Part shown: one piece after another, positions 1-64,000 of the stretch | Layout of the letters: the number at the start of each line of letters is the position of its first letter | Position numbering within the stretch: position 1 is the stretch's first letter | Origin: Atopobium fossor DSM 15642 | Lineage (GTDB): Bacteria; Actinomycetota; Coriobacteriia; Coriobacteriales; Atopobiaceae | DNA length: 64,000 bases | Assembly (NCBI RefSeq): GCF_000483125.1 | Contig: NZ_KI519553.1 | Span: 221,124 to 285,123 of the forward strand | Direction of reading: 5' to 3' | Notes under the pieces: generated by a model | What the model saw: only the letters and a program-made list of their open reading frames with translations | Database searches by the model: none | What the model was told of the DNA's origin: nothing | Translations under genes and position numbers: made by a program

Positions 1-95
1 TTTCACGCTAATTAGCCTACCTGCTGTTTTATTCAGCGTAACTAGCATATCTAATTTATTCAGCTACATTTAAGGCAACTCGTAAAGCGGGGGTC
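1..95 (+). repeat. Left attachment-site repeat (attL), identical to 35890-35984
   Basis: All 95 bases match 35890-35984 exactly. After base 95 the two copies diverge but stay similar through the tRNA-like 3' end and the following terminator. Identity may continue left of the window. The first 78 bases are not tRNA-like; at the right end the same 78 bases lie between the integrase gene and the core. Confidence 0.85.
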
Positions 96-123
96 GCAGG
101 TTCAAGTCCCGTAGCTGGCTCCA
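79..123 (+). pseudogene. 3' fragment of tRNA-Thr (anticodon CGT), phage-borne copy
   Basis: Reads as anticodon loop CTCGTAA, 3' anticodon stem AGCGG, variable loop, T arm with TTCAAGT loop, acceptor 3' strand AGCTGGC, then T and CCA. The T stem (GCAGG/CCCGT) has one A-C mismatch, unlike the copy at 35968. The 5' half of a tRNA is absent upstream, so this is a fragment and not a gene. It is the phage attP version of the target tRNA end. Confidence 0.7.
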
Positions 124-132
124 TATTTATGC

Positions 133-164
133 AGGTAGATGGCTTATAGTCGTCTACCTTTTCT
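133..164 (+). terminator. Terminator after the tRNA-like fragment
   Basis: AGGTAGA (133-139) pairs with TCTACCT (153-159), followed by TTTTCTTTT. A near-identical hairpin follows the right copy at 36022, so the phage mimics both the tRNA end and its terminator. Confidence 0.6.
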
Positions 165-168
165 TTTA

Positions 169-199
169 GCGCCGTAAGTAGCGCCGTATATGCGCCGTA
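169..199 (+). repeat. Three GCGCCGTA repeats, candidate integrase arm sites (left)
   Basis: GCGCCGTA occurs at 169-176, 181-188 and 192-199, roughly one helical turn apart. The same octamer recurs at 35820-35827, with variant CCGCCGTA at 35832-35839, next to the integrase start. Short direct repeats on both sides of a phage core are typical arm-type sites for tyrosine integrases. Confidence 0.55.
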
Positions 200-298
200 A
201 AACTAACGGGCGCAACCAGTTTTACCAGCGAAAAATCACCAGTTTATATATTTAAGGTTGGTGTAATTATTTATTAAGCTATGTGGTGAAACGGGGCA

Positions 299-326
299 TA
301 AAAAACGCCACCTTTGAAAGATGGCG
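299..326 (-). terminator. Terminator of the leftward lysogeny transcript
   Basis: On the minus strand CGCCA/TGGCG encloses CTTT/AAAG and is followed by TTTTTT. It lies 30 bases past the stop of the gene at 353-745. Confidence 0.7.
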
Positions 327-352
327 CTAACAATAAATATAGCTATGTTTAG

Positions 353-745
353 TTATGATTTTTTATAAGCTACTAACATAGAAGAGCCAACATATGCCAT
401 GCAGCTTATTCCAGCTGCTCCAGACGCTATATACGTTAGACCCATAATTAAGGCAACGGCACTTTCCGCTTTTTCTAATTTATCGCTTTCATCGATAGAG
501 CTATAACGAGATGAGCTAAGAGAATCTGCAAATAGAACATCATGTTGTGCCTTTGCTACGCTATTGCCTGCCATTAACCCCATGATTACACAAACAGCAA
601 CCGCAACTAATGAAAAAATAAATGCCTTCTTTGCCGTTGCGGCATATTCTTCAATTGGTGTTGCACTAGGTTGAGGTGATTGGAGGGGTGGTTCTTGAAC
701 TGTCTCTTTTTGTACCTTGTCCTGGCTAGTGACTTTTTCTTCCAT
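353..745 (-). CDS. Two-TM membrane protein, possible lysogenic conversion gene
   Basis: 130 aa. A hydrophilic Pro/Gln-rich N-terminus (about 1-38) precedes a membrane segment at about 42-62 and a second at about 94-125, joined by a charged loop rich in Ser and Asp. A strong ribosome site (AGAGGAG) lies 8 bases before ATG. It is the last leftward gene, between the repressor and attL, the usual place for genes expressed in the lysogen. It has its own TATAAT-like box inside an inverted repeat at 771-800, so it may be controlled separately from the repressor. No family recognised. Superinfection exclusion or another cell-surface role is inference from location and topology only. Confidence 0.75.
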   Translation of the reverse strand: MEEKVTSQDKVQKETVQEPPLQSPQPSATPIEEYAATAKKAFIFSLVAVAVCVIMGLMAGNSVAKAQHDVLFADSLSSSRYSSIDESDKLEKAESAVALIMGLTYIASGAAGISCMAYVGSSMLVAYKKS

Positions 746-770
746 TTTTTTACTCCTCTTTAATGGTTTG

Positions 771-800
771 ACAACAACCTACATTATATATTCTTGTTGT
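771..800 (-). promoter_or_regulatory. Promoter/operator of the 353-745 gene
   Basis: ACAACAA (771-777) and TTGTTGT (794-800) form an inverted repeat. On the minus strand a TATAAT box lies at 783-788 between the arms, so a bound protein would cover the -10 element. Confidence 0.45.
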
Positions 801-811
801 AGGATAATAAG

Positions 812-1477
812 TTAAAACTTCCAATCGTACGGCATCATGTACCATGCCAGTTTTCCAAGAATAGTGATCTGCTGTGTGCAGCCGATACTGTAATCAAAGA
901 CACGTGGGCGGTAGGTTGCATCTGTTGACTCACAGCTCAGCTCATAGCCATTATTAAGCTTACGTACACGCCGTAGTATTGCTGGTTCATCGTCTACTGC
1001 TACTAAATAAAGATCATTATTTTTCGTCATCGCACGCATAGGCACAATGAGAGCTAGAGCATGGATGGGCAAGAGTAAGTCCAAAGAATCATCTGGCACC
1101 TCGATAAAAAAGCTATCTGGGTAAAGCTTTGCAAGCTCAGGGGCGATGCTATATAGAGTAGACGTATGCGTATCTTCTAATATGCTGTGAGCATACAGAT
1201 TATCTACTAGTGGCACCTGGTAAGCTTGGCGTTTATGCGCAAGCTGGATATACCCATCTACTACAGACGCATTATCTAGAGCGTGCTCATCAAGTAGCGT
1301 ACAAGCTGGAATATCGTATACACAAGCTATTTGCTCAAGCGTATTAATACGTGGATAAGTCCGCTTACTTTCCCAAGCAGATATAGCAGACTGTGAATAG
1401 CCTATGGCTTGCCCAAATTCTTCGTGTGTGAGATTAAGCAATTCACGTAAGCGTTTTACATTATTACCAAAGTGCAT
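812..1477 (-). CDS. CI-like phage repressor, XRE HTH plus S24-like C-terminal domain
   Basis: 221 aa. Residues 5-60 form an XRE helix-turn-helix (HEEFGQAIGYSQSAISAWE). Residues about 85-215 look like the LexA/CI S24 fold: VPDDSLD fits the catalytic Ser motif (Ser131, with Asp in place of the usual Gly), and AILRRVRK fits the strand that normally holds the catalytic Lys, but Arg (169/170) is there instead. It probably keeps the lytic genes off in the lysogen. With Lys missing, RecA-stimulated self-cleavage is doubtful, so induction may need an antirepressor. Two palindromes (1503-1517, 1583-1595) just upstream are candidate operators. Confidence 0.82.
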   Translation of the reverse strand: MHFGNNVKRLRELLNLTHEEFGQAIGYSQSAISAWESKRTYPRINTLEQIACVYDIPACTLLDEHALDNASVVDGYIQLAHKRQAYQVPLVDNLYAHSILEDTHTSTLYSIAPELAKLYPDSFFIEVPDDSLDLLLPIHALALIVPMRAMTKNNDLYLVAVDDEPAILRRVRKLNNGYELSCESTDATYRPRVFDYSIGCTQQITILGKLAWYMMPYDWKF

Positions 1478-1502
1478 ATCTTCACGTCCTCAATATCACT
1501 AT

Positions 1503-1595
1503 ATTACTGGCAGTAATAATTTGCCTTTGCGCTTATACATCTACCAGCCTTTATGTAGCTGGGCAATAAATATAAGAACGTTGTAATAATATTAC
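1503..1595. promoter_or_regulatory. Two palindromic operator candidates upstream of the CI-like gene
   Basis: ATTACTGGCAGTAAT at 1503-1517 is a perfect 7-bp inverted repeat around one base. GTAATAATATTAC at 1583-1595 is a second perfect palindrome sharing the GTAAT half-site. Both lie in the 223-bp gap upstream of the repressor start. Confidence 0.5.
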
Positions 1596-1672
1596 TAAAA
1601 ATAATACTTTACCTGCGTATCTATCTTGCCCATACTACCCCATCAATAAGTGTCCGAGCGATTTTGTAGTAT

Positions 1673-1686
1673 AGAACATGTGTTCT
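1673..1686. promoter_or_regulatory. Perfect 14-bp palindrome AGAACATGTGTTCT
   Basis: Lies between the two leftward repressor genes. TATAACG follows at 1688-1694, the same heptamer found upstream of the Cro-like gene (2011-2017, and inverted at 2041-2047). Confidence 0.4.
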
Positions 1687-1700
1687 GTATAACGTTTGCG

Positions 1701-1931
1701 CTATGTTTTCTGTGCAAAAGAGTTTGTCAAGCCCAGGAGGTAATCAGAGGTGCACCCAAGAATTTCACACAGCCTACGTATCAGGTCGGCGTCGGGCGTT
1801 CTGCGACCATTCTCCCAATTAGATATGGTTTGTTTACTCACGCCAATCATTTCTGCAAGCTCACTTTGCCCCAAACGGTTAAATCCACGGGCACTGGCAA
1901 TACGTGCGCCTAATTGCTCTTTAAAGTCCAT
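1701..1931 (-). CDS. Small XRE-family repressor
   Basis: 76 aa, almost all one XRE helix-turn-helix: GQSELAEMIGVSKQTISNWENG at about 21-42, with the usual final helix ending SDYLLGL. ATG has a strong ribosome site (AAAGGAG) on the minus strand. It is divergent from the Cro-like gene at 2072, with a 140-bp operator region between them. Having two XRE repressors (this and 812-1477) plus a Cro-like protein is unusual; this small one may be the main switch against the rightward early promoter, with the larger protein controlling it. Confidence 0.85.
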   Translation of the reverse strand: MDFKEQLGARIASARGFNRLGQSELAEMIGVSKQTISNWENGRRTPDADLIRRLCEILGCTSDYLLGLTNSFAQKT

Positions 1932-2001
1932 TTTTTCTCCTTTCTGTTCTATTTAGTATAACAGTAGGAATACAAAAAATAAAAATATTTATACTTTTCT
2001 G

Positions 2002-2047
2002 TTGACAGAATATAACGAAAAGAATACTCTGTAAACAGTTCGTTATA
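2002..2047 (+). promoter_or_regulatory. Early rightward promoter with inverted operators
   Basis: TTGACA (2002-2007), 17-bp spacer, TACTCT (2025-2030). TATAACG at 2011-2017 lies in the spacer, and its reverse CGTTATA is at 2041-2047 near the expected start of transcription. A dimer-of-dimers at these sites would shut the promoter. It drives the gene at 2072 and probably the whole early block. Confidence 0.65.
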
Positions 2048-2071
2048 CAAAAGGGGGGGTGACAAACATTA

Positions 2072-2272
2072 ATGGAGCGCACAAACAATTATAGGAAGTT
2101 CCGTAAACAAGCGGAGCTGCGCCCAGAAGTAGCAGCGTCCGAAATTGGGGTTTCTCTTCAAACTTTATATAAGTGGGAGAACGGAGAGACTGCTCCTTCC
2201 GCTGAAAAATTGCGAAAAATGGCAGTTATTTACAACTGCTCATCTGACGAACTGATTTGTCTTAGCAATTAA
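2072..2272 (+). CDS. Cro-like XRE-family regulator
   Basis: 66 aa; helix-turn-helix at about 18-42 (VAASEIGVSLQTLYKWENG) and a C-terminal helix ending SSDELICL. First gene to the right of the divergent control region, which is the classical cro position. Predicted to repress the leftward repressor promoter early in lytic growth. A G-rich stretch (GGGGGGGTG) about 14 bases before ATG is the probable ribosome site. Confidence 0.85.
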   Translation: MERTNNYRKFRKQAELRPEVAASEIGVSLQTLYKWENGETAPSAEKLRKMAVIYNCSSDELICLSN

Positions 2273-2407
2273 GCACCATTGTACCTTAACAACCGAATAG
2301 CACGAGATAAGCAATTGCCGATGCGTCTTTTGCTTATGTCGAGTTACTAACGCACTGGACTAAGAACTGCCAAAGTTTTATCCGCGCACAAATCAAGAGG
2401 AGGTGCG

Positions 2408-2602
2408 ATGGAACACAAAACCTATCCACAACTACTTACTGTGGCACAGGCGGCGCACGTACTAAATGGCGCGCCATATTCAACAATCACAGAAGCATGT
2501 AGGACTGGAAGGATTTTTGCAGTAAAGATTGGCAAGCAATGGCGCATTAATACGCGCAGGCTTGCTAAACAGTACGGGTTAACACTTGAAATCGAAGAAT
2601 AA
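2408..2602 (+). CDS. Excisionase-family (MerR-like winged helix) DNA-binding protein
   Basis: 64 aa with the Xis/MerR-type pattern: LLTVAQAAHVLNGAPYSTIT, then TGRIFAVKIGKQWRINTRRL. Strong ribosome site AGGAGG seven bases before ATG. Probably bends DNA, either as the recombination directionality factor for the distant integrase or as an early regulator. Its position in the early operon and not beside int is common in actinobacterial phages. The 135-bp gap before it contains an 8-bp inverted repeat (ATAAGCAA/TTGCTTAT) that may be its site. Confidence 0.75.
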   Translation: MEHKTYPQLLTVAQAAHVLNGAPYSTITEACRTGRIFAVKIGKQWRINTRRLAKQYGLTLEIEE

Positions 2603-2665
2603 AGCCACCTACCGAGTTTCAAAGGCTAAGGCTAGGTGGCTATCCCACCGAAAGGGGATGTAGAT

Positions 2666-2782
2666 ATGGTACATGATTTGCTAGAGGTTTTCAGTTATTA
2701 CACATGGAGAGATTGGCTGGGGGCAGCTGGCATTATCGCCGCTCTACTTTTGCTTGAGTGGGGGTTGGCTGTTTTATGCTAG
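2666..2782 (+). CDS. 38-aa single-TM peptide
   Basis: Starts at ATG after AAAGGGG with 9-base spacing. Begins MVHDLLEVFSYYTW, followed by a hydrophobic segment of about 18 residues to the end (GAAGIIAALLLLEWGLAVLC). The stop overlaps the next start in ATGCTAG, which argues for real, coupled translation. Function unknown. Confidence 0.6.
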   Translation: MVHDLLEVFSYYTWRDWLGAAGIIAALLLLEWGLAVLC

Positions 2783-3042
2783 ATAACTTCACGGCTGTTT
2801 TGTTCGGCAACTACAGCGTGAGTAAACACGTTGAGAAGCAATCGCCAAAAAATCCAAAGCCTTTTGGAAACATTCTTGTAACAAAGGGTGATTGGAAGCT
2901 TGAAAAGTCCAGCTTTATGAATAGCTACTTTATGCGCCACCCTAAACACGGTGGGTTCATTTTATCTGCACATACAGATACAGAAGCTATCGAAGAGTTC
3001 AATAGCAGAACTACAAACACAGATGAAACGGAGGAAAAGTAA
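2776..3042 (+). CDS. Hypothetical early phage protein
   Basis: 88 aa from the ATG that overlaps the previous stop; a longer reading from 2758 lacks this coupling. Basic middle section and an acidic C-terminus (TDETEEK). Last base is shared with the next start (TAATG). No family recognised. It belongs to the tightly packed early operon. Confidence 0.7.
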   Translation: MLDNFTAVLFGNYSVSKHVEKQSPKNPKPFGNILVTKGDWKLEKSSFMNSYFMRHPKHGGFILSAHTDTEAIEEFNSRTTNTDETEEK

Positions 3043-3239
3043 TGAAAGAAACAGATCCAGCAGCAGGCGTATTTGTATTGGTCGAGAAAGAGAAAACTGA
3101 GCCTTTTGCAGCGGTTTTGTTTGAGCAAGAAGCTAAAACACTTGCACGACTGATGAAGTGTGATTACTACATTGTTCCCCGCTTCGTCACAGTTTTAGGT
3201 TCTCCAGTTGTAAAGAGGGTGAAAGTTAATGTCAAATAA
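3042..3239 (+). CDS. Hypothetical early phage protein
   Basis: 65 aa, coupled by TAATG to the gene before and overlapping the next by 11 bases. The pattern FAAVLFEQEAKTLARLMKCDYYIVPRF suggests one alpha/beta unit. No known domain seen. Confidence 0.68.
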   Translation: MKETDPAAGVFVLVEKEKTEPFAAVLFEQEAKTLARLMKCDYYIVPRFVTVLGSPVVKRVKVNVK

Positions 3240-3729
3240 GCTAACGCCATTTGAGCGCCTATACATCGAGCAAGCAGTTTACAAGGCTATTGCGTCTGAT
3301 GTATCTACAAAAGGTGCTGGGCTACGCGCACAGCTAGACGCAGCCTTAATTGACGGCTATCTCAGCACAGGAGTTAAGTCACGCGATGCTCTTATCCAGG
3401 GGCAAAAAGTCGGGGCTTACTCAGTTAAAGTATCCAAAGACACACGTAAGACAGTGCTTAGTATCCAGGACCGCAAGGCATGGCTGGATTGGGCACTTGA
3501 GAATGGGTACGCCCACGAAGAGAAGCACATCGTAGTGGACGATGAACAAGAAGTTTTAGCCGAGCTACTAAACAATGGCGAACTTCCTGATGGATGCGAA
3601 GTTCAAGAAGTAGGAACACCACCACGTCCAACCGGCACAACACTTACAGTAGACCCTGCCAAAGTTAACGCAATCATGGGCGAGCTAGGCATGGGTAATG
3701 TATTCCCGCTGCTTGATGGTGAAAAATAA
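3229..3729 (+). CDS. Hypothetical protein of the recombination gene block
   Basis: 166 aa, soluble. N-terminus LTPFERLYIEQAVYKAIASDV is helical. Its last base is the first of the ATPase gene ATG at 3729, so the two are translationally coupled. In other phages the gene before a Sak4-like ATPase often encodes a nuclease or recombination accessory protein, but no catalytic motif is visible here. Confidence 0.68.
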   Translation: MSNKLTPFERLYIEQAVYKAIASDVSTKGAGLRAQLDAALIDGYLSTGVKSRDALIQGQKVGAYSVKVSKDTRKTVLSIQDRKAWLDWALENGYAHEEKHIVVDDEQEVLAELLNNGELPDGCEVQEVGTPPRPTGTTLTVDPAKVNAIMGELGMGNVFPLLDGEK

Positions 3730-4352
3730 TGGGCGTTTGTGTAATGGTGCTAGGCGCATCCGGCTCAGGAAAGTCTACCAGTCTCCGCAACTTCAAAGAC
3801 GGCGAGCTTGCTATCTTCAACGTGGCATCCAAACCACTACCATTTCGGGGGCATTTGCCCAAAATGGACGGAGCAACGTATAAGTCAATTATTCCCGCGT
3901 TACAGAAAAACGCATATAACGCTTATGTTATTGATGATGCCACATATTTAATGGCGTTTGATAACTTTGCACGAGCTAAAGACAATGGATACTCAAAATT
4001 TGTTGATATGGCGTTGTCTTTTGAGAAGTTGCTTGTAGCCGCGGCGCAAACCAGCAAAGACACAGTGGTGTATTTCTTAATGCACCCAGAAACAGACGCT
4101 TTTGGTAAAGAAAAGGTTCGCAGTATTGGAAAGATGCTGGACGAAAAGCTCTGTATTGAGGGATTGTTCCCAATTGTTATCAATACTCGCGTTGATGATG
4201 GTAAGCATATTTTTGTCACAGCTAATGATGGGACCAATTTAGCCAAAGCGCCAATAGATATGCTGCCAGATAACATGGACAACGACTTAAAGCAAGTAGA
4301 TAACGCAATACGTGAGTACTGGGAGCTAAAGCCACTAAAAGTGGTGAAATAG
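3729..4352 (+). CDS. Sak4-like AAA/RecA-fold phage ATPase
   Basis: 207 aa. Walker A GASGSGKST at about 9-17; Walker B-like YVIDDATYL at about 66-74. Short RecA-core proteins of this type (AAA_24/Sak4) act in phage homologous recombination, loading on ssDNA with a partner binding protein. The partners follow: a DUF669-like protein (4565) and an ERCC4 nuclease (5095). Confidence 0.8.
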   Translation: MGVCVMVLGASGSGKSTSLRNFKDGELAIFNVASKPLPFRGHLPKMDGATYKSIIPALQKNAYNAYVIDDATYLMAFDNFARAKDNGYSKFVDMALSFEKLLVAAAQTSKDTVVYFLMHPETDAFGKEKVRSIGKMLDEKLCIEGLFPIVINTRVDDGKHIFVTANDGTNLAKAPIDMLPDNMDNDLKQVDNAIREYWELKPLKVVK

Positions 4353-4355
4353 CCT

Positions 4356-4562
4356 ATGTTTTCTCAGGCAATCTATGACCAGCTTTTAGCATCCTGTGAA
4401 ATGTATTTTGCATTTCTAGTTGAGCAAGGATGCGATGAAGATTTAGCAGCAGATAGGACATTTGATGCTTTGGATTCTGCTGTTGAGCAAAAACACCATG
4501 TATTTGACCAGCGAGACCGAGCATTTGAAGAATCATTAGCACAAACTATAGAAAGAGGTTAA
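4356..4562 (+). CDS. Hypothetical small protein
   Basis: 68 aa, acidic and helical, no Gly-rich or cysteine motif. The C-terminal phrase KQHHVFDQRD-like (EQKHHVFDQRDRAFEESL) resembles the central phrase of the late regulator at 12657 (DKQLHVFDEREKECD), so the two may share a helical element. Function unknown. Confidence 0.6.
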   Translation: MFSQAIYDQLLASCEMYFAFLVEQGCDEDLAADRTFDALDSAVEQKHHVFDQRDRAFEESLAQTIERG

Positions 4563-4564
4563 TT

Positions 4565-5095
4565 ATGCGTAAGAATATTCCGTGGAAAGAGATCACAGAG
4601 AGTTCAGACGACTTCACCCGTCTACCAGCAGGTCCGTATGTAGCTAAGATTATTGATGTGAAAGACAACGAGAGCAAAGAGTACCTTGAAATTGTTTTTG
4701 ACATTGCAGAGGGTGGGTATGCAGGGTTTTACTCTGATGATTGGGGCAAGACTCACCCTTACGCCCATCACTTTTTTATGAGCTACAAGGACAGCGCGTT
4801 TGGTATGTTAAAAGGACGCTTGAACGCTATCAACGACTCAAATCCAGGGTTTGATGGTTTTGCAGCATTTGATGCAGGGCGAGAAGACATGTTTGTCAAT
4901 CGCTTAGTCGGCCTTAACCTCCAAGAGGAGGAGTATGAGTACGAAGGAAAGGTGCGCACTCGTCTTAACGTCTGCCAAGTAGTAGCAGCCGATAAGGTGC
5001 GCAATGGCGAGATTAAGGCACGTGAGCCAAAGAAGCTCGAACGTGATGCGCCTGTTTCTACATACGATGACTTATCTGATATTCCATTTCGCTAA
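4565..5095 (+). CDS. DUF669-like phage protein, probable ssDNA-binding partner
   Basis: 176 aa. The N-terminal pattern TRLPAGPYVAKIIDVKDNE followed by YLEIVFDIAEG is the usual beta-rich start of DUF669/SSB-type phage proteins. The C-terminus is acidic (DAPVSTYDDLSDIPF), as in many ssDNA-binding proteins whose tail recruits partners. Strong ribosome site (GAAAGAGG). It sits between the Sak4-like ATPase and the ERCC4 nuclease, completing a three-part recombination set. Confidence 0.72.
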   Translation: MRKNIPWKEITESSDDFTRLPAGPYVAKIIDVKDNESKEYLEIVFDIAEGGYAGFYSDDWGKTHPYAHHFFMSYKDSAFGMLKGRLNAINDSNPGFDGFAAFDAGREDMFVNRLVGLNLQEEEYEYEGKVRTRLNVCQVVAADKVRNGEIKAREPKKLERDAPVSTYDDLSDIPFR

Positions 5096-5628
5096 TGGAA
5101 GCGCCCGTAATCTACGTAGACACTAGGCAACAAGCAAATAAGCACAGCAATATAGATAATTGGTTTACCGCCCATAAAGTCCAGTTTGAATACAAAAAGC
5201 TGGACTTTGGCGATTATATGACCAGCCAATCTAATATCAGCGTAGACACCAAACAAAATTTAGCGGAGGTTGCGTCTAATTTTGGGCGTGACCACGCTAG
5301 GTTTGCACGTGAAATTAAGCGTGCAAATGAAGCTGGATACAAACTAATTGTTTTAATTGAAGTTGGACATCCATACCATTGTGTGGACGATGTCGCACAA
5401 TGGACAAGTAATGTTTGCCAAAAATGCGATAAAAGACGCTTTGGACATTGTGACCCAAAAGTATCTATGCGTTGTGCTGCACGCAAACAAAAACCAATGC
5501 AGGGCAGCACATTAGCACGCATTATGCGCACCATTGAATATAAATATGGATGCGAGTTTATGTTTTGCAATAAACGCTCAACAGGGCGCGTTATTTGCGA
5601 GTTGCTAGGCGTCAATTACGAAAAGTAA
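5095..5628 (+). CDS. ERCC4-type nuclease with a cysteine-rich insert
   Basis: 177 aa. DTRQQANKH near the N-terminus, LDFGDYM at about 37-43 and VDTKQNLAEV with a later FGRDHARFAREIKRA match the order of ERCC4/XPF nuclease motifs (the ERK signature appears here as DTK). A central insert holds CQKC, GHC and MRC, possibly a zinc site. Probably processes DNA ends or junctions for the adjacent recombination proteins. Start overlaps the previous stop by one base. Confidence 0.75.
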   Translation: MEAPVIYVDTRQQANKHSNIDNWFTAHKVQFEYKKLDFGDYMTSQSNISVDTKQNLAEVASNFGRDHARFAREIKRANEAGYKLIVLIEVGHPYHCVDDVAQWTSNVCQKCDKRRFGHCDPKVSMRCAARKQKPMQGSTLARIMRTIEYKYGCEFMFCNKRSTGRVICELLGVNYEK

Positions 5629-5673
5629 TATACATTTTTGCATATATTTTATGCATTTTGAAAGGCAGGGAAT

Positions 5674-6057
5674 ATGCCCAACCATACATCCATTCCTCAT
5701 TATGTTACAAACTCTGAGGACTATGCAATTTATCGTATTGCTGAACTTCAAGACGAAGTTGCTCTATTAAAAGAAGAGAATGAGCACTTGCATGATATGC
5801 TTCCACCAGCGCATCCAGCCTCTGCGAGGCGTTTCAAAGAAGAGCTATGCAAACTAGGTAAGCAAGAGTATATAAATAACAATTTTTACTCTTGGATTCT
5901 GGAAGATGCGGAATGTGCTCGAAAAGATGGGTTCGAGTCTTGGGCAGAAAACGCGTGTAAGAACATCCCGTCTTACATTAGCTTTGACGTTATGCTAAGC
6001 ATGCTGTCTGATGTATTGCACCCAATGTGGGAAGAGCTGGTCTCAGATGATGAATAG
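5674..6057 (+). CDS. Hypothetical phage protein with short coiled coil
   Basis: 127 aa. A coiled-coil-like stretch (IAELQDEVALLKEENEHL) lies at about 22-39, followed by a mixed alpha domain with conserved-looking Trp residues. Ribosome site AAGGCAGGG. No domain recognised. Confidence 0.68.
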   Translation: MPNHTSIPHYVTNSEDYAIYRIAELQDEVALLKEENEHLHDMLPPAHPASARRFKEELCKLGKQEYINNNFYSWILEDAECARKDGFESWAENACKNIPSYISFDVMLSMLSDVLHPMWEELVSDDE

Positions 6058-6277
6058 CTTGTCTGAGCACTACGCAGCGGAGAATCCCTACATCAATAGT
6101 GAGAATTACCACGGTAAATGCGAAAAATGCAAGCATTACGCCAAGGCTTACGAAATGAAAGGCTTAGAAAGCTTTGGCGTGTGCTTGCTCTATGCAGATG
6201 TAGATCAATGCGGCTATCACATCAATATTGATGCAGTTCGCGGTTCTGACACTTGTGTAGAAGGTGAATACAAGTGA
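6047..6277 (+). CDS. Small cysteine-rich protein
   Basis: 76 aa from ATG 6047 (overlapping the previous stop; ATG 6050 is also possible). Contains GKCEKCKHY and later single Cys residues (VCLL, QCGYH, DTCVE), a likely zinc knuckle. The longer reading from 6011 overlaps the upstream gene too far to be likely. Ends inside GTGA, the start of the next gene. Confidence 0.62.
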   Translation: MMNSLSEHYAAENPYINSENYHGKCEKCKHYAKAYEMKGLESFGVCLLYADVDQCGYHINIDAVRGSDTCVEGEYK

Positions 6278-6579
6278 CTAGGGTACACAATGAATGGACC
6301 ACCAAAGAGCTTGATGTGCTTAGACAAGGCTATGCACAAGGGCACAGCTATAAAAGCGATTACTGGAAACAAGCATTACCACGTCACACGCCTAATTCAA
6401 TTTCACGCAAAGCTTATTTATGTGGGTTGACTACAGGCAAGCGTAAAAAATGGAACGCTGCCGAAAACGCATTTATCCATAACAACTTGCGCACATTGGC
6501 TCATGAACTACGTGTTAGTAAAAGCCAGCTTTTAGGGCATATTGCGTCAATGTATCAAAAGGAGAGCAAAAGAAAATGA
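6274..6579 (+). CDS. Myb/SANT-like phage DNA-binding protein, paralog 1
   Basis: 101 aa, start GTG in GTGA overlap. Layout: WTTKELDVLRQGYAQG, then LPRHTPNSISRKAYLCGL (a SANT/Myb-type trihelix), then a second unit W-x-x-x-E with LAHELRVSKSQLLGHI. Three more genes share this two-part layout (6733, 11993, 12336). Likely a sequence-specific DNA-binding regulator; target unknown. Confidence 0.72.
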   Translation: MTRVHNEWTTKELDVLRQGYAQGHSYKSDYWKQALPRHTPNSISRKAYLCGLTTGKRKKWNAAENAFIHNNLRTLAHELRVSKSQLLGHIASMYQKESKRK

Positions 6580-6743
6580 TTTTAATTATCCTCGGTTTTA
6601 TAGCTCTTGGTGCCTATCTTTTTGTAATGGGAGCAGTGCCAATCATTTGCAGTGCTTTATTAATTGGAACTTTTTATTTTATCTTCCAGCTATGCAAAAG
6701 CACACCAGATGAGCAAAAAGAGAAGTCAAGCAATGAGAAGTAG
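6576..6743 (+). CDS. 55-aa membrane protein
   Basis: Begins at ATGA overlapping the previous stop. Two hydrophobic stretches (about 1-18 and 20-40) and a short charged tail (STPDEQKEKSSNEK). Overlaps the next gene by 11 bases. Function unknown. Confidence 0.6.
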   Translation: MILIILGFIALGAYLFVMGAVPIICSALLIGTFYFIFQLCKSTPDEQKEKSSNEK

Positions 6744-7044
6744 CCTAGGGACCCGCTGGACAGCAGCAGAAGACACCATCCTTAGAGCAGGGTACGCTCA
6801 AGGGCATGGTTGCTATTGGTCAGGATGGTATGAGCTATTGCCAGGCAGAAGTGTTTACGCGATTAATAACCATGCCCAGAAGCTAGGTGTTGGTCTACGA
6901 AGGAACCACAAGTGGACGCCTAAAGATGACCAAGATATTTTATCGGCTATTGATTTTTTGGCAGAAAAACTCCAAGCAAGCCGACAAACAGTTATGCGTA
7001 GAGTCGTAACTTTGTATCAGAGGGAGAGGGGTAAAGATGGATGA
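6733..7044 (+). CDS. Myb/SANT-like phage DNA-binding protein, paralog 2
   Basis: 103 aa using ATG 6733, which places the first Trp at residue 9 as in its paralogs; ATG 6709 is the alternative. Motifs RWTAAEDTILRAGYAQGHG and LPGRSVYAINNHAQKLGVG, then KWTPKDDQDILSAIDFLAEKLQ and QTVMRRVVTLYQRE. Closest in layout to 12336 (shared VMRR and LYQR/LYRA endings). Confidence 0.72.
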   Translation: MRSSLGTRWTAAEDTILRAGYAQGHGCYWSGWYELLPGRSVYAINNHAQKLGVGLRRNHKWTPKDDQDILSAIDFLAEKLQASRQTVMRRVVTLYQRERGKDG

Positions 7045-7477
7045 CAGTTTTATTGGTTTAAACATTGACAAACGTTTTATCAGCGTTGCGGTAGCAGCGC
7101 TTGTTATTGTTGCCGTGGCTATAACGGCGCTCAGTCTAACCAGTTGCAAAGAAGCAGACCGTGTATCACACAACATCAGCCAGGAAGCCGATAACTTCAA
7201 CGTAGTACGACGCTTGACGGTTATCAATTGTCGTTCTGACCAGGTAACACTACAGCTGACAGGTACGTTTTCCATCCATAAGAACAACAATACTAACGAA
7301 CTCGAAGTGACCTGTGAGTTGCCAGACGGTAAGTACACCAAGCACTTTGTGTATCTCAATGAGTGGACGTGTTACACCGTAGAGGATCTAAGCGGCTCAA
7401 CTGTAGACAAGTACAGCTATGAGCTTAATTTCTTGCCGCAAGAAATCCCTGGCGTAAAAATCGTAAGTAAGGACTAA
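7037..7477 (+). CDS. Phage beta-sandwich-type lipoprotein
   Basis: 146 aa. Membrane segment at about 14-34 ends in a lipobox (LTSC, Cys37), so the product is probably lipid-anchored and outside the membrane. The rest alternates polar and hydrophobic residues in beta pattern (VTLQLTGTFSIH, LEVTCELPDG). Similar small lipoproteins in actinobacterial and clostridial phages are annotated beta-sandwich lipoproteins. Some phage lipoproteins exclude superinfecting phage; that role here is only a possibility. Confidence 0.68.
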   Translation: MDDSFIGLNIDKRFISVAVAALVIVAVAITALSLTSCKEADRVSHNISQEADNFNVVRRLTVINCRSDQVTLQLTGTFSIHKNNNTNELEVTCELPDGKYTKHFVYLNEWTCYTVEDLSGSTVDKYSYELNFLPQEIPGVKIVSKD

Positions 7478-7479
7478 AG

Positions 7480-7857
7480 ATGGCTAATCCAACACCCGAA
7501 CAGCGCGAAGAAGCTGCAAAGTGCCTACGCGAAAATATCGTTCGTATCTATGATTGGGTAAGCGGTTACGATATTGCAGCAATGATAGGTGTCGAGAATT
7601 ACACGGGAAACAAAGATAGTACGGATGAGCTGCTTGAACGCCTTGCTGGGCTTATTGACCCTACATGTCGCATCATCTACAAAAATACATCTTGGTTTGC
7701 ACATGACGGTATACACGTTTACGAGTGGGAGTGTAAGTGCTCTGAGTGCGGTGCTGACCTTACAGATTATTGCGAAGACGCACTAGGAGAATGCGAAGAA
7801 AAGCCATTTAATTACTGCCCCAATTGCGGATCTCGCGTTACGGAGGTGTGCGAATGA
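7480..7857 (+). CDS. Phage zinc-ribbon protein, copy A
   Basis: 125 aa. N-terminal helical part (REEAAKCLRENI, LLERLAGLIDPTC) and a C-terminal zinc ribbon: ECKCSECGA paired with YCPNCGSR. The next gene (7854) has the same layout, so they are tandem duplicates. Ends in ATGA overlap with that gene. Confidence 0.72.
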   Translation: MANPTPEQREEAAKCLRENIVRIYDWVSGYDIAAMIGVENYTGNKDSTDELLERLAGLIDPTCRIIYKNTSWFAHDGIHVYEWECKCSECGADLTDYCEDALGECEEKPFNYCPNCGSRVTEVCE

Positions 7858-8186
7858 GTGACGAGCGGCAAGAGATTGCAGAAAGGTTGAGGTTTTTCGC
7901 AGACAATGGTGTTGCCTCTTGGGCTATTGGAGCGTTTCTTCATAGCTGGATTAACGTAGATGATATAGCCGATGATAAAGGTCTAACTGTTACCCCTGAA
8001 TCATCGCTGAGAACAAACTCGGAGACACTCAATAAGCTTGCTAATCTCATATACCCCACGTGTGAAATGGTTGAGGATGAACCATACAGCTGTCATTGCA
8101 CAGCATGTGGGCGGACAAAAATGTATCCCCTAATAGGGTGGAATTATTGCCCTAACTGTGGCGCGCGTATTGTGGAGGACAAATAA
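7854..8186 (+). CDS. Phage zinc-ribbon protein, copy B
   Basis: 110 aa from ATG 7854, which overlaps the previous stop (ATGA). Same order as copy A: helical region, LANLIYPTCEM, CHCTACGR, then YCPNCGARI. Function unknown; small zinc-ribbon proteins with this ending are common in phage early regions. Confidence 0.72.
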   Translation: MSDERQEIAERLRFFADNGVASWAIGAFLHSWINVDDIADDKGLTVTPESSLRTNSETLNKLANLIYPTCEMVEDEPYSCHCTACGRTKMYPLIGWNYCPNCGARIVEDK

Positions 8187-8696
8187 ATGGGATGGCAACT
8201 ACCAGACCCATATGAAGTTGGTCTAGAAGGAATTAAAGCGGCAATTGACGAGCAGATAAAGCGCACCGCGCGTAAGCTTGAGTTTTTTATCCCAAAGAGA
8301 AGAAGGCTCAAGGCAATCATACGCTGTCAAGATGCTCTGGCTCCTCACCGCTCTATCACAACTTTTGAGCTCGATGAAGAAGAGCTTGAGGTACTTGGAG
8401 ACCTAGAGCAAAAGCGCTTAGATGCTCTTATTGAGCTGAGGAAAAGCTTTGAAGATCAAATGCGTGAAAAGGAGGACACAATGCAATGGATACCAGTAAG
8501 TGAGAGGTTGCCTTACGAATGGCAGATTGTACTTATTACAATCGCTACTGATGATGACCCATATACAGCCACGTGTCCAGCACTCTATGATTGTGATTTT
8601 GGTTGGCGTTTTACTAATAATTTACCAGTCGACGGAACTGTTGACGCCTGGATGCCGCTGCCAGAGCCTTATGAGGAGGTAAGTAGAAATGCCTAA
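8187..8696 (+). CDS. DUF551-containing phage protein
   Basis: 169 aa. N-terminal helical, basic region (about 1-95) with KRRRLKAII, then a DUF551 domain: MQWIPVSERLPYEW at about 99-112 and DAWMPLPEP near the end. DUF551 is common in prophages; its role is not known. The N-terminal extension may be a fused helical partner. ATG 8481, after GGAGG and inside this ORF, could give a DUF551-only form. Confidence 0.75.
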   Translation: MGWQLPDPYEVGLEGIKAAIDEQIKRTARKLEFFIPKRRRLKAIIRCQDALAPHRSITTFELDEEELEVLGDLEQKRLDALIELRKSFEDQMREKEDTMQWIPVSERLPYEWQIVLITIATDDDPYTATCPALYDCDFGWRFTNNLPVDGTVDAWMPLPEPYEEVSRNA

Positions 8697-8991
8697 AGAA
8701 TCTCTTCGAGATATTTCGTTGGAGTTACTAGATAAGTATATGGAATACAAAAAGGATCATGAGTTCTACTTGGGACCTCAAGAAGCTGCACGAGCTCGTC
8801 GTAAGCGAGAAAGGTATGAGTGGCTAAGCCGTATTAGGGAAGCAGCCGAGAACCAAGAAGAAATTGTACGCTGCAAAGACTGCATCTTTTATGATACGGT
8901 CCATCTTGATTGCGTCCGTCAAAAATGGACTGACTGCGAACCTATGGGATTTTGCAAGTGGGGTGAAGGCTATGAGCACATTCACAAGTAG
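8689..8991 (+). CDS. Cysteine-containing phage protein
   Basis: 100 aa. Basic helical N-terminus (AARARRKRERYEWL), then CKDCIFYD, LDCVR, DCEPMGFCKWGE. This pattern is the small zinc-binding motif frequent in phage genes next to DUF551. Overlaps both neighbours. Confidence 0.68.
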   Translation: MPKESLRDISLELLDKYMEYKKDHEFYLGPQEAARARRKRERYEWLSRIREAAENQEEIVRCKDCIFYDTVHLDCVRQKWTDCEPMGFCKWGEGYEHIHK

Positions 8992-9280
8992 TTGTGCGAG
9001 TAATCCAATTAGCGAACGCGAGAAGCTTTTGCAAGACGCTAAAAACGTTGTGTGTGGCGAGCGACAAAACCAATACGGAGATATTGAAGATTCATTTAAC
9101 ACAATTGCTAACTTATGGAGAGCTTACTTAAGCACTGATATTGCATCTGACGATGTAGCAAACATGATGATTCTATTAAAAATTGCACGCAATAAGGGTG
9201 GAGTACATCGCGATAATTGGGTTGATATAGCTGGATATGCAGCCTGTGGGTCTGAGATAGACGCCAATCTTTTACACTAA
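8972..9280 (+). CDS. DUF6378-type phage protein
   Basis: 102 aa from ATG 8972. Contains VCGERQNQYGDIEDSF, LWRAYL and NMMILLKIAR followed by DNWVDIAGYAACG, the pattern of DUF6378. This family is found beside nucleotide metabolism and replication genes in phages. The longer reading from 8864 overlaps the upstream gene and lacks homology-like sequence. Confidence 0.75.
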   Translation: MSTFTSSCASNPISEREKLLQDAKNVVCGERQNQYGDIEDSFNTIANLWRAYLSTDIASDDVANMMILLKIARNKGGVHRDNWVDIAGYAACGSEIDANLLH

Positions 9281-9331
9281 AAAATAGCTATCACATTTTC
9301 CGATAACAAAACTGAATATTAGGAGGTGAGT

Positions 9332-11464
9332 ATGAGCCTAAAAGACAGCGCAATTATGTATTCACGTGCTGGATTTGCCATTATTCCATTAGCCGAGCGC
9401 GGCAAAATCCCAGCTGTCCAAGGCGGATTAAAAAGCGCTTGTGTTGATATCAATAATGCCAATGAGTGGTGGACCAAGCACGAAAAATCAAATATTGGCA
9501 TTGTCTGTGGCGCCCAATCAGGTGGAATTGTCGTCATTGACTTAGATGTTGATGAAGACAATGGAAAAGATGGGTTGTCCGCTATGCAAGACTGGGAGGA
9601 ACGGTTCCACGAATTACCAACCACAGCATGTGCAATGACGGGGCGGCATGGAATGCATTATTACTACCGCGTAGACCGTATTATCCATCCTTCCACCAAC
9701 GCCGAGTTGGGCATTGATATACGCGGAGATGGCAGCTATGTAGTAGCACCTCCATCAATTCATGAGAACGGCAACCAATATCGCTGGGTAACACCTTTAA
9801 CACAAATAGCAGATGCAGACGCATGTGTTTATGACTTTATCCAGTATTGCCAGGCTGGTGATAGAAAATTTAGTGAGCCAGGAGCTATCCAGTCTTTTAA
9901 ATTGCCTAAGGTTATCAAAAAAGGCGAACGCGATAACATGCTATTCAAATACGCTTGCCAATTACAGGAATTTGGCGTTGATGACTTGGAAATTAAAGGA
10001 AAGATTGAGCAAGCTAATCAAGAACGGTGCGTAGAACCACTTAAGCAGTCAGAATTGGCTAGGATAGTTAATTCTGCGACTAAATACCCAAAAGGTAGCA
10101 AAAACAGCCTTAAAACGGCTCACAATGAGTCTAGTACAGCTGATAAACAAGACTTGCCAGATCCAACCAAATTTTTACGCAAGGGCGGCGGAATTAAGCA
10201 TAACATGTTGGCGCGCGAGATTATTTCGCGTAATCACGCTGCAATTATTGACGGTGTCCCAGCAGCATGGACAGGTAAACGTTGGGATATGGGGGTAAAG
10301 TCCATCAACAGGCTATGTACCCATTATGTCGATAGCTGCAAAAAATCTGATAAGAGTGAAGTAGTAGCTTACATCCAGGAACAGGCTAAATATATTATCT
10401 CTAGCCGCGATATGGACAAAAAGCCATATATCCAGTTCAAAAATGGTACCTGGGACGTACTTGGCGAGACATTTGTTGAGCCAAGACCAGAAATGTACAT
10501 TACAAACACACTACCTGTGGAGCTAAAGCTAAACACAAAAGAAGGTGAAGCGGATTTATTTATCCAGCGCCTATCTGCTGGTGATGAGCAAACTCAAAAG
10601 CTTATGTGCCAAGTAATAGGCGCTGCAATGTGTTCTAAAACCATTGTCTCACAATCGCCAATGTTGATTGGATATTCCAACGATATAGGAGGAGAAGCAA
10701 GCAACGGAAAATCAACGTTTCTCAAGGTTCTAACAGCGCTGTTGGGCACTCAAAATGTTAGTTCATTAGAGCTTGCAACACTAGGAAAGCGCTTCCAAGC
10801 ATCACAAATTGTAGGCAAATTAGCCAATATTGGTGATGACATTCCCAATGGCTTTGTCAGCGGTGAAGAGCTTTCCATGTTTAAGAAAGTAGTCACAGGC
10901 GATACGGTGTACACCGACATTAAGGGGGGAGATGGATTTTCATTTACTCCACGGGCAACGCTAATTTTTTCTATGAATGAAGTTCCACGTCTAGGCGACT
11001 CATCCAACGGTATTTTACGCCGTATCGCGTTTGTGCCATTCAGAGCGCATTTCACGCCCGATAATGAAAATTACGTCCCGAACTACGATATTGTCCTAAA
11101 CACGCCTAGAAACCTACAGAGATTGGCTTATTTGGGCATGTGTGAGGTTAAAGAACTGTATGAAAAAGGGATATTTGAAAGATTGGACGATATGGAGGAA
11201 GAATTAGAACAAGTCCGCCAGGAAAACAGTAGTGTTGTTCAATGGTTAGATGATGAACGGCTTATCCAACAGGATTTCATCAATAAGCCAACCAGCCAAA
11301 TGTATTCACGCTACTGTGATTGGTGCAGGCACGCTGGTATACGTATTCCATTTAGCAAAAGACGATTCACGCTTAATGTGACCAAAGAAATGGGACTAGA
11401 GCGAAGAAGCATAAGGCTACCAAGTGGTCGATATGACAAGGCTTTTATAGCCAGAAAAGCATAA
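9332..11464 (+). CDS. Primase-polymerase/SF3 helicase replication protein
   Basis: 710 aa from ATG 9332 (AGGAGGTG six bases upstream). N-terminal prim-pol domain at about 5-170 with VVIDLDVDED as the metal-binding motif. Middle D5-type region. SF3 helicase at about 400-600: Walker A GEASNGKSTF, Walker B LANIGDD, sensor IFSMNEVPRL, then an Arg-rich C-terminal winged-helix-like part. Expected to prime and unwind at the phage origin. The iteron-rich gap just downstream (11465-11992) is the natural place for that origin. No separate DNA polymerase gene is present, so host polymerase is probably used. Confidence 0.9.
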   Translation: MSLKDSAIMYSRAGFAIIPLAERGKIPAVQGGLKSACVDINNANEWWTKHEKSNIGIVCGAQSGGIVVIDLDVDEDNGKDGLSAMQDWEERFHELPTTACAMTGRHGMHYYYRVDRIIHPSTNAELGIDIRGDGSYVVAPPSIHENGNQYRWVTPLTQIADADACVYDFIQYCQAGDRKFSEPGAIQSFKLPKVIKKGERDNMLFKYACQLQEFGVDDLEIKGKIEQANQERCVEPLKQSELARIVNSATKYPKGSKNSLKTAHNESSTADKQDLPDPTKFLRKGGGIKHNMLAREIISRNHAAIIDGVPAAWTGKRWDMGVKSINRLCTHYVDSCKKSDKSEVVAYIQEQAKYIISSRDMDKKPYIQFKNGTWDVLGETFVEPRPEMYITNTLPVELKLNTKEGEADLFIQRLSAGDEQTQKLMCQVIGAAMCSKTIVSQSPMLIGYSNDIGGEASNGKSTFLKVLTALLGTQNVSSLELATLGKRFQASQIVGKLANIGDDIPNGFVSGEELSMFKKVVTGDTVYTDIKGGDGFSFTPRATLIFSMNEVPRLGDSSNGILRRIAFVPFRAHFTPDNENYVPNYDIVLNTPRNLQRLAYLGMCEVKELYEKGIFERLDDMEEELEQVRQENSSVVQWLDDERLIQQDFINKPTSQMYSRYCDWCRHAGIRIPFSKRRFTLNVTKEMGLERRSIRLPSGRYDKAFIARKA

Positions 11465-11491
11465 TCGCAGGTAGATTGACATCATGGTATT

Positions 11492-11805
11492 TGTGTCTCT
11501 TTTAAAAAATAGAAGAGACACAGCATTTCCGCAGGTAAAGCATAAAAAATATAAAAATTTGTGTCTCTTCTTACATTTAATTTACTATTCTTATATTTAT
11601 TATTAGAAATAGCGCATTACGCTAAGTATACGAGTTTATATATAAAAATAGCAAAGTTGCAAAATAAGAGACACAAACTTTTAAAATATATATATCTACC
11701 TGCGCAAATGCTTGTGCCTCTTTTAAAAATAGGAAAAAATAAGAGACACAAAAACAGCCGTTTACCTGCGCATTTAATTTTTGAGAAGAGACACAAAGAG
11801 ACACA
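11492..11805. repeat. AAGAGACACA iterons, candidate phage replication origin
   Basis: The decamer AAGAGACACA occurs in both directions at 11492-11501, 11513-11522, 11560-11569, 11666-11675, 11714-11723 (one mismatch), 11741-11750, 11786-11795 and 11796-11805. ACCTGCGCA occurs at 11698-11706 and 11764-11772. The 528-bp gap (11465-11992) is very AT-rich, has no credible gene, and follows the primase-helicase directly. Confidence 0.65.
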
Positions 11806-11992
11806 AATAAATAACACTGTTATCCAAGGTAAATATGCAAGTATGCGAAATTAGAATGTAAGTTTGAGGCGCATTTTACTCTAAATAGAGTAATTTTGAT
11901 GTTTAACATAACGCTACGCTAGAAGCGTCTGGAAGAGTTTTCTCAACTTGCGTTAAAAAGTTTTATCTAATACAAAAGAAAGGAGTTCTATC

Positions 11993-12343
11993 ATGGGGCG
12001 AAATCAATCATGGCAGCCATGGGAAGTTAAGCAAATCCACGCGCATAAAGGAGTGCGCAAGTTAATTCAAATTGCATTACCTCACCGCAGCAGCCGAGCA
12101 ATTAGCGAGAAATGCCGAGAGCTTGGGTATTATTATAAACCACAAAAGTGGACACGCGAAATGGAGCAAGAACTGGTTGATGTTGTGTTTCCTAAAGCAG
12201 ATAAATTTGGAATATCACGTCAAGAAATCTGCAATCATTTGTATTCAATGGCTAAGCGCTCATATAAAAATCCCAGCTTGCTTAAGGCTACACAAGAAAA
12301 GAAATCACACGTAGTCTGGGAAGAGCTGAACGAAGATGAGTAG
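11993..12343 (+). CDS. Myb/SANT-like phage DNA-binding protein, paralog 3
   Basis: 116 aa. WQPWEVKQIHAHKGVRKLIQIALPHRSSRAISEK is a SANT-like unit; KWTREMEQELVDVVF with ISRQEICNHLYSM is the second. Strong AAAGGAG ribosome site. Overlaps the next paralog by 8 bases. First gene right of the candidate origin, so it may bind there or control the late switch. Confidence 0.72.
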   Translation: MGRNQSWQPWEVKQIHAHKGVRKLIQIALPHRSSRAISEKCRELGYYYKPQKWTREMEQELVDVVFPKADKFGISRQEICNHLYSMAKRSYKNPSLLKATQEKKSHVVWEELNEDE

Positions 12344-12638
12344 AGCGCCACGCTACCGTTGGACTGAAAAAGAGCTGGATAGACTCTACGCATATTGCAA
12401 TACACGAGACAAAATCAATGCTAGCGAGCTTAGCAAAATATTCCCAAATCGTACTATCACCAGCATAAAAGCAAAAATAGACCGCTTAAAGTTACGTAGA
12501 TATTTGCGTGGTAGGCAATGGGAAAAATCTAATGACAAGTACCTGCTAAAAGCTATAGATGCACTTAGCGAACAACTTCATACAACACCTGACTCTGTAA
12601 TGCGTAGAGCTGGGCAACTATATCGAGCCAATCATTAA
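12336..12638 (+). CDS. Myb/SANT-like phage DNA-binding protein, paralog 4
   Basis: 100 aa. YRWTEKELDRLYAYC, then IFPNRTITSIKAKIDRLKL and a second Trp unit (QWEKSNDKYLLKAIDALSEQL) ending SVMRRAGQLYRA. Basic overall, as expected for DNA binding. Confidence 0.72.
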   Translation: MSRAPRYRWTEKELDRLYAYCNTRDKINASELSKIFPNRTITSIKAKIDRLKLRRYLRGRQWEKSNDKYLLKAIDALSEQLHTTPDSVMRRAGQLYRANH

Positions 12639-12656
12639 CCAAAGAAAGGAGAGCAA

Positions 12657-13118
12657 ATGGACGCAGAAGAACTATTGAAAATCGCAGCTCAGGCTGTTAA
12701 AGATAAGCAGCGTATCTATGATTATCGAACTGAGAAAATCAATTCCACAATCAAAAATCAAAAATACCAACCTAGTGTAGCTGGACAAACCACATCTTCA
12801 CCGATGGACTCTATAGATCAAATGCTGGACAAACAGCTGCATGTGTTTGATGAACGCGAAAAAGAGTGTGACTGTATTATTGATACAGCCTGGAATGTAT
12901 TGGAACAGCTATCACGTAGGCGTTCAGTAGAGTTAGAACAGATATTATCTGCACGCTACATGTTCAATGAATCATGGACTAAAATTGCACATGCACATGG
13001 ATATAAATCACATAACACTGTTATATCTAAAGCAAAACAAGCGATTGATTGGCTGGACTACCATTATCAATTCAGTTATTTACCAACTGGGCAAATTAAT
13101 GTAATACCGCTTGTGTAG
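12657..13118 (+). CDS. DUF1492/ArpU-like late-gene regulator
   Basis: 153 aa. Helical N-terminal half (QMLDKQLHVFDEREKECDCII) and a C-terminal sigma-like HTH: LEQILSARYMFNESWTKIAHAHGY then HNTVISKAKQAIDWL. Proteins with this plan sit just upstream of packaging genes and activate late transcription (RinA/ArpU/DUF1492 group). Strong AAAGGAG site. The repeat-rich gap after it could contain its targets. Confidence 0.75.
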   Translation: MDAEELLKIAAQAVKDKQRIYDYRTEKINSTIKNQKYQPSVAGQTTSSPMDSIDQMLDKQLHVFDEREKECDCIIDTAWNVLEQLSRRRSVELEQILSARYMFNESWTKIAHAHGYKSHNTVISKAKQAIDWLDYHYQFSYLPTGQINVIPLV

Positions 13119-13582
13119 TGCTGGACCATGCACAGCCAACGAAAGTTATTGTTAACGATTAAATACTCATTCAACGAAAATCAAAACCTTAAAACGCCTT
13201 AGAATGGCTGGGATGAAAATCGTTTGGTAAAACTAACGAAAACGTGGATGATGTCATGGCGACGAACGAAAATCGCATGACTACATATTATTAAGATAAA
13301 TAAATATAAAAATCGTCCTACGCTGCGGCTATCTGAGAGAATGATGGACCCCAGAAGGTCTAACAACTGGGCACCTCCGGTGCGGGTGGGCGGCGGTTTC
13401 TGCCCGGTTTACTTTTTAGGGGCGGCGTTTCTGAAAATCGTCTGAATCAAAATCATTTTTATCAGCCAACAAATACGAAAATCGTTTTGCTAAAATGAAA
13501 ATCGTTATAGTGAAAATCGATAACAAAAATCGAAAATCGTTGGCGAAAATCAGTTTTATTAAATATAAAAAGGGGAGATAAC
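13119..13582. repeat. Gene-free 464 bp with about ten GAAAATCG repeats and a GC-rich hairpin island
   Basis: GAAAATC or GAAAATCG occurs near 13178, 13213, 13268, 13432, 13480, 13496, 13513, 13530 and 13546, with AAAATCG variants near 13309 and 13525. More copies lie at 14272 and 14317. Between about 13345 and 13430 a GC-rich stretch holds small hairpins, including CCCAG/CTGGG and GCACC/GGTGC. Apparent minus-strand ORFs here are products of the repeats. Confidence 0.6.
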
Positions 13583-13906
13583 ATGCACGTAGATACAAAT
13601 ACTCTTGTTGCCGTATCAGCAATATTTATCATGGTTATCCTTGCGCTTGTCCACTGGGATTTGCGTAAATACATCTACAGTGCTTTGCTTGCTCAAAATA
13701 TCCATTCAGATATTCAGCGTAACGAGCTAATTAAAATGTTGGATGGACTGCTATACGGACCTGATGGGGTAAAAGAGAATATACGGAAGCGCATTAAGAC
13801 GTTTGATAAATATCGCGAACAAGAAAGCATCTGGGAGTGCTTAATACAGAGCGAGGACGAAGCCGAAAATATCAATATTCCTCCAACAACAAAAGCCAAC
13901 GCATGA
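13583..13906 (+). CDS. Single-TM phage protein with cytoplasmic helical domain
   Basis: 107 aa. Membrane segment at about 9-26 (VAVSAIFIMVILALVHW), then a charged helical region. Ribosome site GGGGAG. No known family; position before the late operon suggests a small accessory gene. Confidence 0.65.
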   Translation: MHVDTNTLVAVSAIFIMVILALVHWDLRKYIYSALLAQNIHSDIQRNELIKMLDGLLYGPDGVKENIRKRIKTFDKYREQESIWECLIQSEDEAENINIPPTTKANA

Positions 13907-13925
13907 TTACCGATGGAGACAAGCA

Positions 13926-14243
13926 ATGGATAAAAACGAAAAAGTAATTAAAGACGCAGTTGTTAATGCGATTTTGTCTAATGAAAAGCTGGACAAACGC
14001 GCGCGTGAAATCTACGACAATAGCAAAGTTATGAATTACATCAAAGCGCAAGCAGACTTTTTTGAGCAAAACAACTGGACCTTAATTGAAATTGCAGAAG
14101 TTGGACGCGCTTTTATTAACTTCGCTACAGCAAGCCTAGCTGCAAATGGTGCAGAAAAATCAATCAATGAAATAGTAAACAACCTGGCGCTGGACCTTTT
14201 TAAGAGCAAAATCAATGAAGTTGTGGACTCTGAAAAGCAATAA
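13926..14243 (+). CDS. Hypothetical helical phage protein
   Basis: 105 aa, soluble, predicted mostly helical (YIKAQADFFEQNNW, EVGRAFINFATASLAANGA). Follows the TM protein by 19 bases. No domain recognised. Confidence 0.65.
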   Translation: MDKNEKVIKDAVVNAILSNEKLDKRAREIYDNSKVMNYIKAQADFFEQNNWTLIEIAEVGRAFINFATASLAANGAEKSINEIVNNLALDLFKSKINEVVDSEKQ

Positions 14244-14347
14244 CAATGGACTTTACCTAGACTTTTTGAACATCGAAAATCGCTAATCAATGGCTATTTT
14301 TTTGGCAAGACAATGGAACATGAAAATCAATGTATCAATGCATAAAA

Positions 14348-14382
14348 AATCCCCGTTACCCTAAAGATGGATAGCGGGAAAA
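14348..14382 (-). terminator. Terminator of the 14392-14559 gene
   Basis: On the minus strand CCCGCTATCC pairs imperfectly with GGGTAACGGG, followed by ATTTTTTATG. It starts about ten bases past the gene's stop. Confidence 0.6.
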
Positions 14383-14391
14383 GTGCATGTT

Positions 14392-14559
14392 TTAGGCGTT
14401 TTCGCGTTCTTTTAATATACGCTTAATACGCTTAATACGTCTGTTTGTTAGCCAAGGTTCAATAAACCAAACATAGATAGGTGTTAGTATCAAAAGCGCC
14501 AATAGCAATGGACCATACATGTACAATGCGATCAATACCAGTACCCCTAAAATGAACAT
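14392..14559 (-). CDS. 55-aa membrane protein with basic tail
   Basis: ATG at 14559 follows AGAAAGGA with 7-base spacing on the minus strand. One long or two short membrane segments (about 2-34, FILGVLVLIALYMYGPLLLA and on), then a very basic helix (NRRIKRIKRILKERENA). Has its own terminator. Small size and basic tail fit a membrane-active peptide; function unknown. Confidence 0.6.
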   Translation of the reverse strand: MFILGVLVLIALYMYGPLLLALLILTPIYVWFIEPWLTNRRIKRIKRILKERENA

Positions 14560-14602
14560 TGCTCGTCCTTTCTATTGTCAGATTAATTATATAGTATTGG
14601 TC

Positions 14603-14640
14603 AAAAAAATAGGGCGCATGTTTTTCCCACGCGCCCTGAG
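14603..14640 (-). terminator. Terminator of the leftward 15349-14648 transcript
   Basis: AGGGCGCATG (14611-14620) pairs with CACGCGCCCT (14628-14637) with one wobble; on the minus strand it is followed by ATTTTTTT. Confidence 0.7.
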
Positions 14641-14647
14641 AATTACA

Positions 14648-14764
14648 CTAGTCGGCTTCGTAAACCTCAACGATGCGGTAGAAGTAGTCACGGCTATAAT
14701 TCTGGTTATCGTGGGGACCTTCGTAATCACACGTCCCACTGCATAATGAGCTGAATTTATCCAA
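14648..14764 (-). CDS. Possible 38-aa ORF (TTG start)
   Basis: An open frame ending YRIVEVYEAD then TAG, with protein-like composition (CDYEGPHDNQNYSRDYFYR). No ATG; TTG at 14764 is the only plausible start and it lacks a good ribosome site. The frame is open back past the end of the 14788-15093 gene, so a read-through or frameshift product is possible. It ends just before the terminator at 14603. Confidence 0.25.
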   Translation of the reverse strand: MDKFSSLCSGTCDYEGPHDNQNYSRDYFYRIVEVYEAD

Positions 14765-14787
14765 GACGCGGGTGTAAAACTTTAGTT

Positions 14788-15093
14788 TTAAAGCTTGGAT
14801 AGCTTTTCACAAAGCATGTCGAAAGCTTCTGAATGCGTGTAGAGTTCGCCAGGTGTATAGGTCGCGAACTCGTTAATAATTTCTTGGGGGACTCTCTGAC
14901 CTCGTGTATTACGGTAACCAGTCGTGATAGCTATATCATATTCATTATGCGTATAGATATCACAATTCCATCCGTAGATGCCGTGGTTGTGGTAGTCGCT
15001 TGGCATCTCCGCTAGCCATGGAATAGCACAATAGGGGAGCTTGTAAACGTGCTTGTAGAGGTTGCAAACCTTCATTGAACTTGCTTGACTCAT
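14788..15093 (-). CDS. Hypothetical phage protein of the leftward cargo cluster
   Basis: 101 aa from ATG 15093, which has AAAGGAG eight bases upstream; the longer frame to 15186 has no usable site. Soluble, rich in Tyr, His and Trp (PSDYHNHGIYGWNCDIYTHNEYD). Co-transcribed with the toxin-like ORF at 15233. Family not recognised. Confidence 0.65.
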   Translation of the reverse strand: MSQASSMKVCNLYKHVYKLPYCAIPWLAEMPSDYHNHGIYGWNCDIYTHNEYDIAITTGYRNTRGQRVPQEIINEFATYTPGELYTHSEAFDMLCEKLSKL

Positions 15094-15232
15094 GATGTAT
15101 ACTCCTTTACATATTCTTTGTCTTGTGGGGTATCCCACATTAGGGACATACGGACCGAGCTGGTAACTTTCCGGGCTACAGCTCACACCTCCGAAGTCCT
15201 GCAGAAACTTGGAGAGGGTGGCTTAACCCTTC

Positions 15233-15349
15233 TTAGTCTTGGTCGCCCTTCTCCTTCTCAAGCTCAATTACAAGCCTTGTAAAGTCGATAAGCAGACCGG
15301 CTATTGATGTAACTACCGATATAAGATTTACTAAATCCTGTATCTTCAT
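15233..15349 (-). CDS. 38-aa hydrophobic toxin-like peptide with sequestered ribosome site
   Basis: Starts at ATG 15349 with GGAGG seven bases upstream. A hydrophobic helix of about 22 residues (LVNLISVVTSIAGLLIDF and on) is followed by a charged tail (ELEKEKGDQD). The ribosome site lies in a perfect 7-bp hairpin (15355-15376), as in many type I toxin mRNAs. The long structured leader from the promoter at 15473-15502 fits the same picture. No antisense RNA is proven; holin-like or other small membrane role is the alternative. Confidence 0.6.
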   Translation of the reverse strand: MKIQDLVNLISVVTSIAGLLIDFTRLVIELEKEKGDQD

Positions 15350-15354
15350 TGCAT

Positions 15355-15376
15355 AACCTCCATAGTTGCGGAGGTT
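15355..15376 (-). promoter_or_regulatory. Hairpin hiding the ribosome site of the 38-aa ORF
   Basis: AACCTCC and GGAGGTT pair perfectly around an 8-base loop, so the whole Shine-Dalgarno GGAGG is base-paired in the leader. Confidence 0.65.
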
Positions 15377-15472
15377 TCCGTATATCCCTAGTGCGGGGTA
15401 TCCGCCTTGGCGAGCTATTCAGTTGTTAAGGTACGTTGCCCGGGTGGCTCGTTGCTCCCTTGCGTTGGCTGT

Positions 15473-15502
15473 AGTATCCGTCAACAATCGTTACAATGTC
15501 AA
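15473..15502 (-). promoter_or_regulatory. Leftward promoter of the cargo cluster
   Basis: On the minus strand TTGACA (15502-15497), 18-bp spacer, GATACT (15478-15473). GTCAACAA at 15480-15487 lies in the spacer and GTCAACAA at 15498-15505 overlaps the -35 box. Confidence 0.6.
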
Positions 15503-15538
15503 CAACTGTTATTTACCTACATAATTCCTACATAACAT

Positions 15539-15570
15539 TTGTTGACGTATTGTATTTATGCAGGTAGAAT
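15539..15570 (+). promoter_or_regulatory. Rightward promoter of the HTH gene at 15595
   Basis: TTGACG (15542-15547), 17-bp spacer, TAGAAT (15565-15570). TTGTTGAC at 15539-15546 overlaps the -35 box and is the reverse of the two GTCAACAA copies in the divergent promoter, so one protein could control both. GCAGGTAGA overlaps the -10 box. Confidence 0.7.
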
Positions 15571-15594
15571 GTGATAAACGTTGAACGGAGGACT

Positions 15595-15828
15595 ATGGAT
15601 ACAACACAATTAATTAAACATATCTTATCTAAGAGCGGTAAGACGTCTACGGATGTATCGCGCGTCATGGATAGATCTGATGGATACTTACGCCAAGTGA
15701 TGCACCGAGGGAGCGCCCCAACGCTTCCCGTATTCATTGAGATTGCAAAAGCCTGTGGATATAAATTATGTTTAATAAAAGATGATGACACTATCGTCAT
15801 CGACGAACTGGCATACGATAAACATTAA
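15595..15828 (+). CDS. Small HTH regulator
   Basis: 77 aa from ATG 15595 with GGAGG six bases upstream; the frame to 15571 lies too close to the promoter. A helix-turn-helix-like pattern (LIKHILSKSGKTSTDVSRVMDR, GYLRQVMHRGSAPTLPVF) is followed by GYKLCLIKDDD and an acidic tail, as in XRE-type single-domain regulators. Divergent from the toxin-like cluster with shared GTCAACAA sites, so it probably represses that cluster and itself. Confidence 0.72.
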   Translation: MDTTQLIKHILSKSGKTSTDVSRVMDRSDGYLRQVMHRGSAPTLPVFIEIAKACGYKLCLIKDDDTIVIDELAYDKH

Positions 15829-16314
15829 CTTATATATTACTAACGGGGTAGCATTTGTCGCTGCCCCGCTTTCACTTATTCATTGGCATAAATTAAACCT
15901 TATCACCACACAGCGCCTGGAGATACCCATATATTGCACTGCTTGCGTTGACCATCTCCCAGGCGCACCGCGCAAAGCTTAATCTTATATATGTCTTATC
16001 TTATCAATACGTAGCATTGTGCATAAATTTATCCTATATGTGTATATGAGCAAGTATTCATATACCCCCCATAGGGGCTTTGACCTGCGCAAACGGGGAG
16101 ACCGGCGTCAAGGGTTAGGATTTTATGCGAATTGCTTTTTAAAACCAGTTTTCTACATTTTTAGAGTTAATACATGTCTTATATAATGTGTATTGTCGAA
16201 AACTTTTTGTATAAACCGCTTACTTTTCTACAAAATTGTCGAAAACTTTGATATATTTAGGATAGTTTTCTACATTTTTCTGGGGGAGTTAGAGGTAAGA
16301 ATAGCTGGTTTCTT
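15829..16314. other. Gene-free region before the packaging genes, candidate cos/packaging site
   Basis: A long inverted repeat pairs GCGCCTGGAGAT (15913-15924) with ATCTCCCAGGCGC (15954-15966). CCCCATAGGGG lies near 16066, followed by a GC-rich stretch within AT-rich surroundings. AGTTTTCTACATTTTT occurs at about 16147 and 16264, and TTGTCGAAAACTTT at about 16193 and 16236. In HNH-TerS-TerL phages the cos site lies just upstream of the HNH gene, so a terminase site is likely here, along with late-promoter elements. No credible gene seen. Confidence 0.45.
15843..15869 (+). terminator. Hairpin after the HTH gene
   Basis: CGGGGTAGC pairs with GCTGCCCCG (one wobble) and is followed by CTTTCACTTATT. 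The T stretch is weak, so termination may be partial. Confidence 0.45.
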
Positions 16315-16656
16315 ATGGCACAAGCATTCTCTAAGAGGTTCTATAGGTCAACAAAATGGATAAAAGCTCGTGAGTTGTGTAAGGCAAGACAGCATGGGTT
16401 GTGTGCCGATTGTCAGGAACGAGGACTAGTTACGCCTATTGATGAAGTTCATCACATAAAACCACTTACTCCAGAAAATATTGATAACCCTGCGGTGACA
16501 GTTAATCAGGATAACTTGGTTGGACTTTGCAGGGATTGTCATTTTGCAAGACACAAAGCGATGGGCACCTATGGCGCACAAAAAGATGTGCTGCCAGCAA
16601 GAGTTTGGTTCGATGAACAAGGACGACCGCAAAGGATGGAGAGTATCAATGGTTAA
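16315..16656 (+). CDS. HNH endonuclease of the packaging module
   Basis: 113 aa. HNH zinc-type layout: CADCQERG, DEVHHIKPL (the HH of the fold), NLVGLCRDCHFARH. These small HNH proteins cooperate with terminase in cos cleavage in HK97-like phages. Placement directly before TerS and TerL agrees. Overlaps TerS by 8 bases. The ribosome site is weak. Confidence 0.9.
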   Translation: MAQAFSKRFYRSTKWIKARELCKARQHGLCADCQERGLVTPIDEVHHIKPLTPENIDNPAVTVNQDNLVGLCRDCHFARHKAMGTYGAQKDVLPARVWFDEQGRPQRMESING

Positions 16657-16963
16657 GCTGGATAATACGCGCAATACAGAACGCTACAAGCTGTTTGCAA
16701 AGAACTACGATACAACAGACCCAATTATTGATGACATTTTGGTGGACTACTGCGACATTTGCGAGCTGATGGATAATGAGCGTCGTGTTTTACAGAGTGA
16801 GGGGACAACTGTAGAAGGTCTTCATAAGACGGAAACGAGTCCACATTTACATACATTTAATAAGCTTATGAGTCAGAAGAAAGCTGCATTATCTATGCTT
16901 AAAATTGCGACTGCCGTTTCTCCTGCTGGCGGGGACGAGCTGGATAGCTTCTTGCAGGGGTAA
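16649..16963 (+). CDS. terS: Terminase small subunit, P27 family
   Basis: 104 aa from ATG 16649 (GGATGGAGAG upstream). The helical composition with NYDTTDPIIDDILVDYCDICELMDN and a C-terminal LSMLKIATAVSP fits P27-type small terminases. Recognises phage DNA for packaging with the large subunit that begins 4 bases later. Confidence 0.8.
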   Translation: MVKLDNTRNTERYKLFAKNYDTTDPIIDDILVDYCDICELMDNERRVLQSEGTTVEGLHKTETSPHLHTFNKLMSQKKAALSMLKIATAVSPAGGDELDSFLQG

Positions 16964-16966
16964 GTT

Positions 16967-18676
16967 ATGGTTGACACTGAACAACTAACTGGTGCAGAAC
17001 TTTATATCCAAGGTGTTTTGTCTGGCGAAATTATTACATCTAATAAGGTATACAAGCTTTGCGAGATTATGGACAAGCGCATAAAGCATGGCTACAAACA
17101 ATGGCGTTATGATCGTGAGAAAGCAACGCATCCCGAAAAGTTTATCGAGCAATTCTGCTATATTCCGAGCGGAAAACTAGGGCAGAAGTTTAAGCTTGAA
17201 CTTTATCAGAAGTTTATTATTGGGTTGATATTTGGGTTTGTTGGCGCAGATGGTGTTCGCGAGTTTAACGAAGCGCTAATTATCATGGCTCGCAAGTGCG
17301 GAAAAACTTCACTGGTGTCTGCTATACAACAGTATATGTTGGTTGCAGATGGCGAAGGCGCACCACAAGTTTATTCTATTGCTACTACGGAAGCGCAGGC
17401 TGCGCTGTGCTATGGTGCGGCAGTTAAGATGATGGAGCAGTCGGCAGTACTAAGAAAACGCGAACATACGGGCACAATTCGTGAGCGCAAACAATCTGGT
17501 ATTTTATGTGACATGAACAAGGGGTATATCACTACGCTTTCTGGTACGCCTAAGTCTTTGGACGGTTTGGATATTCATTGTGCTGTCTGTGACGAGTTGG
17601 CGGCATGGACTGACCGCGCGCCGTATGATTTGATTGTCCAGGGCATATCGGCACGAGCACAACCATTGATTCTTGAGATTACTACTGCTGGATTTGTCCG
17701 GAACTCTATCTATGATTCTCAATATGAGTATGCAGAAGGCTGGCTAAAAGGTGAAATTGAGAATGATCACTTCTTGCCAATTATTTGGGAACTGGACTCA
17801 CGTACAGAAGACTGGACAGACGAAAGTTGTTGGATAAAAGCTAACCCTGGATTAGGCACTGTAAAAAAGATTGAGCATTTACGTACAAATGTACAGAAGG
17901 CTAAACAAGATCCTTCGTTTTTGCCTACACTGCTTACTAAAGATTTTAATATCCCACAAAATGAAGCCGCCGCATGGCTAACATGGGAAGAATGCGGCAG
18001 TGAGGAATGTATCGACTGGAAAGAAGCTAAGTTCGATTACGGCATTGTTGGTTTTGATGCTTCAGACTCTATCGACCTAACCGCTGGAACTATGCTTTGT
18101 ATGCGCAAAGATGATGATAAAATTTACGCACAGCATATGTACTGGATTCCTAGCGAACAGCTAGAAGCATATGAAAACGGTAATGCTCAACGTGGGCGTG
18201 ATGGTGTGCCGTATCGCCTGTGGGAAGCTCAAGGATTGTTGCGCGTAGTGCCAGGAAATAACATTCCGAAGTCTGTATTAAATGACTGGATTGTTGAGCT
18301 GCGCGACGAAATGGACATTTATACATTTGCAGTCGGGGTTGACCCGTGGCATATGGACGATAGCACCATGCAACAAACAGAGTATCTAGTTGGCAAGTCA
18401 CGCGTTGAGCGCGTTCGACAGGGCGCGCAAACATTATCTGACCCAATGAAACGGCTGCGTGCTGAGTATAAAAGTGGGCGCATTGTAGATAACAACAATC
18501 CCATTCAACGTTGGTGCAGAATGAATGTTGCTATTAAGCGCGATGTAAACGACAATATCCAGCCTGTAAAGAAAGGCTTAGTCCCTGAAAAGCGCATTGA
18601 TGGTTTTATGTCTGAGCTTATTGCATATGTCGTGTTGCTTAAGCGTGAGGATGAATATAAAAACATAATTAGCTAG
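16967..18676 (+). CDS. terL: Terminase large subunit
   Basis: 569 aa. ATPase domain with Walker A ARKCGKTS at about 108-115, Walker B CAVCDE near 205-210 and a coupling motif (EITTAGF). Nuclease domain in the C-terminal third with VGFDASDSIDLTAG and GVDPWHMD as metal-ligand segments. Translocates DNA into the procapsid and cuts it. Full family length. Confidence 0.95.
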   Translation: MVDTEQLTGAELYIQGVLSGEIITSNKVYKLCEIMDKRIKHGYKQWRYDREKATHPEKFIEQFCYIPSGKLGQKFKLELYQKFIIGLIFGFVGADGVREFNEALIIMARKCGKTSLVSAIQQYMLVADGEGAPQVYSIATTEAQAALCYGAAVKMMEQSAVLRKREHTGTIRERKQSGILCDMNKGYITTLSGTPKSLDGLDIHCAVCDELAAWTDRAPYDLIVQGISARAQPLILEITTAGFVRNSIYDSQYEYAEGWLKGEIENDHFLPIIWELDSRTEDWTDESCWIKANPGLGTVKKIEHLRTNVQKAKQDPSFLPTLLTKDFNIPQNEAAAWLTWEECGSEECIDWKEAKFDYGIVGFDASDSIDLTAGTMLCMRKDDDKIYAQHMYWIPSEQLEAYENGNAQRGRDGVPYRLWEAQGLLRVVPGNNIPKSVLNDWIVELRDEMDIYTFAVGVDPWHMDDSTMQQTEYLVGKSRVERVRQGAQTLSDPMKRLRAEYKSGRIVDNNNPIQRWCRMNVAIKRDVNDNIQPVKKGLVPEKRIDGFMSELIAYVVLLKREDEYKNIIS

Positions 18677-18839
18677 TTTTTATTGTATAATTGACAACGA
18701 CTGACAGCTATTGACGTATAAAAGTGTTATATTGTTAGTGTCGCAAGAGCTGCGTAGCAACAGCGCGACTTTTGTTTAGTACATGGCGCGTCCCGTATGT
18801 GGGGCGCGTTTTTTATTAGCGAAAAGTTAGGGTGGTGAT
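18677..18839 (+). other. Structured intergenic RNA region between terL and portal
   Basis: Contains GTCGC/GCGAC (18740-18744 and 18765-18769) around an internal loop, then a terminator-like hairpin: CGCGTCCC (18787-18794) with GGGGCGCG (18801-18808) followed by TTTTTT. A TTGACG with downstream TATATT-like sequence at about 18711-18735 may be a promoter. This could be an attenuator or a small RNA of about 80 nt; the head genes downstream must be read by read-through or from a promoter here. Confidence 0.5.
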
Positions 18840-20087
18840 ATGGGATTACTGGAAAATCTGTTTGGCAATAAAAAGCAACCAACGCAACCAACCAGTGCGT
18901 ACTTTAAGACGTTTACCGAGTACAACCCTGCTTTTTCTACATTCGATGGCTCAGTTTACGAGGAAAGCATTACGCGTGCTTGCATTCATGCGTTTGCAAC
19001 TGCGGTGTCAAAGCTAGAACCACACATTGACGGTACAAGTAATGATGCGATTGTGCGAGCTTTTCATACGTGTCCCAATAAAGACACAACGTGGAGTTCG
19101 TTTTTGTATCGCGTAGCAACTATTTACGAGGTAGATTGTAGCTGTGCAATTATCCCGAGCTTTGATAAGCGCGGTCAGATTAACGGATTATACCCGCTTA
19201 AATTTGACTTATGCGAGCTTGTCGAGTACGGCGGGGAAGTGTGGGCACGCTTTACCTTGCCTACTGGGGACATAGTTTCTATTGAAACCCGTAATGTTTG
19301 CATGTTGAGCAAATACCAATATGAATCAGACTATTTTGGTTCATCTAATGCGTTTCGTGGGACTATGCGATTATTGCGAGCGCAAGCGCAAGCGGAAGAA
19401 AACGCCATTAAGATTGGTTCAAAGATTTTATTTATTGGTAAACAGTCTGGAATGGTTAAGCCAGAGGACCAAAATAAAAAGCGTGAAGAGTTTGCAGAGG
19501 ACAACTTTAGAAATAACAACTCTGGACTTCTTTTATATGACCAAACGTTTGATTCCGTTCAGCCAGTAACTCATAAACCATATGTTATCTCTGATAAAGA
19601 GATGGAACGTATCGACAATCATGTATTTAACTATTTTGGCTGCACGCAGGATATTTTGCAGAACAAGATTACCGAGGAAACCTGGGATGGATACTATGAG
19701 GGCAAGATTGAGCCTTTTGCAATCCAGCTTTCTGACGGCTTAAACAAGATGATTTTTTCTACGCGTGAGCAAATAACTAACCGTATTACTTTTACGGCTA
19801 ATCGCTTGCAATTCATGAGCGCTGCATCTAAGCGCAACATGGTCCGCGATATGGTGGACCGTGGAATTTTCTCAATGAATGAAGCACGTGAAATTTTGCA
19901 ATTACCGCCACTTGAGGGCGAGGAAGCCGAGATGGGCAAGAAGCATTGGATACGCGGCGAATATGTAGATATGGCTACTTTGCCTATTCCCGACCCAAAA
20001 GATAATCCCGACAAGGATCTTGGCGGAGATGACCAGTTATACAACGATACCGACAACTACGGTACAGACAATAACGGAGAACGATAA
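18840..20087 (+). CDS. HK97-family portal protein
   Basis: 415 aa. Contains SVYEESITRACIHAFATAVSKLEPHI near the N-terminus and DHVFNYFGCTQDILQNKITEE with NLMF-type helices in the middle, as in HK97 gp3-like portals. The acidic, Asp/Asn-rich C-terminus is typical. Forms the DNA entry vertex. First gene after the structured RNA region. Confidence 0.93.
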   Translation: MGLLENLFGNKKQPTQPTSAYFKTFTEYNPAFSTFDGSVYEESITRACIHAFATAVSKLEPHIDGTSNDAIVRAFHTCPNKDTTWSSFLYRVATIYEVDCSCAIIPSFDKRGQINGLYPLKFDLCELVEYGGEVWARFTLPTGDIVSIETRNVCMLSKYQYESDYFGSSNAFRGTMRLLRAQAQAEENAIKIGSKILFIGKQSGMVKPEDQNKKREEFAEDNFRNNNSGLLLYDQTFDSVQPVTHKPYVISDKEMERIDNHVFNYFGCTQDILQNKITEETWDGYYEGKIEPFAIQLSDGLNKMIFSTREQITNRITFTANRLQFMSAASKRNMVRDMVDRGIFSMNEAREILQLPPLEGEEAEMGKKHWIRGEYVDMATLPIPDPKDNPDKDLGGDDQLYNDTDNYGTDNNGER

Positions 20088-20088
20088 T

Positions 20089-20700
20089 ATGCCATTCAAA
20101 ACAGACGGTAGTCGTGAATACCGGTCTTTCTTTGGTAGCTTTTCTACGGTTGGCGATACTGGGTACATCGTAGAAGGTTATGCAACTACATTTGACGAGC
20201 CGTACGATTTTGGCGTGTATGGCTGGAAAGAGCGCGTGTTGTGTAGTGCTTTGGATAACGCAGATATGAGCGATGTTATCTTCCAGCTCAATCATGAAGG
20301 GCAAACATTAGCGCGCTTGCGCAATAAAACGCTTGAATTAAGTATTGACGAACACGGCTTATATATAAAAGCAGACCTTGGCGGTTCACAAGCTGGACGT
20401 GATTTATACGAAGCCATTAAAAACGGACTTATTGACCGCATGAGTTGGGGTTTTGCGATTGGTGAAGATGGCTACCAATATGATTCAGAAAATAAAGTAG
20501 CAACCATCACCAATGTTATTAAGGTTTTCGATGTATCCGCGGTGTCTATCCCCGCCGACCAGGATACCGAAATACACGCGCGTTCTTATCTTGACGGAGT
20601 GATTGAGAAAGAGCTGTTGGAGCAGCAGCAGCGCGATTTAGCCACAAAGCAGTTAGCAAAACAGCGGCTTGCCTTGAAGGCTAAGGCTTTATCAATCTAA
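20089..20700 (+). CDS. HK97-type prohead maturation protease (U35)
   Basis: 203 aa from ATG 20089 (GGAGA upstream). Catalytic His69 in LNHEG and Ser119 in RMSWGF, then DVSAVSIPA, the family order. Cleaves the scaffold (delta) part of the capsid protein that follows. Confidence 0.93.
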   Translation: MPFKTDGSREYRSFFGSFSTVGDTGYIVEGYATTFDEPYDFGVYGWKERVLCSALDNADMSDVIFQLNHEGQTLARLRNKTLELSIDEHGLYIKADLGGSQAGRDLYEAIKNGLIDRMSWGFAIGEDGYQYDSENKVATITNVIKVFDVSAVSIPADQDTEIHARSYLDGVIEKELLEQQQRDLATKQLAKQRLALKAKALSI

Positions 20701-20715
20701 CAGAAAGGTAAAAAC

Positions 20716-21972
20716 ATGGAGTTTAATCATATGGATGCCCGCGCTTATCGAGCACTGGGCACCAACGCTTACGCACAGCGCCGTGAGCTTATCATTGAGC
20801 TTGCAACTAATCTCCCTGAGGACGCTACAGACGAGCAAATGCGTGAGATTGACGCAGAGGTTGAGATTATTCGTTCTGAGGATGCCCGCCGTGAGGGTGT
20901 GGCACAGCTGCGCTCCGCTAAGGCTGCAAAAGTATCTAGTGGCGAGGGTCTTGTTATTGATAAGACTGCACAGCGCGGTATCCAGGAGATTGACCGCACC
21001 GAGGAAGCTTTGGGGTCTGAGGAATATGAGCGTGCATTTGCTGCTTATATTACCCGCGGCGCAGAGATCCCTAGTGAGTTTGCACAGTATGCACAGCGTA
21101 AGGACACTGTAACCACTACTAACGATACAGGCTTGGCAATCCCCACTACTTTGTCTAGCCGCGTAGTGGAAGAGATGCGCGAACACGCCCTTTTGTATCC
21201 TTACGTAACGCATGACAATGTCCCTGGTGGTGTTGATTATCCAGTAATTAACTTTAAGCCTACTGCAACATGGATTACGGAAGCTGCTGTTTCTGATGTT
21301 CAGGATGCCAAGGCTGAGCGTGTTTCTTTCAAGTATTACGCGCTTGAAGTTCGTACTGCACGCACCGCATTACAGAACTACACCACACTTAAGGCATTTA
21401 ATGACCGCTATGTTGCTATCGCAGCTGCGGCAATGGGCGATGCTTTGGACTTAGCCATTGCTAACGGCACTGGCTCCGGTCAGCCCTTGGGTATTACTAA
21501 GGACCCACGTGTCAAGACTAAGGCAGCCATGAAGGCAGCCGATATGACCAAGTGGGATACTTGGCACAAGAACTTTAAGGCTAAGATTAAGCCTGCTTAC
21601 TCTAACGGCGTTATCATCATGAACAACGCAACGTTTGAACAGTATGTTAACGGCATGGTTGACACTAACGGCAACCCAATTTGCCACACTACTTATGGCG
21701 TAAATGGTCAAGAGATCAAGCGCTTCCTTGGTAAGACTGTAATCCCTGTTGGCGATGAAATTCTAAAGGACTTTGACGCTGCTGCTAATACTGAGGTATT
21801 TGCAATTTATGCAAACCTTAAGGATTACATGATTAACTCCAACCTTCAGTTGCGTGCTGATAATTGGGAGGACAAGGATACTAATCGCTTTAAGACCCGT
21901 CATTTGCTTATTGCAGATGGTAAGCCGCTGGATACCACTGGCATGATTCTGCTTACCAAGAGTGCTGGCTAA
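20716..21972 (+). CDS. HK97-fold major capsid protein
   Basis: 418 aa. Residues 1 to about 110 are helical and charged (delta domain, probably removed by the protease). The HK97 core follows: TTTNDTGLAIPTTLSSRVVE, then NGTGSGQPLGITKD in the long helix/P-loop region and NSNLQLRADNWEDKD near the C-terminus. Codon choice is biased like a highly expressed gene. Forms the icosahedral shell. Confidence 0.95.
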   Translation: MEFNHMDARAYRALGTNAYAQRRELIIELATNLPEDATDEQMREIDAEVEIIRSEDARREGVAQLRSAKAAKVSSGEGLVIDKTAQRGIQEIDRTEEALGSEEYERAFAAYITRGAEIPSEFAQYAQRKDTVTTTNDTGLAIPTTLSSRVVEEMREHALLYPYVTHDNVPGGVDYPVINFKPTATWITEAAVSDVQDAKAERVSFKYYALEVRTARTALQNYTTLKAFNDRYVAIAAAAMGDALDLAIANGTGSGQPLGITKDPRVKTKAAMKAADMTKWDTWHKNFKAKIKPAYSNGVIIMNNATFEQYVNGMVDTNGNPICHTTYGVNGQEIKRFLGKTVIPVGDEILKDFDAAANTEVFAIYANLKDYMINSNLQLRADNWEDKDTNRFKTRHLLIADGKPLDTTGMILLTKSAG

Positions 21973-21974
21973 TC

Positions 21975-22172
21975 ATGATTGAAGAAAAACCTATTCATGT
22001 GCTTGTTGTCGCGCCATTTATTGACATAGTAACTGGTGATTACCGCTATGCAGGTGACGAGATAGACGTTACTAGAGAGCGCATGGAACAGATTAATAAT
22101 GCTGGGCACGGAAAACTGGTTGTTGCTTATAACGACAAGTCATACACAAAGTTTAAACGTGCTAATAGCTAG
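21975..22172 (+). CDS. Small head-region protein
   Basis: 65 aa, two bases after the capsid stop. Beta-rich pattern (HVLVVAPFIDIVTGDYRYAGDEI). Small ORFs at this position are often head decoration or assembly factors; no direct evidence here. Confidence 0.65.
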   Translation: MIEEKPIHVLVVAPFIDIVTGDYRYAGDEIDVTRERMEQINNAGHGKLVVAYNDKSYTKFKRANS

Positions 22173-22192
22173 AAATATTGGAAGGACACACA

Positions 22193-22492
22193 ATGGCTTT
22201 GCTTGACGAGGTCAGGAGCGCAGTTCGTGTATCTGATGGATACTATGACCCTGAACTTAAAACGCTAATTGATGCTGCATTGTTTGACATGCAAAACAAA
22301 GGCGTTCTTAAAGAGTTTATTGGGGACGATGAAAACAGCTACCCTGCAATTGTTAAGCAAGCTATTGTGTTGTTCGCTAAAGCTAACTTTGGCTTAGACA
22401 ACGACGAAGCAGACCGCTTTATGAGGACGTACAACGTTATTGTTTGTTCGCTGCTTAATGGTACAGGCGGGATTGCAGGAGTTGGTAAATAA
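22193..22492 (+). CDS. Head-tail connector (gp6-like)
   Basis: 99 aa from ATG 22193 (GGAAGGA upstream). All-helical, starting with LLDEVRSAVRVSDGYYDPELKTLIDAAL, the classic opening of gp6/SPP1 gp15-like connectors. Last base shared with the next start. Confidence 0.85.
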   Translation: MALLDEVRSAVRVSDGYYDPELKTLIDAALFDMQNKGVLKEFIGDDENSYPAIVKQAIVLFAKANFGLDNDEADRFMRTYNVIVCSLLNGTGGIAGVGK

Positions 22493-22827
22493 TGGCTGGC
22501 TGGCGAGATACGATAGCCTTTGTTGTTCAGCCAAGCTCCAATACGCCACTCCAGGACGATGAAGGTAACTTTATCAGACCAGACGCAAGCGATGAAAAAA
22601 ACCTACGTCGTGTCCCATGCAATAGATTCACTATTTCTGGGGCGGCATGGACAGCTGCGCTAACAACTGGACTCAGAGCAGACGCAAAGGTGCAACTACA
22701 CTCAAGTGACTATCACGGTGAAACAGAAGCGATCTTTGGCGGAGTAAAGATGGATATTGTCCGTGTCTCTGATAACGGCGAGTTCGTCACACTCACGCTA
22801 GGGCGGATGATCCGCAATGAGCAGTAA
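22492..22827 (+). CDS. Head closure/head-tail adaptor protein
   Basis: 111 aa, beta-rich, with SSDYHGETEAIFGGVKMDIVRV. Fits the head-completion (SPP1 gp16-like) slot between gp6-like and gp10-like genes. Overlaps the next gene by 11 bases. Confidence 0.78.
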   Translation: MAGWRDTIAFVVQPSSNTPLQDDEGNFIRPDASDEKNLRRVPCNRFTISGAAWTAALTTGLRADAKVQLHSSDYHGETEAIFGGVKMDIVRVSDNGEFVTLTLGRMIRNEQ

Positions 22828-23236
22828 AGAATGTGGCGCAGATGATTTTGCTTTTGCTTTGGGAGCAATCCTAAACGGCGTAGAGCAGCGTGTGGTTGAT
22901 CACGTATTACCAGACGCTTTGAAGGCTGGCTCAAAGGTAGCTGCGAAAGAGTGGCGCAAAGGTGCGAAAAGTTTATTTAGAACCAACCGCCACTCACGCA
23001 TTAACTATCGAAAGTCAATTAAAACAGACTTAAAGCTATTAGGGCGTGGGCAGCTAGAAGTAGTTGTTCATTCAGGAAAACCTGGACTTCCGCATTTGCT
23101 AGAGCATGGACATGCGACACCTGCACGTACTAAGCACGTAGCCGGGCGAACGCATATCAAAGCGGCAGCTGAAAACGGCAAAAAAGAGGTAATGAAGGTA
23201 ATAAAACAACACTTAGATAGGGGGTTGATGGATTAG
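22817..23236 (+). CDS. HK97 gp10-like tail-connector protein
   Basis: 139 aa. Typical ending of the family: LPHLLEHGHATPARTKHVAGRTHI followed by a C-terminal helix. Predicted neck/tail completion protein. Confidence 0.88.
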   Translation: MSSKECGADDFAFALGAILNGVEQRVVDHVLPDALKAGSKVAAKEWRKGAKSLFRTNRHSRINYRKSIKTDLKLLGRGQLEVVVHSGKPGLPHLLEHGHATPARTKHVAGRTHIKAAAENGKKEVMKVIKQHLDRGLMD

Positions 23237-23610
23237 TGAATAATCGAACACGTGTTTATCAGGCGCTTAAGAAAACTGGACTTCCAGTTGCGCAGACACG
23301 ATACGGGGATTATATATCCGGTGCAGATACTACGACACCAAATAATCCATTGCCTAACCTACCTTTTATCACTTTTCACCATTCGGGGGAAACAATTTTA
23401 TTTGCTGATGGGAAGCGTTACGCAGTATTAGAAAAATTTATTGTTTCGCTCTGGCTGGATAAACGTCGTGATGAAGTCGAAGAAAAAGTCGAAGAAGCGA
23501 TTACTAAGAATTTTGGAACATTTGAGCGTGACTTTGATTATGACGATAACGGACGAGCTTACGTCATTGATTACGAGTTCACGATACACCCAGACGAAGG
23601 GACAAAATAA
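23236..23610 (+). CDS. Tail terminator/tail completion protein
   Basis: 124 aa, GTG start overlapping the previous stop. Alpha/beta pattern with RVYQALKKTGLPVAQTRYGD and the ending FDYDDNGRAYVIDYEFTI. Same size and gene position as tail-terminator proteins of HK97-like phages. Confidence 0.78.
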   Translation: MNNRTRVYQALKKTGLPVAQTRYGDYISGADTTTPNNPLPNLPFITFHHSGETILFADGKRYAVLEKFIVSLWLDKRRDEVEEKVEEAITKNFGTFERDFDYDDNGRAYVIDYEFTIHPDEGTK

Positions 23611-24204
23611 ATGGCAGAAGATAAAAACGCTGGTGTACGTTTTGGTGTAAAAAACGTTTACTATGCAATTTACAAAGAGGACACAGGCGTTTACGATACT
23701 CCCAAGCCTATTCCTGGTGCGATCAAGCTTACTCTTACACCAGAGGGTAGTGAGTCTACGTTTTATGCAGATGATGTAGCCTATGCGTCTTTCTCTACCA
23801 ATGGTGGTTATTCCGTTGAACTAGAAGATGCTTATATTACTGACGAGATGCGTCGCGACATTTTGGGCGAGGTTCAGGACAAAAACAAGGTTCAGATTGA
23901 GGTTGCAGACGCAAAGCCTAACACAATTGCTTTGATGTGGGAGTTTAGTGGTTCTAAGATCGCTAAGCGTGGCTTGCTTTATAAGGTTACCTTCTCCCGC
24001 GCAACTGAGGAAGGCAATACTAAGACTGATTCCACCACCCCCGATACCAATACCATGAGCGGCAAAGCAATTACCACCAAGCAGACAATTTCGTCTGTAA
24101 AGCGTGACGTTGTTAAAGCATCTGTTACGGATGAAACTGCAACTAAGGCTATTTTTGGTAAGTGGTTCGAGAAGGTTTACCTCCCTGATAGTAATGCAGC
24201 TTAA
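23611..24204 (+). CDS. Major tail (tube) protein
   Basis: 197 aa. GVKNVYYAIYKEDTG near the start and PGAIKLTLTPEGSESTFYADDVAY is the tail-tube pattern of the phi13/TP901 group. Codon bias resembles the capsid gene, in line with high expression. Followed by a strong terminator. Confidence 0.88.
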   Translation: MAEDKNAGVRFGVKNVYYAIYKEDTGVYDTPKPIPGAIKLTLTPEGSESTFYADDVAYASFSTNGGYSVELEDAYITDEMRRDILGEVQDKNKVQIEVADAKPNTIALMWEFSGSKIAKRGLLYKVTFSRATEEGNTKTDSTTPDTNTMSGKAITTKQTISSVKRDVVKASVTDETATKAIFGKWFEKVYLPDSNAA

Positions 24205-24226
24205 GTTTTAATAGTTTAGCTTTATT

Positions 24227-24263
24227 CCCCTAGTGGCTATTACTTAGCTACTAGGGGATTTTT
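24227..24263 (+). terminator. Terminator after the major tail gene
   Basis: CCCCTAGTGGC (24227-24237) pairs with GCTACTAGGGG (24247-24257), followed by ATTTTTCG. It would lower transcription of tail genes downstream relative to capsid and tube. Confidence 0.75.
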
Positions 24264-24404
24264 CGTATACGCATATGTGCCTATCCATTGGCACCTCTCC
24301 TCTTGCATGTCGTCTTTTCCCCTCCTTTCAACGATGTTGTACTCCTTATTGGCTGGTGGATAGGTGCATACGTGTGTACGGATGTGATTTGGAAGAGGAG
24401 AAAT

Positions 24405-24845
24405 ATGAGCAAGATTGTATTTGACGAGTCAGGCGAGCATGAAGCTTACTGCACCGCCTGGACATTAGTTATTTATGAGCAGCAATTCCATGCGGATATG
24501 ATTCAAGACGTATTTGGGCGTATTGACATGTCGAAGTCTAGGTACGAGCTGGATTCAAAAGGCGAAGTATTGACCGTTGATTATACCAACGAGAACTGGA
24601 CAAAGAATATCCAGGCACTCTGGGCAATGTTACGCACTGCATCTGAGATTGGCTTTATGGATGGCGATGTTGCCGCCAATAAACGTATTCCAAGTTATGA
24701 CGACTGGATTAAAACAGTTAAGGCGGTGGACTCTGACGGAATTGCAAGTTTTGTAATTACCGAAATGCAGAGCGGCTTTTTTCGACCCGCTGCAACTGAC
24801 AGCGGAACAACCAGTACAAAAGATAGTGGACAAGAGCAAGCGTAA
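24405..24845 (+). CDS. Tail assembly chaperone, gpG-like
   Basis: 146 aa from ATG 24405 (AGAGGAG upstream). Lies between the tube and tape-measure genes. The protein part ends in a low-complexity tail (DSGTTSTKDSGQEQA), while another open frame overlaps. A GGC TTT TTT CGA site at 24774-24785 is a probable programmed frameshift to make the longer gpGT-like form. These chaperones coat the tape measure during tail assembly. Confidence 0.82.
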   Translation: MSKIVFDESGEHEAYCTAWTLVIYEQQFHADMIQDVFGRIDMSKSRYELDSKGEVLTVDYTNENWTKNIQALWAMLRTASEIGFMDGDVAANKRIPSYDDWIKTVKAVDSDGIASFVITEMQSGFFRPAATDSGTTSTKDSGQEQA

Positions 24846-25041
24846 TCATCCATATACAGACGTTGTTATAACTGCGCTGGAATGTGGGCTATCGTTACGT
24901 GAAATTATGCGCAGTAGCTACGCAACAATATTTAACTTGCTCATTGCCTACTCTGACCGTAATTCGCGTGCAATGGAGAACAGCAACAAGCCAAAACGGA
25001 CCATACGCGAAGCGACCCAAGATGACATTGATAATTTTTAA
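24781..25041 (+). CDS. gpT-like frameshift extension of the tail chaperone
   Basis: This frame is open from 24757 and has no ATG with a ribosome site. Read from the T-run at 24777-24782 by +1 (or -2) shift it continues FDPLQLTAEQPVQKIVDK and then NHPYTDVVITALECGLS, protein-like sequence, unlike the low-complexity end of the zero frame. The shared N-terminus plus this part would be about 210 aa. GTG 24826 is a weaker alternative start. Confidence 0.7.
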   Translation, partial: FDPLQLTAEQPVQKIVDKSKRNHPYTDVVITALECGLSLREIMRSSYATIFNLLIAYSDRNSRAMENSNKPKRTIREATQDDIDNF

Positions 25042-25052
25042 CAGGAGTATTT

Positions 25053-28000
25053 ATGGCTGATGATGTTAAAGGTTTAAGTATTAAGTTTGGTGGCGATGCA
25101 AGCGAGCTTAAGAAAGCTTTAGTATCTGTAAATCAAGCTGCACGACAAACCCAATCACAGCTAAGAGCAGTCGGCAGGTCGCTAAAGATTAGCCCACAGA
25201 ATACTGGTCTTATCAATCGTCAGCTTAAAGAGTTATCAAAAGAAGCAGAAAACACTGCCCTAAAAATGAGCAAGACAAAGGCAAGTATTAAAAAGCTGGG
25301 TAGTGAACGCATAGCCTTTTTTGATTCTAACAAGTCTAAAGAGGTAGTCACCACTATAGATGAGCTGGCTAAAAAGACTAAGAATGCTGGGCTTGAAGCG
25401 GCACAAGCAAAACAGCGCTATGTCGAAATAAACAAAGAGCTTGAGCGCATGTATGCCGCTAATAATCAAAAAGGCAAGCCAAAACTACAAACGCTAAGCA
25501 ATAAAGAACTTGCATCTAAGAGCACTACATCTTGGCTTGGTGAAGAAAAAGCTGCTGAAATTTTGCGCCTACGTGAAGCATGGAAACAGGCGACAAGTGA
25601 AGCTGCTGCGTATGACAAAGTAGTACAACTTGAAAATATGCGTGCCAGTCTACAAGACGCAAACTTTAAGCTGCGCAGCTTAAACACCGAAATGCTAAAG
25701 CTTGATGGACGGTCTAGTTTTGCTAAACAATCAAGAGACGTACAGAAGCTTGATAGTTCAATTGCACAATGTGATACTCGACTTGCCCAACTTAAGCAAA
25801 ATGGCGAGAAGTTGGACCGTGCGCTTAAGCTTGATCCAAATAACATTCAGCTTGTTTCGCTTAAGGTACGTAATTTACAAGAGCAAGAAGAAGCAGCTAA
25901 AAATAAAGCAGAACTTCTCAAGCAAAAGTTGGACTCTTACAAAAATACTGATGCTTTTAGTAAGGTTAAAAATAGTCAAAAAGACTGGACAGCAGAAGTC
26001 CAACGCACAGAACAAGCTTATACTAATGCAAAGCAAAAACTGGAAAGCGCTAAAGGCACAATTGCCGAAATTAAAGAAAAGATTCGCACTCTTAATGTTA
26101 GAGACGGCGGCAAAGGCACGTCATCATTAGAGAATGATCTTAAAAAAGCAGAGCAGAACGCCAAGACACTTGATGTCGCGATGAAAAAAGCATTCAAGGA
26201 CATGGATACTGCCCACGCGTGTTCTGAGATTAAACAGGTCCAAACTGAGCTTGTAGAGACAAAGGCGCAGGCACAAGGTGCTGCCAATGAACTTACCCGT
26301 CTTTCGAGCCGGCATGGTGCATCATTTGATGCTTTAGCGCGAGTCGGTGGTATTTTATCTTCTACAATAACGCCTGTTGTCGCTGCCGCTGGATATGCGT
26401 CTGTTAGTGCTGCACAAGAAATTGACGCGTCATTCCGCAATATGAAAAAGACGGTCAATGGCACACCAGAGCAATTTGAAGCATTGCGCAAGGCTGCTGT
26501 TGATTTTTCGACTACACATGTAACTAGTGCATCTCAGATTTTAGAAATTGAAGCACTGGGCGGACAACTTGGTGTGGCAGCAGATAAGTTAGGCGCATTT
26601 GCCGAAGTTACGTCTAACCTTGATATTGCTACCAACCTTAACGCAGAAGAAATCGCAACAAGCCTAGGTCAGCTATCTAATATCATGGGCGATTTAACAC
26701 ATGACAATCTACCTCGATTCGGTGACGCATTAGTCCGCCTGGGCAACAACATGCCTACGCAAGAATCTAATATCCTAGAGGTCACTAATCGCATTGCATC
26801 TGCTGGACAGATTTTTGGTTTTACTACGCCGCAGGTATTGGCTTGGGCAACTGCAATCGCTGCGACTGGACAAAACTCAGAAGCAGCTGGTACAGCAATG
26901 AGTAAGACATTCTCTACGCTACAAGGCATTGTTGACGGGACGGTAACACACGCTGGTGCAAAGATGGATTTGCTGGCAAAGACAATGCATATGAGCGCAG
27001 ACGAGTTCGCAGAAGCATGGAGCACTAAACCATCTGAAACCTTGCAAAAGTTTATTGAAAGTTTAAAGGGTGTTAAAGATAATGGTGAGTCAGTAGACGC
27101 GGTGTTGGCTGGGCTAGGCATTAATTCTGTTCGCCAAAAACAGGCTATTGAAGGCTTGTTGAATACAACCGACGTTCTAAATGATTCACTTACTATTTCC
27201 CAGGATGCATGGAATGGCGTTAGTGATAAATGGGGTGCAGCTGGGGATGCTGCACGAGAAGCAGCACAAAAGTCAGAGGGTTTTTCTGGTGCATTAGAAA
27301 AAATCAAAAATGTTGCTAAGGCTGCTGGAGATTCACTAGGGCAATCATTTGCGCCTATTTTATCTAAGACTGCTGATGTAGCAAAAGACGTGTTTAAGGG
27401 CTTTGATGGGTTAAGTTCTGGAACAAAGACTAGCATAACTGGCATTGCCGTATTTATGGGGTTGCTTGGTCCAGCTCTTAAACTTCTTGGCGGCTTTGGT
27501 TTAGGTGCTGTTGAAGCTGGTAAATACCTTGGTGGATTTGGCAATGTATTTTCGCAGGTGCTAAAAGATAGTAAAACCTTTAATGGTGCGCTCGAAAGCG
27601 TGCAGCAGGGGTTAGACGCTGTCGAAGGAAATACAGTTAGCCTAACAGGCGCAATGGCTACGCTTAAAACAGCCGGTATTGCCGTACTTATTGTTGGCTT
27701 AGTAGCCTTGGCAAAAGGAATATACGACTGCTGGAAGCGCCAAAAAGACTTTGAAGATTCTCTTAACGCAGTTCGTGACGCTACAACAAGAGCTGTAAAT
27801 CTCAATCAATATCGCGATGGGATAGCAGGAGCTGGACAAGTAGCTAAGTTGTCTGCTAAGAGCTTTGAGGAATTTACCGAGTCAATCAAAAACCACGCTA
27901 AAGCGATGGACGAGAACGCTAAACAAGCAGAATCAGAGATTGGCAAGCTTAATTCAGTACAGGGGATTCTTAAAGATAGTATTGGCAAAACTGACCTTAA

Positions 28001-29540
28001 CGCCGAAGCGCAAGGCAGGCTAACTTGGGCAATTAAGGAATTTAACGAAGCGACAGGCGAGTCCATTACCGCACAAGACGTAATGAATGGTAAGTACACC
28101 GATGCCAACGGACAGGTCCAGGATTTGTCTGCTCATATTGACGAGCTAATCAAGAAGAAAAAAGAAGAAGCGCGTATTAATGCTTTAACTAAGAATCTTG
28201 AGGAAGCTTATTCAACGCAAGCAGAAGCGCAAAACCAATATGCAGCTGAACAGCAAGCTTGGAAAGACGCTTACGAAAGAAATAAAAAGTATTATGCGGA
28301 GCATAGCTCAGAGATAAAAAAGACTGGTGATAAAAGGACAGCAGAAGAATATGCTAAGGGACTTGCTGATGGTGCACATAAAGACAAGATTGATGAGTAT
28401 AAAAAATCAATCGAGGAAGCCACTCTTTCAGTAGAACGACATGAAAACGCACTAGGTGAAGCTGGCAAAACACTAACAAGCGTAGCTGCTGGCTATGAAA
28501 CCTTAGCGCAAAAACTAAGCGTTGCAACCAAAGGCATGTTTGAAGCGTCTTTACAGCCCGGTGTTGGTATTGCCGACTTATCACAAAAATTGTCCGAAGC
28601 TGGAATTAGCGTTGAGGATTTTGCCCAGCTTACGTCTGAGCAGCTAACAAGCATTGCTGAGAATTGGGATGGTAGTACTGCAAGTTTGCTAGAAAACTTA
28701 ATGAAGCAGTCTGATGGTTTCAAAGAAAATAAAGAGAACATCATCAATGCGCTTGCTGAACAAGCTGCTAAGTGTGAGGAGTTCGCACAGATTGAAGTAG
28801 GCGATAAGCATTACTCAATTTCAGACGACGGAACTATTTACGGCAACATTAAAGACTTGCAGAACTTAGCTCAGTTCACCATTGCAGGCAAAAACTACTG
28901 GGTAACTGACGATGGAACTGTTTTTAATGAAATGGGCAAGCTTGGCAACGTTAATGATTTTAAGGTTGGCGACAAACATTACAAAGTAACTGATGACGGC
29001 AGCGTCCAGGAAACTACAAACGGCGTCAAAGACCTTGGAATTAAGATTGCTTCAATCCCAAGCAGCAAGACCACTACGTTTGATGGAAACACTAAACCAT
29101 TGATGGATAAGATTAATAGCGCACGAAACGCACTAGATAGGGTTGGGCAGACAGTAGTAAGTGTATTGAGTGGTATTCCACACGCAGCTGGTGGCATTTT
29201 GCGCCAACACGCAAGTGGCGCGTTTATTGCATCACGTAATTCCATGCGCCTGCATGCAGATGGGTTTATCGCTAACCAGCCGACCATGATTACACCAAAA
29301 GATGTAGTTGGGGAAGCTGGAGCAGAAGCCATTATCCCGCTTACCAACAAAAAGTATGTATCGCCATTTGCAGGAACAGTAGCAGAAGAAATGCTTAAGC
29401 GCATTGGAGGAAGTGGGCAACAAGCAGATCCAGCTTTGCTCGCTTCTGTAGTTGCCCGCTCCATACGCAATGAATTAGAAGGCTTTGAATTAGTAGTAAA
29501 TAACCGAGAGTTAGGGCGTTTTGTAAGGAGTAGTTTATGA
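25053..29540 (+). CDS. Tail tape measure protein
   Basis: 1495 aa. Residues about 1-440 are charged coiled coil; a PhageMin_Tail-type domain follows (about 460-740: FRNMKKTVNGTPEQFEALRK, GQLGVAADKLGAFAEVTSNL). Hydrophobic stretches at about 790-830 and 870-890 (IAVLIVGLVALAKGIYDCW) may insert into the membrane during DNA entry. Near residues 1248-1330 three copies of a GDKHY-x8-DDGT type beta repeat occur. Ends with GEAGAEAIIPL, the conserved C-terminal motif. By the usual ratio the tail would be roughly 220 nm. Confidence 0.95.
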   Translation: MADDVKGLSIKFGGDASELKKALVSVNQAARQTQSQLRAVGRSLKISPQNTGLINRQLKELSKEAENTALKMSKTKASIKKLGSERIAFFDSNKSKEVVTTIDELAKKTKNAGLEAAQAKQRYVEINKELERMYAANNQKGKPKLQTLSNKELASKSTTSWLGEEKAAEILRLREAWKQATSEAAAYDKVVQLENMRASLQDANFKLRSLNTEMLKLDGRSSFAKQSRDVQKLDSSIAQCDTRLAQLKQNGEKLDRALKLDPNNIQLVSLKVRNLQEQEEAAKNKAELLKQKLDSYKNTDAFSKVKNSQKDWTAEVQRTEQAYTNAKQKLESAKGTIAEIKEKIRTLNVRDGGKGTSSLENDLKKAEQNAKTLDVAMKKAFKDMDTAHACSEIKQVQTELVETKAQAQGAANELTRLSSRHGASFDALARVGGILSSTITPVVAAAGYASVSAAQEIDASFRNMKKTVNGTPEQFEALRKAAVDFSTTHVTSASQILEIEALGGQLGVAADKLGAFAEVTSNLDIATNLNAEEIATSLGQLSNIMGDLTHDNLPRFGDALVRLGNNMPTQESNILEVTNRIASAGQIFGFTTPQVLAWATAIAATGQNSEAAGTAMSKTFSTLQGIVDGTVTHAGAKMDLLAKTMHMSADEFAEAWSTKPSETLQKFIESLKGVKDNGESVDAVLAGLGINSVRQKQAIEGLLNTTDVLNDSLTISQDAWNGVSDKWGAAGDAAREAAQKSEGFSGALEKIKNVAKAAGDSLGQSFAPILSKTADVAKDVFKGFDGLSSGTKTSITGIAVFMGLLGPALKLLGGFGLGAVEAGKYLGGFGNVFSQVLKDSKTFNGALESVQQGLDAVEGNTVSLTGAMATLKTAGIAVLIVGLVALAKGIYDCWKRQKDFEDSLNAVRDATTRAVNLNQYRDGIAGAGQVAKLSAKSFEEFTESIKNHAKAMDENAKQAESEIGKLNSVQGILKDSIGKTDLNAEAQGRLTWAIKEFNEATGESITAQDVMNGKYTDANGQVQDLSAHIDELIKKKKEEARINALTKNLEEAYSTQAEAQNQYAAEQQAWKDAYERNKKYYAEHSSEIKKTGDKRTAEEYAKGLADGAHKDKIDEYKKSIEEATLSVERHENALGEAGKTLTSVAAGYETLAQKLSVATKGMFEASLQPGVGIADLSQKLSEAGISVEDFAQLTSEQLTSIAENWDGSTASLLENLMKQSDGFKENKENIINALAEQAAKCEEFAQIEVGDKHYSISDDGTIYGNIKDLQNLAQFTIAGKNYWVTDDGTVFNEMGKLGNVNDFKVGDKHYKVTDDGSVQETTNGVKDLGIKIASIPSSKTTTFDGNTKPLMDKINSARNALDRVGQTVVSVLSGIPHAAGGILRQHASGAFIASRNSMRLHADGFIANQPTMITPKDVVGEAGAEAIIPLTNKKYVSPFAGTVAEEMLKRIGGSGQQADPALLASVVARSIRNELEGFELVVNNRELGRFVRSSL

Positions 29541-30376
29541 GGTTTGACCTAAAATACAAAGCGTCTACAGGCGAAGTATTCGAGCTTGATAGTGGCGACT
29601 TACACACGCAAAAGGCTATTGACTTAAGGGTTGGCGCCTGGGATATCGACCTGGGCGCCCATTCTTTATTAAATGCCCAACGTTTAGCGAAGACGGTTAA
29701 AACAGACTTTGTCACGCGTAACCGAGAACTAATGGAGCAATTCAGAATCGTATGCGATAGAGACGTGCGTGAAAAAACTTGCGGCGAACTTATCGCTTGC
29801 GGTGATTGGAAACAGCGAGCCTATATTACAGGGTTTGATACTTCAAAAGTTGATGGTGACTACGTTGAGGGCAAGCTTACTGTAGTCTTGCTTGATGGTG
29901 TATGGCGTAAAACTAAGGTTCACGAGCTGTTAAGCCGCTCAGGTGACCAAACAAGTGAATATGGATTAAATTACCCTCATGATTACCCATTTGATTTTGC
30001 CTACACGCAGATAGGCACTAATATTACTTTTGGCACAGACGCTTTAGTACGTATTACATTTTGGGGTGCGTGCAAAAACCCATACATCCAAATTGGGACG
30101 AACATTTACGCAGTAGAAAACGTGGATGTCCCATCAGGCGCCCGACTAGTGGTTGACCCAACGCGCATAGGTGAAATTGGGCATTCTATTGAGCTTATTG
30201 GTGAATTTGGGCAAAGCGAAAACAAATTTGCTAACCGTAGGCGGGGCGCTAAAGGCAGCGGGAGCTATATTTTTGAGCGTGTGCCCCGTGGACCGCAAAC
30301 AATCGCCTGGGGGCAAAGCTATGGAGTAACGCTTGAAGAAATACAAGAGAGGAGTGAGCCGCCTTGGAGCTTATAG
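29537..30376 (+). CDS. Distal tail protein (Dit-like)
   Basis: 279 aa, overlapping the tape measure stop (ATGA). Beta-rich with GAWDIDLGAHSLLN, GDWKQRAYITGFDTSKVDG and a galectin-like second half ending GSYIFERVPRGPQTIAW. Position and size match Dit hub proteins of siphoviruses. Confidence 0.85.
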   Translation: MRFDLKYKASTGEVFELDSGDLHTQKAIDLRVGAWDIDLGAHSLLNAQRLAKTVKTDFVTRNRELMEQFRIVCDRDVREKTCGELIACGDWKQRAYITGFDTSKVDGDYVEGKLTVVLLDGVWRKTKVHELLSRSGDQTSEYGLNYPHDYPFDFAYTQIGTNITFGTDALVRITFWGACKNPYIQIGTNIYAVENVDVPSGARLVVDPTRIGEIGHSIELIGEFGQSENKFANRRRGAKGSGSYIFERVPRGPQTIAWGQSYGVTLEEIQERSEPPWSL

Positions 30377-31350
30377 TAACCAATAAAAAGCTAGAAGATG
30401 TTGGGATATTTGATGCCACAGGCGACTTTGCTTATGGCAACGATGAAAACGACTTCTCTTTAAAATGGCAGTATGGAACGACCCCTCCCGAAATAGGAGG
30501 GGTTATTTATTGTGAGAACAGCGATATTGGCGGCGTTATCCGTGGCTATGATGTCAAGAATAGGCAGCTAACAGTTGTTGGGGATAGTTGGACTGGCATT
30601 TTAGCCAAACGCGTAGTTGCGCCTAAGATTGGACAAGACTACCGTGTTGTTAATGGTGAGCTAAATAAGGTTGCCCAGGAGTTATGTGACGGGTGCGGTT
30701 TAGGTGGCTTTGTAATCACCGGACAATTTAACAGTGGAATTGAAGTTAACCATACATTCAAAGGCGTAAATAAAGACGAAGCACAAAAAGACACTGGGCG
30801 TTATATGAGCCTGTGGGCGGCGTTTTGGCAACTTTGCGTTGAATATAACGCGAAAGTTCGCGCTACATGGACTGGTAATCCAGTGCGCCTACACCTTGAC
30901 TTTATGAAAGCAATTGACTACTCAAATAGCGAAGAACTACCAACAGATGCCTTTAGAGTGGATATTAAAACTGAGCGACCAACCAATCATTTGTGTTGCT
31001 TGGGCAAAGGTGAGTTGCATAACCGACATGTAATTGACTTATATATGGATGAAAACGGGAACATTTCCAGGCAACAAAGCATTTTTGGGTTGGATGAAGT
31101 TGTAGAGCTTTACGACTATTCCAGTACTGAAAATCTAGAAGCAGACGGCAAGAAGAAGCTAAAAGAGCTTTGGGAAAAGTCTAAAAACATAGAGGTTGAT
31201 ATACCAGATGACTCTGATCTGGTATTCGATTTAGGGGATAGAGTGGGCGGCGTTGACTTGTCAACAGGGATAACCGCCCATGCTGTTATTACAAAAAAGA
31301 TTGTCAAAGTGCCCGAAGGCACAATCTCTTACGAAACGGTGGTGAGGTAA
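30364..31350 (+). CDS. Tail-associated hub protein (ReqiPepy6 Gp37-like)
   Basis: 328 aa, TTG start (GAGGAG upstream) overlapping Dit by 13 bases. Contains IRGYDVKNRQLTVVGDSWTGIL and FWQLCVEYNAKVRATW, then LGDRVGGVD near the end, as in Gp37-like tail proteins of actinobacterial phages. Probably the Tal/hub protein below Dit. An 8-bp perfect terminator-like hairpin lies inside the gene at 30482-30504. Confidence 0.8.
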   Translation: MELIVTNKKLEDVGIFDATGDFAYGNDENDFSLKWQYGTTPPEIGGVIYCENSDIGGVIRGYDVKNRQLTVVGDSWTGILAKRVVAPKIGQDYRVVNGELNKVAQELCDGCGLGGFVITGQFNSGIEVNHTFKGVNKDEAQKDTGRYMSLWAAFWQLCVEYNAKVRATWTGNPVRLHLDFMKAIDYSNSEELPTDAFRVDIKTERPTNHLCCLGKGELHNRHVIDLYMDENGNISRQQSIFGLDEVVELYDYSSTENLEADGKKKLKELWEKSKNIEVDIPDDSDLVFDLGDRVGGVDLSTGITAHAVITKKIVKVPEGTISYETVVR

Positions 31351-31592
31351 TGAGCAAGCACACAGGTTATTCCTTGTGGATGTGTGATGTACAGGGATGC
31401 AAGAGCGAAGAATATATCAAAGATGACCAAAAAGTCGAGCTGTTCCAAACGCGCACATACACTGATAAAAACGGGTTTGAGCGTGAAGTTATCTTGTGTC
31501 GCCACCACGCACAGTTATTTGATATAGCACATGAAAACTTTCTCATTGCAGTACAAAACTTAATGAGTGGTAAGAAAGAGAAGGTTGATTAA
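31350..31592 (+). CDS. Small cysteine/histidine protein of the tail module
   Basis: 80 aa. CDVQGC and, 45 residues on, CRHH suggest a zinc site joining two beta segments. Overlaps both neighbours by one base. Function unknown; possibly a tail-fibre assembly factor. Confidence 0.65.
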   Translation: MSKHTGYSLWMCDVQGCKSEEYIKDDQKVELFQTRTYTDKNGFEREVILCRHHAQLFDIAHENFLIAVQNLMSGKKEKVD

Positions 31593-32464
31593 TGACAGTT
31601 GAATTAGTCACAGGTGCCGCAAGGTCAGCTCATGTGTCTTCTGATGATGTGGCAAATTTATTCGCTGGGCTTGCTGGGCGAGACGCATATGTGATGGGCA
31701 ACAGTCTGCCTAAGCTTACGTTTCAAGGAGCAAATAGACTACAAATACCTGCATGTGGACTTTTAGTTAATGGTAGATTTGTCCGCTTAACTGGCAGTAC
31801 ACAAGTATCCATACAGTCTGGCTCACAATCTGCAAAGCGGCGTGATTTAATATGCGTGCGTTATATCGCAGACCATAGCTCTAATACCGAAACAGCAGAA
31901 CTCAAGGTAGTAGCCGGCAATTCTGTATCTAAGAGTCAAAACTTATCTGACCCTAATGTCCCGCTAAAGGGCAATATTTTAGACGGTGCACCTGATGTAT
32001 ATGTACCAATTATCAAGGTTGAACTTGATGGACTAACACCAAGTGCCGAGTGGATCATTGGCAATATTGCTAGTCCACAGCCTGCCCGCCTGTTTAGTGG
32101 AACTTACGAAAGCACAAAAAGCGCTCAGATTACTCTTTCCGATATTGTAACCAATTACACCCGCCTTGATGTGGTCTATCAAACCTCAGGCGGAGACGTG
32201 GGCACAACTACGCTTTATAACCCGCGTGGGGGGATGAAATTCTCCATTGTGGCAATGGAGCCTTCAAACAATATGGTCTTTATCAAAAATAAATGCTTTG
32301 AAATACAAAGCAACTCCAAAACCATTAATGCCGCACGTCCCAATGATTCCACTTCTGCATGGTGGGCTAAAGAGCACAGATTCCAGCCAACTGACAATGC
32401 AGGTATTTACACCTCTCACGCAAATGTGATTGGCATTATTGCTGTATACGGCTACAAGATTTAG
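31592..32464 (+). CDS. Probable receptor-binding/baseplate upper protein
   Basis: 290 aa. Residues 1-150 resemble the N-terminal part of baseplate upper proteins (DDVANLFAGLAGRDAYVMG, GNRLQIPACGLLVNGRFVRL). The C-terminal half is beta-rich, likely the host-binding part. Last structural gene before lysis. Confidence 0.75.
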   Translation: MTVELVTGAARSAHVSSDDVANLFAGLAGRDAYVMGNSLPKLTFQGANRLQIPACGLLVNGRFVRLTGSTQVSIQSGSQSAKRRDLICVRYIADHSSNTETAELKVVAGNSVSKSQNLSDPNVPLKGNILDGAPDVYVPIIKVELDGLTPSAEWIIGNIASPQPARLFSGTYESTKSAQITLSDIVTNYTRLDVVYQTSGGDVGTTTLYNPRGGMKFSIVAMEPSNNMVFIKNKCFEIQSNSKTINAARPNDSTSAWWAKEHRFQPTDNAGIYTSHANVIGIIAVYGYKI

Positions 32465-32473
32465 GAGGTGTCT

Positions 32474-32791
32474 ATGAATGATTGGCAGCCACTCTTAAGC
32501 CTGGCGGTACCAGTAATTACTTTGGTGCTCTTTGCGCGCACGATGCTACAAGACCGCGAAGAGGCAGCACGTAGCTTTGAAGCTTTGACGGTAAGCCTTG
32601 ACCAGCTTAAGTCAATGGTTGAAAAGCTTGAAGCCAAAGTAGACGGAATTACCGAGAGACTAAACGCCCATACGGTTGATTTATCGCGTATGGAATTGCG
32701 CGTTACTGCACTTGAAAGCCGTATGGGTGAGCTTGAGAGTAAGTGCGGGACACACACAGACCTATTAGCAAACATTAAGACAAAGGAGTAA
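32474..32791 (+). CDS. Single-TM coiled-coil protein of the lysis module
   Basis: 105 aa from ATG 32474 (AGGAGGTG upstream). TM at about 6-24 (LLSLAVPVITLVLFA), then a long coiled coil with heptads (DQLKSMVEKLEAKVDGITERL). Similar XhlA-type or hemolysin-like proteins accompany holins. Confidence 0.72.
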   Translation: MNDWQPLLSLAVPVITLVLFARTMLQDREEAARSFEALTVSLDQLKSMVEKLEAKVDGITERLNAHTVDLSRMELRVTALESRMGELESKCGTHTDLLANIKTKE

Positions 32792-32793
32792 GC

Positions 32794-33021
32794 ATGAGTA
32801 TTAAAAAGTGGGCAATCGCCGCAGGTATACGTGCACTAAAGACATTTGCGCAGGTATCCGTATCTTTGATTGGCACTGGTGCTGTTGGTTTTACTGACCT
32901 AGATTGGGTGCAGATTGCATCCGTAGCAGGTGTAGCAGCAGTGACCTCCATCCTCACTAGCATTGCAGGACTTCCCGAGGTCGAGCAGGGCACTAGCCCA
33001 TTGGCAAAGAGTGAGCACTAA
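32794..33021 (+). CDS. Holin (r1t-like)
   Basis: 75 aa. Two hydrophobic segments: FAQVSVSLIGTGAVGF and VQIASVAGVAAVTSILTSIAG, with a DLDW turn between them, then a charged tail. Forms membrane holes to release or trigger the endolysin that follows, whose start overlaps this stop. Confidence 0.85.
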   Translation: MSIKKWAIAAGIRALKTFAQVSVSLIGTGAVGFTDLDWVQIASVAGVAAVTSILTSIAGLPEVEQGTSPLAKSEH

Positions 33022-33800
33022 TGGCTTGGTATCCTTGGAAAGCCATTTGGGCAAGCTCGCGCACCTATACACGCGGGCGCGGTGGTAAAAAGCCTGAATA
33101 CATCTTTATTCATTACACGTCCTCACAAGCAAGTGCGCGTAATAATTGCCTGTACTTTAGCGGCGGCAATCGTGGTGCATCTGCGCATCTCTTCATTGAT
33201 GGTAACGGGACGATTTACCAGTCAGTGCCATTAGACGACACCGCCTGGGCAGTGGGCAATTTCGATCTTAATCAACGCTCAATCTCTATTGAGGTAGTAA
33301 GTGATGGGCGAGATTTTAGCGATGCGGAAATCGCCGAGCTTATCTATCTTGTGCGCTACTTGATGGATAAATACGGTATCCCAGCAAGCCGTGTACTGCG
33401 CCACTATGACGCTGCAAGTGTAGCAAGCGTGGGCAAAACAGCTGACCCTTGGAAGCATTGTCCCGCGCCTTATATCAACAATGCAAAATGGAACGCTTTA
33501 TGGAAGCAAATTACTACAGGAGATGATGACGAAGTGACTAGTGCAGATATTGAAGCTATTGCAACTCGTACGATGGAAAAGATTTGGGGATATTGCTGGG
33601 CAGGAAGTGCTAAGGATAAGGCACGTGGCAATGTGTATGACCGCCTGGCATTTATCTTTGATGCCTTGCAATTCAAAGGCTGGGATTATAAAAATGCAAG
33701 TGCAGGCGACACAATCGACATGCATCAGATGCTTGTAGAGTGCCACCAGATGCTACTTGAGCAGTCCAAGCGCATTGATGCTTTGGAGAAAAAGAAGTAA
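33021..33800 (+). CDS. Endolysin, N-acetylmuramoyl-L-alanine amidase
   Basis: 259 aa. Amidase_2 domain at about 20-165: FIHYTSSQ (first zinc His), SISIEVVSD, YLMDKYGIPASRVLRHYDA (second His) and KTADPWKHCP (Lys and Cys/Asp ligand region). C-terminal region (about 180-259) with TRTMEKIWGYCW and a helical tail is probably a wall-targeting part. Cleaves peptidoglycan at the end of the lytic cycle. Confidence 0.93.
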   Translation: MAWYPWKAIWASSRTYTRGRGGKKPEYIFIHYTSSQASARNNCLYFSGGNRGASAHLFIDGNGTIYQSVPLDDTAWAVGNFDLNQRSISIEVVSDGRDFSDAEIAELIYLVRYLMDKYGIPASRVLRHYDAASVASVGKTADPWKHCPAPYINNAKWNALWKQITTGDDDEVTSADIEAIATRTMEKIWGYCWAGSAKDKARGNVYDRLAFIFDALQFKGWDYKNASAGDTIDMHQMLVECHQMLLEQSKRIDALEKKK

Positions 33801-33988
33801 TGGAGGACTGGAAGCTTACAGTGTGGAGCACACTATCTGATAATCCAGGTTTTCAATACTCAAAGATACGTACCGAGCACTTCGCATCCCGTAAAGGCGT
33901 TGAACGATTTATCAAAGACCATTATCTAGCCGTAAAGGTTACGTGGTTTGATGAAGAAAAGCGGTGTAGCGTCATTGTAAAGGGGTAG
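33800..33988 (+). CDS. Hypothetical protein after the endolysin
   Basis: 62 aa, coupled to the endolysin (TAATG). Alpha/beta pattern with Trp at WKLTVW and VTWFDEEK. Last gene of the late operon. No family recognised. Confidence 0.65.
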   Translation: MEDWKLTVWSTLSDNPGFQYSKIRTEHFASRKGVERFIKDHYLAVKVTWFDEEKRCSVIVKG

Positions 33989-34074
33989 TATGTACATAGA
34001 GCTGGGGACACCTCTCCATGATGTGCAAATCCCCCGCGTACTTACTCGTTCTGCCAGCGGTAGAAGGAGATTCC

Positions 34075-34110
34075 GGGGGCGTCGCTGTCACAGTGGCGCC
34101 CCTTGCTTTT
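34075..34110 (+). terminator. Late operon terminator
   Basis: GGGGGCG (34075-34081) pairs with GCGCCCC (34096-34102) around a loop with its own partial pairing, followed by TTGCTTTTT. Confidence 0.7.
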
Positions 34111-34320
34111 TGGTACAATATTAGCGATGACGGATATTGGCGGGTACGCCCCCATATCCCAAGCTGGTAGTAGCATTGTGGTAGTGCAAAACCAGTGAAT
34201 ACCACGGGCGTTTTACAGGGCACGTCCTGACAACCAATACAAGCTGCTGTCTAGGCAATGCAATTCGCGATTGCAAGCCGAACCCCTCACTTGCCAAATG
34301 GTAGGTGAGGGGTCTTTTTT
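34111..34320 (+). ncRNA. Candidate structured small RNA 1 (about 195 nt)
   Basis: An extended -10 promoter TGGTACAAT at 34111-34119 predicts a start near 34126. The RNA would begin with a long hairpin (34132-34159, 11 pairs with small bulges, TACG loop), continue with CTGGT/ACCAG and GCAAT/ATTGC hairpins and end in a strong terminator (34282-34320: ACCCCTCAC with GTGAGGGGT, then TTTTTT). No convincing ORF. No known family recognised. Confidence 0.6.
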
Positions 34321-34385
34321 GTTTGCCGTTTGTGTCCAACAAAACTGTTTGTGAGACACAAATAAGTAATTCTGTCCGACAATTT

Positions 34386-34590
34386 TGGTATAATAGCTAT
34401 GCGCACGTGCAACTGTGGATATGCGGGGTTCCCGAAGGGGAGTAGGCGAGCGCTTAGAATTCCCCGCCCACAGCCTAAGAATGATTTACTTAAAACCAGC
34501 GGGTATATTTATGCAGGCAAACGGCTTGTTGTAAGGCGTTTTAAGCCGTTAGAATTTTGCAAACGAGTATTTATGCCTGCTTTTTACCAA
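34386..34590 (+). ncRNA. Candidate structured small RNA 2 (about 190 nt)
   Basis: TGGTATAAT at 34386-34394 is a near-consensus extended -10 box; TTTGTGAGACACAAA, a palindrome related to the origin iterons, lies about 35 bases upstream. The RNA would fold as CTGTGG (34413) with CCACAG (34468) and GCGGGG (34423) with CCCCGC (34462), enclosing a CCC-GGG hairpin. The 3' end holds nested pairs GCAGGCA...TGCCTGC and AACGGCTT...AAGCCGTT before TTTTT at 34581, meeting the integrase stop. Confidence 0.55.
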
Positions 34591-35798
34591 TTACTAGCAT
34601 TGTCAAGCTTAACTACATCACCAGATGGAGCAGACAGCGCTTTATCCATTGCCCCCGCTGCATCTACAATTTGCGATAAGTCAGTATCCGCGTATCTCAT
34701 GGTCATGGAGATGTCTGAATGTCCTAAAATATCCTGCGCCGTCTTAATGTTAAGCGCACGAACGGCGACAGTAGCATAAGTATGGCGCAAGTCATGGAAT
34801 GTTGGTCTATGGTTTTGCGTGCCAACCAGTCCCCACTCTTTAGAATGCGCAGTCCACCAATGCGTAAGATTGTGCGGATTCAAATATCGACCGTCCGGGT
34901 ATCCACAAACATATAAATCTGGTGAGAAGGCTACCCCAGCATTTAGGCATTCCTCTAATATTTTTGTTCGTCTATCGTTAAGCAATTTAGCAAGTTCAGG
35001 GGGAACTGGGACAACCCTATCTTTATTTGTCTTTGTAGACTTAACATAGGTTCCTTTTCGCCCCACTCCAACACTACGGCGCACATGCATTACTTTTGTG
35101 GTACCTGCAAGCTGGATGTCACCCCAGCGCAAGCCGCACACTTCACCGCGGCGCATCCCCGTATAATATGCTATCCACGTTGCCACAACTTCTTGTGTTA
35201 GCTCTATATCATTAAGCCTAGCGATCAAAACGCGTCGTGATGGTTCGTCTAATGGATTTGGAAGAACAGATATTTGCTTGGGCGTAGCCACAGGCTCACA
35301 AGGAGACCAATCTATAATTCTGGATGCCACAGCGTGCTTAAAACCAGCCTTTAATACGTTGTACGCCTTTTTCACAGTATTAGGGGATAACTGCTGTTCA
35401 TCACGTAGGTAAGAAATAAAACCCTCGACATCATCAGGAGTGGACTCTTCAACTGTTTTGTTTTGGAAATAATGGCGGACATATTTTATATATAACTCAT
35501 ATCCATTCATGGTAGTTTCTTCAATATTGTTGCTTAGCACTTTAGACTCGTACCATTTTGTTAAATATTCCCACAGCACGTGGTTTGAACTTTTATTTGA
35601 ACTTTGAACTTTTGCTATATTCAAAGAATTAAACCACGTTTGCGTGTATTGTTTTGCTTTTCGTTTGCCTGTATTGTCTGTAGCATTACATGGCACATTT
35701 GTCATAACAGACCGCTGGACCCATTTTTCGTTGACTTTAAATTGTGCAATTCCTCTCCAATATTTTCCTTCTTTTCTTACATAAAAAGATACATACAT
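34584..35798 (-). CDS. int: Tyrosine site-specific integrase
   Basis: 404 aa. N-terminal arm-binding domain (about 1-65), core-binding SAM-like domain (about 75-170), catalytic domain with Arg216 (GMRRGEVCGL), Lys near 256, His335 and Arg338 (FHDLRHT), His360 (LGHS) and Tyr369. All catalytic residues are present. It inserts and excises the prophage at the repeats. The start at 35798 is 91 bp from the repeat, and GCGCCGTA arm sites lie just upstream. Confidence 0.96.
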   Translation of the reverse strand: MYVSFYVRKEGKYWRGIAQFKVNEKWVQRSVMTNVPCNATDNTGKRKAKQYTQTWFNSLNIAKVQSSNKSSNHVLWEYLTKWYESKVLSNNIEETTMNGYELYIKYVRHYFQNKTVEESTPDDVEGFISYLRDEQQLSPNTVKKAYNVLKAGFKHAVASRIIDWSPCEPVATPKQISVLPNPLDEPSRRVLIARLNDIELTQEVVATWIAYYTGMRRGEVCGLRWGDIQLAGTTKVMHVRRSVGVGRKGTYVKSTKTNKDRVVPVPPELAKLLNDRRTKILEECLNAGVAFSPDLYVCGYPDGRYLNPHNLTHWWTAHSKEWGLVGTQNHRPTFHDLRHTYATVAVRALNIKTAQDILGHSDISMTMRYADTDLSQIVDAAGAMDKALSAPSGDVVKLDNASNW

Positions 35799-35819
35799 TT
35801 TCAGTTTCGCCCCCTATTT

Positions 35820-35839
35820 GCGCCGTAAGCTCCGCCGTA
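35820..35839 (+). repeat. GCGCCGTA repeats, candidate integrase arm sites (right)
   Basis: GCGCCGTA at 35820-35827 and CCGCCGTA at 35832-35839, 12 bp apart as on the left side (169-199). They overlap the integrase upstream region, so integrase could also autoregulate. Confidence 0.55.
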
Positions 35840-35889
35840 ATTTTAGCAAAGAATTATATTCAGTCTCTATTAAGCATTCAACTGCGGTT

Positions 35890-35984
35890 TTTCACGCTAA
35901 TTAGCCTACCTGCTGTTTTATTCAGCGTAACTAGCATATCTAATTTATTCAGCTACATTTAAGGCAACTCGTAAAGCGGGGGTC
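35890..35984 (+). repeat. Right attachment-site repeat (attR), identical to 1-95
   Basis: Exact copy of 1-95. Recombination must have occurred inside this segment; the tRNA-derived stretch from 35968 is the likely core. Confidence 0.85.
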
Positions 35985-36012
35985 ACCAGTTCAAGTCTGG
36001 TAGCTGGCTCCA
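35968..36012 (+). pseudogene. 3' fragment of tRNA-Thr (anticodon CGT), chromosomal copy
   Basis: Same layout as 79-123, but with a perfect T stem (ACCAG/CTGGT), so bases after 35984 are probably the ancestral chromosomal tRNA end. The 5' half is missing. The complete tRNA gene must be outside the window. Confidence 0.72.
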
Positions 36013-36021
36013 TGTTTGTGC

Positions 36022-36056
36022 AGGTAGATGGCTTATGGTCGTCTACCTTTTTTATT
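36022..36056 (+). terminator. Terminator after the tRNA remnant
   Basis: AGGTAGA (36022-36028) pairs with TCTACCT (36042-36048), then TTTTTTATTTTTT. It overlaps the stop of the leftward small ORF at 36052. Confidence 0.65.
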
Positions 36057-36165
36057 TTTTGTACTTTTTTACAAGCATACGAACAATAAAAAACAAAGCA
36101 GCAAACAGAAGAAGTATCCCTGTCATATACGTTGCGGCTATAAGTAGAATAAATAAGATGCCCAT
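36052..36165 (-). CDS. 37-aa single-TM peptide
   Basis: Starts MGILFILLIAATYMTG and is hydrophobic to residue 29, ending RMLVKKYKK. AAAGGGTG lies about nine bases before ATG. First possible gene in the chromosome beyond the prophage. Too short for homology inference. Confidence 0.4.
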   Translation of the reverse strand: MGILFILLIAATYMTGILLLFAALFFIVRMLVKKYKK

Positions 36166-36281
36166 ATAATTGCACCCTTTCTTTGTGATGGGTTAAATTA
36201 TATCATCCAGTATCATTTGGGTAATTACATCAATAAGGCTGACAAATCATAATTCCTGCGCTTGCATACAAGAGAGGCCCT

Positions 36282-36866
36282 ATGGATCAATTACACACAA
36301 ACACGTCTGCGCCCAAGCGCAAATTCAAAACACATATAGAGGCACGAAAAGTGCGTCCAAAAGTTATCTATCTTGCTAGTCTTATCGATTTAGATTTTGT
36401 TGACGATAAACCCCATAATACCCGTGAGCGCATGCTCTATGGATTGGCAGCATTTGTTTGTATCATCGCTGCTATTATCGGCGCTATTTTCCCTATTTTA
36501 CCGGCTATCCCGTTTTGGATTCTGGGAGCTATTAATTTGGCTCATGCATTCCCTGCTTTTGGTAGATTTTTGCGTGGGACACGCTTGTATCAATGGGCTA
36601 TCAAAAAGCTTGAGAACTCTACCTTAGATACCAAGCTACCTGAACTTACGCGCAAGCAAAAGCTTAAGACAGTAGGTATTGTCACAGTACTTATGGCAGT
36701 ACTTCTTATTGTGGTATGGCTGCTCCCGCTTGCACAGGCTCTTAAATGGATAATACGTATTGTGATGTCACTGGTCTGGGTTGCAGTTTGGTTGATAACC
36801 ATCTTTGTGGTTGATGAGCCGCGCGCTCGTTATACCAAGCGTCCCCATGCGCGGAGCAACAAATAA
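36282..36866 (+). CDS. DUF454 (YbaN-like) membrane protein
   Basis: 194 aa. A cytoplasmic N-terminus of about 50 residues precedes the DUF454 core: IGAIFPILPAIPFWILGAI, then FGRFLRGTRLYQWAIKKLEN, and two further TM segments at about 128-175. Ribosome site GAGAGG. Function of DUF454 is not established. Confidence 0.85.
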   Translation: MDQLHTNTSAPKRKFKTHIEARKVRPKVIYLASLIDLDFVDDKPHNTRERMLYGLAAFVCIIAAIIGAIFPILPAIPFWILGAINLAHAFPAFGRFLRGTRLYQWAIKKLENSTLDTKLPELTRKQKLKTVGIVTVLMAVLLIVVWLLPLAQALKWIIRIVMSLVWVAVWLITIFVVDEPRARYTKRPHARSNK

Positions 36867-37023
36867 ACAAGGGCTGTATGTATTAGTCCAATCGCGTATA
36901 TACCTAAACAAGCATTGTAACAGTGTATTGTTTGGATGGATAATGGCTGGGTATAAATGGACTAACGTATACAGTGCACAGTAGGCTTTATACCGCTGGA
37001 CTGTGCTTTGGATTGGAGATGAT

Positions 37024-37362
37024 ATGGCAACTTCTGATTTGCAGCTTTATATCAAAAACGGCTGTCCCTTCTGTCACAAAGTTACCTCTTTTATGAAGGC
37101 TAACAACATTGAATTGCCTTTGCATAATATTTCTGTGTCTGATGCAGACCGTGATTTTTTGATAGAGCACGGTGGAAAGCGTCAGGTTCCTTGCCTGTTC
37201 ATCGATGGTAAAGCTTTGTATGAGTCTAATGACATCATTGCGTACCTTGGCAAAGTGTTTAGTGTATCTGCCGTTGCAGAGGTTGCCGAGAAGAGCACTC
37301 AAGCAGCAGACTCTATGTCTGACGGTGCAAGCTGCACCATTGGTGGTGGCTGCAGTTTTTAA
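37024..37362 (+). CDS. Glutaredoxin-like thiol protein
   Basis: 112 aa from ATG 37024 (GGAGA upstream). Thioredoxin fold with active site CPFC (Cys14, Cys17), RQVPCLFIDGKALYES with the cis-Pro and the final GSH/thiol-binding YES-x-DI helix. A C-terminal tail adds CTIGGGC near the end, an extra cysteine pair not in ordinary glutaredoxins. Monocistronic, with a terminator after it. Confidence 0.88.
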   Translation: MATSDLQLYIKNGCPFCHKVTSFMKANNIELPLHNISVSDADRDFLIEHGGKRQVPCLFIDGKALYESNDIIAYLGKVFSVSAVAEVAEKSTQAADSMSDGASCTIGGGCSF

Positions 37363-37395
37363 GAGCTGGCTTTTTCCAAAGAAATATTAAGAGAA

Positions 37396-37437
37396 AAGCA
37401 ACCAAGGAGCGTTACACAGGCTTCTTGGTTGCTTTTT
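37396..37437 (+). terminator. Terminator of the glutaredoxin gene
   Basis: AAGCAACCAAG pairs with CTTGGTTGCTT, followed by TTTG; 11-bp stem. Confidence 0.85.
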
Positions 37438-37588
37438 GTGTTGGTTATGCAGGGGGTGTGCAATTCTATAAAATCACACCGCTATGGATTAACAAACATA
37501 AAAATGGTCATACTTAATTGTACACAATGTAATTATGACGACGGTCATTCCGCCGCCTTAGGCAGACAAATAAGCAAAAGGAGCTTTT

Positions 37589-37897
37589 ATGGTTGATAAG
37601 ACCGTCAATGCTACAAGCACTTCCATGAAGATTAATGAGCCGCAGGTAGCTGTAGAAATCTCTAAGGAAGCCAATAAAAAAATCCTGGCACTTGTCCCTC
37701 AGGAGTGGATTGAGCGTATTCCATTCTTTGTTCGTAATCACGCTACTACTAAGACCTGTGCACGTATTGCAGAGCAATATCCAGAGTTGTATGCTCTTGC
37801 CTCGCAGCCTGGTGATTTGCCTGTAGAGGCTCGCGAGCAGGTATCAAAGATCGTGAATGGTATCTTTGAGGCGAAAATGAAGAAGCATAACCTGTAA
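37589..37897 (+). CDS. Conserved-looking hypothetical protein
   Basis: 102 aa, strong AAAGGAG site. Soluble, helical: IPFFVRNHATTKTCARIAEQYPELYALA. It precedes the TPR protein by 33 bases, so they are probably one operon. No domain recognised. Confidence 0.72.
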   Translation: MVDKTVNATSTSMKINEPQVAVEISKEANKKILALVPQEWIERIPFFVRNHATTKTCARIAEQYPELYALASQPGDLPVEAREQVSKIVNGIFEAKMKKHNL

Positions 37898-37930
37898 GTT
37901 CCATGCAGGTTTATTGCAAGGGGAGATAAC

Positions 37931-38908
37931 ATGGTGCAGCAAGTTACAAACGCCCAAGATCAGGGCCTATCTCTGCGTGACGAGGCCCAGCTGGTATTTA
38001 GACGAGTTCAATTATCTTTGAGTATGAACCATCCTGCTCAAGCGTTGTCTGCGCTTGAACCTCTTGCACTCAAACTTGATACTTTTTCTCAGGATGGTCC
38101 AGATACCGCTGCTGGTGCGTATGATTTTGAGTCTCCAGACCAAGCATTTTTATTTTTTGCATTGCATCCTAACCTGTCGGTTGATGACATTCGTCCTGCT
38201 CAAGCTCCCTACGTAGATACCTATGGTGCACTTGCTGCCGTGTTGTGCGCACTTGGCCGTTATGAGGAGGCTCTTGCAGCTTTGGACAAAGCCATCAAGT
38301 GGGCTCCAACTGATGCTGGCTTATATTTAGAAAAGGCTGCTACACACCAGCAAATGGAACTTTATGAGGCGGTCAACAAGGACCTTGAAGATGCTTGGCC
38401 TCTTATCACCCGTCCCTTGGATATGGCACATTATCATGCGTTGCGTGCAAATGCACTGGTAGCGTTGGGAAAGTATGATGTGGCTGCTGCGCATTATGCG
38501 GTATATCGTGATTTTGACCCCAGAGATCATTTTTGCTCACCACATGCGGAGCTTCATGAACTAGGTCACGCATCTGGTCGTGGTCATGCATCTGCACATC
38601 TTTCTGCTCAAGAGGCTGCCGCTCGTCTTAAGCGTACCCATGAACAGTATGGAGCTTCTGACATGTCGCTTGCAGTGTTGCAAGAGGTACTTAACCAAGG
38701 CATGCAGTCTGGCAATATGGCTGCTGCCAAAACAGCGGCTTCTCAACTGTATGGACTAACTGGCTTTGATGGTTGGAACCAAATCATTCAAAAGATTGAT
38801 TCTATTTCTGATAAGGCAGCTGATGCGGCAAGTGCTCTTGCAGCCGAGAAGCCCACTGCAGCAAATATAGGCGCTTCAAAACTCTCTAATCGTGGAGACC
38901 ATGAGTAG
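37931..38908 (+). CDS. Tetratricopeptide-repeat protein
   Basis: 325 aa. TPR-like helical pairs at about 95-210: LGRYEEALAALDKAIKWAP then GLYLEKAATHQQMELYEAV and LRANALVALGKYDVAAAHY. N- and C-terminal parts are Ala/Gln-rich and helical. No signal peptide, so cytoplasmic. TPR arrays mediate protein contacts; the partner is unknown. Confidence 0.8.
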   Translation: MVQQVTNAQDQGLSLRDEAQLVFRRVQLSLSMNHPAQALSALEPLALKLDTFSQDGPDTAAGAYDFESPDQAFLFFALHPNLSVDDIRPAQAPYVDTYGALAAVLCALGRYEEALAALDKAIKWAPTDAGLYLEKAATHQQMELYEAVNKDLEDAWPLITRPLDMAHYHALRANALVALGKYDVAAAHYAVYRDFDPRDHFCSPHAELHELGHASGRGHASAHLSAQEAAARLKRTHEQYGASDMSLAVLQEVLNQGMQSGNMAAAKTAASQLYGLTGFDGWNQIIQKIDSISDKAADAASALAAEKPTAANIGASKLSNRGDHE

Positions 38909-38929
38909 TTCTGCGAATTCATTCAATAA

Positions 38930-39051
38930 TTGAACTTTCTTGAACTTCTGATTAATTCTTAGTGCTATTCTCACTTCTAAGTTGAACTTGTGTACGTTAA
39001 CTTGAACTTTTATGGCTTTATAAGCTTGGGATTGTGTTACATGTTGAACTT
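38930..39051 (+). promoter_or_regulatory. Five TTGAACTT repeats upstream of the HTH-aminotransferase
   Basis: TTGAACTT at 38930-38937, 38940-38947, 38982-38989, 39002-39009 and 39044-39051, all in the same direction. The first two are 10 bp apart, the others 20-42 bp. The next gene carries its own HTH domain, so these are natural autoregulatory sites. Confidence 0.6.
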
Positions 39052-39112
39052 ATGCTCATATTTGTTCATAGATGTGTAGCACCAACGTATATGTCAGTAA
39101 TTTTGGAGTGAC

Positions 39113-40750
39113 ATGCAAACAACTTTTGCAACACGCCTTAAACAGGCAATGTTAAACAAATCGCTCAAACAAGTAGATCTCATTCGCATGGCAGCAGATA
39201 AGGGTGTCAAACTTGGAAAGAGTCAGCTCTCGCAATATGTAAGTGGAAAAACGTTTCCGCGTCAGGAAACCTTGGACTTTTTGGCGCGTGAGCTTGAAGT
39301 GAGTTCAAGTTGGCTTGAGTATGGTACACCTATGGGCATTACTTCATTTAATTCCAAGCCTTCGGGAGCGTCTGTAACATCACAATCTATATCTCCTATA
39401 GTGCAGGTTAATGGAGATTCAAGCAGTTTAGAGAATACAAATAGCTCAGACAATTCCAATATACAAAGAAGAACAACCAAGCAACATACCGTACTAACGG
39501 TGTTGCAGCAATCTGGTCCTTCGGAGGCACCCATCATGCGTGAATTTAAGAAATCTACCAAGCTGGATAACGTTTTGTATGACGTCCGTGGTCCGGTGGT
39601 AGATGAAGCCAACCGAATGGAAGATCAGGGCATCCATGTACTGAAACTCAACATTGGTAATCCTGCGCCCTTTGGCTTCCGTGCGCCAGATGAAGTGGTT
39701 GCGGACATGCGTGATCAGCTTACGGATACCGAGGGTTATTCTGCAAGTCGAGGACTTTTCTCGGCACGCAAAGCAATCATGCAATATGACCAAATTAAGC
39801 ATATTCCTAATGTACAGATGGAGGATATTTATACGGGAAATGGTGTCTCCGAGCTCATTAACCTGACCATGTCTGCACTACTGGATACAGGCGATGAGAT
39901 TTTGATTCCCAGCCCTGATTATCCGCTGTGGACAGCGTGTGCTACGTTGGCTGGTGGTACGGCTGTGCATTATTTGTGCGATGAGCAAGCCGATTGGTAT
40001 CCAGATTTGGATGACATTCGTGCCAAGATTACATCAAACACCAAGGCTATCGTAATCATTAATCCCAACAATCCTACGGGCGCGCTGTATTCGCGTGAGC
40101 TGCTTGAGGAGATTGTAGAGATTGCTCGTGAGCATCAGCTCATCATTTTATCTGACGAGATTTACGATCGCTTGGTAATGGATGGAGAAGAGCACATTTC
40201 CATTGCATCCCTTGCGCCAGATTTATTTTGCATTACTTATAACGGTCTTTCTAAGTCCCATATGGTGGCCGGTTATCGTATTGGTTGGATGTCGCTTTCT
40301 GGTAATAAGCGCATGGCCCGCGACCTTATGCTGGGCATTAATATGCTGTCTAACATGCGTTTGTGCTCAAATGTTCCAGCGCAGTCTATTGTTCAAACAG
40401 CTCTGGGAGGCCATCAAAGTGTGAAGGATTACCTGGTTCCTGGTGGGCGCGTGTATGAGCAGCGCGAATATGTATATAACGCTCTTAAGGAAATCCCTGG
40501 TGTAAGTGTGGTTAAGCCAAAGGCAGCTTTTTATACCTTCCCTAGGTTAGATCCCAAACGCTTTAACATTACCGATGACGAGCAATTTGCCCTTGATTTG
40601 CTTCGTGAAAAGAAGGTTCTTATTGTGCATGGTAAGGGCTTTAACTGGGAAACTCCTGGTTACTTCCGTATTGTATATCTGCCTCGTTTGCAAACACTGG
40701 AAGATGCGATGGGTAAGATTACTGACTTTTTGAGCTATTATCGCCAGTAA
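39113..40750 (+). CDS. XRE HTH-aminotransferase (AlaA-like) fusion
   Basis: 545 aa. Residues 5-70 are an XRE helix-turn-helix (LKQVDLIRMAADKGVKLGKS, LSQYVSG). A Ser/Asn-rich linker (about 80-140) leads to a fold-type I PLP aminotransferase: LNIGNPAPFGF, NPNNPTGALYS, DEIYD, SKSHMVAGYRIGW with the PLP Lys, and Arg near the end for the substrate carboxylate. The catalytic part is AlaA-like (glutamate-pyruvate type). The fusion suggests that an amino acid or keto acid signal controls DNA binding. Similar fusions are known in bifidobacteria and coriobacteria. Confidence 0.88.
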   Translation: MQTTFATRLKQAMLNKSLKQVDLIRMAADKGVKLGKSQLSQYVSGKTFPRQETLDFLARELEVSSSWLEYGTPMGITSFNSKPSGASVTSQSISPIVQVNGDSSSLENTNSSDNSNIQRRTTKQHTVLTVLQQSGPSEAPIMREFKKSTKLDNVLYDVRGPVVDEANRMEDQGIHVLKLNIGNPAPFGFRAPDEVVADMRDQLTDTEGYSASRGLFSARKAIMQYDQIKHIPNVQMEDIYTGNGVSELINLTMSALLDTGDEILIPSPDYPLWTACATLAGGTAVHYLCDEQADWYPDLDDIRAKITSNTKAIVIINPNNPTGALYSRELLEEIVEIAREHQLIILSDEIYDRLVMDGEEHISIASLAPDLFCITYNGLSKSHMVAGYRIGWMSLSGNKRMARDLMLGINMLSNMRLCSNVPAQSIVQTALGGHQSVKDYLVPGGRVYEQREYVYNALKEIPGVSVVKPKAAFYTFPRLDPKRFNITDDEQFALDLLREKKVLIVHGKGFNWETPGYFRIVYLPRLQTLEDAMGKITDFLSYYRQ

Positions 40751-40944
40751 TACAGCCAATAGCATGCATGCGTTTAAAACCGTGAAACATCTTTGTTTTT
40801 ATGCAATAAAACTCTCTGTGCAGTGTGATAATACAAATAACGGCAAAAGTGATTTATGCTCTTGTTAAGTGGGGTTTCATACCGTACACTTGCACAGCGG
40901 CTCTTTTTACCACACGCCGTCCAATCTTTGGAGAGGTAGCATAT

Positions 40945-41991
40945 ATGATTGATTTTGGGCAATTTATTGGCATGCTCCAGACCAATCCCTTTTTGGCACT
41001 TGTTATGTTTTTGGTATTGGGCACCATTTTTGTTAACGGTGCAACCGATGCTGCAAATGCAATTGCTGAGCCCGTTGGAACCCGTGCAATTAATGTAGAC
41101 TCCGCAATTGCTATGAGTGTTGCATGCAATTTTGTGGGCCTTATTGGCATGTCGTTTATTTCTACCGCGGTAGCTAACACCATGAGTGGCATGGTGGATT
41201 TTGGTGGAGATACGCATGCAGCATTGATTGCCTTGGCGGCTGCAACGGTGGGTATTGTAACCTGGGCATCCATTGCGTGGGTTTTTGGCATTCCTACATC
41301 GGAAAGCCATGCATTGATTGCTGGTTTAACTGGTGCTGCCTTGGCGGTTCATGGTGGTTTTGGTGGTGTCAATGCCCATGAGTGGATTAAGGTTGTGTAT
41401 GGTCTGCTTCTCTCCACACTATTGGGTTTCTTCTCTGGTTGGGCGCTTTCTAAGATTATTCCGCCCATATGTCGCAATATGGATCGCATAAAAGCAAATG
41501 AGTGGTTCCGTAAAATGCAGGTAGTCGGTGCTGCTGGTATGGCTACCATGCACGGTGCTCAGGATGGACAGAAGTTCATGTCCACCGCCATGCTTGCTGT
41601 GCTTTTCTCGCAAGGGCTTAGCCCAGAGGGTGCAACTTTCCCGCTGTGGCTCATGGTTTTGTGCGCGGGCATTATGGCAATTGGTACCGCAATTGGCGGT
41701 AAGCGCATTATCAAAAAAGTTGGTATGGATATGGTAAAGCTTGAGCAGTACCAAGGCTTTGCAGCTTCATTAAGCGCTACGGCAGCGCTGCTTTTGGCTA
41801 CACTTACCGGCTTACCTGTTTCTACTACACATACGTCGTCTGCTGCTATGATGGGGGCAGGCGCTGCAAAGAATCCCCGTTCGGTTAACTGGGGTGTTGC
41901 GAAGGAAATGGTCTTTGCTTGGCTCTTTACGTTTCCTGGATGTGGCTTTATTGGTTTTGCACTTGCTAAGGTATTCCTCATTCTGTTCTAA
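40945..41991 (+). CDS. PiT-type inorganic phosphate permease
   Basis: 348 aa from ATG 40945 (GGAGAGG upstream); the frame to 40825 lacks signal. Contains the PHO4 signature twice: GATDAANAIAEPVGTRAI near 33-50 and the GAQDGQKFMSTAML motif near 205. About ten TM segments. Imports phosphate with a cation. Followed in 9 bases by the DUF47 partner, a classic pair. Confidence 0.92.
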   Translation: MIDFGQFIGMLQTNPFLALVMFLVLGTIFVNGATDAANAIAEPVGTRAINVDSAIAMSVACNFVGLIGMSFISTAVANTMSGMVDFGGDTHAALIALAAATVGIVTWASIAWVFGIPTSESHALIAGLTGAALAVHGGFGGVNAHEWIKVVYGLLLSTLLGFFSGWALSKIIPPICRNMDRIKANEWFRKMQVVGAAGMATMHGAQDGQKFMSTAMLAVLFSQGLSPEGATFPLWLMVLCAGIMAIGTAIGGKRIIKKVGMDMVKLEQYQGFAASLSATAALLLATLTGLPVSTTHTSSAAMMGAGAAKNPRSVNWGVAKEMVFAWLFTFPGCGFIGFALAKVFLILF

Positions 41992-42000
41992 GGAGAACAC

Positions 42001-42621
42001 ATGCCTCGCATGAAGAAAGAAGATCAGTTCTATACCATGCTCAAGGATCTTGCTCAGACGCTTTCTGATGCGGCTGACGAGTATGTAAACATTTTTGAGA
42101 ATTACCCCGAGTCGGAGTCCCACATTCCCCAGATGAAGGTGTATGAGAATCAATGTGATCAGAAGGTTTCTCATATTCTTAAGGAGCTGTACTCTTCCTT
42201 TATCACTCCGTTTGAGCGAGAAGATATTTCTGCTTTGGCGTTTGCTATGGATGATATTATCGATAACATGAATGCCGCTACTCTGCGTTTTGACCTGTTT
42301 AACATTGCTGACATGCGTAAGGAAGCACCTCAGATAGCTCGTCTTACTAAGCGTGCAATAGACGAAGTTAAAACCATGATTGATCATTTGCCTAACTATA
42401 AGACTGATACAGTGGTAATGGAGATGTCTATTGCAATTGGTAGCGTAGAAGATGAGGGCGATGTAATTTATCAAAACGCCATGCGTCGTCTGTTTAATGA
42501 TGAGGAAGCAGGTAGGTATACCCTTGCTTGGGTAAGAATGTTTGAGATTATGGAGAAGTGTGTGGATGCTTGTGATCACACGGCAGGCGTTGTTCGCTCT
42601 GTTGTTATGAAGAGTGCTTAG
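42001..42621 (+). CDS. DUF47 (PhoU-like) accessory protein
   Basis: 206 aa, all helical. Two PhoU-like three-helix halves with acidic metal-site motifs (ENQCDQKVSHIL; EDEGDVIYQNAMRRLF). Regulates or stabilises the PiT permease encoded upstream. Confidence 0.9.
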   Translation: MPRMKKEDQFYTMLKDLAQTLSDAADEYVNIFENYPESESHIPQMKVYENQCDQKVSHILKELYSSFITPFEREDISALAFAMDDIIDNMNAATLRFDLFNIADMRKEAPQIARLTKRAIDEVKTMIDHLPNYKTDTVVMEMSIAIGSVEDEGDVIYQNAMRRLFNDEEAGRYTLAWVRMFEIMEKCVDACDHTAGVVRSVVMKSA

Positions 42622-42664
42622 TCATAGCAAGTAGTTTTAGCAAATGTATATAAGATATACCTCA

Positions 42665-42701
42665 AAAGCCCGGTTGCTTATTGCAGGCAGCCGGGCTTTT
42701 T
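42665..42701. terminator. Bidirectional terminator between convergent genes
   Basis: AAAGCCCGG pairs with CCGGGCTTT, with T run on the plus strand and A run (T on minus) before it. Serves both the phosphate operon and the antiporter gene. Confidence 0.85.
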
Positions 42702-42728
42702 ATAGTTTTTAAGGTGAGCTATGTGGAC

Positions 42729-44114
42729 TTAGGCTGCCATACTCTCGCCAACTAAGCGAATATCGTCGCAGCGATTAAGACCCATAAGCTGGCCACTTTT
42801 TGACTCTACAAATTCTGGATGGTGGTACTCGTAGACGGAAAGCGCAACAGTCCATGCGGGAACGAGGATTGCATACAGTGCAAATAAAATGCTTGTAGAA
42901 GGTGCGCCAACAAAGGCAAGTATTCCAATGACAGAAGTAGACCAAGGCACCAATGCGGGGATGATAACGCTGCTGTTCTCTATGTCTAAAGCAAGCGCAC
43001 TGCCAGAACCCTCACAGCCATCGCATAACTGGGCAGTAAGCATGATGCACACCACCTGATCGCATGCAATGATTGCAGTAATAATGGCCGTGAGTAAAAC
43101 ACCAATAAAGGGCGTAGTGCGCTTGGAAATCTTTTTGACCGTGCAGCGCAGTTTGTCAAGAAGACCCGTGCCATTAAAAATACCCGAGTACGTAGATGCA
43201 ACACTTACAATACAGGCAAGATGAAACATGCTTACAATGCCGCCACCATTAACCATGCTTGCAATGGTTTGATCGGATGTCTTAAAGCCAAACAAAAGCA
43301 TGCTAGGAATATCCAAAATGCTCATGTGTTGTACCAAGATACAAATTGCAATAGCGCTAGCAAGGCTTACCAGCATAGTTTTCTTTACGCTTACATGTGC
43401 AAAAGAGAAGATCAATACAATAACAATAGGAATTAAAACGATGGGGGACAGCACAAAGGTGGAGCTAAACGCCTGGCTAAAGTTGGGTGTAGTGGTGGCA
43501 GTGCTGTTGCTCATGCCTAGTGCAGCAAAGATAATGCAACTTAAGATAAGAGGGACAGCTGCACTGCGCATCATGCGTCCAATATTTTCTTGAACATTTG
43601 TGCGAGTAAGATTCCCAACTAAGGCAGCAGAAGAGCTCATGGGGGAGCAGCGGTCACCAAAGAAGCAACCACTTAAAATAGCACCGCCCAAAACTGAGGT
43701 GTTTGCACCCATAATTTCGCCAATGGTAAAGCAGGCAACACCAGCGGTTGCCGCAGCACCAAAAGAACTTCCGCACAAGAAACTCATGCCGCAGCAAATC
43801 AAAAATGAGGTAACAACAATAGTGGAAGGCTTAACCAGTGCTGCAGACCAACTTGTAATAAAGGGGATTGTGCCAGCAGCACGCCATGTGGCGGTAAGCA
43901 TACCAATAATGGCAAAAAGAATAAGCACATGTGAAACCGTCTTAACACCAGACAAGGCCATGCGTACTAATTCTTGAGTAGAGTGCCCTCGCCACAGGCC
44001 ATAGCCAGCAAACAGTGCTAAGCCAATAAGAAGTGAGGTAAGAAGGGGGGTGCCAATAATGATTCCGGAAATCAAAATAGACGCGAAAGCGATAAGTACT
44101 ATCGTTTCTATCAT
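42729..44114 (-). CDS. NhaC-type Na+/H+ antiporter
   Basis: 461 aa from ATG 44114, where the first TM segment starts at once; the frame to 44156 adds a polar stretch. About 11-12 TM segments. Carries FGAAATAGVACFTIGEIMGA, LSGCFFGDRCSPMSSSAALVG and ACDQVVCIMLTAQL, conserved NhaC-type segments with buried Asp. Exchanges sodium (or malate/lactate in some relatives) for protons. Divergent from the LysR gene, which may control it. Confidence 0.88.
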   Translation of the reverse strand: MIETIVLIAFASILISGIIIGTPLLTSLLIGLALFAGYGLWRGHSTQELVRMALSGVKTVSHVLILFAIIGMLTATWRAAGTIPFITSWSAALVKPSTIVVTSFLICCGMSFLCGSSFGAAATAGVACFTIGEIMGANTSVLGGAILSGCFFGDRCSPMSSSAALVGNLTRTNVQENIGRMMRSAAVPLILSCIIFAALGMSNSTATTTPNFSQAFSSTFVLSPIVLIPIVIVLIFSFAHVSVKKTMLVSLASAIAICILVQHMSILDIPSMLLFGFKTSDQTIASMVNGGGIVSMFHLACIVSVASTYSGIFNGTGLLDKLRCTVKKISKRTTPFIGVLLTAIITAIIACDQVVCIMLTAQLCDGCEGSGSALALDIENSSVIIPALVPWSTSVIGILAFVGAPSTSILFALYAILVPAWTVALSVYEYHHPEFVESKSGQLMGLNRCDDIRLVGESMAA

Positions 44115-44324
44115 AAAGCGACTGCATCTCCCAGGTGCTTGGTTTTTTCTTTGCAACAGTTAAGATACGTGCCATGATGCAGCGAGTCCAACTGTTAATA
44201 TTGATATGAGTTACAAAAAGCACTTGTAACCCATAGTCAACGGGAAATGAGTATGCAATGTAGCTTAAAACAATGTATGAATGGTTAGATATGGTCTATA
44301 AACGGTTTGTAAAAAGGGGCGTGT

Positions 44325-45269
44325 ATGAATTTCCAAAGCATGGATTACTTTGTGGCTCTTGCAGAAGAGCAGAGTTTTACCAAGGCTGCAAAACGCTTAC
44401 ATATTACCCAGCAAACACTTTCTGCACATATTGCTTCTCTGGAAAAAGAGCTGCGCGTAAAACTGGTTAATCGCAGAGTTCCTCTTTCCCTTACGGCTTC
44501 TGGTCAAGAGTTTTTGAGTTTTGCACGTCGCTTTAGGAACGAAGAACGTGATTTGCGCCATGTTTTTGATGAGATTGCGGGCGATAAACGAGGTCTGTTG
44601 GGTGTGGGTATTGCCTCCACACGCGGGCACATGATTATGCCGGATGCTATTACGCGTTATCGCAACAAGTATCCTAATATTCGTGTCCGCATTTATGAGG
44701 GCGAGAACACAGAGCTTCTCGAACTTCTTAAGGAAGGCCGCATAGATATGGCGGTGAGCACTATTAGTTCTGTACAGCCTCAACTTGTTGTTCGTGACTT
44801 ATACGAAGAGAATATCGTATTGGTAGTATCTAACCAGCTGCTGCATTCACTCTATGGAGATGACATGCAGTCCAAAGTAGCAGAGGTGGAGCGTACAGGC
44901 AGTCTCAAAGCGCTTAAGGACTTGCCTTACTTGCTTCTGGGCGAGAAAGATGTTCCTGGAAAAATTGCACGTCTTGAATTTGAGCGTGCAGGTTTTAGAC
45001 CCAATGTTGCGGTGTACTCCACCAACTCAGAAACCCTTTTTGCGTTGGCTCAGCACGGTGTAGGTGCCGCATTTTGCCCCAAAGAAATGGTTAAGGTAAA
45101 GATGGGCTCCAGTCCTAATCCAGACTTGCGTACCATTGAGTTATCCAGCCATGCACATTTTAAAGTTTCGGCGGCGTGGCTAAAAACAGATCATGTATGG
45201 AGCGTTATCGAGAGCTTTTATAAGACGCTCGTGGAGCAAACAAACGATCGACGTAAAGAACCCCTTTAG
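44325..45269 (+). CDS. LysR-family transcriptional regulator
   Basis: 314 aa. N-terminal HTH (FVALAEEQSFTKAAKRLHIT, LSAHIASLEKELRVKL) and a two-lobed effector domain from about 90 (LGVGIASTRGHMIMP). Ribosome site AAAAAGGGG. Faces away from the antiporter gene across a 210-bp gap, the usual arrangement for regulator and target. Confidence 0.92.
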   Translation: MNFQSMDYFVALAEEQSFTKAAKRLHITQQTLSAHIASLEKELRVKLVNRRVPLSLTASGQEFLSFARRFRNEERDLRHVFDEIAGDKRGLLGVGIASTRGHMIMPDAITRYRNKYPNIRVRIYEGENTELLELLKEGRIDMAVSTISSVQPQLVVRDLYEENIVLVVSNQLLHSLYGDDMQSKVAEVERTGSLKALKDLPYLLLGEKDVPGKIARLEFERAGFRPNVAVYSTNSETLFALAQHGVGAAFCPKEMVKVKMGSSPNPDLRTIELSSHAHFKVSAAWLKTDHVWSVIESFYKTLVEQTNDRRKEPL

Positions 45270-45374
45270 GGGTATACTTCATCCTCAATCAACATGGAAG
45301 ACGCAAAGGGCGCTCGCTTGTGCGTTTGTGGCCATGTTACAAATTGCGCTGAAGGCGCAAAGAGAGGAGTCACC

Positions 45375-46712
45375 ATGGCTCAGAAGGTTCAAGGTACGGA
45401 AGATTTATATGGCGGCTATATGCGCGCTTGGCAGTATATGCAGGCTGTTGCGCATGAGCTATTTGATACCTACGGGTTTGACATGATAGAAACTCCGGCA
45501 CTTGAGCAGGTAGACACCTTCGTTCATGGCATTGGTGAATCCACAGATGTTGTCCGTAAGGAAATGTTTCGCGTTATCTCGGGTGCTTTGTTTGAAAAAC
45601 TTCTTGGGGATGGTAGCGAGAAGAGCCTCAAGCCACGTCAGCGCCTCGCTATGCGCCCAGAAGGTACTGCCGGGGTTGTTCGTGCCGTTGTAGAGAATAA
45701 CTTAGTGCCTCAAGGTTCTTCTCCAGCAAAGCTGTGGTATGCAGAGTCTATGTTTCGCGGCGAGCGTCCTCAAAAGGGTCGCTTGCGTCAGTTCCATCAG
45801 GTAGGTCTTGAGTGGCTGGGAGCTCCAGATCCTGCAGCGGATGCAGAATGTATCATCATTCTTATGGAGTTCTACCATCGTTTGGGCTTTGACATGTCCA
45901 AACTACGCTTGTATATCAACTCTATGGGCGATTCTCATTGTCGTCCTGCATATCGTGAGAAGGTCAAACAGTTTATCTACGATCATAAAGATGAGATGTG
46001 TGCAGACTGCCTGGAGCGTGCAGAGCTTAATCCTTTGCGCAGTTTTGATTGCAAAAATGAACGCTGTCATGAGGTTATGAAGTCTGCGCCATTGATATCA
46101 GACAACCTATGTGAAGACTGTGCCGAGCACTATGCCCAAGTAAAAGCCTATTTGGATGCTGCGGGTATTTCATATGTAGAAGATCCTACGCTTGTACGCG
46201 GACTGGACTATTACACTCGTACAGTCTTTGAGGTAGAAGTTGTTAATGTTGATGATGTTGGCGCTATTGGCGGTGGTGGTCGCTATGATGGCTTGGTAGA
46301 ACTTGAGGGAGGTAAGCCTACGCCTGGCATTGGCTTTGCTGTTGGTTTTGAGCGCATTGCATTAGCGCTGGCAGCTCAGGGCGTAGATTTGGCGGGTGAC
46401 GAGCCTACATGCGTATATGTTGCGTGTGCTGCTCCAGAGCAGCGTAGTGCTGTTTTTGATGCCACATTAACCTTGCGTGACGCTGGTTTGCGTGTAGAAG
46501 CAGACTATCAAGGGCGCTCACTTAAAAGTCAATTTAAACAGGCCGATAAACTCCATGCGCTTGTGTGTGTTGTTATCGGTGCGGATGAGGTTACTAACAA
46601 TACCTATACTCTGCGTGATATGAATACACACGAACAAATAAGCGTTGCCAAAGATAATCTGGTGGATGAGGTTATTAAGCTTATGTACGGTGCGGAGTTT
46701 ATTGATATCTAA
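45375..46712 (+). CDS. hisS: Histidyl-tRNA synthetase
   Basis: 445 aa from ATG 45375 (GAGAGGAG upstream). Class II motif 1 around VDTFVHGIGEST, motif 2 MFRGERPQKGRLRQFHQVG, histidine motifs LVRGLDYYTRTVFE and GGGGRYDGL, motif 3 near GIGFAVGFERIALAL, and a C-terminal anticodon domain (about 345-445). Cytoplasmic. The 3' end overlaps the convergent permease gene by 14 bases. Confidence 0.97.
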   Translation: MAQKVQGTEDLYGGYMRAWQYMQAVAHELFDTYGFDMIETPALEQVDTFVHGIGESTDVVRKEMFRVISGALFEKLLGDGSEKSLKPRQRLAMRPEGTAGVVRAVVENNLVPQGSSPAKLWYAESMFRGERPQKGRLRQFHQVGLEWLGAPDPAADAECIIILMEFYHRLGFDMSKLRLYINSMGDSHCRPAYREKVKQFIYDHKDEMCADCLERAELNPLRSFDCKNERCHEVMKSAPLISDNLCEDCAEHYAQVKAYLDAAGISYVEDPTLVRGLDYYTRTVFEVEVVNVDDVGAIGGGGRYDGLVELEGGKPTPGIGFAVGFERIALALAAQGVDLAGDEPTCVYVACAAPEQRSAVFDATLTLRDAGLRVEADYQGRSLKSQFKQADKLHALVCVVIGADEVTNNTYTLRDMNTHEQISVAKDNLVDEVIKLMYGAEFIDI

Positions 46713-47895
46713 GGGACTCTATAGGGTCGAGTTTAGCTGCACGGCGTGCAGGCCACCAGCCAAAGAGAATACCAATAAAAACACAGGTGGTGGTAGCTGC
46801 AACTACGGCCATGGGTGGAATAATAGGAGTAATGGCCTGGTCGGTTCCAAAAAACAAGCCACCAAAACTGCCCAGAGCCATTGCACCAACATAGCCAATG
46901 GCAATACCAAAGATGCCACCTACTATGCAAATTAAGATAGATTCCAATAGGAATTGTTTTGTAATATCTGCTGCTCGTGCACCTAATGCTTTACGAAGGC
47001 CAATTTCATGAATGCGCTCGGTTACATTTGTAATCATCATGTTCATAATACCAATGCCACCAACTAGCAAAGAGATGCTAGCAACAGCAGTCATAAGCAG
47101 CTGGAATGTTCCTAAAGCAGCGTTAAGCTGTTTGATGGTTTCTTCCATGGTGATAACGTAAATCGAGTCCTGTGCACGTTCCTCGGACAAATTTAACCAG
47201 CTCTTAAGCCAGTTACGAGTCTGATGAGAAATCTCACTCATGTCAGTCCCTTCACGAGCAAGACCATATGCAGCATCAATGCGCTTGCTTCCAGACATAC
47301 GCGATGAAAAGGTAGTCTGTGGTATGTAAATCATGCCATCGCCTTGTGTCATCTGGCTTTTAACTACGCCAGCAACACGATAGTTATCGTTGTCAATATG
47401 CAAAGTTTTTCCTATGGCTTCCTCATTTGAGCCAAATAGTTTATCTGCAATGCTCTTATCGATAACGACACGCATGGCAGATGATGCAACGTCACTATCC
47501 AAGATAAGCTCTCCAGCAAGCGCCTCAAGGCCCATGACAGTAAAGTACTCGGCGTTACAGCCTATTACACTGGGATTAATCTGCTTAGTACCATTACTTA
47601 TGCTGCTACTGCCGTAGGAAATACCAGTTACAAATTCAAAAGCAGGGTTTTGTTCTTTGAGCTTGGTAAGATCATTTTGGTTGAGTGCATGTCCGGAATA
47701 AACCTGAATGGATACTAGTCTTGCTTGGTTAAATCCCATTTGAGATACCATGCCAACCTTTGCGCCTTCGATGTAGGCTGTCATGGCAATAACTGCTGCA
47801 ATGCCAATGACAATACCCAAGACGGTAAGAAGGCTGCGGCCACGATTGGAATCAAGTGCCGAGAAGGTTTCTATAAGAAGGTCGCGAAATCTCAT
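46699..47895 (-). CDS. MacB-like ABC transporter permease
   Basis: 398 aa. TM1 at about 20-40 (LLTVLGIVIGIAAVIAMTAY), a large outer MacB_PCD domain (about 45-265), and three C-terminal TM segments with GGIGIMNMMITNVTERIHEIGLRKALGA, the FtsX-type signature. Third gene of a HlyD-ATPase-permease operon. Mechanotransmission type; exports a peptide, lipid or drug. Substrate not identifiable. Confidence 0.9.
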   Translation of the reverse strand: MRFRDLLIETFSALDSNRGRSLLTVLGIVIGIAAVIAMTAYIEGAKVGMVSQMGFNQARLVSIQVYSGHALNQNDLTKLKEQNPAFEFVTGISYGSSSISNGTKQINPSVIGCNAEYFTVMGLEALAGELILDSDVASSAMRVVIDKSIADKLFGSNEEAIGKTLHIDNDNYRVAGVVKSQMTQGDGMIYIPQTTFSSRMSGSKRIDAAYGLAREGTDMSEISHQTRNWLKSWLNLSEERAQDSIYVITMEETIKQLNAALGTFQLLMTAVASISLLVGGIGIMNMMITNVTERIHEIGLRKALGARAADITKQFLLESILICIVGGIFGIAIGYVGAMALGSFGGLFFGTDQAITPIIPPMAVVAATTTCVFIGILFGWWPARRAAKLDPIESLRYQ

Positions 47896-48623
47896 GTATT
47901 GTGGACCTCCCTGAGATTGTGATTTGCAACAAAGTGTTGTTCTTGAATATCGGTAAGAAGTTTGCCGTCACGGATATGAACGGTACGATCTGCCCATTGC
48001 GCTACTTCTGGATCATGAGTAATAAGCACAATGGTTTTGCCTTGTTCGCGCATGGTATGGAAGGTTTCTAACACCATGGTGCCTGTGTTGGAATCCAAGT
48101 TACCCGTAGGTTCGTCTGCCAAGATAATTGCTGGATTATTGACCAGTGCACGTGCAATGGCCACACGTTGAACCTGTCCTCCTGACAACTCATTAGATTT
48201 GTGATCGTAGTACTTTTCGGGTAGACCTACGGCATGAAGGGCTTTCCATGCACGGATTTCTCGTTCGCGCGGGGAAATAGATGAGTAGATGAGTGGCAGC
48301 ATGACATTGCGCATGACGGTGGTACGTGGCAAAAGATTAAAAGACTGAAAAACAAAGCCAAGACGGGTAGCTCTAATTTCTGCCAAGTCATCATCGCAGA
48401 GGTTGGAAATTTCCAAACCCTCCAGCTTGTAGGAGCCATGGGTGGGTTTGTCTAAGCAACCCAAAATGTTCATGAGGGTAGACTTGCCAGAACCTGAAGG
48501 CCCCATAATGCACAAGAACTCGCCCTTCTCGACAGCTAAGGAGACACCACGCAAGGCATAGGTATAGCTGGCCTCTGTTTCGTATATGCGGTGGAGGTTT
48601 GTGGCTTGAATAACCTTAGGCAT
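47892..48623 (-). CDS. MacB/LolD-type ABC transporter ATPase
   Basis: 243 aa. Walker A GPSGSGKST, Q-loop FVFQSFNLLPR, signature LSGGQVQRVAIARAL, Walker B IILADEPTGNLD, H-loop THD. The start overlaps nothing but the 3' end overlaps the permease start by 4 bases (ATGA). Confidence 0.95.
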   Translation of the reverse strand: MPKVIQATNLHRIYETEASYTYALRGVSLAVEKGEFLCIMGPSGSGKSTLMNILGCLDKPTHGSYKLEGLEISNLCDDDLAEIRATRLGFVFQSFNLLPRTTVMRNVMLPLIYSSISPREREIRAWKALHAVGLPEKYYDHKSNELSGGQVQRVAIARALVNNPAIILADEPTGNLDSNTGTMVLETFHTMREQGKTIVLITHDPEVAQWADRTVHIRDGKLLTDIQEQHFVANHNLREVHNT

Positions 48624-48634
48624 ATTACGACACC

Positions 48635-50098
48635 TTATTTCTTGGCGCCAACACTTACAGGAGCATTGGTGTCAGCTCCTGCATCATATTGTTCGTCATC
48701 TGCAAACATACCACTGCCATCCATGCCGCTATCAAATCCAGCTTCGTTGCCAACGCCATTTGGGTCGCCAGAAATTTGTATCTGCATACCTTCACTTACT
48801 TCGGAACCTTCAACAACGGCTGTGGTAGAGCTTTGTGCAACTACCTTTACTTCCACACGCTTAAATGAGGGCTTATTGTTATTGTCAAACGTGACGGAGT
48901 TTATATAGGTGCCTGCCTCGTCAGTCATGATTGCCTGGCTAGGAACGCATAAAACATCGGGGATATCTTGCAGTAAGATGTCAACAGTAGTAGACATACC
49001 AGGCTTAAGCTGGGCATCTGGTTTATCTATAAGCAGTGTTACAGAATAGGTAACAATAGCGCCTTCTGTAAAGCTTGCAGTTACGCCTTCATTAGAGCCA
49101 TTGGAAACTGTAGCAATACGTGTTACTTGGGCCTCACAGCTCACCTCAGGCAATGCTGAGAAACTCGCGCGTGCTTTTTGACCAACCTGTATCTTTGAAA
49201 TGTCTACTTCATTAACTTGTATGGTTACGGTCATTTTTGAAAGGTCAGCAATAGTAATCAGGCTGCTGTTGTTGGTATTAGGATTAAGGCCTCCCTTTCC
49301 AGATTCAGCACCAATACCAGCGCCATTTACTGCGTTCATGACAATAATATTGCCATCTGCAGGAGCAACTACCTTTCGCTTTGCAGCGGTTGCTACGGCG
49401 TCATTATAGGCATTTTGAGCAGTATCAACTGCAGCTTGTGCAGCCTGTACTGATGATTCTGCGTCCGAAGTAGATCCAGGTCCACCCAAATTGTTTTGTG
49501 TGCCTTCTTGGATGTCATCTACGGTTGGAGTTGGTGCTAATTGGGCTGCACTAAGATTAGCCTTTGCCCTCTCTAAATCTGCCTGTGCAGTGCGGAGCTG
49601 TTGTTGGGCATCACGCACCGCCTTATCTAGAGCGTCATTTTTTAAGTTAAAGAGAAAGTCACCTTTTTTAATAGAAGATCCCTCAGCAACAGAAACATCT
49701 TGGATGATACCGTCTACTTCGGGTGTTACCACGTATGAGCTTACGGGTTGAACAGTGCCTGTCGCACTTACCGCTTCGGTAAAATTAGTACGCTCTACAA
49801 AAGCAGTTCCTAGAGGAGCCTCTAGTTTTTGCTTTGGTTGGAGCACGGTAAAAGCAATGATTGTAAGTATAGTAAGAGCTATGCCTCCCGCAATGCCTAG
49901 GTGAATCAGTTTTTTGCGTTTACGTGCTGCACGATGGCGCATGAGTGATTCATATGCCTCACGACCTTCTGGGTCGTTTAAAAATTCATCGGGGATAGCA
50001 TTATCAGAGGGGGCGTAAGGATTTCCCTGTGATATTTCGGGCATGACAGGTACTTTTGGATTACGATTGTTCTTCTCGCTAGAATCAAAGCCAAACAT
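48635..50098 (-). CDS. HlyD/MacA-type periplasmic adaptor-like protein
   Basis: 487 aa from ATG 50098 (GGAGA upstream). Cytoplasmic N-terminus of about 75 residues, TM at about 82-102 (GIAGGIALTILTIIAF), then biotinyl-lipoyl halves (GTVQPVSSYVVTPEVDG; VVAPADGNIIVMNAV) around a coiled coil (DKAVRDAQQQLRTAQADLER), beta-barrel domain, and an acidic tail. Links to the ABC pair downstream. In a Gram-positive-type cell it acts outside the membrane. Confidence 0.9.
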   Translation of the reverse strand: MFGFDSSEKNNRNPKVPVMPEISQGNPYAPSDNAIPDEFLNDPEGREAYESLMRHRAARKRKKLIHLGIAGGIALTILTIIAFTVLQPKQKLEAPLGTAFVERTNFTEAVSATGTVQPVSSYVVTPEVDGIIQDVSVAEGSSIKKGDFLFNLKNDALDKAVRDAQQQLRTAQADLERAKANLSAAQLAPTPTVDDIQEGTQNNLGGPGSTSDAESSVQAAQAAVDTAQNAYNDAVATAAKRKVVAPADGNIIVMNAVNGAGIGAESGKGGLNPNTNNSSLITIADLSKMTVTIQVNEVDISKIQVGQKARASFSALPEVSCEAQVTRIATVSNGSNEGVTASFTEGAIVTYSVTLLIDKPDAQLKPGMSTTVDILLQDIPDVLCVPSQAIMTDEAGTYINSVTFDNNNKPSFKRVEVKVVAQSSTTAVVEGSEVSEGMQIQISGDPNGVGNEAGFDSGMDGSGMFADDEQYDAGADTNAPVSVGAKK

Positions 50099-50299
50099 GG
50101 TTTCTCCGAACAGCAGTAATTGAAATTCGTAAGACCTTCGAACTTCGATAATATCGTTATATTTCAATGTTACAAAATTTTTGAGACTTAACACTACCTG
50201 CACATTTCAACATGGGTTGGTTATATCCGTCTAACTGTATCTTGCCTTGCTATGATGTAAGTTCATCTGGCTCATGGATCTAAAGGGGAGGAGAGATAC

Positions 50300-51901
50300 A
50301 TGAGTAACACTATGCGCGGTGTATATACCAATTTGACGGAAATTCGCCGTAATGTTTTTAGAGAGGTTGCAGCTGTTGCGTATGGCAATGCAAAGGATGA
50401 GACTACCAGGTTAGAAGAGTTGCCATACAAGATTATTCCAGGTGAGATTGCTACCTATCGCGAGAGTGTTTTTCTTGAGCGCGCAATTGTGGCAGAACGC
50501 ATTCGCTTAGCGTTAGGATTACCGTTACAGGGTGTGGATAAGCCTGCCCCACTTACCGATGGTATTGAGGATGCGCTTAAGCCAGAGACCTATTATGAAC
50601 CTCCCTTAATTAATATCATTAAGTTTGCTTGTAATGCCTGTGCAGATAACGTTTATCGTGTAACGGATGGTTGTCAAGGCTGCTTAGCACATCCGTGTCG
50701 CGAGATTTGCCCTAAGGGTGCCATTAGCTTTGTGGACAAAAAAGCTTATATCGATCAGGAAAAATGTATCAAGTGTGGTCGTTGTTTTGATGTATGTCCA
50801 TATCATGCCATTGCTCACCAAGAACGTCCTTGTGCTGCCGCCTGCGGGATGCACGCCATTTCTTCTGACAAAAATGGTCATGCAGATATTGATTACAATA
50901 AATGCGTTTCCTGTGGTCAGTGTTTGGTTAATTGTCCGTTTGGTGCTATCGCGGATAAAAGCCAGATTTTTCAAGTTATTCAGGCCATGCATTATGGAGA
51001 AGAAGTTATTGCTGCTGTCGCCCCTTCTTTTGTAGGGCAGTTTGGCGGCAAGGGTAACGTAGGTAAACTGCGTGAGGCTTTTAAACAACTGGGCTTTGGC
51101 GGAGTAGAAGAAGTTGCCTTAGGTGCAGATTTGTGTTCTGTAGAAGAGGCACATATGTTTTTGGAAGAAGTGCCTCAAAAGCAAGCTTTTATGGCAACGT
51201 CATGTTGTCCTGCTTGGTCAGTTATGGCTAAAAAGGAATTCCCTGAGCATGCAGATAAGGTAAGTATGGCCCTTACTCCCATGACACTTACTGCACGTAT
51301 GATTAGACGTGAACACCCTCATGCAAAGATTGTCTTTGTGGGTCCCTGTTCTGCAAAGAAGCTTGAAGCAATGAGAAAATCCGTGCGTTCGGAAGTAGAT
51401 TTTGTTCTCACTTTTGAAGAGCTTGCTGGCATGATGGAAGCCAAGCATATTGATTACAGCAGTTTGGCAGATGATAACAAGTCTGACTTTAATGTAGCTT
51501 CTCATGATGGTCGTGCATTTGCAGTTTCTGGTGGTGTAGCTGCGGCGGTAAAGAACGTTATTGTATCCGAGTACCCAGATAGAGAAGTTAATGTTCAGAC
51601 CGCAGATGGTTTGGAAGCATGCCGCTCACTTATGAAGGCGGCCATTAAGGGTCAGTATGACGGGTATTTACTTGAAGGCATGGCGTGTCCGGGCGGTTGT
51701 ATTGCAGGTGCTGGCACCATTAATGCCATTAAGAAGTCTGCTGCTTTGGTGAATGCATATTCTCGCAAGTCGCCTCATAAGATTGCGTCTGAGTCTGGCT
51801 TGGAAAAGTACTTGCCTGAACTCGAGCGAGATAATGACTACATTGTGATGGGACAAAATGAAGTTGCTGAATCTGATGAGGCAACGCGTCCTGCTCAATA
51901 A
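50300..51901 (+). CDS. Single-subunit FeFe hydrogenase-like protein
   Basis: 533 aa. Ferredoxin-type clusters at about 152-166 (CIKCGRCFDVCP) and 202-212 (CVSCGQCLVNCP), plus further Cys at 111-138 and 178-182. H-cluster motifs: L1 TSCCPAW (300-306), L2 GPCSAKK (348-354), L3 EGMACPGGC (459-467). All cluster cysteines are present. TSCCPAW is typical of group B monomeric enzymes. Likely produces or oxidises H2 with ferredoxin in anaerobic metabolism. No maturases (HydEFG) in the window. Confidence 0.88.
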   Translation: MSNTMRGVYTNLTEIRRNVFREVAAVAYGNAKDETTRLEELPYKIIPGEIATYRESVFLERAIVAERIRLALGLPLQGVDKPAPLTDGIEDALKPETYYEPPLINIIKFACNACADNVYRVTDGCQGCLAHPCREICPKGAISFVDKKAYIDQEKCIKCGRCFDVCPYHAIAHQERPCAAACGMHAISSDKNGHADIDYNKCVSCGQCLVNCPFGAIADKSQIFQVIQAMHYGEEVIAAVAPSFVGQFGGKGNVGKLREAFKQLGFGGVEEVALGADLCSVEEAHMFLEEVPQKQAFMATSCCPAWSVMAKKEFPEHADKVSMALTPMTLTARMIRREHPHAKIVFVGPCSAKKLEAMRKSVRSEVDFVLTFEELAGMMEAKHIDYSSLADDNKSDFNVASHDGRAFAVSGGVAAAVKNVIVSEYPDREVNVQTADGLEACRSLMKAAIKGQYDGYLLEGMACPGGCIAGAGTINAIKKSAALVNAYSRKSPHKIASESGLEKYLPELERDNDYIVMGQNEVAESDEATRPAQ

Positions 51902-51917
51902 AACACAGATTAAAAAA

Positions 51918-51943
51918 GAGGTGTTGACCTACGTCAACACCTC
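51918..51943. terminator. Hairpin between convergent genes
   Basis: GAGGTGTTGAC pairs perfectly with GTCAACACCTC over 11 bp with a 4-base loop. The T run is poor on the plus strand; on the minus strand TTTTTTAAT follows, so it best ends the leftward gene. Confidence 0.65.
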
Positions 51944-51979
51944 ATACATCGTATAATTTCCTATACGTCTAAAATCACG

Positions 51980-52285
51980 CTATTCCTTCTCGCCTTTTAT
52001 TGAAGCGTAGAACTTGGCAGAGTCAAATACGTCCTTGATGGTGTTGCCACCAATAAAGGGGACAACAAGAAATTCATCTACTGTAGATACAAGATCGCTG
52101 CAATCGATGTAGTGATTCTTCTCGTTACGTTTACTGGTATCCTGAGCCCTCCATGCCTGGAAGTTTGCATCGGTAAGGTAATACATCGAACTGCCAACCT
52201 TCATATAAATAGAGTGTTTGGCATGGAGGTAATCTACCAGTGCATCGTAATCCAAATCCAGAGTCTCGCTTGCCCTCTTTCCCAT
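51980..52285 (-). CDS. Hypothetical small protein
   Basis: 101 aa from ATG 52285 (AAAGGA upstream); a frame to 52318 is possible. Soluble alpha/beta: YDALVDYLHAKHSIYMKVGSSMYYLTD and CSDLVSTVDEFLVVPFIGG. No family recognised. Confidence 0.68.
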   Translation of the reverse strand: MGKRASETLDLDYDALVDYLHAKHSIYMKVGSSMYYLTDANFQAWRAQDTSKRNEKNHYIDCSDLVSTVDEFLVVPFIGGNTIKDVFDSAKFYASIKGEKE

Positions 52286-52318
52286 GGTTGGTCCTTTCTT
52301 CGTAGGGACAACTTCCAT

Positions 52319-52571
52319 TACACAAATCCTACCGCTATATTCACCTGTCTTTCACGATTGTTTGACCTTCTCGGGAAACGGGATAGTAAGTCTGGTAGAA
52401 GGTAACGCGGTTCGTAAAGGTTTCGTTTCTTTTGGTCTGCGGTCACTTAAGCTCATCTATGCTGATACCATAGAAAAAATGTGCGCAACCAACGCAGTCT
52501 ACGCTTGTTGCGCCGTCTGAGGGCAATGGTCATCCGTACCGACACGGGGTGATCCAGACGAAAGGAATACT
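52319..52571 (+). promoter_or_regulatory. Structured leader of aspS
   Basis: Three stem pairs: ACCTTCT with AGAAGGT (about 52365 and 52396), GCGCAAC with GTTGCGC (about 52482 and 52506), and GTCTG with CAGAC (about 52515 and 52557) with an inner TCATCC/GGGTGA pair. The last lies just before the ribosome site. A leader with mutual alternatives is possible. T-box consensus was not found. Confidence 0.4.
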
Positions 52572-54335
52572 ATGCACTCTATGCACACACACGATTGTGG
52601 CCAACTCCGCGCATCTGATATTGGTGTAACCGTAACCCTTACCGGTTGGGTATGGCGTCGCCGCGATCATGGTGGTCTTATCTTTATTGACTTGCGCGAC
52701 CGTGCGGGTGTGACACAGATTTCTTTTGACCCCGATCATTCTGGTGGCCTAGCGTTTCATCAGGCCGAGAAGGTCCGCTCTGAGTGGCCCATTAAGGTAG
52801 TGGGTGTGGTTCGTAGTCGTCCTGAAGGTATGAGTAATCCCAAGCTAGAGACGGGCGATATTGAGGTATTGGTGTCCAAAATTGAGGTGCTTAATACTTC
52901 AAAGACACCTCCTTTCCCCATAGAGGACCGTTTGGACAGTTCTGAGGATGTGCGCTTGCGCTATCGCTATTTGGACCTGCGCCGTCCTCATATGATGAGC
53001 AATTTACAATTGCGTTCCGACTTTACCTTTGCCATGCGCCAAGCCTTACATGACCAGGCTTTTATGGAGGTAGAGACTCCTGCTTTGTTTAAGTCCACAC
53101 CTGAAGGTGCTCGTGACTTCTTGGTACCTAGTCGTGTACAACCAGGTCATTTTTATGCCTTACCTCAGTCTCCTCAGTTGCTTAAGCAAATGCTGATGAT
53201 TGGTGGCGTTGAGCGCTACTATCAGGTGGCAAAGTGCTTCCGTGATGAGGATTTGCGTGCAGATCGCCAGCCGGAGTTTACCCAGGTAGATATAGAGATG
53301 AGCTTTGTATCCGAAGATGATGTTATGTCATCTTTGGAAGAGGTTTTGTCAAGCGCTTTTGCCAAGGTGGGTGTTGATATGCCTACGCCCTTGCGTCGTA
53401 TTTCTTATTGGGATGCTATGGATACCTATGGTGTTGATAAGCCCGATACACGTTTTGGCATGACCTTGCATGATGTAAGTGATGTGTTTGCAAATTCGCA
53501 ATTTAAGCTGTTTGGTAGTGCTGCTACCACTGATGGGCAGTATGTAAAGGCTATTAATGCAAAGGGTGCTGGAACATGGCCACGTGCGCAGATTGATAAA
53601 CTTGCAGATATTGCAGCAGGTTTTGGTGCTAAGGGCTTGGCTTACATTGCATTTCGTGAGGATGGCTCTGTTACGAGTCCTATTGTTAAGTTCTTCTCAG
53701 ACGAGGAAATGGCAAGCTTACGTGAAGTTATGAACGTAGAGCCTGGTGATTTGGTTATGTTTGCGGTTGGTAGCCGTCTAGATACAGACACCATTTTGGG
53801 TGGCATGCGTACGCATATGGCTAACGTTTTAGAGGTGCCGCGTGACGGGCATGATTTTTTGTGGGTTGTTAACTTCCCCTTGTTCCATTGGGACGAGGAT
53901 CGCAAAGCATATGCTGCAGAACACCAACCCTTTACACAGCCTCTTGAGGATCAAATTGAACTTTTGGACACGGATCCTTTAGCTATTGGTTCTCATACTT
54001 ATGACTTTGTCATGGATGGCTATGAAGCGGGTGGTGGTGGCATGCGTATTCATGACGCTTCACTTCAGATGCGCATTCTTGAGAAACTTGGTTTTACCAA
54101 GGAGTCCGCGCATGAGCAGTTTGGCTTCCTTATGGAGGCTTTAGAATTTGGTGCTCCTCCCATGGGTGGCTTTGCTCTTGGATTGGATCGTGTTTGCATG
54201 CTGCTTACTGGATCAGATTCCATTCGCGATGTCATGGCATTCCCTAAGACCAGCTCTGGCTCTGATCTTATGAGTGCTGCACCTAGTGAGGTTTCTACCA
54301 AGCAGCTCAAGGAAGTTTCACTGCGCACACTGTAG
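52572..54335 (+). CDS. aspS: Aspartyl-tRNA synthetase, bacterial type
   Basis: 587 aa. OB-fold anticodon domain at 1-110 ([23 protein letters not shown]), class II core with motif 2 [18 protein letters not shown], a GAD insert at about 290-415, and motif 3 [14 protein letters not shown] near the end. Cytoplasmic. Single gene with a strong terminator. Confidence 0.97.
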
Positions 54336-54371
54336 AACTTTTAGCTCTAAATCAAGGCAATAACTATCAAA

Positions 54372-54409
54372 AAATCTCGCAGTTCAAGTGGTTGAGCTGC
54401 GAGATTTTT
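54372..54409. terminator. Terminator of aspS
   Basis: AAATCTCGCAG pairs with CTGCGAGATTT, followed by TTG; A-rich on the other side, so it can also end the convergent GntR gene. Confidence 0.85.
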
Positions 54410-54438
54410 GTAGATGTGCTATACGGGTGTGGCGTGAC

Positions 54439-55194
54439 TTACGCTACGGTAGCGTCCTTGATAAAGTATTGGGGAAAACGTTCCATCACCACGTCAAGTT
54501 CTTGGATGGAACTGTTAATCTCTGCTTGAATGGCTTGATTAATACCTATGGTGTCATTATTGCCTAGGTATAAGTATTTATAGAGCTGCTGGCAGTATTG
54601 TGTATTAGGCTCTACCAGTTTGTTAAGAAGTAAGATGTAACGCAAACGCTCCAGAGGTACTGTTGCTTGGTAGAGCAGCTCCCACAAGTAATCCTTGTGA
54701 GCAGCTACATATAAAAGTTCCCAAAATTCACTTGTTACTTGTGTATATAAATAGATATCTGCAGAGCTTTCTACCAGCTGTTTTTGTACGCGAATATTGG
54801 CTGCAAGTTTTTGCAATAGTTCGCTCGATACATTGCCTACCAACTGAGACACAACGACAGGTTCAACAACAGATCGTAAAAAAATGCCTTGTCGTAAAGT
54901 ATCTATATCAATGAGCGAGACATGCGTTGCGCTTTGAGGGGCTACATCAACTAAACGCCTATCGCGCAGAAGACCAATCGCCTCATGGACAGGCGTGCGT
55001 GATACCGCGAGTTTATCGGCAATAAGGCGCTCACGTACCCATGCGCCAGGAGCCATATGCAACATGAGGATGTTATATTCCAATACACGATAGGCGTAGG
55101 CGGAGCCTGTCTCGCCCTCCATGCGGGGAAGCACTACCAAAGAATCCGTAGTGGAATCAGACTTTTGACCTTCTAAAATGGTTACCGCATTCAT
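54439..55194 (-). CDS. GntR-family regulator (FadR/FCD type)
   Basis: 251 aa. Winged helix at about 45-95 with RLIADKLAVSRTPVHEAIGLL (GntR signature). The rest is an all-helical FCD-like effector domain (RSVVEPVVVSQLV; AAHKDYLWELLYQ). Target not visible; the divergent VanZ-like gene is 270 bp away. Confidence 0.85.
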   Translation of the reverse strand: MNAVTILEGQKSDSTTDSLVVLPRMEGETGSAYAYRVLEYNILMLHMAPGAWVRERLIADKLAVSRTPVHEAIGLLRDRRLVDVAPQSATHVSLIDIDTLRQGIFLRSVVEPVVVSQLVGNVSSELLQKLAANIRVQKQLVESSADIYLYTQVTSEFWELLYVAAHKDYLWELLYQATVPLERLRYILLLNKLVEPNTQYCQQLYKYLYLGNNDTIGINQAIQAEINSSIQELDVVMERFPQYFIKDATVA

Positions 55195-55464
55195 GGTTCA
55201 CCTAGCTTCTCTGCAGTTTGACTCTGTAGATGTAAGCGCAAATATATCAGTTGCCTATAGAGGTAGAGGATGAGGTAACGGTTTTTTCGATTACCGGAGG
55301 TAGATGATTCGCGAGCGTTGTTTTTTAGCGAATCTACCAAAGTTTGTCTTTTCTAATTTTACCGCGTAGCCGATAAAAGCAATACGGAATACTAATAATG
55401 TACGGTAGGTATTCTTAATAATAGCTACTCGTAGCGATATATATGAATAAGTAAGGTTGTATAC

Positions 55465-55989
55465 ATGATACCTAATACAAAACAGCACATGCTTGCATCG
55501 GTACCGTTTATTCTTCTTTTGCTGTGGACACTCTTTATTTGGGGAAACTCGCTTGTGATAGGAGAGGCTTCAACCGCCCAGAGCAACAGGGTGGTTGAAT
55601 ATGCGGTACCACTACTTAATTTTGTAGGCCTGCAGTGGAGTAATGCGACTTTTATTGTTCGTAAGTTTGCTCACTTCTTGGAATATAGTGTGTTGGGTGT
55701 TTTGGGATTAGTTGCTAGTAGACACTTTATTTTTCAAAGGTATAAGTGCCACGGTCGTCTTTTAGCTGTGATGTACCTTCTTGCAGTTCCGTGCATTGAT
55801 GAAACCATTCAGCTTTTTGTGCCAGGTAGAGAAGGAAGTCTACGTGATATATGTATTGACTTGAGTGGAATTGCGTTTGGTGTTTTTCTTGCCTTGGTGG
55901 TGAGGTTTACATATCTAAACACGTGCTCTAAACAAGCGCAGCTGAACTTGAAACATAAAACTAAGTGTTCAGATGAAGTTAGAAAGTAA
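55465..55989 (+). CDS. VanZ-like membrane protein
   Basis: 174 aa. Four TM segments. KFAHFLEYSVLGVLG and the C-terminal DETIQLFVPGREGSLRDICIDLSGIAFG contain the VanZ family residues. In VanA operons VanZ gives low-level teicoplanin resistance, but most family members have other, unknown roles. The ribosome site is weak. Confidence 0.88.
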   Translation: MIPNTKQHMLASVPFILLLLWTLFIWGNSLVIGEASTAQSNRVVEYAVPLLNFVGLQWSNATFIVRKFAHFLEYSVLGVLGLVASRHFIFQRYKCHGRLLAVMYLLAVPCIDETIQLFVPGREGSLRDICIDLSGIAFGVFLALVVRFTYLNTCSKQAQLNLKHKTKCSDEVRK

Positions 55990-56027
55990 CGTATTTAATT
56001 TGTGTGTGAAACAACACATAAAAATTA

Positions 56028-56088
56028 GTTAACCATAGTTGCCATTAATGTTTAATCGGGTTAACATCAGAACTTAGATTGAGTTAAC
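56028..56088. promoter_or_regulatory. Three GTTAAC palindromes upstream of the feo operon
   Basis: GTTAAC at 56028-56033, 56060-56065 and 56083-56088 in the short AT-rich gap before feoA. Equal hexamers at 32 and 23 bp spacing suggest a regulator site, possibly iron-responsive, but do not match a Fur or DtxR consensus. Confidence 0.4.
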
Positions 56089-56143
56089 AAACTTCAACTT
56101 TCTTCTGTTGATTTACTATACCGAATGCTTGTTGGGAGCAGAT

Positions 56144-56410
56144 ATGAATGACAACCATGCTGATACAGCACCAACTTCTGCTTCTATCGCACCGCAAATG
56201 CCCTTGTCGCTCGTCCACGATGGAGAGGCCGTGCATATTGCACGTGTTAAAGGTGGGCAATCTATTCGTCAACATCTTTCGGAGCTCGGGTTTGTAGAGG
56301 GAGCTGAAGTCAAAATTGTATCGCGCGTTAATGGCGATGTAGTGGTAGGTGTCAAAGGTTCAACCTTTGGACTTGACCGCAAAATGGCTTCCCATATTTA
56401 TGTGAGCTAA
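56144..56410 (+). CDS. feoA: FeoA family protein, copy 1
   Basis: 88 aa from ATG 56144 (GGGAG upstream). An N-terminal extension of about 25 residues, then the SH3-like FeoA core: VKGGQSIRQHLSELGFVEGAEVKIVSR and GDVVVGVKGSTFGLDRKMASHI. Works with FeoB in Fe(II) uptake. Confidence 0.92.
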   Translation: MNDNHADTAPTSASIAPQMPLSLVHDGEAVHIARVKGGQSIRQHLSELGFVEGAEVKIVSRVNGDVVVGVKGSTFGLDRKMASHIYVS

Positions 56411-56447
56411 TGCAATTTGTTTATTAAACGCGATGGAAGGAAGGAAA

Positions 56448-56687
56448 ATGCCAACACTTCGCGACGTACATGTTGGTGAGTCTTGCACGGTAGTCAAGCT
56501 TGCCGGTACGGGTGCTATTAAGCGCCGCATTATGGACATGGGCCTTACTAAAGGAACTAAGGTTCTTGTTCATAAGGTTGCACCACTTGGGGATCCAATC
56601 GAGGTGACCGTACGTGGTTATGAGCTGACTCTGCGCAAGGACGAGGCTCAGGTAATTGAAGTAAGCGACATTGTTGTAAAGGCGTAG
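56448..56687 (+). CDS. feoA: FeoA family protein, copy 2
   Basis: 79 aa from ATG 56448 (AAGGAAGG upstream). Core: LAGTGAIKRRIMDMGLTKGTKVLVHKVAPLGDPIEVTVRGYELTLRK in two parts, the standard FeoA pattern. Separate from copy 1 in sequence, so an old duplication. Ten bases before feoB. Confidence 0.95.
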   Translation: MPTLRDVHVGESCTVVKLAGTGAIKRRIMDMGLTKGTKVLVHKVAPLGDPIEVTVRGYELTLRKDEAQVIEVSDIVVKA

Positions 56688-56697
56688 GTAGGGAATT

Positions 56698-59334
56698 ATG
56701 GCAGATACGATTAATATTGCACTTGCTGGTAACCCTAACTGCGGTAAAACCACGCTTTTTAATGAGCTTACCGGCTCAAATGGCTATGTTGGCAACTGGC
56801 CTGGCGTTACGGTCGAGAAAAAAGAGGCTACCTGGAAGAAGAATAAGAGCGTTCTGTTTACCGACCTTCCCGGTATTTACTCCTTGAGTCCTTACTCTCC
56901 CGAAGAGGTAGTTTCGCGCGACTTCGTAATTAACGAGAAGCCCGACGCTATTATCGACCTTATTGATGTAACTAATATCGAGCGCAACCTGTATTTGGCA
57001 ACACAGATTCTTGAGGCTGGTCGTCCTGTGGTCATTGGCCTTAACATGTGTGACTTGCTCAAGGAACGTGGCGATGTTATTAATACCTCTTTGTTGTCTG
57101 AGCGTTTAGGTGTAGAGGTTCTTGAGGTTTCTGCACTGCGTAATACCAACATTACTGAACTTGTAGAGGCAGCAATTGCTGCTGGTAAGCAAGGTAAGAT
57201 AAGCCAGGGCATTAAGCTGTTTACCCCCGAGGTTGAGTCTGCTTTGGAAGCTATTGCATCAGAGATTAAGTCTGATGTAGAGCCCAATACCTTGCGTTGG
57301 TATGCCATTAAGTTGTTTGAGCGTGATGCAGAGGCAATCAAGCCACTTGGTCTTTCTGATGAGCGCCTTGCTAAGATTGAAACTCTTATCACCAGCGTAG
57401 AAGAGGCTCGCGATGACGATGCTGAGTCTATTATCACCTCTGATCGTTATGAGTGGATTAGCTCTGTTATGGAGGAGTGCGTAGTCAAAGCTCCTGCCCA
57501 GCTCACAACTTCCCAGAAGATTGACAAGGTTATTACTTCTCGCTTGTTGGGTATCCCCATCTTTATTGCTGTGATGACCTTTATGTATTGGTTTGCTCTT
57601 GTGGCTGTGGGCACTCCTGCAACCGACTGGGTTAACGATAATCTTTTTGGTGACGGTTTCTTTATCTCTGCTTCTGGTTCCAATGCCTATACTGAGGCTA
57701 AGGAGGCTTGGGATGGCGAGTTTTATGCTGACAAAGTAGAAGGCTTTATTGCTGCTGCTCAGGAAGCTGGCATAGACACCGAGGGTATTGCTGATGCAGT
57801 TGCTGAGAAGGACACCGAAGCTGTTAGCAAGTTTGCTACTGAGGCTAAAGAAGCCGGTGTTGTTGCTAAGGATATTCCCATCCATAATGAGGATGGTAAC
57901 TTGGTAGACGTTAATGATGAAGTGGTAACCAAGCTTGATGCTGAAGGCATGCCTGCCGATAAGAGCATTGAACTCCAGACTATTGCCAAGATTGATGCAG
58001 ATGACTTTGTAGCAGCAGCTGCAGGTTCTGCAGAGGAGCCCGCTGCAGAGGACTTTGAAGGTTTTGTTCCTTCTATTCCCGGTGCAGTAGAGGCTTGGCT
58101 TACAAATTCTGGCGCTTCTCCTTTGGTTATCTCTTTGGTAATTGAAGGCGTTATTGGTGGTGTAGGTGCTGTTTTGGGCTTCATCCCCCAGATGTTTGTC
58201 TTGTTTGTATTGTTGTGCTTCCTTGAGGACTGCGGCTATATGAGCCGTGTTGCCTTTGTTATGGACCGCGTGTTCCGTCGTTTTGGTCTGTCCGGCAAGT
58301 CCTTCATTCCTATGTTGGTTTCTGCTGGCTGCGGTGTTCCTGGTGTCTTGGCAACTAAGACTATCGAGAATGAGAATGATCGTCGCATGACCGCAATGCT
58401 TGCCACCATGATTCCTTGCGGTGCTAAGCAGCCTATTATTGCACTGGTTATGGGTGTTTTGCTGGGCGGTTCCGATGCCTGGTGGATTGCTCCTATGTTC
58501 TACTTCTTGGGTCTTTTATCCATCATTCTTTCGGCCATTATGCTTAAGAAGACTAAGCCCTTTGCGGGCGATCCTGCTCCTTTTGTTATGGAGCTTCCCG
58601 ATTATCACTTCCCAGCACTTAAGTCTTGGTGGCTGCATGTATGGGAGCGCGTAAGTGCTTACGTTAAGAAGGCCGGTACCATCATCTTTATGGCTGCTGT
58701 TGGTATCTGGGTTTTGTCTCGTTTTGGTTGGGCAAATTGGGATGGCGGCAACGGTGGCTTTGGCTTCCTTGAGGCTATGGCTGGCGCACCTGAGGAGTAT
58801 ATGGATTACTCCTTGTTGGCTGCTGTTGGTAGCTGGGTTGGTACCATCTTCATTCCTTTGGGTAACGATTCTTGGCAGGCAGCAGCTGCATCCATCTCTG
58901 CACTTATCGCTAAGGAGAATTTAGTTTCTACCTTTGGTGCACTGTATGGTTTGGGTGATGCGGGCGAGAACTCTGTAACCATGTGGAATGGCTTTGCCAA
59001 TATGTTTACCTTTGGTGGCACATTGCACTTGGGTGCTATGCTGGCATTTGTTGCCTTCAATATGCTCAATGCTCCCTGCTTTGCTGCTATGGGTACTATT
59101 CGTAAGCAGATGGACGACGCCAAGTGGTTCTGGTTTGCCATTGGTTACGAGTGCGGCTTTGGTTGGGTAGTTGGTATGATTATTTACCAGCTGTATGAAC
59201 TGTTTGTCTTTGGCCACTTTGGTCTGTGGACAGTTATTGCTCTTGTTGCTTTGGGAGCCATGTTCTTCCAACTCTTCCGTCCTATACCCAAGTGGGATAA
59301 GGCTGACGAAAAAATCTTGGAGAAGCTCGCTTAA
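56698..59334 (+). CDS. feoB: Ferrous iron transporter FeoB with large exported insertion
   Basis: 878 aa. G domain with G1 GNPNCGKTT (11-19), G3 DLPG and G4 NMCD; a helical GDI region to about 270; TM1 at about 284-306. The loop between TM1 and the next conserved segment (GVIGGVGAVLGFIPQM, about 480) is about 150 residues, acidic and Ala/Glu/Asp-rich, much longer than usual. Gate motifs with Cys (PMLVSAGCGVPG; MIPCGAKQP) are present. Imports Fe(II). Confidence 0.96.
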   Translation: MADTINIALAGNPNCGKTTLFNELTGSNGYVGNWPGVTVEKKEATWKKNKSVLFTDLPGIYSLSPYSPEEVVSRDFVINEKPDAIIDLIDVTNIERNLYLATQILEAGRPVVIGLNMCDLLKERGDVINTSLLSERLGVEVLEVSALRNTNITELVEAAIAAGKQGKISQGIKLFTPEVESALEAIASEIKSDVEPNTLRWYAIKLFERDAEAIKPLGLSDERLAKIETLITSVEEARDDDAESIITSDRYEWISSVMEECVVKAPAQLTTSQKIDKVITSRLLGIPIFIAVMTFMYWFALVAVGTPATDWVNDNLFGDGFFISASGSNAYTEAKEAWDGEFYADKVEGFIAAAQEAGIDTEGIADAVAEKDTEAVSKFATEAKEAGVVAKDIPIHNEDGNLVDVNDEVVTKLDAEGMPADKSIELQTIAKIDADDFVAAAAGSAEEPAAEDFEGFVPSIPGAVEAWLTNSGASPLVISLVIEGVIGGVGAVLGFIPQMFVLFVLLCFLEDCGYMSRVAFVMDRVFRRFGLSGKSFIPMLVSAGCGVPGVLATKTIENENDRRMTAMLATMIPCGAKQPIIALVMGVLLGGSDAWWIAPMFYFLGLLSIILSAIMLKKTKPFAGDPAPFVMELPDYHFPALKSWWLHVWERVSAYVKKAGTIIFMAAVGIWVLSRFGWANWDGGNGGFGFLEAMAGAPEEYMDYSLLAAVGSWVGTIFIPLGNDSWQAAAASISALIAKENLVSTFGALYGLGDAGENSVTMWNGFANMFTFGGTLHLGAMLAFVAFNMLNAPCFAAMGTIRKQMDDAKWFWFAIGYECGFGWVVGMIIYQLYELFVFGHFGLWTVIALVALGAMFFQLFRPIPKWDKADEKILEKLA

Positions 59335-59355
59335 GTTATTCTTAAATCGCATATT

Positions 59356-59394
59356 CCTCGCATCATAGCGGCAACGCTGTGGTGCGAGGTTTTT
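59356..59394 (+). terminator. Terminator of the feo operon
   Basis: CCTCGCA pairs with TGCGAGG with an inner AGCG/CGCT pair, then TTTTTG. Confidence 0.8.
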
Positions 59395-59575
59395 GTATAT
59401 GTAGGAACCGTGCGTGTATCGTCTAGTGGTTTGTTCTGATGCGTATGGGGGATATCTCTTGTAAATAGATTGTGCACAATCAAATTATACCTATCAGGGT
59501 GATTGTAGTGCAGTTTCTTTAGACGTATCGCAAGTTCGCGGGGTTTCTCGCGAGAATAAAGGGGAGGAACATATC

Positions 59576-60415
59576 ATGAGGACTATTATCAAGAAGGTTC
59601 AAGGCTACCATGCAATTGATGGAGCTGGTGTGCATTTGGTGCGTGTACTAGGCGCGGATACTGTGAAAGAGTTTGATCCAATTTTGATGTTGGATTCGTT
59701 TGATTCCACCAATCCTGAAGACTACAAAGCGGGATTTCCCATGCATCCGCATCGCGGCATAGAAACCATTAGTTATATGTCTAAAGGCTGGATTTCTCAT
59801 CGGGATAGCTTGGGCAATGCGGCTTCCATTGGTGAAGGTGAAGTTCAGTGGATGAACTCCGGTTCTGGCATCATTCATGAGGAATTTCCCAATGCGCATG
59901 ATCGCCTGTTAGGAGTTCAGTTGTGGCTTAATCTTCCTGCTCGGGACAAGATGAGCACGCCAACCTACCACAGTATAACTAACACGCAGATTGCAGAGGT
60001 TGCTGTTCAGGGTGGTAAAGTTCGTGTTTTGGCTGGCTCGTTTGAGGGAAAACAGGGTCATCAAAGTGAGCATTTGCCTTTGGATTATTATGATATTCAG
60101 CTGGATAAGGGTGCCGAGCTAACCATTGCCACCCCTCAAGATGATTCGCTTATGCTGTTTACTTTGCTGGGGGACGCCACTATTTCTGGCGAATATATTG
60201 ACGAGAAAACCGCCGTTAAACTGTCTGCTGGAGATGGTGTAACTATAAGGGCCGAGTCCGATAGGGTCCAGGTACTATATATTGCATCCAAGGCCTTGAA
60301 AGAACCTGTGGCATGGGCTGGCCCTATTGTTATGAATACCTCTGTGGAGCTGGAGCATGCGTTTGATGAACTTGAGCAAGGAAGCTTTATTAAGGAAGGT
60401 TTGAGCGAGAAATAA
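59576..60415 (+). CDS. Pirin-family protein
   Basis: 279 aa. Double cupin. N-terminal cupin metal site FPMHPHRGIETISYM (His), then HRDSLGNAASIGEGEVQWMNSGSGIIHEE; C-terminal Pirin_C at about 165-270. Some pirins have quercetinase or redox-sensing roles; here unknown. GGGGAGG upstream. Forty bases before the TerB gene, but there is a promoter-like TACTATACT between them. Confidence 0.92.
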   Translation: MRTIIKKVQGYHAIDGAGVHLVRVLGADTVKEFDPILMLDSFDSTNPEDYKAGFPMHPHRGIETISYMSKGWISHRDSLGNAASIGEGEVQWMNSGSGIIHEEFPNAHDRLLGVQLWLNLPARDKMSTPTYHSITNTQIAEVAVQGGKVRVLAGSFEGKQGHQSEHLPLDYYDIQLDKGAELTIATPQDDSLMLFTLLGDATISGEYIDEKTAVKLSAGDGVTIRAESDRVQVLYIASKALKEPVAWAGPIVMNTSVELEHAFDELEQGSFIKEGLSEK

Positions 60416-60454
60416 ACATTCTTTTCATACGGATGTACTATACTATACGAACAT

Positions 60455-62113
60455 ATGTACGAAAAGAAGCCAACATATCCGTATGATCATTTTGAGTCCG
60501 CAGAGCATACTATATCTCGCGCGGTAGATATCGCGCGAGATATTTTAGCTCAGATTACCGCTGGTGAATCAAGTGTTTTTAGCCAGCAAGAATATCGCGA
60601 TACACCTATTTTGCGTACCGGCAGACAATTGCTGCAGGAACGCGAGAAAGATGTCTTTACAGTACAAAAGTCAAAACAACAGCTAGCAAGATATCAGCCA
60701 ATAAGACAAGAGCCAACACCTCAGCGCATCTTAGAGATGCGCGGTTTGGCTACCCAGGCAGGCTGGCATAGTTATCATTACGGTGGCTCCAAGCTGTTTT
60801 ATGAGCAGGCTTTATTTATGGCAGATTTTGAGGACGACTGTGACTACGCCAGTCATTTTTCCTGCTATTACCCCACGTATGAGGATATGAGTAATCTGGA
60901 TGCGCGTGCGTACTTTAGTTGGCGTACTCAGTTTAGAAAATGCAAGATTTCCAAGGCCCCGCTATCCTTTTTGTTTGTGTATGCTTATGAGCTTTTGTGC
61001 GGTGTAGGGGTGGAGTCTGCACAGCAGGCAATGGATATGCTTGCAGTCTTATGTGATGAGTATTGCAAGGACGAAACTAATAAGGTGTTGCAGTCCTATT
61101 TGCGTTCATGGATGTTAGACCTTGCACTGTGGCATGGTTTGCCACTTGATTATGCATGCTCGGATTTTGTGCAATTTGCTGCAGTACATCAGTTGCGTGA
61201 ACTAGAACAAAAACTTGTACAAGGAAAGCTTGAAGCTCCCCAGATTAACGCGTCAAAGTTGTTTGATTTATTGTGTGCAGTTAGCCAGTACCACTTAGAG
61301 AAGTCAAAACTGTATGCTACGCATCCACAAAAGCTACAACAGGTGTGCACCTGTGTGTTTGTAAAGATGGTTGAGCATTGTAAAACTCGCAGAAAAACAG
61401 GCTACATTGACGGCTTATTTGGTCCACCTGTTCGTGATCCATATGCCATGTTTTCTGGAGCAATTTTTTATACACCACAAGCCCATGAAAATCAGGTAAT
61501 TGTAACTCCATGGCATGTGGTGTATAGCTGTCGTAACGGTCGCTGGACTATTTCTAAGCCATGTAAAGTGCAAACACGCAGCAGTGAGCTTGGTAATTTA
61601 CTGCATGAGATAGATGCGGTTTTGCGAGAAGCCCTAGGGGATAGCACATCGCTTAAGCCTCGAGAAATTCCAAAATATCAGCGTGGATATATTACTCAGG
61701 AAATTATTCAGCTTGTTAACGAGAAAAAACGTATAGAGGCCGCACGCATAGTTATTAACAAGGACTCTTTACATAGTATTCGCACTAATGCAGCTCAGAC
61801 GCGTGAAGCATTGCTAGTGGATGAAGAGCGTGAGTTTATAGCAGAGTCCGAGCTATCCGCAAAACATATAGAAGAACCTACGCCAAACACAGGGATTCTC
61901 AGTAATTGGCAAAAAGAGCTTCTAGAATCTGTGTTAGAAAACAAGCCAATGCCGCAAATACAATCAACTATTATGCTTTCGGTTGAGGTTGATCGTATTA
62001 ATGAACTGCTGTATGAGCAGGTATATGATGCTGTTTTAGAGTTTGACGGACAAGTTGTGAGTTTGGTAGAGGACTACCGTAAAGATGTAGAGGAGTTTGT
62101 ACGTGCCAACTGA
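60455..62113 (+). CDS. sngA: TerB-domain protein, Shango-type defence subunit SngA
   Basis: 552 aa. TerB_N-like domain at about 95-300 (LATQAGWHSYHYGGSKLFYEQ, FSWRTQFRKCKISKAPLSF, LLCGVGVESAQQAMDML) and TerB_C-like domain at the end (LSNWQKELLESVLENKPMP, SVEVDRINELLYEQVYDAVLEFD). This two-part protein joined to a BrxD-like ATPase defines Shango anti-phage loci, where a helicase gene completes the set. The ribosome site is weak; ATG follows TATACGAACAT. Overlaps the next gene by 11 bases. Confidence 0.8.
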   Translation: MYEKKPTYPYDHFESAEHTISRAVDIARDILAQITAGESSVFSQQEYRDTPILRTGRQLLQEREKDVFTVQKSKQQLARYQPIRQEPTPQRILEMRGLATQAGWHSYHYGGSKLFYEQALFMADFEDDCDYASHFSCYYPTYEDMSNLDARAYFSWRTQFRKCKISKAPLSFLFVYAYELLCGVGVESAQQAMDMLAVLCDEYCKDETNKVLQSYLRSWMLDLALWHGLPLDYACSDFVQFAAVHQLRELEQKLVQGKLEAPQINASKLFDLLCAVSQYHLEKSKLYATHPQKLQQVCTCVFVKMVEHCKTRRKTGYIDGLFGPPVRDPYAMFSGAIFYTPQAHENQVIVTPWHVVYSCRNGRWTISKPCKVQTRSSELGNLLHEIDAVLREALGDSTSLKPREIPKYQRGYITQEIIQLVNEKKRIEAARIVINKDSLHSIRTNAAQTREALLVDEEREFIAESELSAKHIEEPTPNTGILSNWQKELLESVLENKPMPQIQSTIMLSVEVDRINELLYEQVYDAVLEFDGQVVSLVEDYRKDVEEFVRAN

Positions 62114-63467
62114 TTCAGTTCGTGTGCCTAAGCGCATTGCAGGTGTTTTGATAAATTCGCTTAAGGGTGGTGTTGTACCACGTGTGGGCTTACCGTATAT
62201 CACGGTTGGTCGTAAGGATGAGATTACAGCCTTATTACGCGATCTGTCTATGGTGGCAGATGGTGGCGCATCGTTTAGATTTGTGGTTGGTCGTTATGGT
62301 AGCGGTAAGAGTTTTTTATTACAGACCATGCGCAATCATGCCATGGGTAATAATTTTGTTGTGGCGGATGCAGACTTATCACCAGAGCGTCGTTTACAGG
62401 GTACGCGTGGCCAGGGTTTAGCTACGTATCGTGAACTCATTTCTAACTTGTCTACCAAGACGCGTCCTGAAGGCGGGGCTCTTACGCTTATTTTGGACCG
62501 TTGGGTTACGGGTGCGCAGTCAAAGGTAATTGCTGCAGGTACGCTTCCAGAGGATTTAGCTTTTGTAGAGGAAGTTCAAAAAACTATCTATGCTTCATTG
62601 TCTGATCTGCAAGAAATGGTACATGGTTTTGATTTTGCTAAGCTTTTATCGGCATATTTTCGTGCTTTTATGGACGGGGATGATGAGGTTAAAGCAAATG
62701 TTATTCGTTGGTTTCGTGGTGAGTATCGTACCAAGTCTGAGGCTCGTGCAGAATTAGGTGTGACGGCCATTATTACGGATGATGACTGGTATGACTACAT
62801 TAAGCTGTTTGCTTGTTTTTTGCGTGGCGCTGGCTATGAAGGTTTATTGGTGCTGGTAGATGAACTAGTTAATCTGTATAAGATTCCCAATGCTATTTCA
62901 CGACAATATAATTACGAGAAGATCTTAACCATGTATAACGATGCCCTACAAGGCCGTGCTCAGTATTTAGGCATCATCATGGGCGGTACGCCACAATCTG
63001 TAGAAGATAGGCGTCGTGGCTTATATTCATACGAAGCTTTGCGTTCTCGTCTTACACAAGGGCGTTTTGGCAGAGAAGGTATGTCCGATTTGTTAGCTCC
63101 TGTTATTCGTTTGATGCCACTTACCCCGGAGGAGCTTCTGGTTCTTATCGAGAAACTCGCAGATATTCATGCTGATCTTTTTGGTTATGAACGTCGCTTA
63201 GATGAGGCTCAGCTCACAACATTTTTAGAGATGGAATTATCTCGTGTGGGTGCGCAAACGCATATTACGCCTCGTGAAGTTATTCGTGATTTTATCGAGA
63301 TGCTCGATATTATGTTCCAAGATCCATGTGTGACGGTAAAAAATTTGTTAGGCGATGAGTCCTTTGGACAGCACAAAAATCTGGAAGTAGAAGCTACTGG
63401 TACAGTTGCGAGTGCACCGAAGGATAATGATGAAGGTTCATCTCAATTTGCCGAGTTTACTTTGTAG
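62103..63467 (+). CDS. sngB: BrxD/DUF2791-type ATPase, Shango subunit SngB
   Basis: 454 aa using GTG 62103, seven bases after AGAGGAG; TTG 62097 is too close. N-terminal RVPKRIAGVLINSLKGGVVPRVGLPYITVGR is the family start. Walker A VGRYGSGKSF at about 62-71, Walker B LLVLVDELVNLY near 259-270, then sensor segment LGIIMGGTPQSVEDRRRGLYSYEALRSRL. Found in BREX types and Shango as the P-loop partner of a TerB protein or helicase. Confidence 0.85.
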   Translation: MPTDSVRVPKRIAGVLINSLKGGVVPRVGLPYITVGRKDEITALLRDLSMVADGGASFRFVVGRYGSGKSFLLQTMRNHAMGNNFVVADADLSPERRLQGTRGQGLATYRELISNLSTKTRPEGGALTLILDRWVTGAQSKVIAAGTLPEDLAFVEEVQKTIYASLSDLQEMVHGFDFAKLLSAYFRAFMDGDDEVKANVIRWFRGEYRTKSEARAELGVTAIITDDDWYDYIKLFACFLRGAGYEGLLVLVDELVNLYKIPNAISRQYNYEKILTMYNDALQGRAQYLGIIMGGTPQSVEDRRRGLYSYEALRSRLTQGRFGREGMSDLLAPVIRLMPLTPEELLVLIEKLADIHADLFGYERRLDEAQLTTFLEMELSRVGAQTHITPREVIRDFIEMLDIMFQDPCVTVKNLLGDESFGQHKNLEVEATGTVASAPKDNDEGSSQFAEFTL

Positions 63468-63513
63468 GTAATTCTGAGTAACTCATCTGTATGTATGCCA
63501 AAAAGGAATAATT

Positions 63514-64000
63514 ATGGGGTTTTTAATCATATCTTTGAGTTTTGGCGTTGTTGCATTGCTACTTTTTTTATTGACAATCTATATCTATTTGAGAATTGCA
63601 ATAGCCGTAAGAACAGAAAGAGATTTGCCCAGATGGATTTATGTGATTGGATCAATCCTGAAAGGAAGATTCAGTCACATTCAATTTGATGATGTTACTG
63701 ATTCGATAGCATTGAAAGAGGCTACCTTATCCATTTTGAATTTTATTTTGGCAAATATTGTTGTTTTCGGCGTAGTATTTTATGAAACACATCACTTTTC
63801 AAAAGCACTTTATACCTGTTTAAAGGCTGAGTTTGGTATTGCTATTGTGGTAATAATACTGAGCCGTGTTATTAAATTGATCACTGGATTATTTAATCGT
63901 TCGAATAAACCGATATATTATTATTCTTCATCAAATGCTGTACTTGGTACCCAGTCTTTTGCATGTTTTTTCTTAGTGCTCTTCATATCTTTGACCGGAT
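63514..64000 (+). CDS. Multi-pass membrane protein, partial (runs off the window)
   Basis: At least 162 aa from ATG 63514 (AAAAGGA upstream), open to the end. TM at about 2-26 (IISLSFGVVALLLFLLTIYI), 68-85 (ILNFILANIVVFGVVF), about 103-122 (AEFGIAIVVIILSRVIKLI) and 150-162. Cytoplasmic-type segment between TM1 and TM2 has KGRFSHIQFDDV. Lies 46 bases after SngB, where the Shango helicase is expected. Family not recognised; a membrane effector added to the system is possible. Confidence 0.7.
   Translation, partial: MGFLIISLSFGVVALLLFLLTIYIYLRIAIAVRTERDLPRWIYVIGSILKGRFSHIQFDDVTDSIALKEATLSILNFILANIVVFGVVFYETHHFSKALYTCLKAEFGIAIVVIILSRVIKLITGLFNRSNKPIYYYSSSNAVLGTQSFACFFLVLFISLTG

Follow-up and report, generated by a model that had tools for sequence, protein, structure and literature searches.

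A candidate phage non-coding RNA between the late operon and the integrase gene of an Atopobium fossor prophage, within an array of stand-alone RNA units that may act against defence proteins

This locus raises the question of whether a short stretch between the late operon and the integrase gene of a prophage is a phage gene for a non-coding RNA, and of what such an RNA might do. It lies in a 64,000-nucleotide stretch of the genome of Atopobium fossor DSM 15642 (the window, in what follows), and it was analyzed together with its neighbours on both sides and with its counterpart in a second prophage of the same genome. The features of the unit, here called ncRNA1, and the genes that flank the region are the following:

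33800 to 33988, plus strand: 62-aa ORF that closes the late operon, just after the amidase gene, without a Pfam match; left flank of the array
34075 to 34103, plus strand: late operon terminator, 13-pair stem with a T-rich tail to 34110 (terminator scan)
34111 to 34119, plus strand: predicted extended −10 promoter of ncRNA1, TGGTACAAT (motif search; kept in the second prophage)
34124 to 34320, plus strand: candidate RNA ncRNA1, with the 5′ hairpin at 34132-34159, a central helix (34167-34174/34243-34250), small hairpins and the terminator
34127 to 34198, plus strand: possible leaderless frame of 23 codons, with its ATG at 34127, about the expected transcription start
34132 to 34159, plus strand: 5′ hairpin of 11 pairs (folding)
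34282 to 34320, plus strand: intrinsic terminator, 14-pair stem and T run (terminator scan)
34584 to 35798, minus strand: convergent tyrosine integrase gene of the prophage, bounding the array on the right

The signals from which the original prediction had built the unit were recovered at both of its ends. The extended −10 promoter is present, the strong terminator consists of 14 pairs at 34282-34313 followed by a T run to 34320, and the 13 pairs of the late operon terminator stand directly ahead of the unit, as had been proposed. The 11-pair hairpin was likewise found, with an energy of −12.4 kcal/mol that was matched by 0.27% of 18278 28-nt windows. Terminator-like rows numbered three in the region (two of them at one place), against 0.7 expected. 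The motif TGNTAYAAT occurred at five sites on both strands of the 64 kb, against 7.15 expected, and two of the five open ncRNA1 and the downstream element ncRNA2, 275 bases apart and on the same strand. No good −35 box was found for the promoter at 34111, and the scan for two hexamers omits the site.

The further hairpins that had been proposed between these signals fared worse. The whole unit gave a fold z of −3.4 in the window and −3.7 in the copy of the second prophage; once the terminator was removed, the values were only −0.6 and −1.1, no better than chance, and 45% of 426 windows taken from the 64 kb folded as well as the unit without its terminator. Since the excess of stability comes from the terminator, fold energy was dropped as evidence for ncRNA1. 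Judged by energy, the terminator and the first hairpin are the only parts of the unit that stand out.

The unit had also been described as free of ORFs, which holds for long conserved frames: a frame of 73 aa on the minus strand over the unit is stopped in the second copy. The 23-codon frame at 34127-34198 does exist, and it suggests another reading, namely a leaderless micropeptide gene starting at the ATG at 34127, with an mRNA structured by chance. This ATG lies 8 bases past the −10 hexamer, at the expected transcription start, and both copies retain the frame, the two changes in it being one silent and one a replacement. Given that it takes up about the first third of the unit and that conservation reaches the terminator, we consider such a gene very improbable.

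The comparison of the two prophages was more informative, and what goes beyond chance in the unit is its conservation between them. The unit is found at the same place in the second prophage and is 95.8% identical, with differences at 9 of the 214 sites from promoter to terminator. In the neighbouring 62-aa ORF the prophages differ at 24 of the 60 third codon positions and at 5 of the 120 others, and the unit compared with the third codon positions gave a Fisher P of 2e-11 (run on 9/213). The right edge of the conserved stretch is sharp and coincides with the terminator, directly past which the sites 34321, 34324, 34326, 34328 and 34330 differ; the conservation therefore ends where the transcript should end. 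The left edge is not at the promoter, as within the late terminator (34061-34106) a single site of 46 differs. In the spacer to the left of it, 5 of 23 sites differ and there is a gap, and the abiF-like element further upstream shows two differences in 40 sites and a gap.

These data also bear on the reading that no stable transcript is made, the unit being a terminator and a chance −10 hexamer, and that its conservation comes from a recent exchange between the prophages. Only two copies are at hand, both from one genome, the fold without terminator is ordinary and the conserved stretch runs on the left through the late terminator; a recent exchange would leave much the same picture, and with two sequences the cases are indistinguishable. 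The exact coincidence of the right end with the terminator, together with the use of two of the five TGNTAYAAT sites of the 64 kb as openings of the two units, argues against it, and in our judgement this reading is rather improbable.

Eight of the differences fall inside the RNA: five are unpaired, and three lie in pairs of the consensus fold, all of which are kept. The consensus fold of the two sequences has no broken pair (simulated P 0.005). In the best fold of the window alone two of five pairs are broken (P 0.10), and therefore the support that the substitutions lend to the predicted structure is weak. No double compensatory change was seen between the only two copies found, and it is because only these two copies exist that ncRNA1 is without covariation. 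Taken together, an independent phage non-coding RNA unit at 34111-34320 is well supported. In the original claim of an independent transcript, the independence stood, on the promoter, the terminators, the conservation in two prophages and an insert-like position; its transcription is something we infer. The suggested expression in the lysogen is plausible, judging from the predicted promoter of its own.

Relatives of ncRNA1 were sought by sequence and by structure. Searches with blastn of the own genome, 140 genomes of the family, and phage and plasmid records returned no relative beyond the two prophages. Among 395 genomes of the order, 13 had a match at E up to 0.05, and the matches were long only in the two copies of the own genome; the others, of 18-28 bases, were judged to be chance. 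The covariance model R1 found, in the same 395 genomes, the two copies and two further matches with E of 0.35 and 0.92, in a search which, over more than 40 genomes, uses stricter filters and loses weak matches. Applied to 34 and 17 fetched loci, R1 gave no further relative beyond the two prophages. Four patterns searched in IMG/VR returned the two prophages, or the one with the exact variant, and one of the patterns added four contigs; these share exact stretches of 17-18 bases (20 of 21 in one of them), R1 finds nothing in them, and they were judged to be chance, as were three pattern matches in genome contigs with 7.0-11.6 bits (E 0.39-5.1) under R1. By eye, two of these three look coding and the third (L123) seems to follow a gene. 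One IMG/VR contig (that of locus L054) is 100% identical to the window across 12,660 bases.

No Rfam family matched the unit at its cut-off, and up to E 10 there were only matches far below it. The best of these, SurA, lies on the minus strand over the terminator (E 0.0026, 18.9 of 100 bits); it was rejected together with a ClpQY match, both being on the terminator hairpin. No tRNA genes were found in the window. A type III antitoxin RNA was also rejected: the unit has no direct repeats, the one tandem row of the region being outside it, and no toxin gene adjoins, the flanks being the 62-aa ORF and the integrase. In the 395 genomes of the order and in the phage and plasmid records, no relative of ncRNA1 was found beside any defence gene.

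An ordinary regulatory small RNA of the phage, pairing with phage or host mRNA in the control of, for example, lysogeny or superinfection, would also have a promoter and a terminator of its own, an integrase nearby and conservation between the two prophages. No long antisense targets were found in the window or in the whole genome. The best antisense match in the window has 14 bases (E 0.11) and the best non-self match in the whole genome has 17 bases (E 2.1), figures that speak against long complementarity and are compatible with short seeds. We regard a regulator of this kind as unlikely.

The neighbourhood of ncRNA1 offers another approach to its role. That the unit belongs to an array whose other members resemble RNA partners of defence proteins had escaped the original prediction. 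In two loci of the same genus (L063 and L067), the 62-aa ORF is followed directly by a terminator (assigned by eye) and then by the element found here at about 34513-34583. These two relatives lack the array, so the RNA units of the prophage in the window amount to an addition of about half a kilobase. In three other loci (L064, L065 and L068), the left flank alone is recognisable. The additional elements of the array are:

33998 to 34037, plus strand: abiF-RNA-like element without an abiF gene (RF03085 match at 34008-34031, model positions 7-30)
34386 to 34394, plus strand: predicted extended −10 promoter of ncRNA2, TGGTATAAT
34412 to 34477, plus strand: ncRNA2, a stand-alone relative of the RNA beside DUF3644 (PDC-S19) genes (model R2)
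34493 to 34510, plus strand: remnant (3′ arm) of a further module, recognised by eye; the module appears complete in the second prophage and in genome G030

The pattern of the whole module behind this remnant was found in L061 and L114 only. In the second prophage (L038, about 4405-4465, minus strand), a module CCCGCTGGGAGTAC...CCAGCGGG was noted which is shared with the prophage of G030 and which shows, by eye, an apparent compensatory change in the inner stem. As a separate observation, the conserved element at about 34513-34587, with the core CAAACGGCTTGTTGTAAGGCGTTTTAAGCCGTT, was matched at E <0.01 in 13 of the 140 family genomes, the own one included. In related prophages of G001 and G002 it directly adjoins the late terminator on the right, and it may be a terminator or an element of the attachment region.

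The stretch 35900-36051, which has a tRNA-like 3′ end, is repeated with 95% identity at positions 11-162 of the window (L147, 2135-2286), and its right part has a 90% identical copy at the tRNA-Thr gene just to the left of the window. This places the probable end of the prophage just past the integrase. It was also observed that the attachment-like repeat occurs twice at the left end of the prophage, once at the tRNA-Thr gene and a second time some 115 bases further on (window 11-162; L147 1989-2103), where the doubling is perhaps due to a second element, now lost, at the same site. An aspS RNA (RF02930) was recorded elsewhere in the window, at 52483-52566 on the plus strand (59.1 bits).

The abiF and DUF3800 RNA motifs reportedly go back to a survey of candidate structured RNAs from 2017. 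The upstream element at 33998-34037 scored 19.4 bits with RF03085 in the window and 22.2 bits in the second prophage, without reaching the gathering cut-off of 37, which none of the 140 family genomes passed. At E up to 1, the own genome gave two matches, at the same place in each prophage. An ORF related to the Abi_2 protein of the host was present at 15 of the 29 loci returned by the search. The outer stem of the abiF RNA is absent from the element and the conserved core is present. The closest relatives of this core are in elements of L024 and L124, located just before regions coding for Abi_2 domains, where mechanically called ORFs start ahead of the abiF-like element and overlap it. Searched in IMG/VR, a 21-letter core pattern made from the prophage copies and L024 hit three stretches only: those of the two prophages, and a third that adjoins an Abi_2 domain. 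The RF03085 model does not report the L024 element. Because of this, of the score below the cut-off and of the missing outer stem, the abiF label rests on the core and the position. Abi_2 proteins of the L024/L124 type are AbiD according to PADLOC. The genome has a single Abi_2 match, located on contig 2, and neither prophage has one. Just upstream of this AbiD/Abi_2 gene of the host (L098, G000:C2 at about 131800-132500) a hairpin was noticed that is built differently and resembles a variant of abiF RNA; the RF03085 model does not report it.

For the downstream element, model R2, made from 13 RNAs adjoining DUF3644 genes with the copy of the window left out, matched 34412-34477 with 36.4 bits (E 5.8e-8) as its sole match in the window. 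Rfam gave no match for the RNA family of this element, and in the whole genome no DUF3644 (PF12358) match was found at E up to 0.001, so there is no convergent gene. In the alignment of 23 members of this RNA type, 10 of 21 pairs are changed on both sides. The covariation is strong: its score was reached by none of 500 shuffles and was lowered by sliding the partners, in a test that is favoured by the prediction of the structure from the same alignment.

Nineteen IMG/VR contigs carry the core pattern of ncRNA2. DUF3644 was matched in eight of these records, and seven, with the prophage of the window among them, have stand-alone RNAs (no DUF3644, and an RNA that is changed or differently placed). 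In the remaining four (L105, L110, L115 and L118) the RNA is of the gene-paired form, and their records gave no PF12358 match; L105 ends just past the RNA, and since viral records may be fragments, a gene missing there does not prove its absence. Among named phages, 20 records match the DUF3644-type RNA and six were examined. The RNA lies beside a DUF3644 gene in Corynebacterium phage Poushou, Flavonifractor phage Chenonceau and Streptococcus phage Javan254, as well as, by its annotation, in Listeria phage LP-HM00113468. It was found without a DUF3644 match in Eggerthella phage LE2-3 and in a 6.4-kb fragment. In LE2-3 (L142, 3001-3051) the stand-alone RNA, the weakest match of R2 (30.9 bits, E 2.6e-6), follows the last of three tRNA genes at a distance of about 500 bases, and neither DUF3644 nor DUF3800 was matched in the 112 kb. 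In this record a small hypothetical protein is annotated over part of the RNA.

Three RNAs of the DUF3644 type (L016, L027 and L029) adjoin other genes, encoding an RNase_T exonuclease, RloB and a SIR2-like protein; therefore the pairing with DUF3644 is not universal, and systems of more than one kind may make use of the RNA. DUF3644 is a family of HEPN proteins (PMC3710099). PADLOC lists it as PDC-S19, a name for which nothing was found in the open-access literature. Two further observations concern contigs with stand-alone RNAs. The tRNA genes suspected near the RNAs of L103 and L113 were left unconfirmed by ARAGORN, which confirmed those of L107, and L103 has a match to a Twister-sister ribozyme at 2892-2961 on the minus strand (44.7 bits).

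ncRNA2 is absent from the second prophage, which has a different module in its place. Over about 70 bases this module is 81-85% identical to RNAs in genomes G135 and G036, which are convergent with a two-gene unit, a DUF3800 gene preceded by a small ORF of about 165 aa. Units of this kind in G075 and G078 show shorter matches (20-28 bases), and a further short match, in G107, is away from the DUF3800 gene of that genome. These DUF3800 proteins are PDC-M04A (PDC-M04) in PADLOC. It must be noted that DUF3644 and DUF3800 proteins are no more than candidates in PADLOC, and that their control by the neighbouring RNAs is putative. The module had no match in phage records, and the DUF3800 families of Rfam had none in either prophage array (L038 included). 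Phage contig L113 contains a DUF3800-VII RNA (RF02967; 62.6 bits) about 600 bases from a stand-alone RNA of the DUF3644 type, and its 19.7-kb record has no match to DUF3644 or DUF3800 proteins. The region at about 6770-8000 of its reverse complement, more than 1 kb that is apparently non-coding, includes both RNAs and tRNA-like pieces and is perhaps a second RNA array.

Neither prophage of the own genome contains Abi_2, DUF3644 or DUF3800 genes. The modules might be relics, RNA partners of defence systems that were left after the loss of the protein genes and have no present function, and the single arm remaining at 34493-34510 is what such a decay would leave. We find this improbable for ncRNA1 and its neighbours, as differences are far rarer in the unit than at third codon positions, promoter and terminator are kept, all three protein families are without a match in both prophages, and stand-alone copies of the neighbouring module recur in other phages.

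The explanation that we favour is that ncRNA1 is a real phage RNA gene in an array of stand-alone RNAs and, most likely, a decoy disarming a defence protein of the host or of a rival element; we give it a little less than an even chance. Stand-alone RNA units are arrayed between the late operon and the integrase, ncRNA1, with a promoter of its own, being one member, and under this explanation each RNA would imitate the RNA partner of a defence protein of the host or of a rival element. The mimic would bind the protein in trans and keep it inactive, and the phage during infection, or the lysogen, would be protected. Three kinds of modules by ncRNA1 resemble RNAs beside AbiD/F, DUF3644 and DUF3800 genes. 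The likeness of these modules to defence RNAs, the missing protein genes and the precedents considered below are the reasons for which the array is therefore read as an anti-defence RNA island. ncRNA1 shares with RNA mimics that it is carried by a phage, that it has a predicted promoter and that its prophage is without the three candidate protein families. No likeness to a known defence-system RNA was found in ncRNA1, only in the neighbouring modules. The anatomy of the unit, its conservation, its setting in an array, the kinship of the neighbouring modules and the absence of the protein genes from both prophages are shown by the analysis. What we infer is that ncRNA1 is transcribed, that a protein is bound and inhibited and, from the neighbourhood, that its role is of the same kind as that of its neighbours.

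Several known systems may be compared with this locus. The abiF RNA RCd22 binds AbiF and neutralises it, acting in trans as well as in cis (PMC12373285). Of abiF RNA (RF03085), the upstream element retains the conserved core; it differs in that no abiF gene follows and the score is below the cut-off, and ncRNA1 itself has no match. Phage PhiTE carries pseudo-ToxI, a mimic of the RNA antitoxin of ToxIN (PMC3475682). Like the neighbours of ncRNA1, pseudo-ToxI is a stand-alone phage RNA that resembles the RNA antitoxin of an abortive-infection system whose toxin gene is absent, whereas it consists of ToxI-type repeats directed against ToxN and here there are single modules of different kinds, ncRNA1 being without a known cognate. 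Racr anti-CRISPRs are phage RNAs that imitate CRISPR repeats in solitary repeat units (PMC10651486). They are likewise short phage RNAs behind a predicted promoter that imitate an RNA part of a defence system; they mimic CRISPR repeats, whereas the present modules resemble the RNAs at the side of AbiD/F, DUF3644 and DUF3800 genes. The DUF3800-VII RNA of L113 occurs without a DUF3800 gene, near a stand-alone RNA of the DUF3644 type. The DUF3800 RNAs of Rfam are not matched by either prophage array, whereas the module of the second prophage is akin to an RNA beside DUF3800 genes. In the accessible parts of the open-access literature, we found no report of stand-alone phage copies of AbiF, DUF3644 or DUF3800 RNAs, for DUF3644 only comparative work, and for DUF3800 with its RNA motif only predictions of RNA structure.

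RNA-based counter-defence is thus already documented for ToxIN and CRISPR. It is possible, and we advance it tentatively, that phage arrays of stand-alone RNAs disarm AbiD/F, DUF3644/PDC-S19 and DUF3800/PDC-M04, and that ncRNA1 would be the decoy for a system not yet described. The arrays would also offer an easily tested handle on the control of DUF3644 and DUF3800 proteins. If this proposal is true, phages would be equipped with sets of antidote RNAs that counter several abortive-infection proteins simultaneously, and every orphan module, ncRNA1 included, would point to a defence protein still to be discovered.
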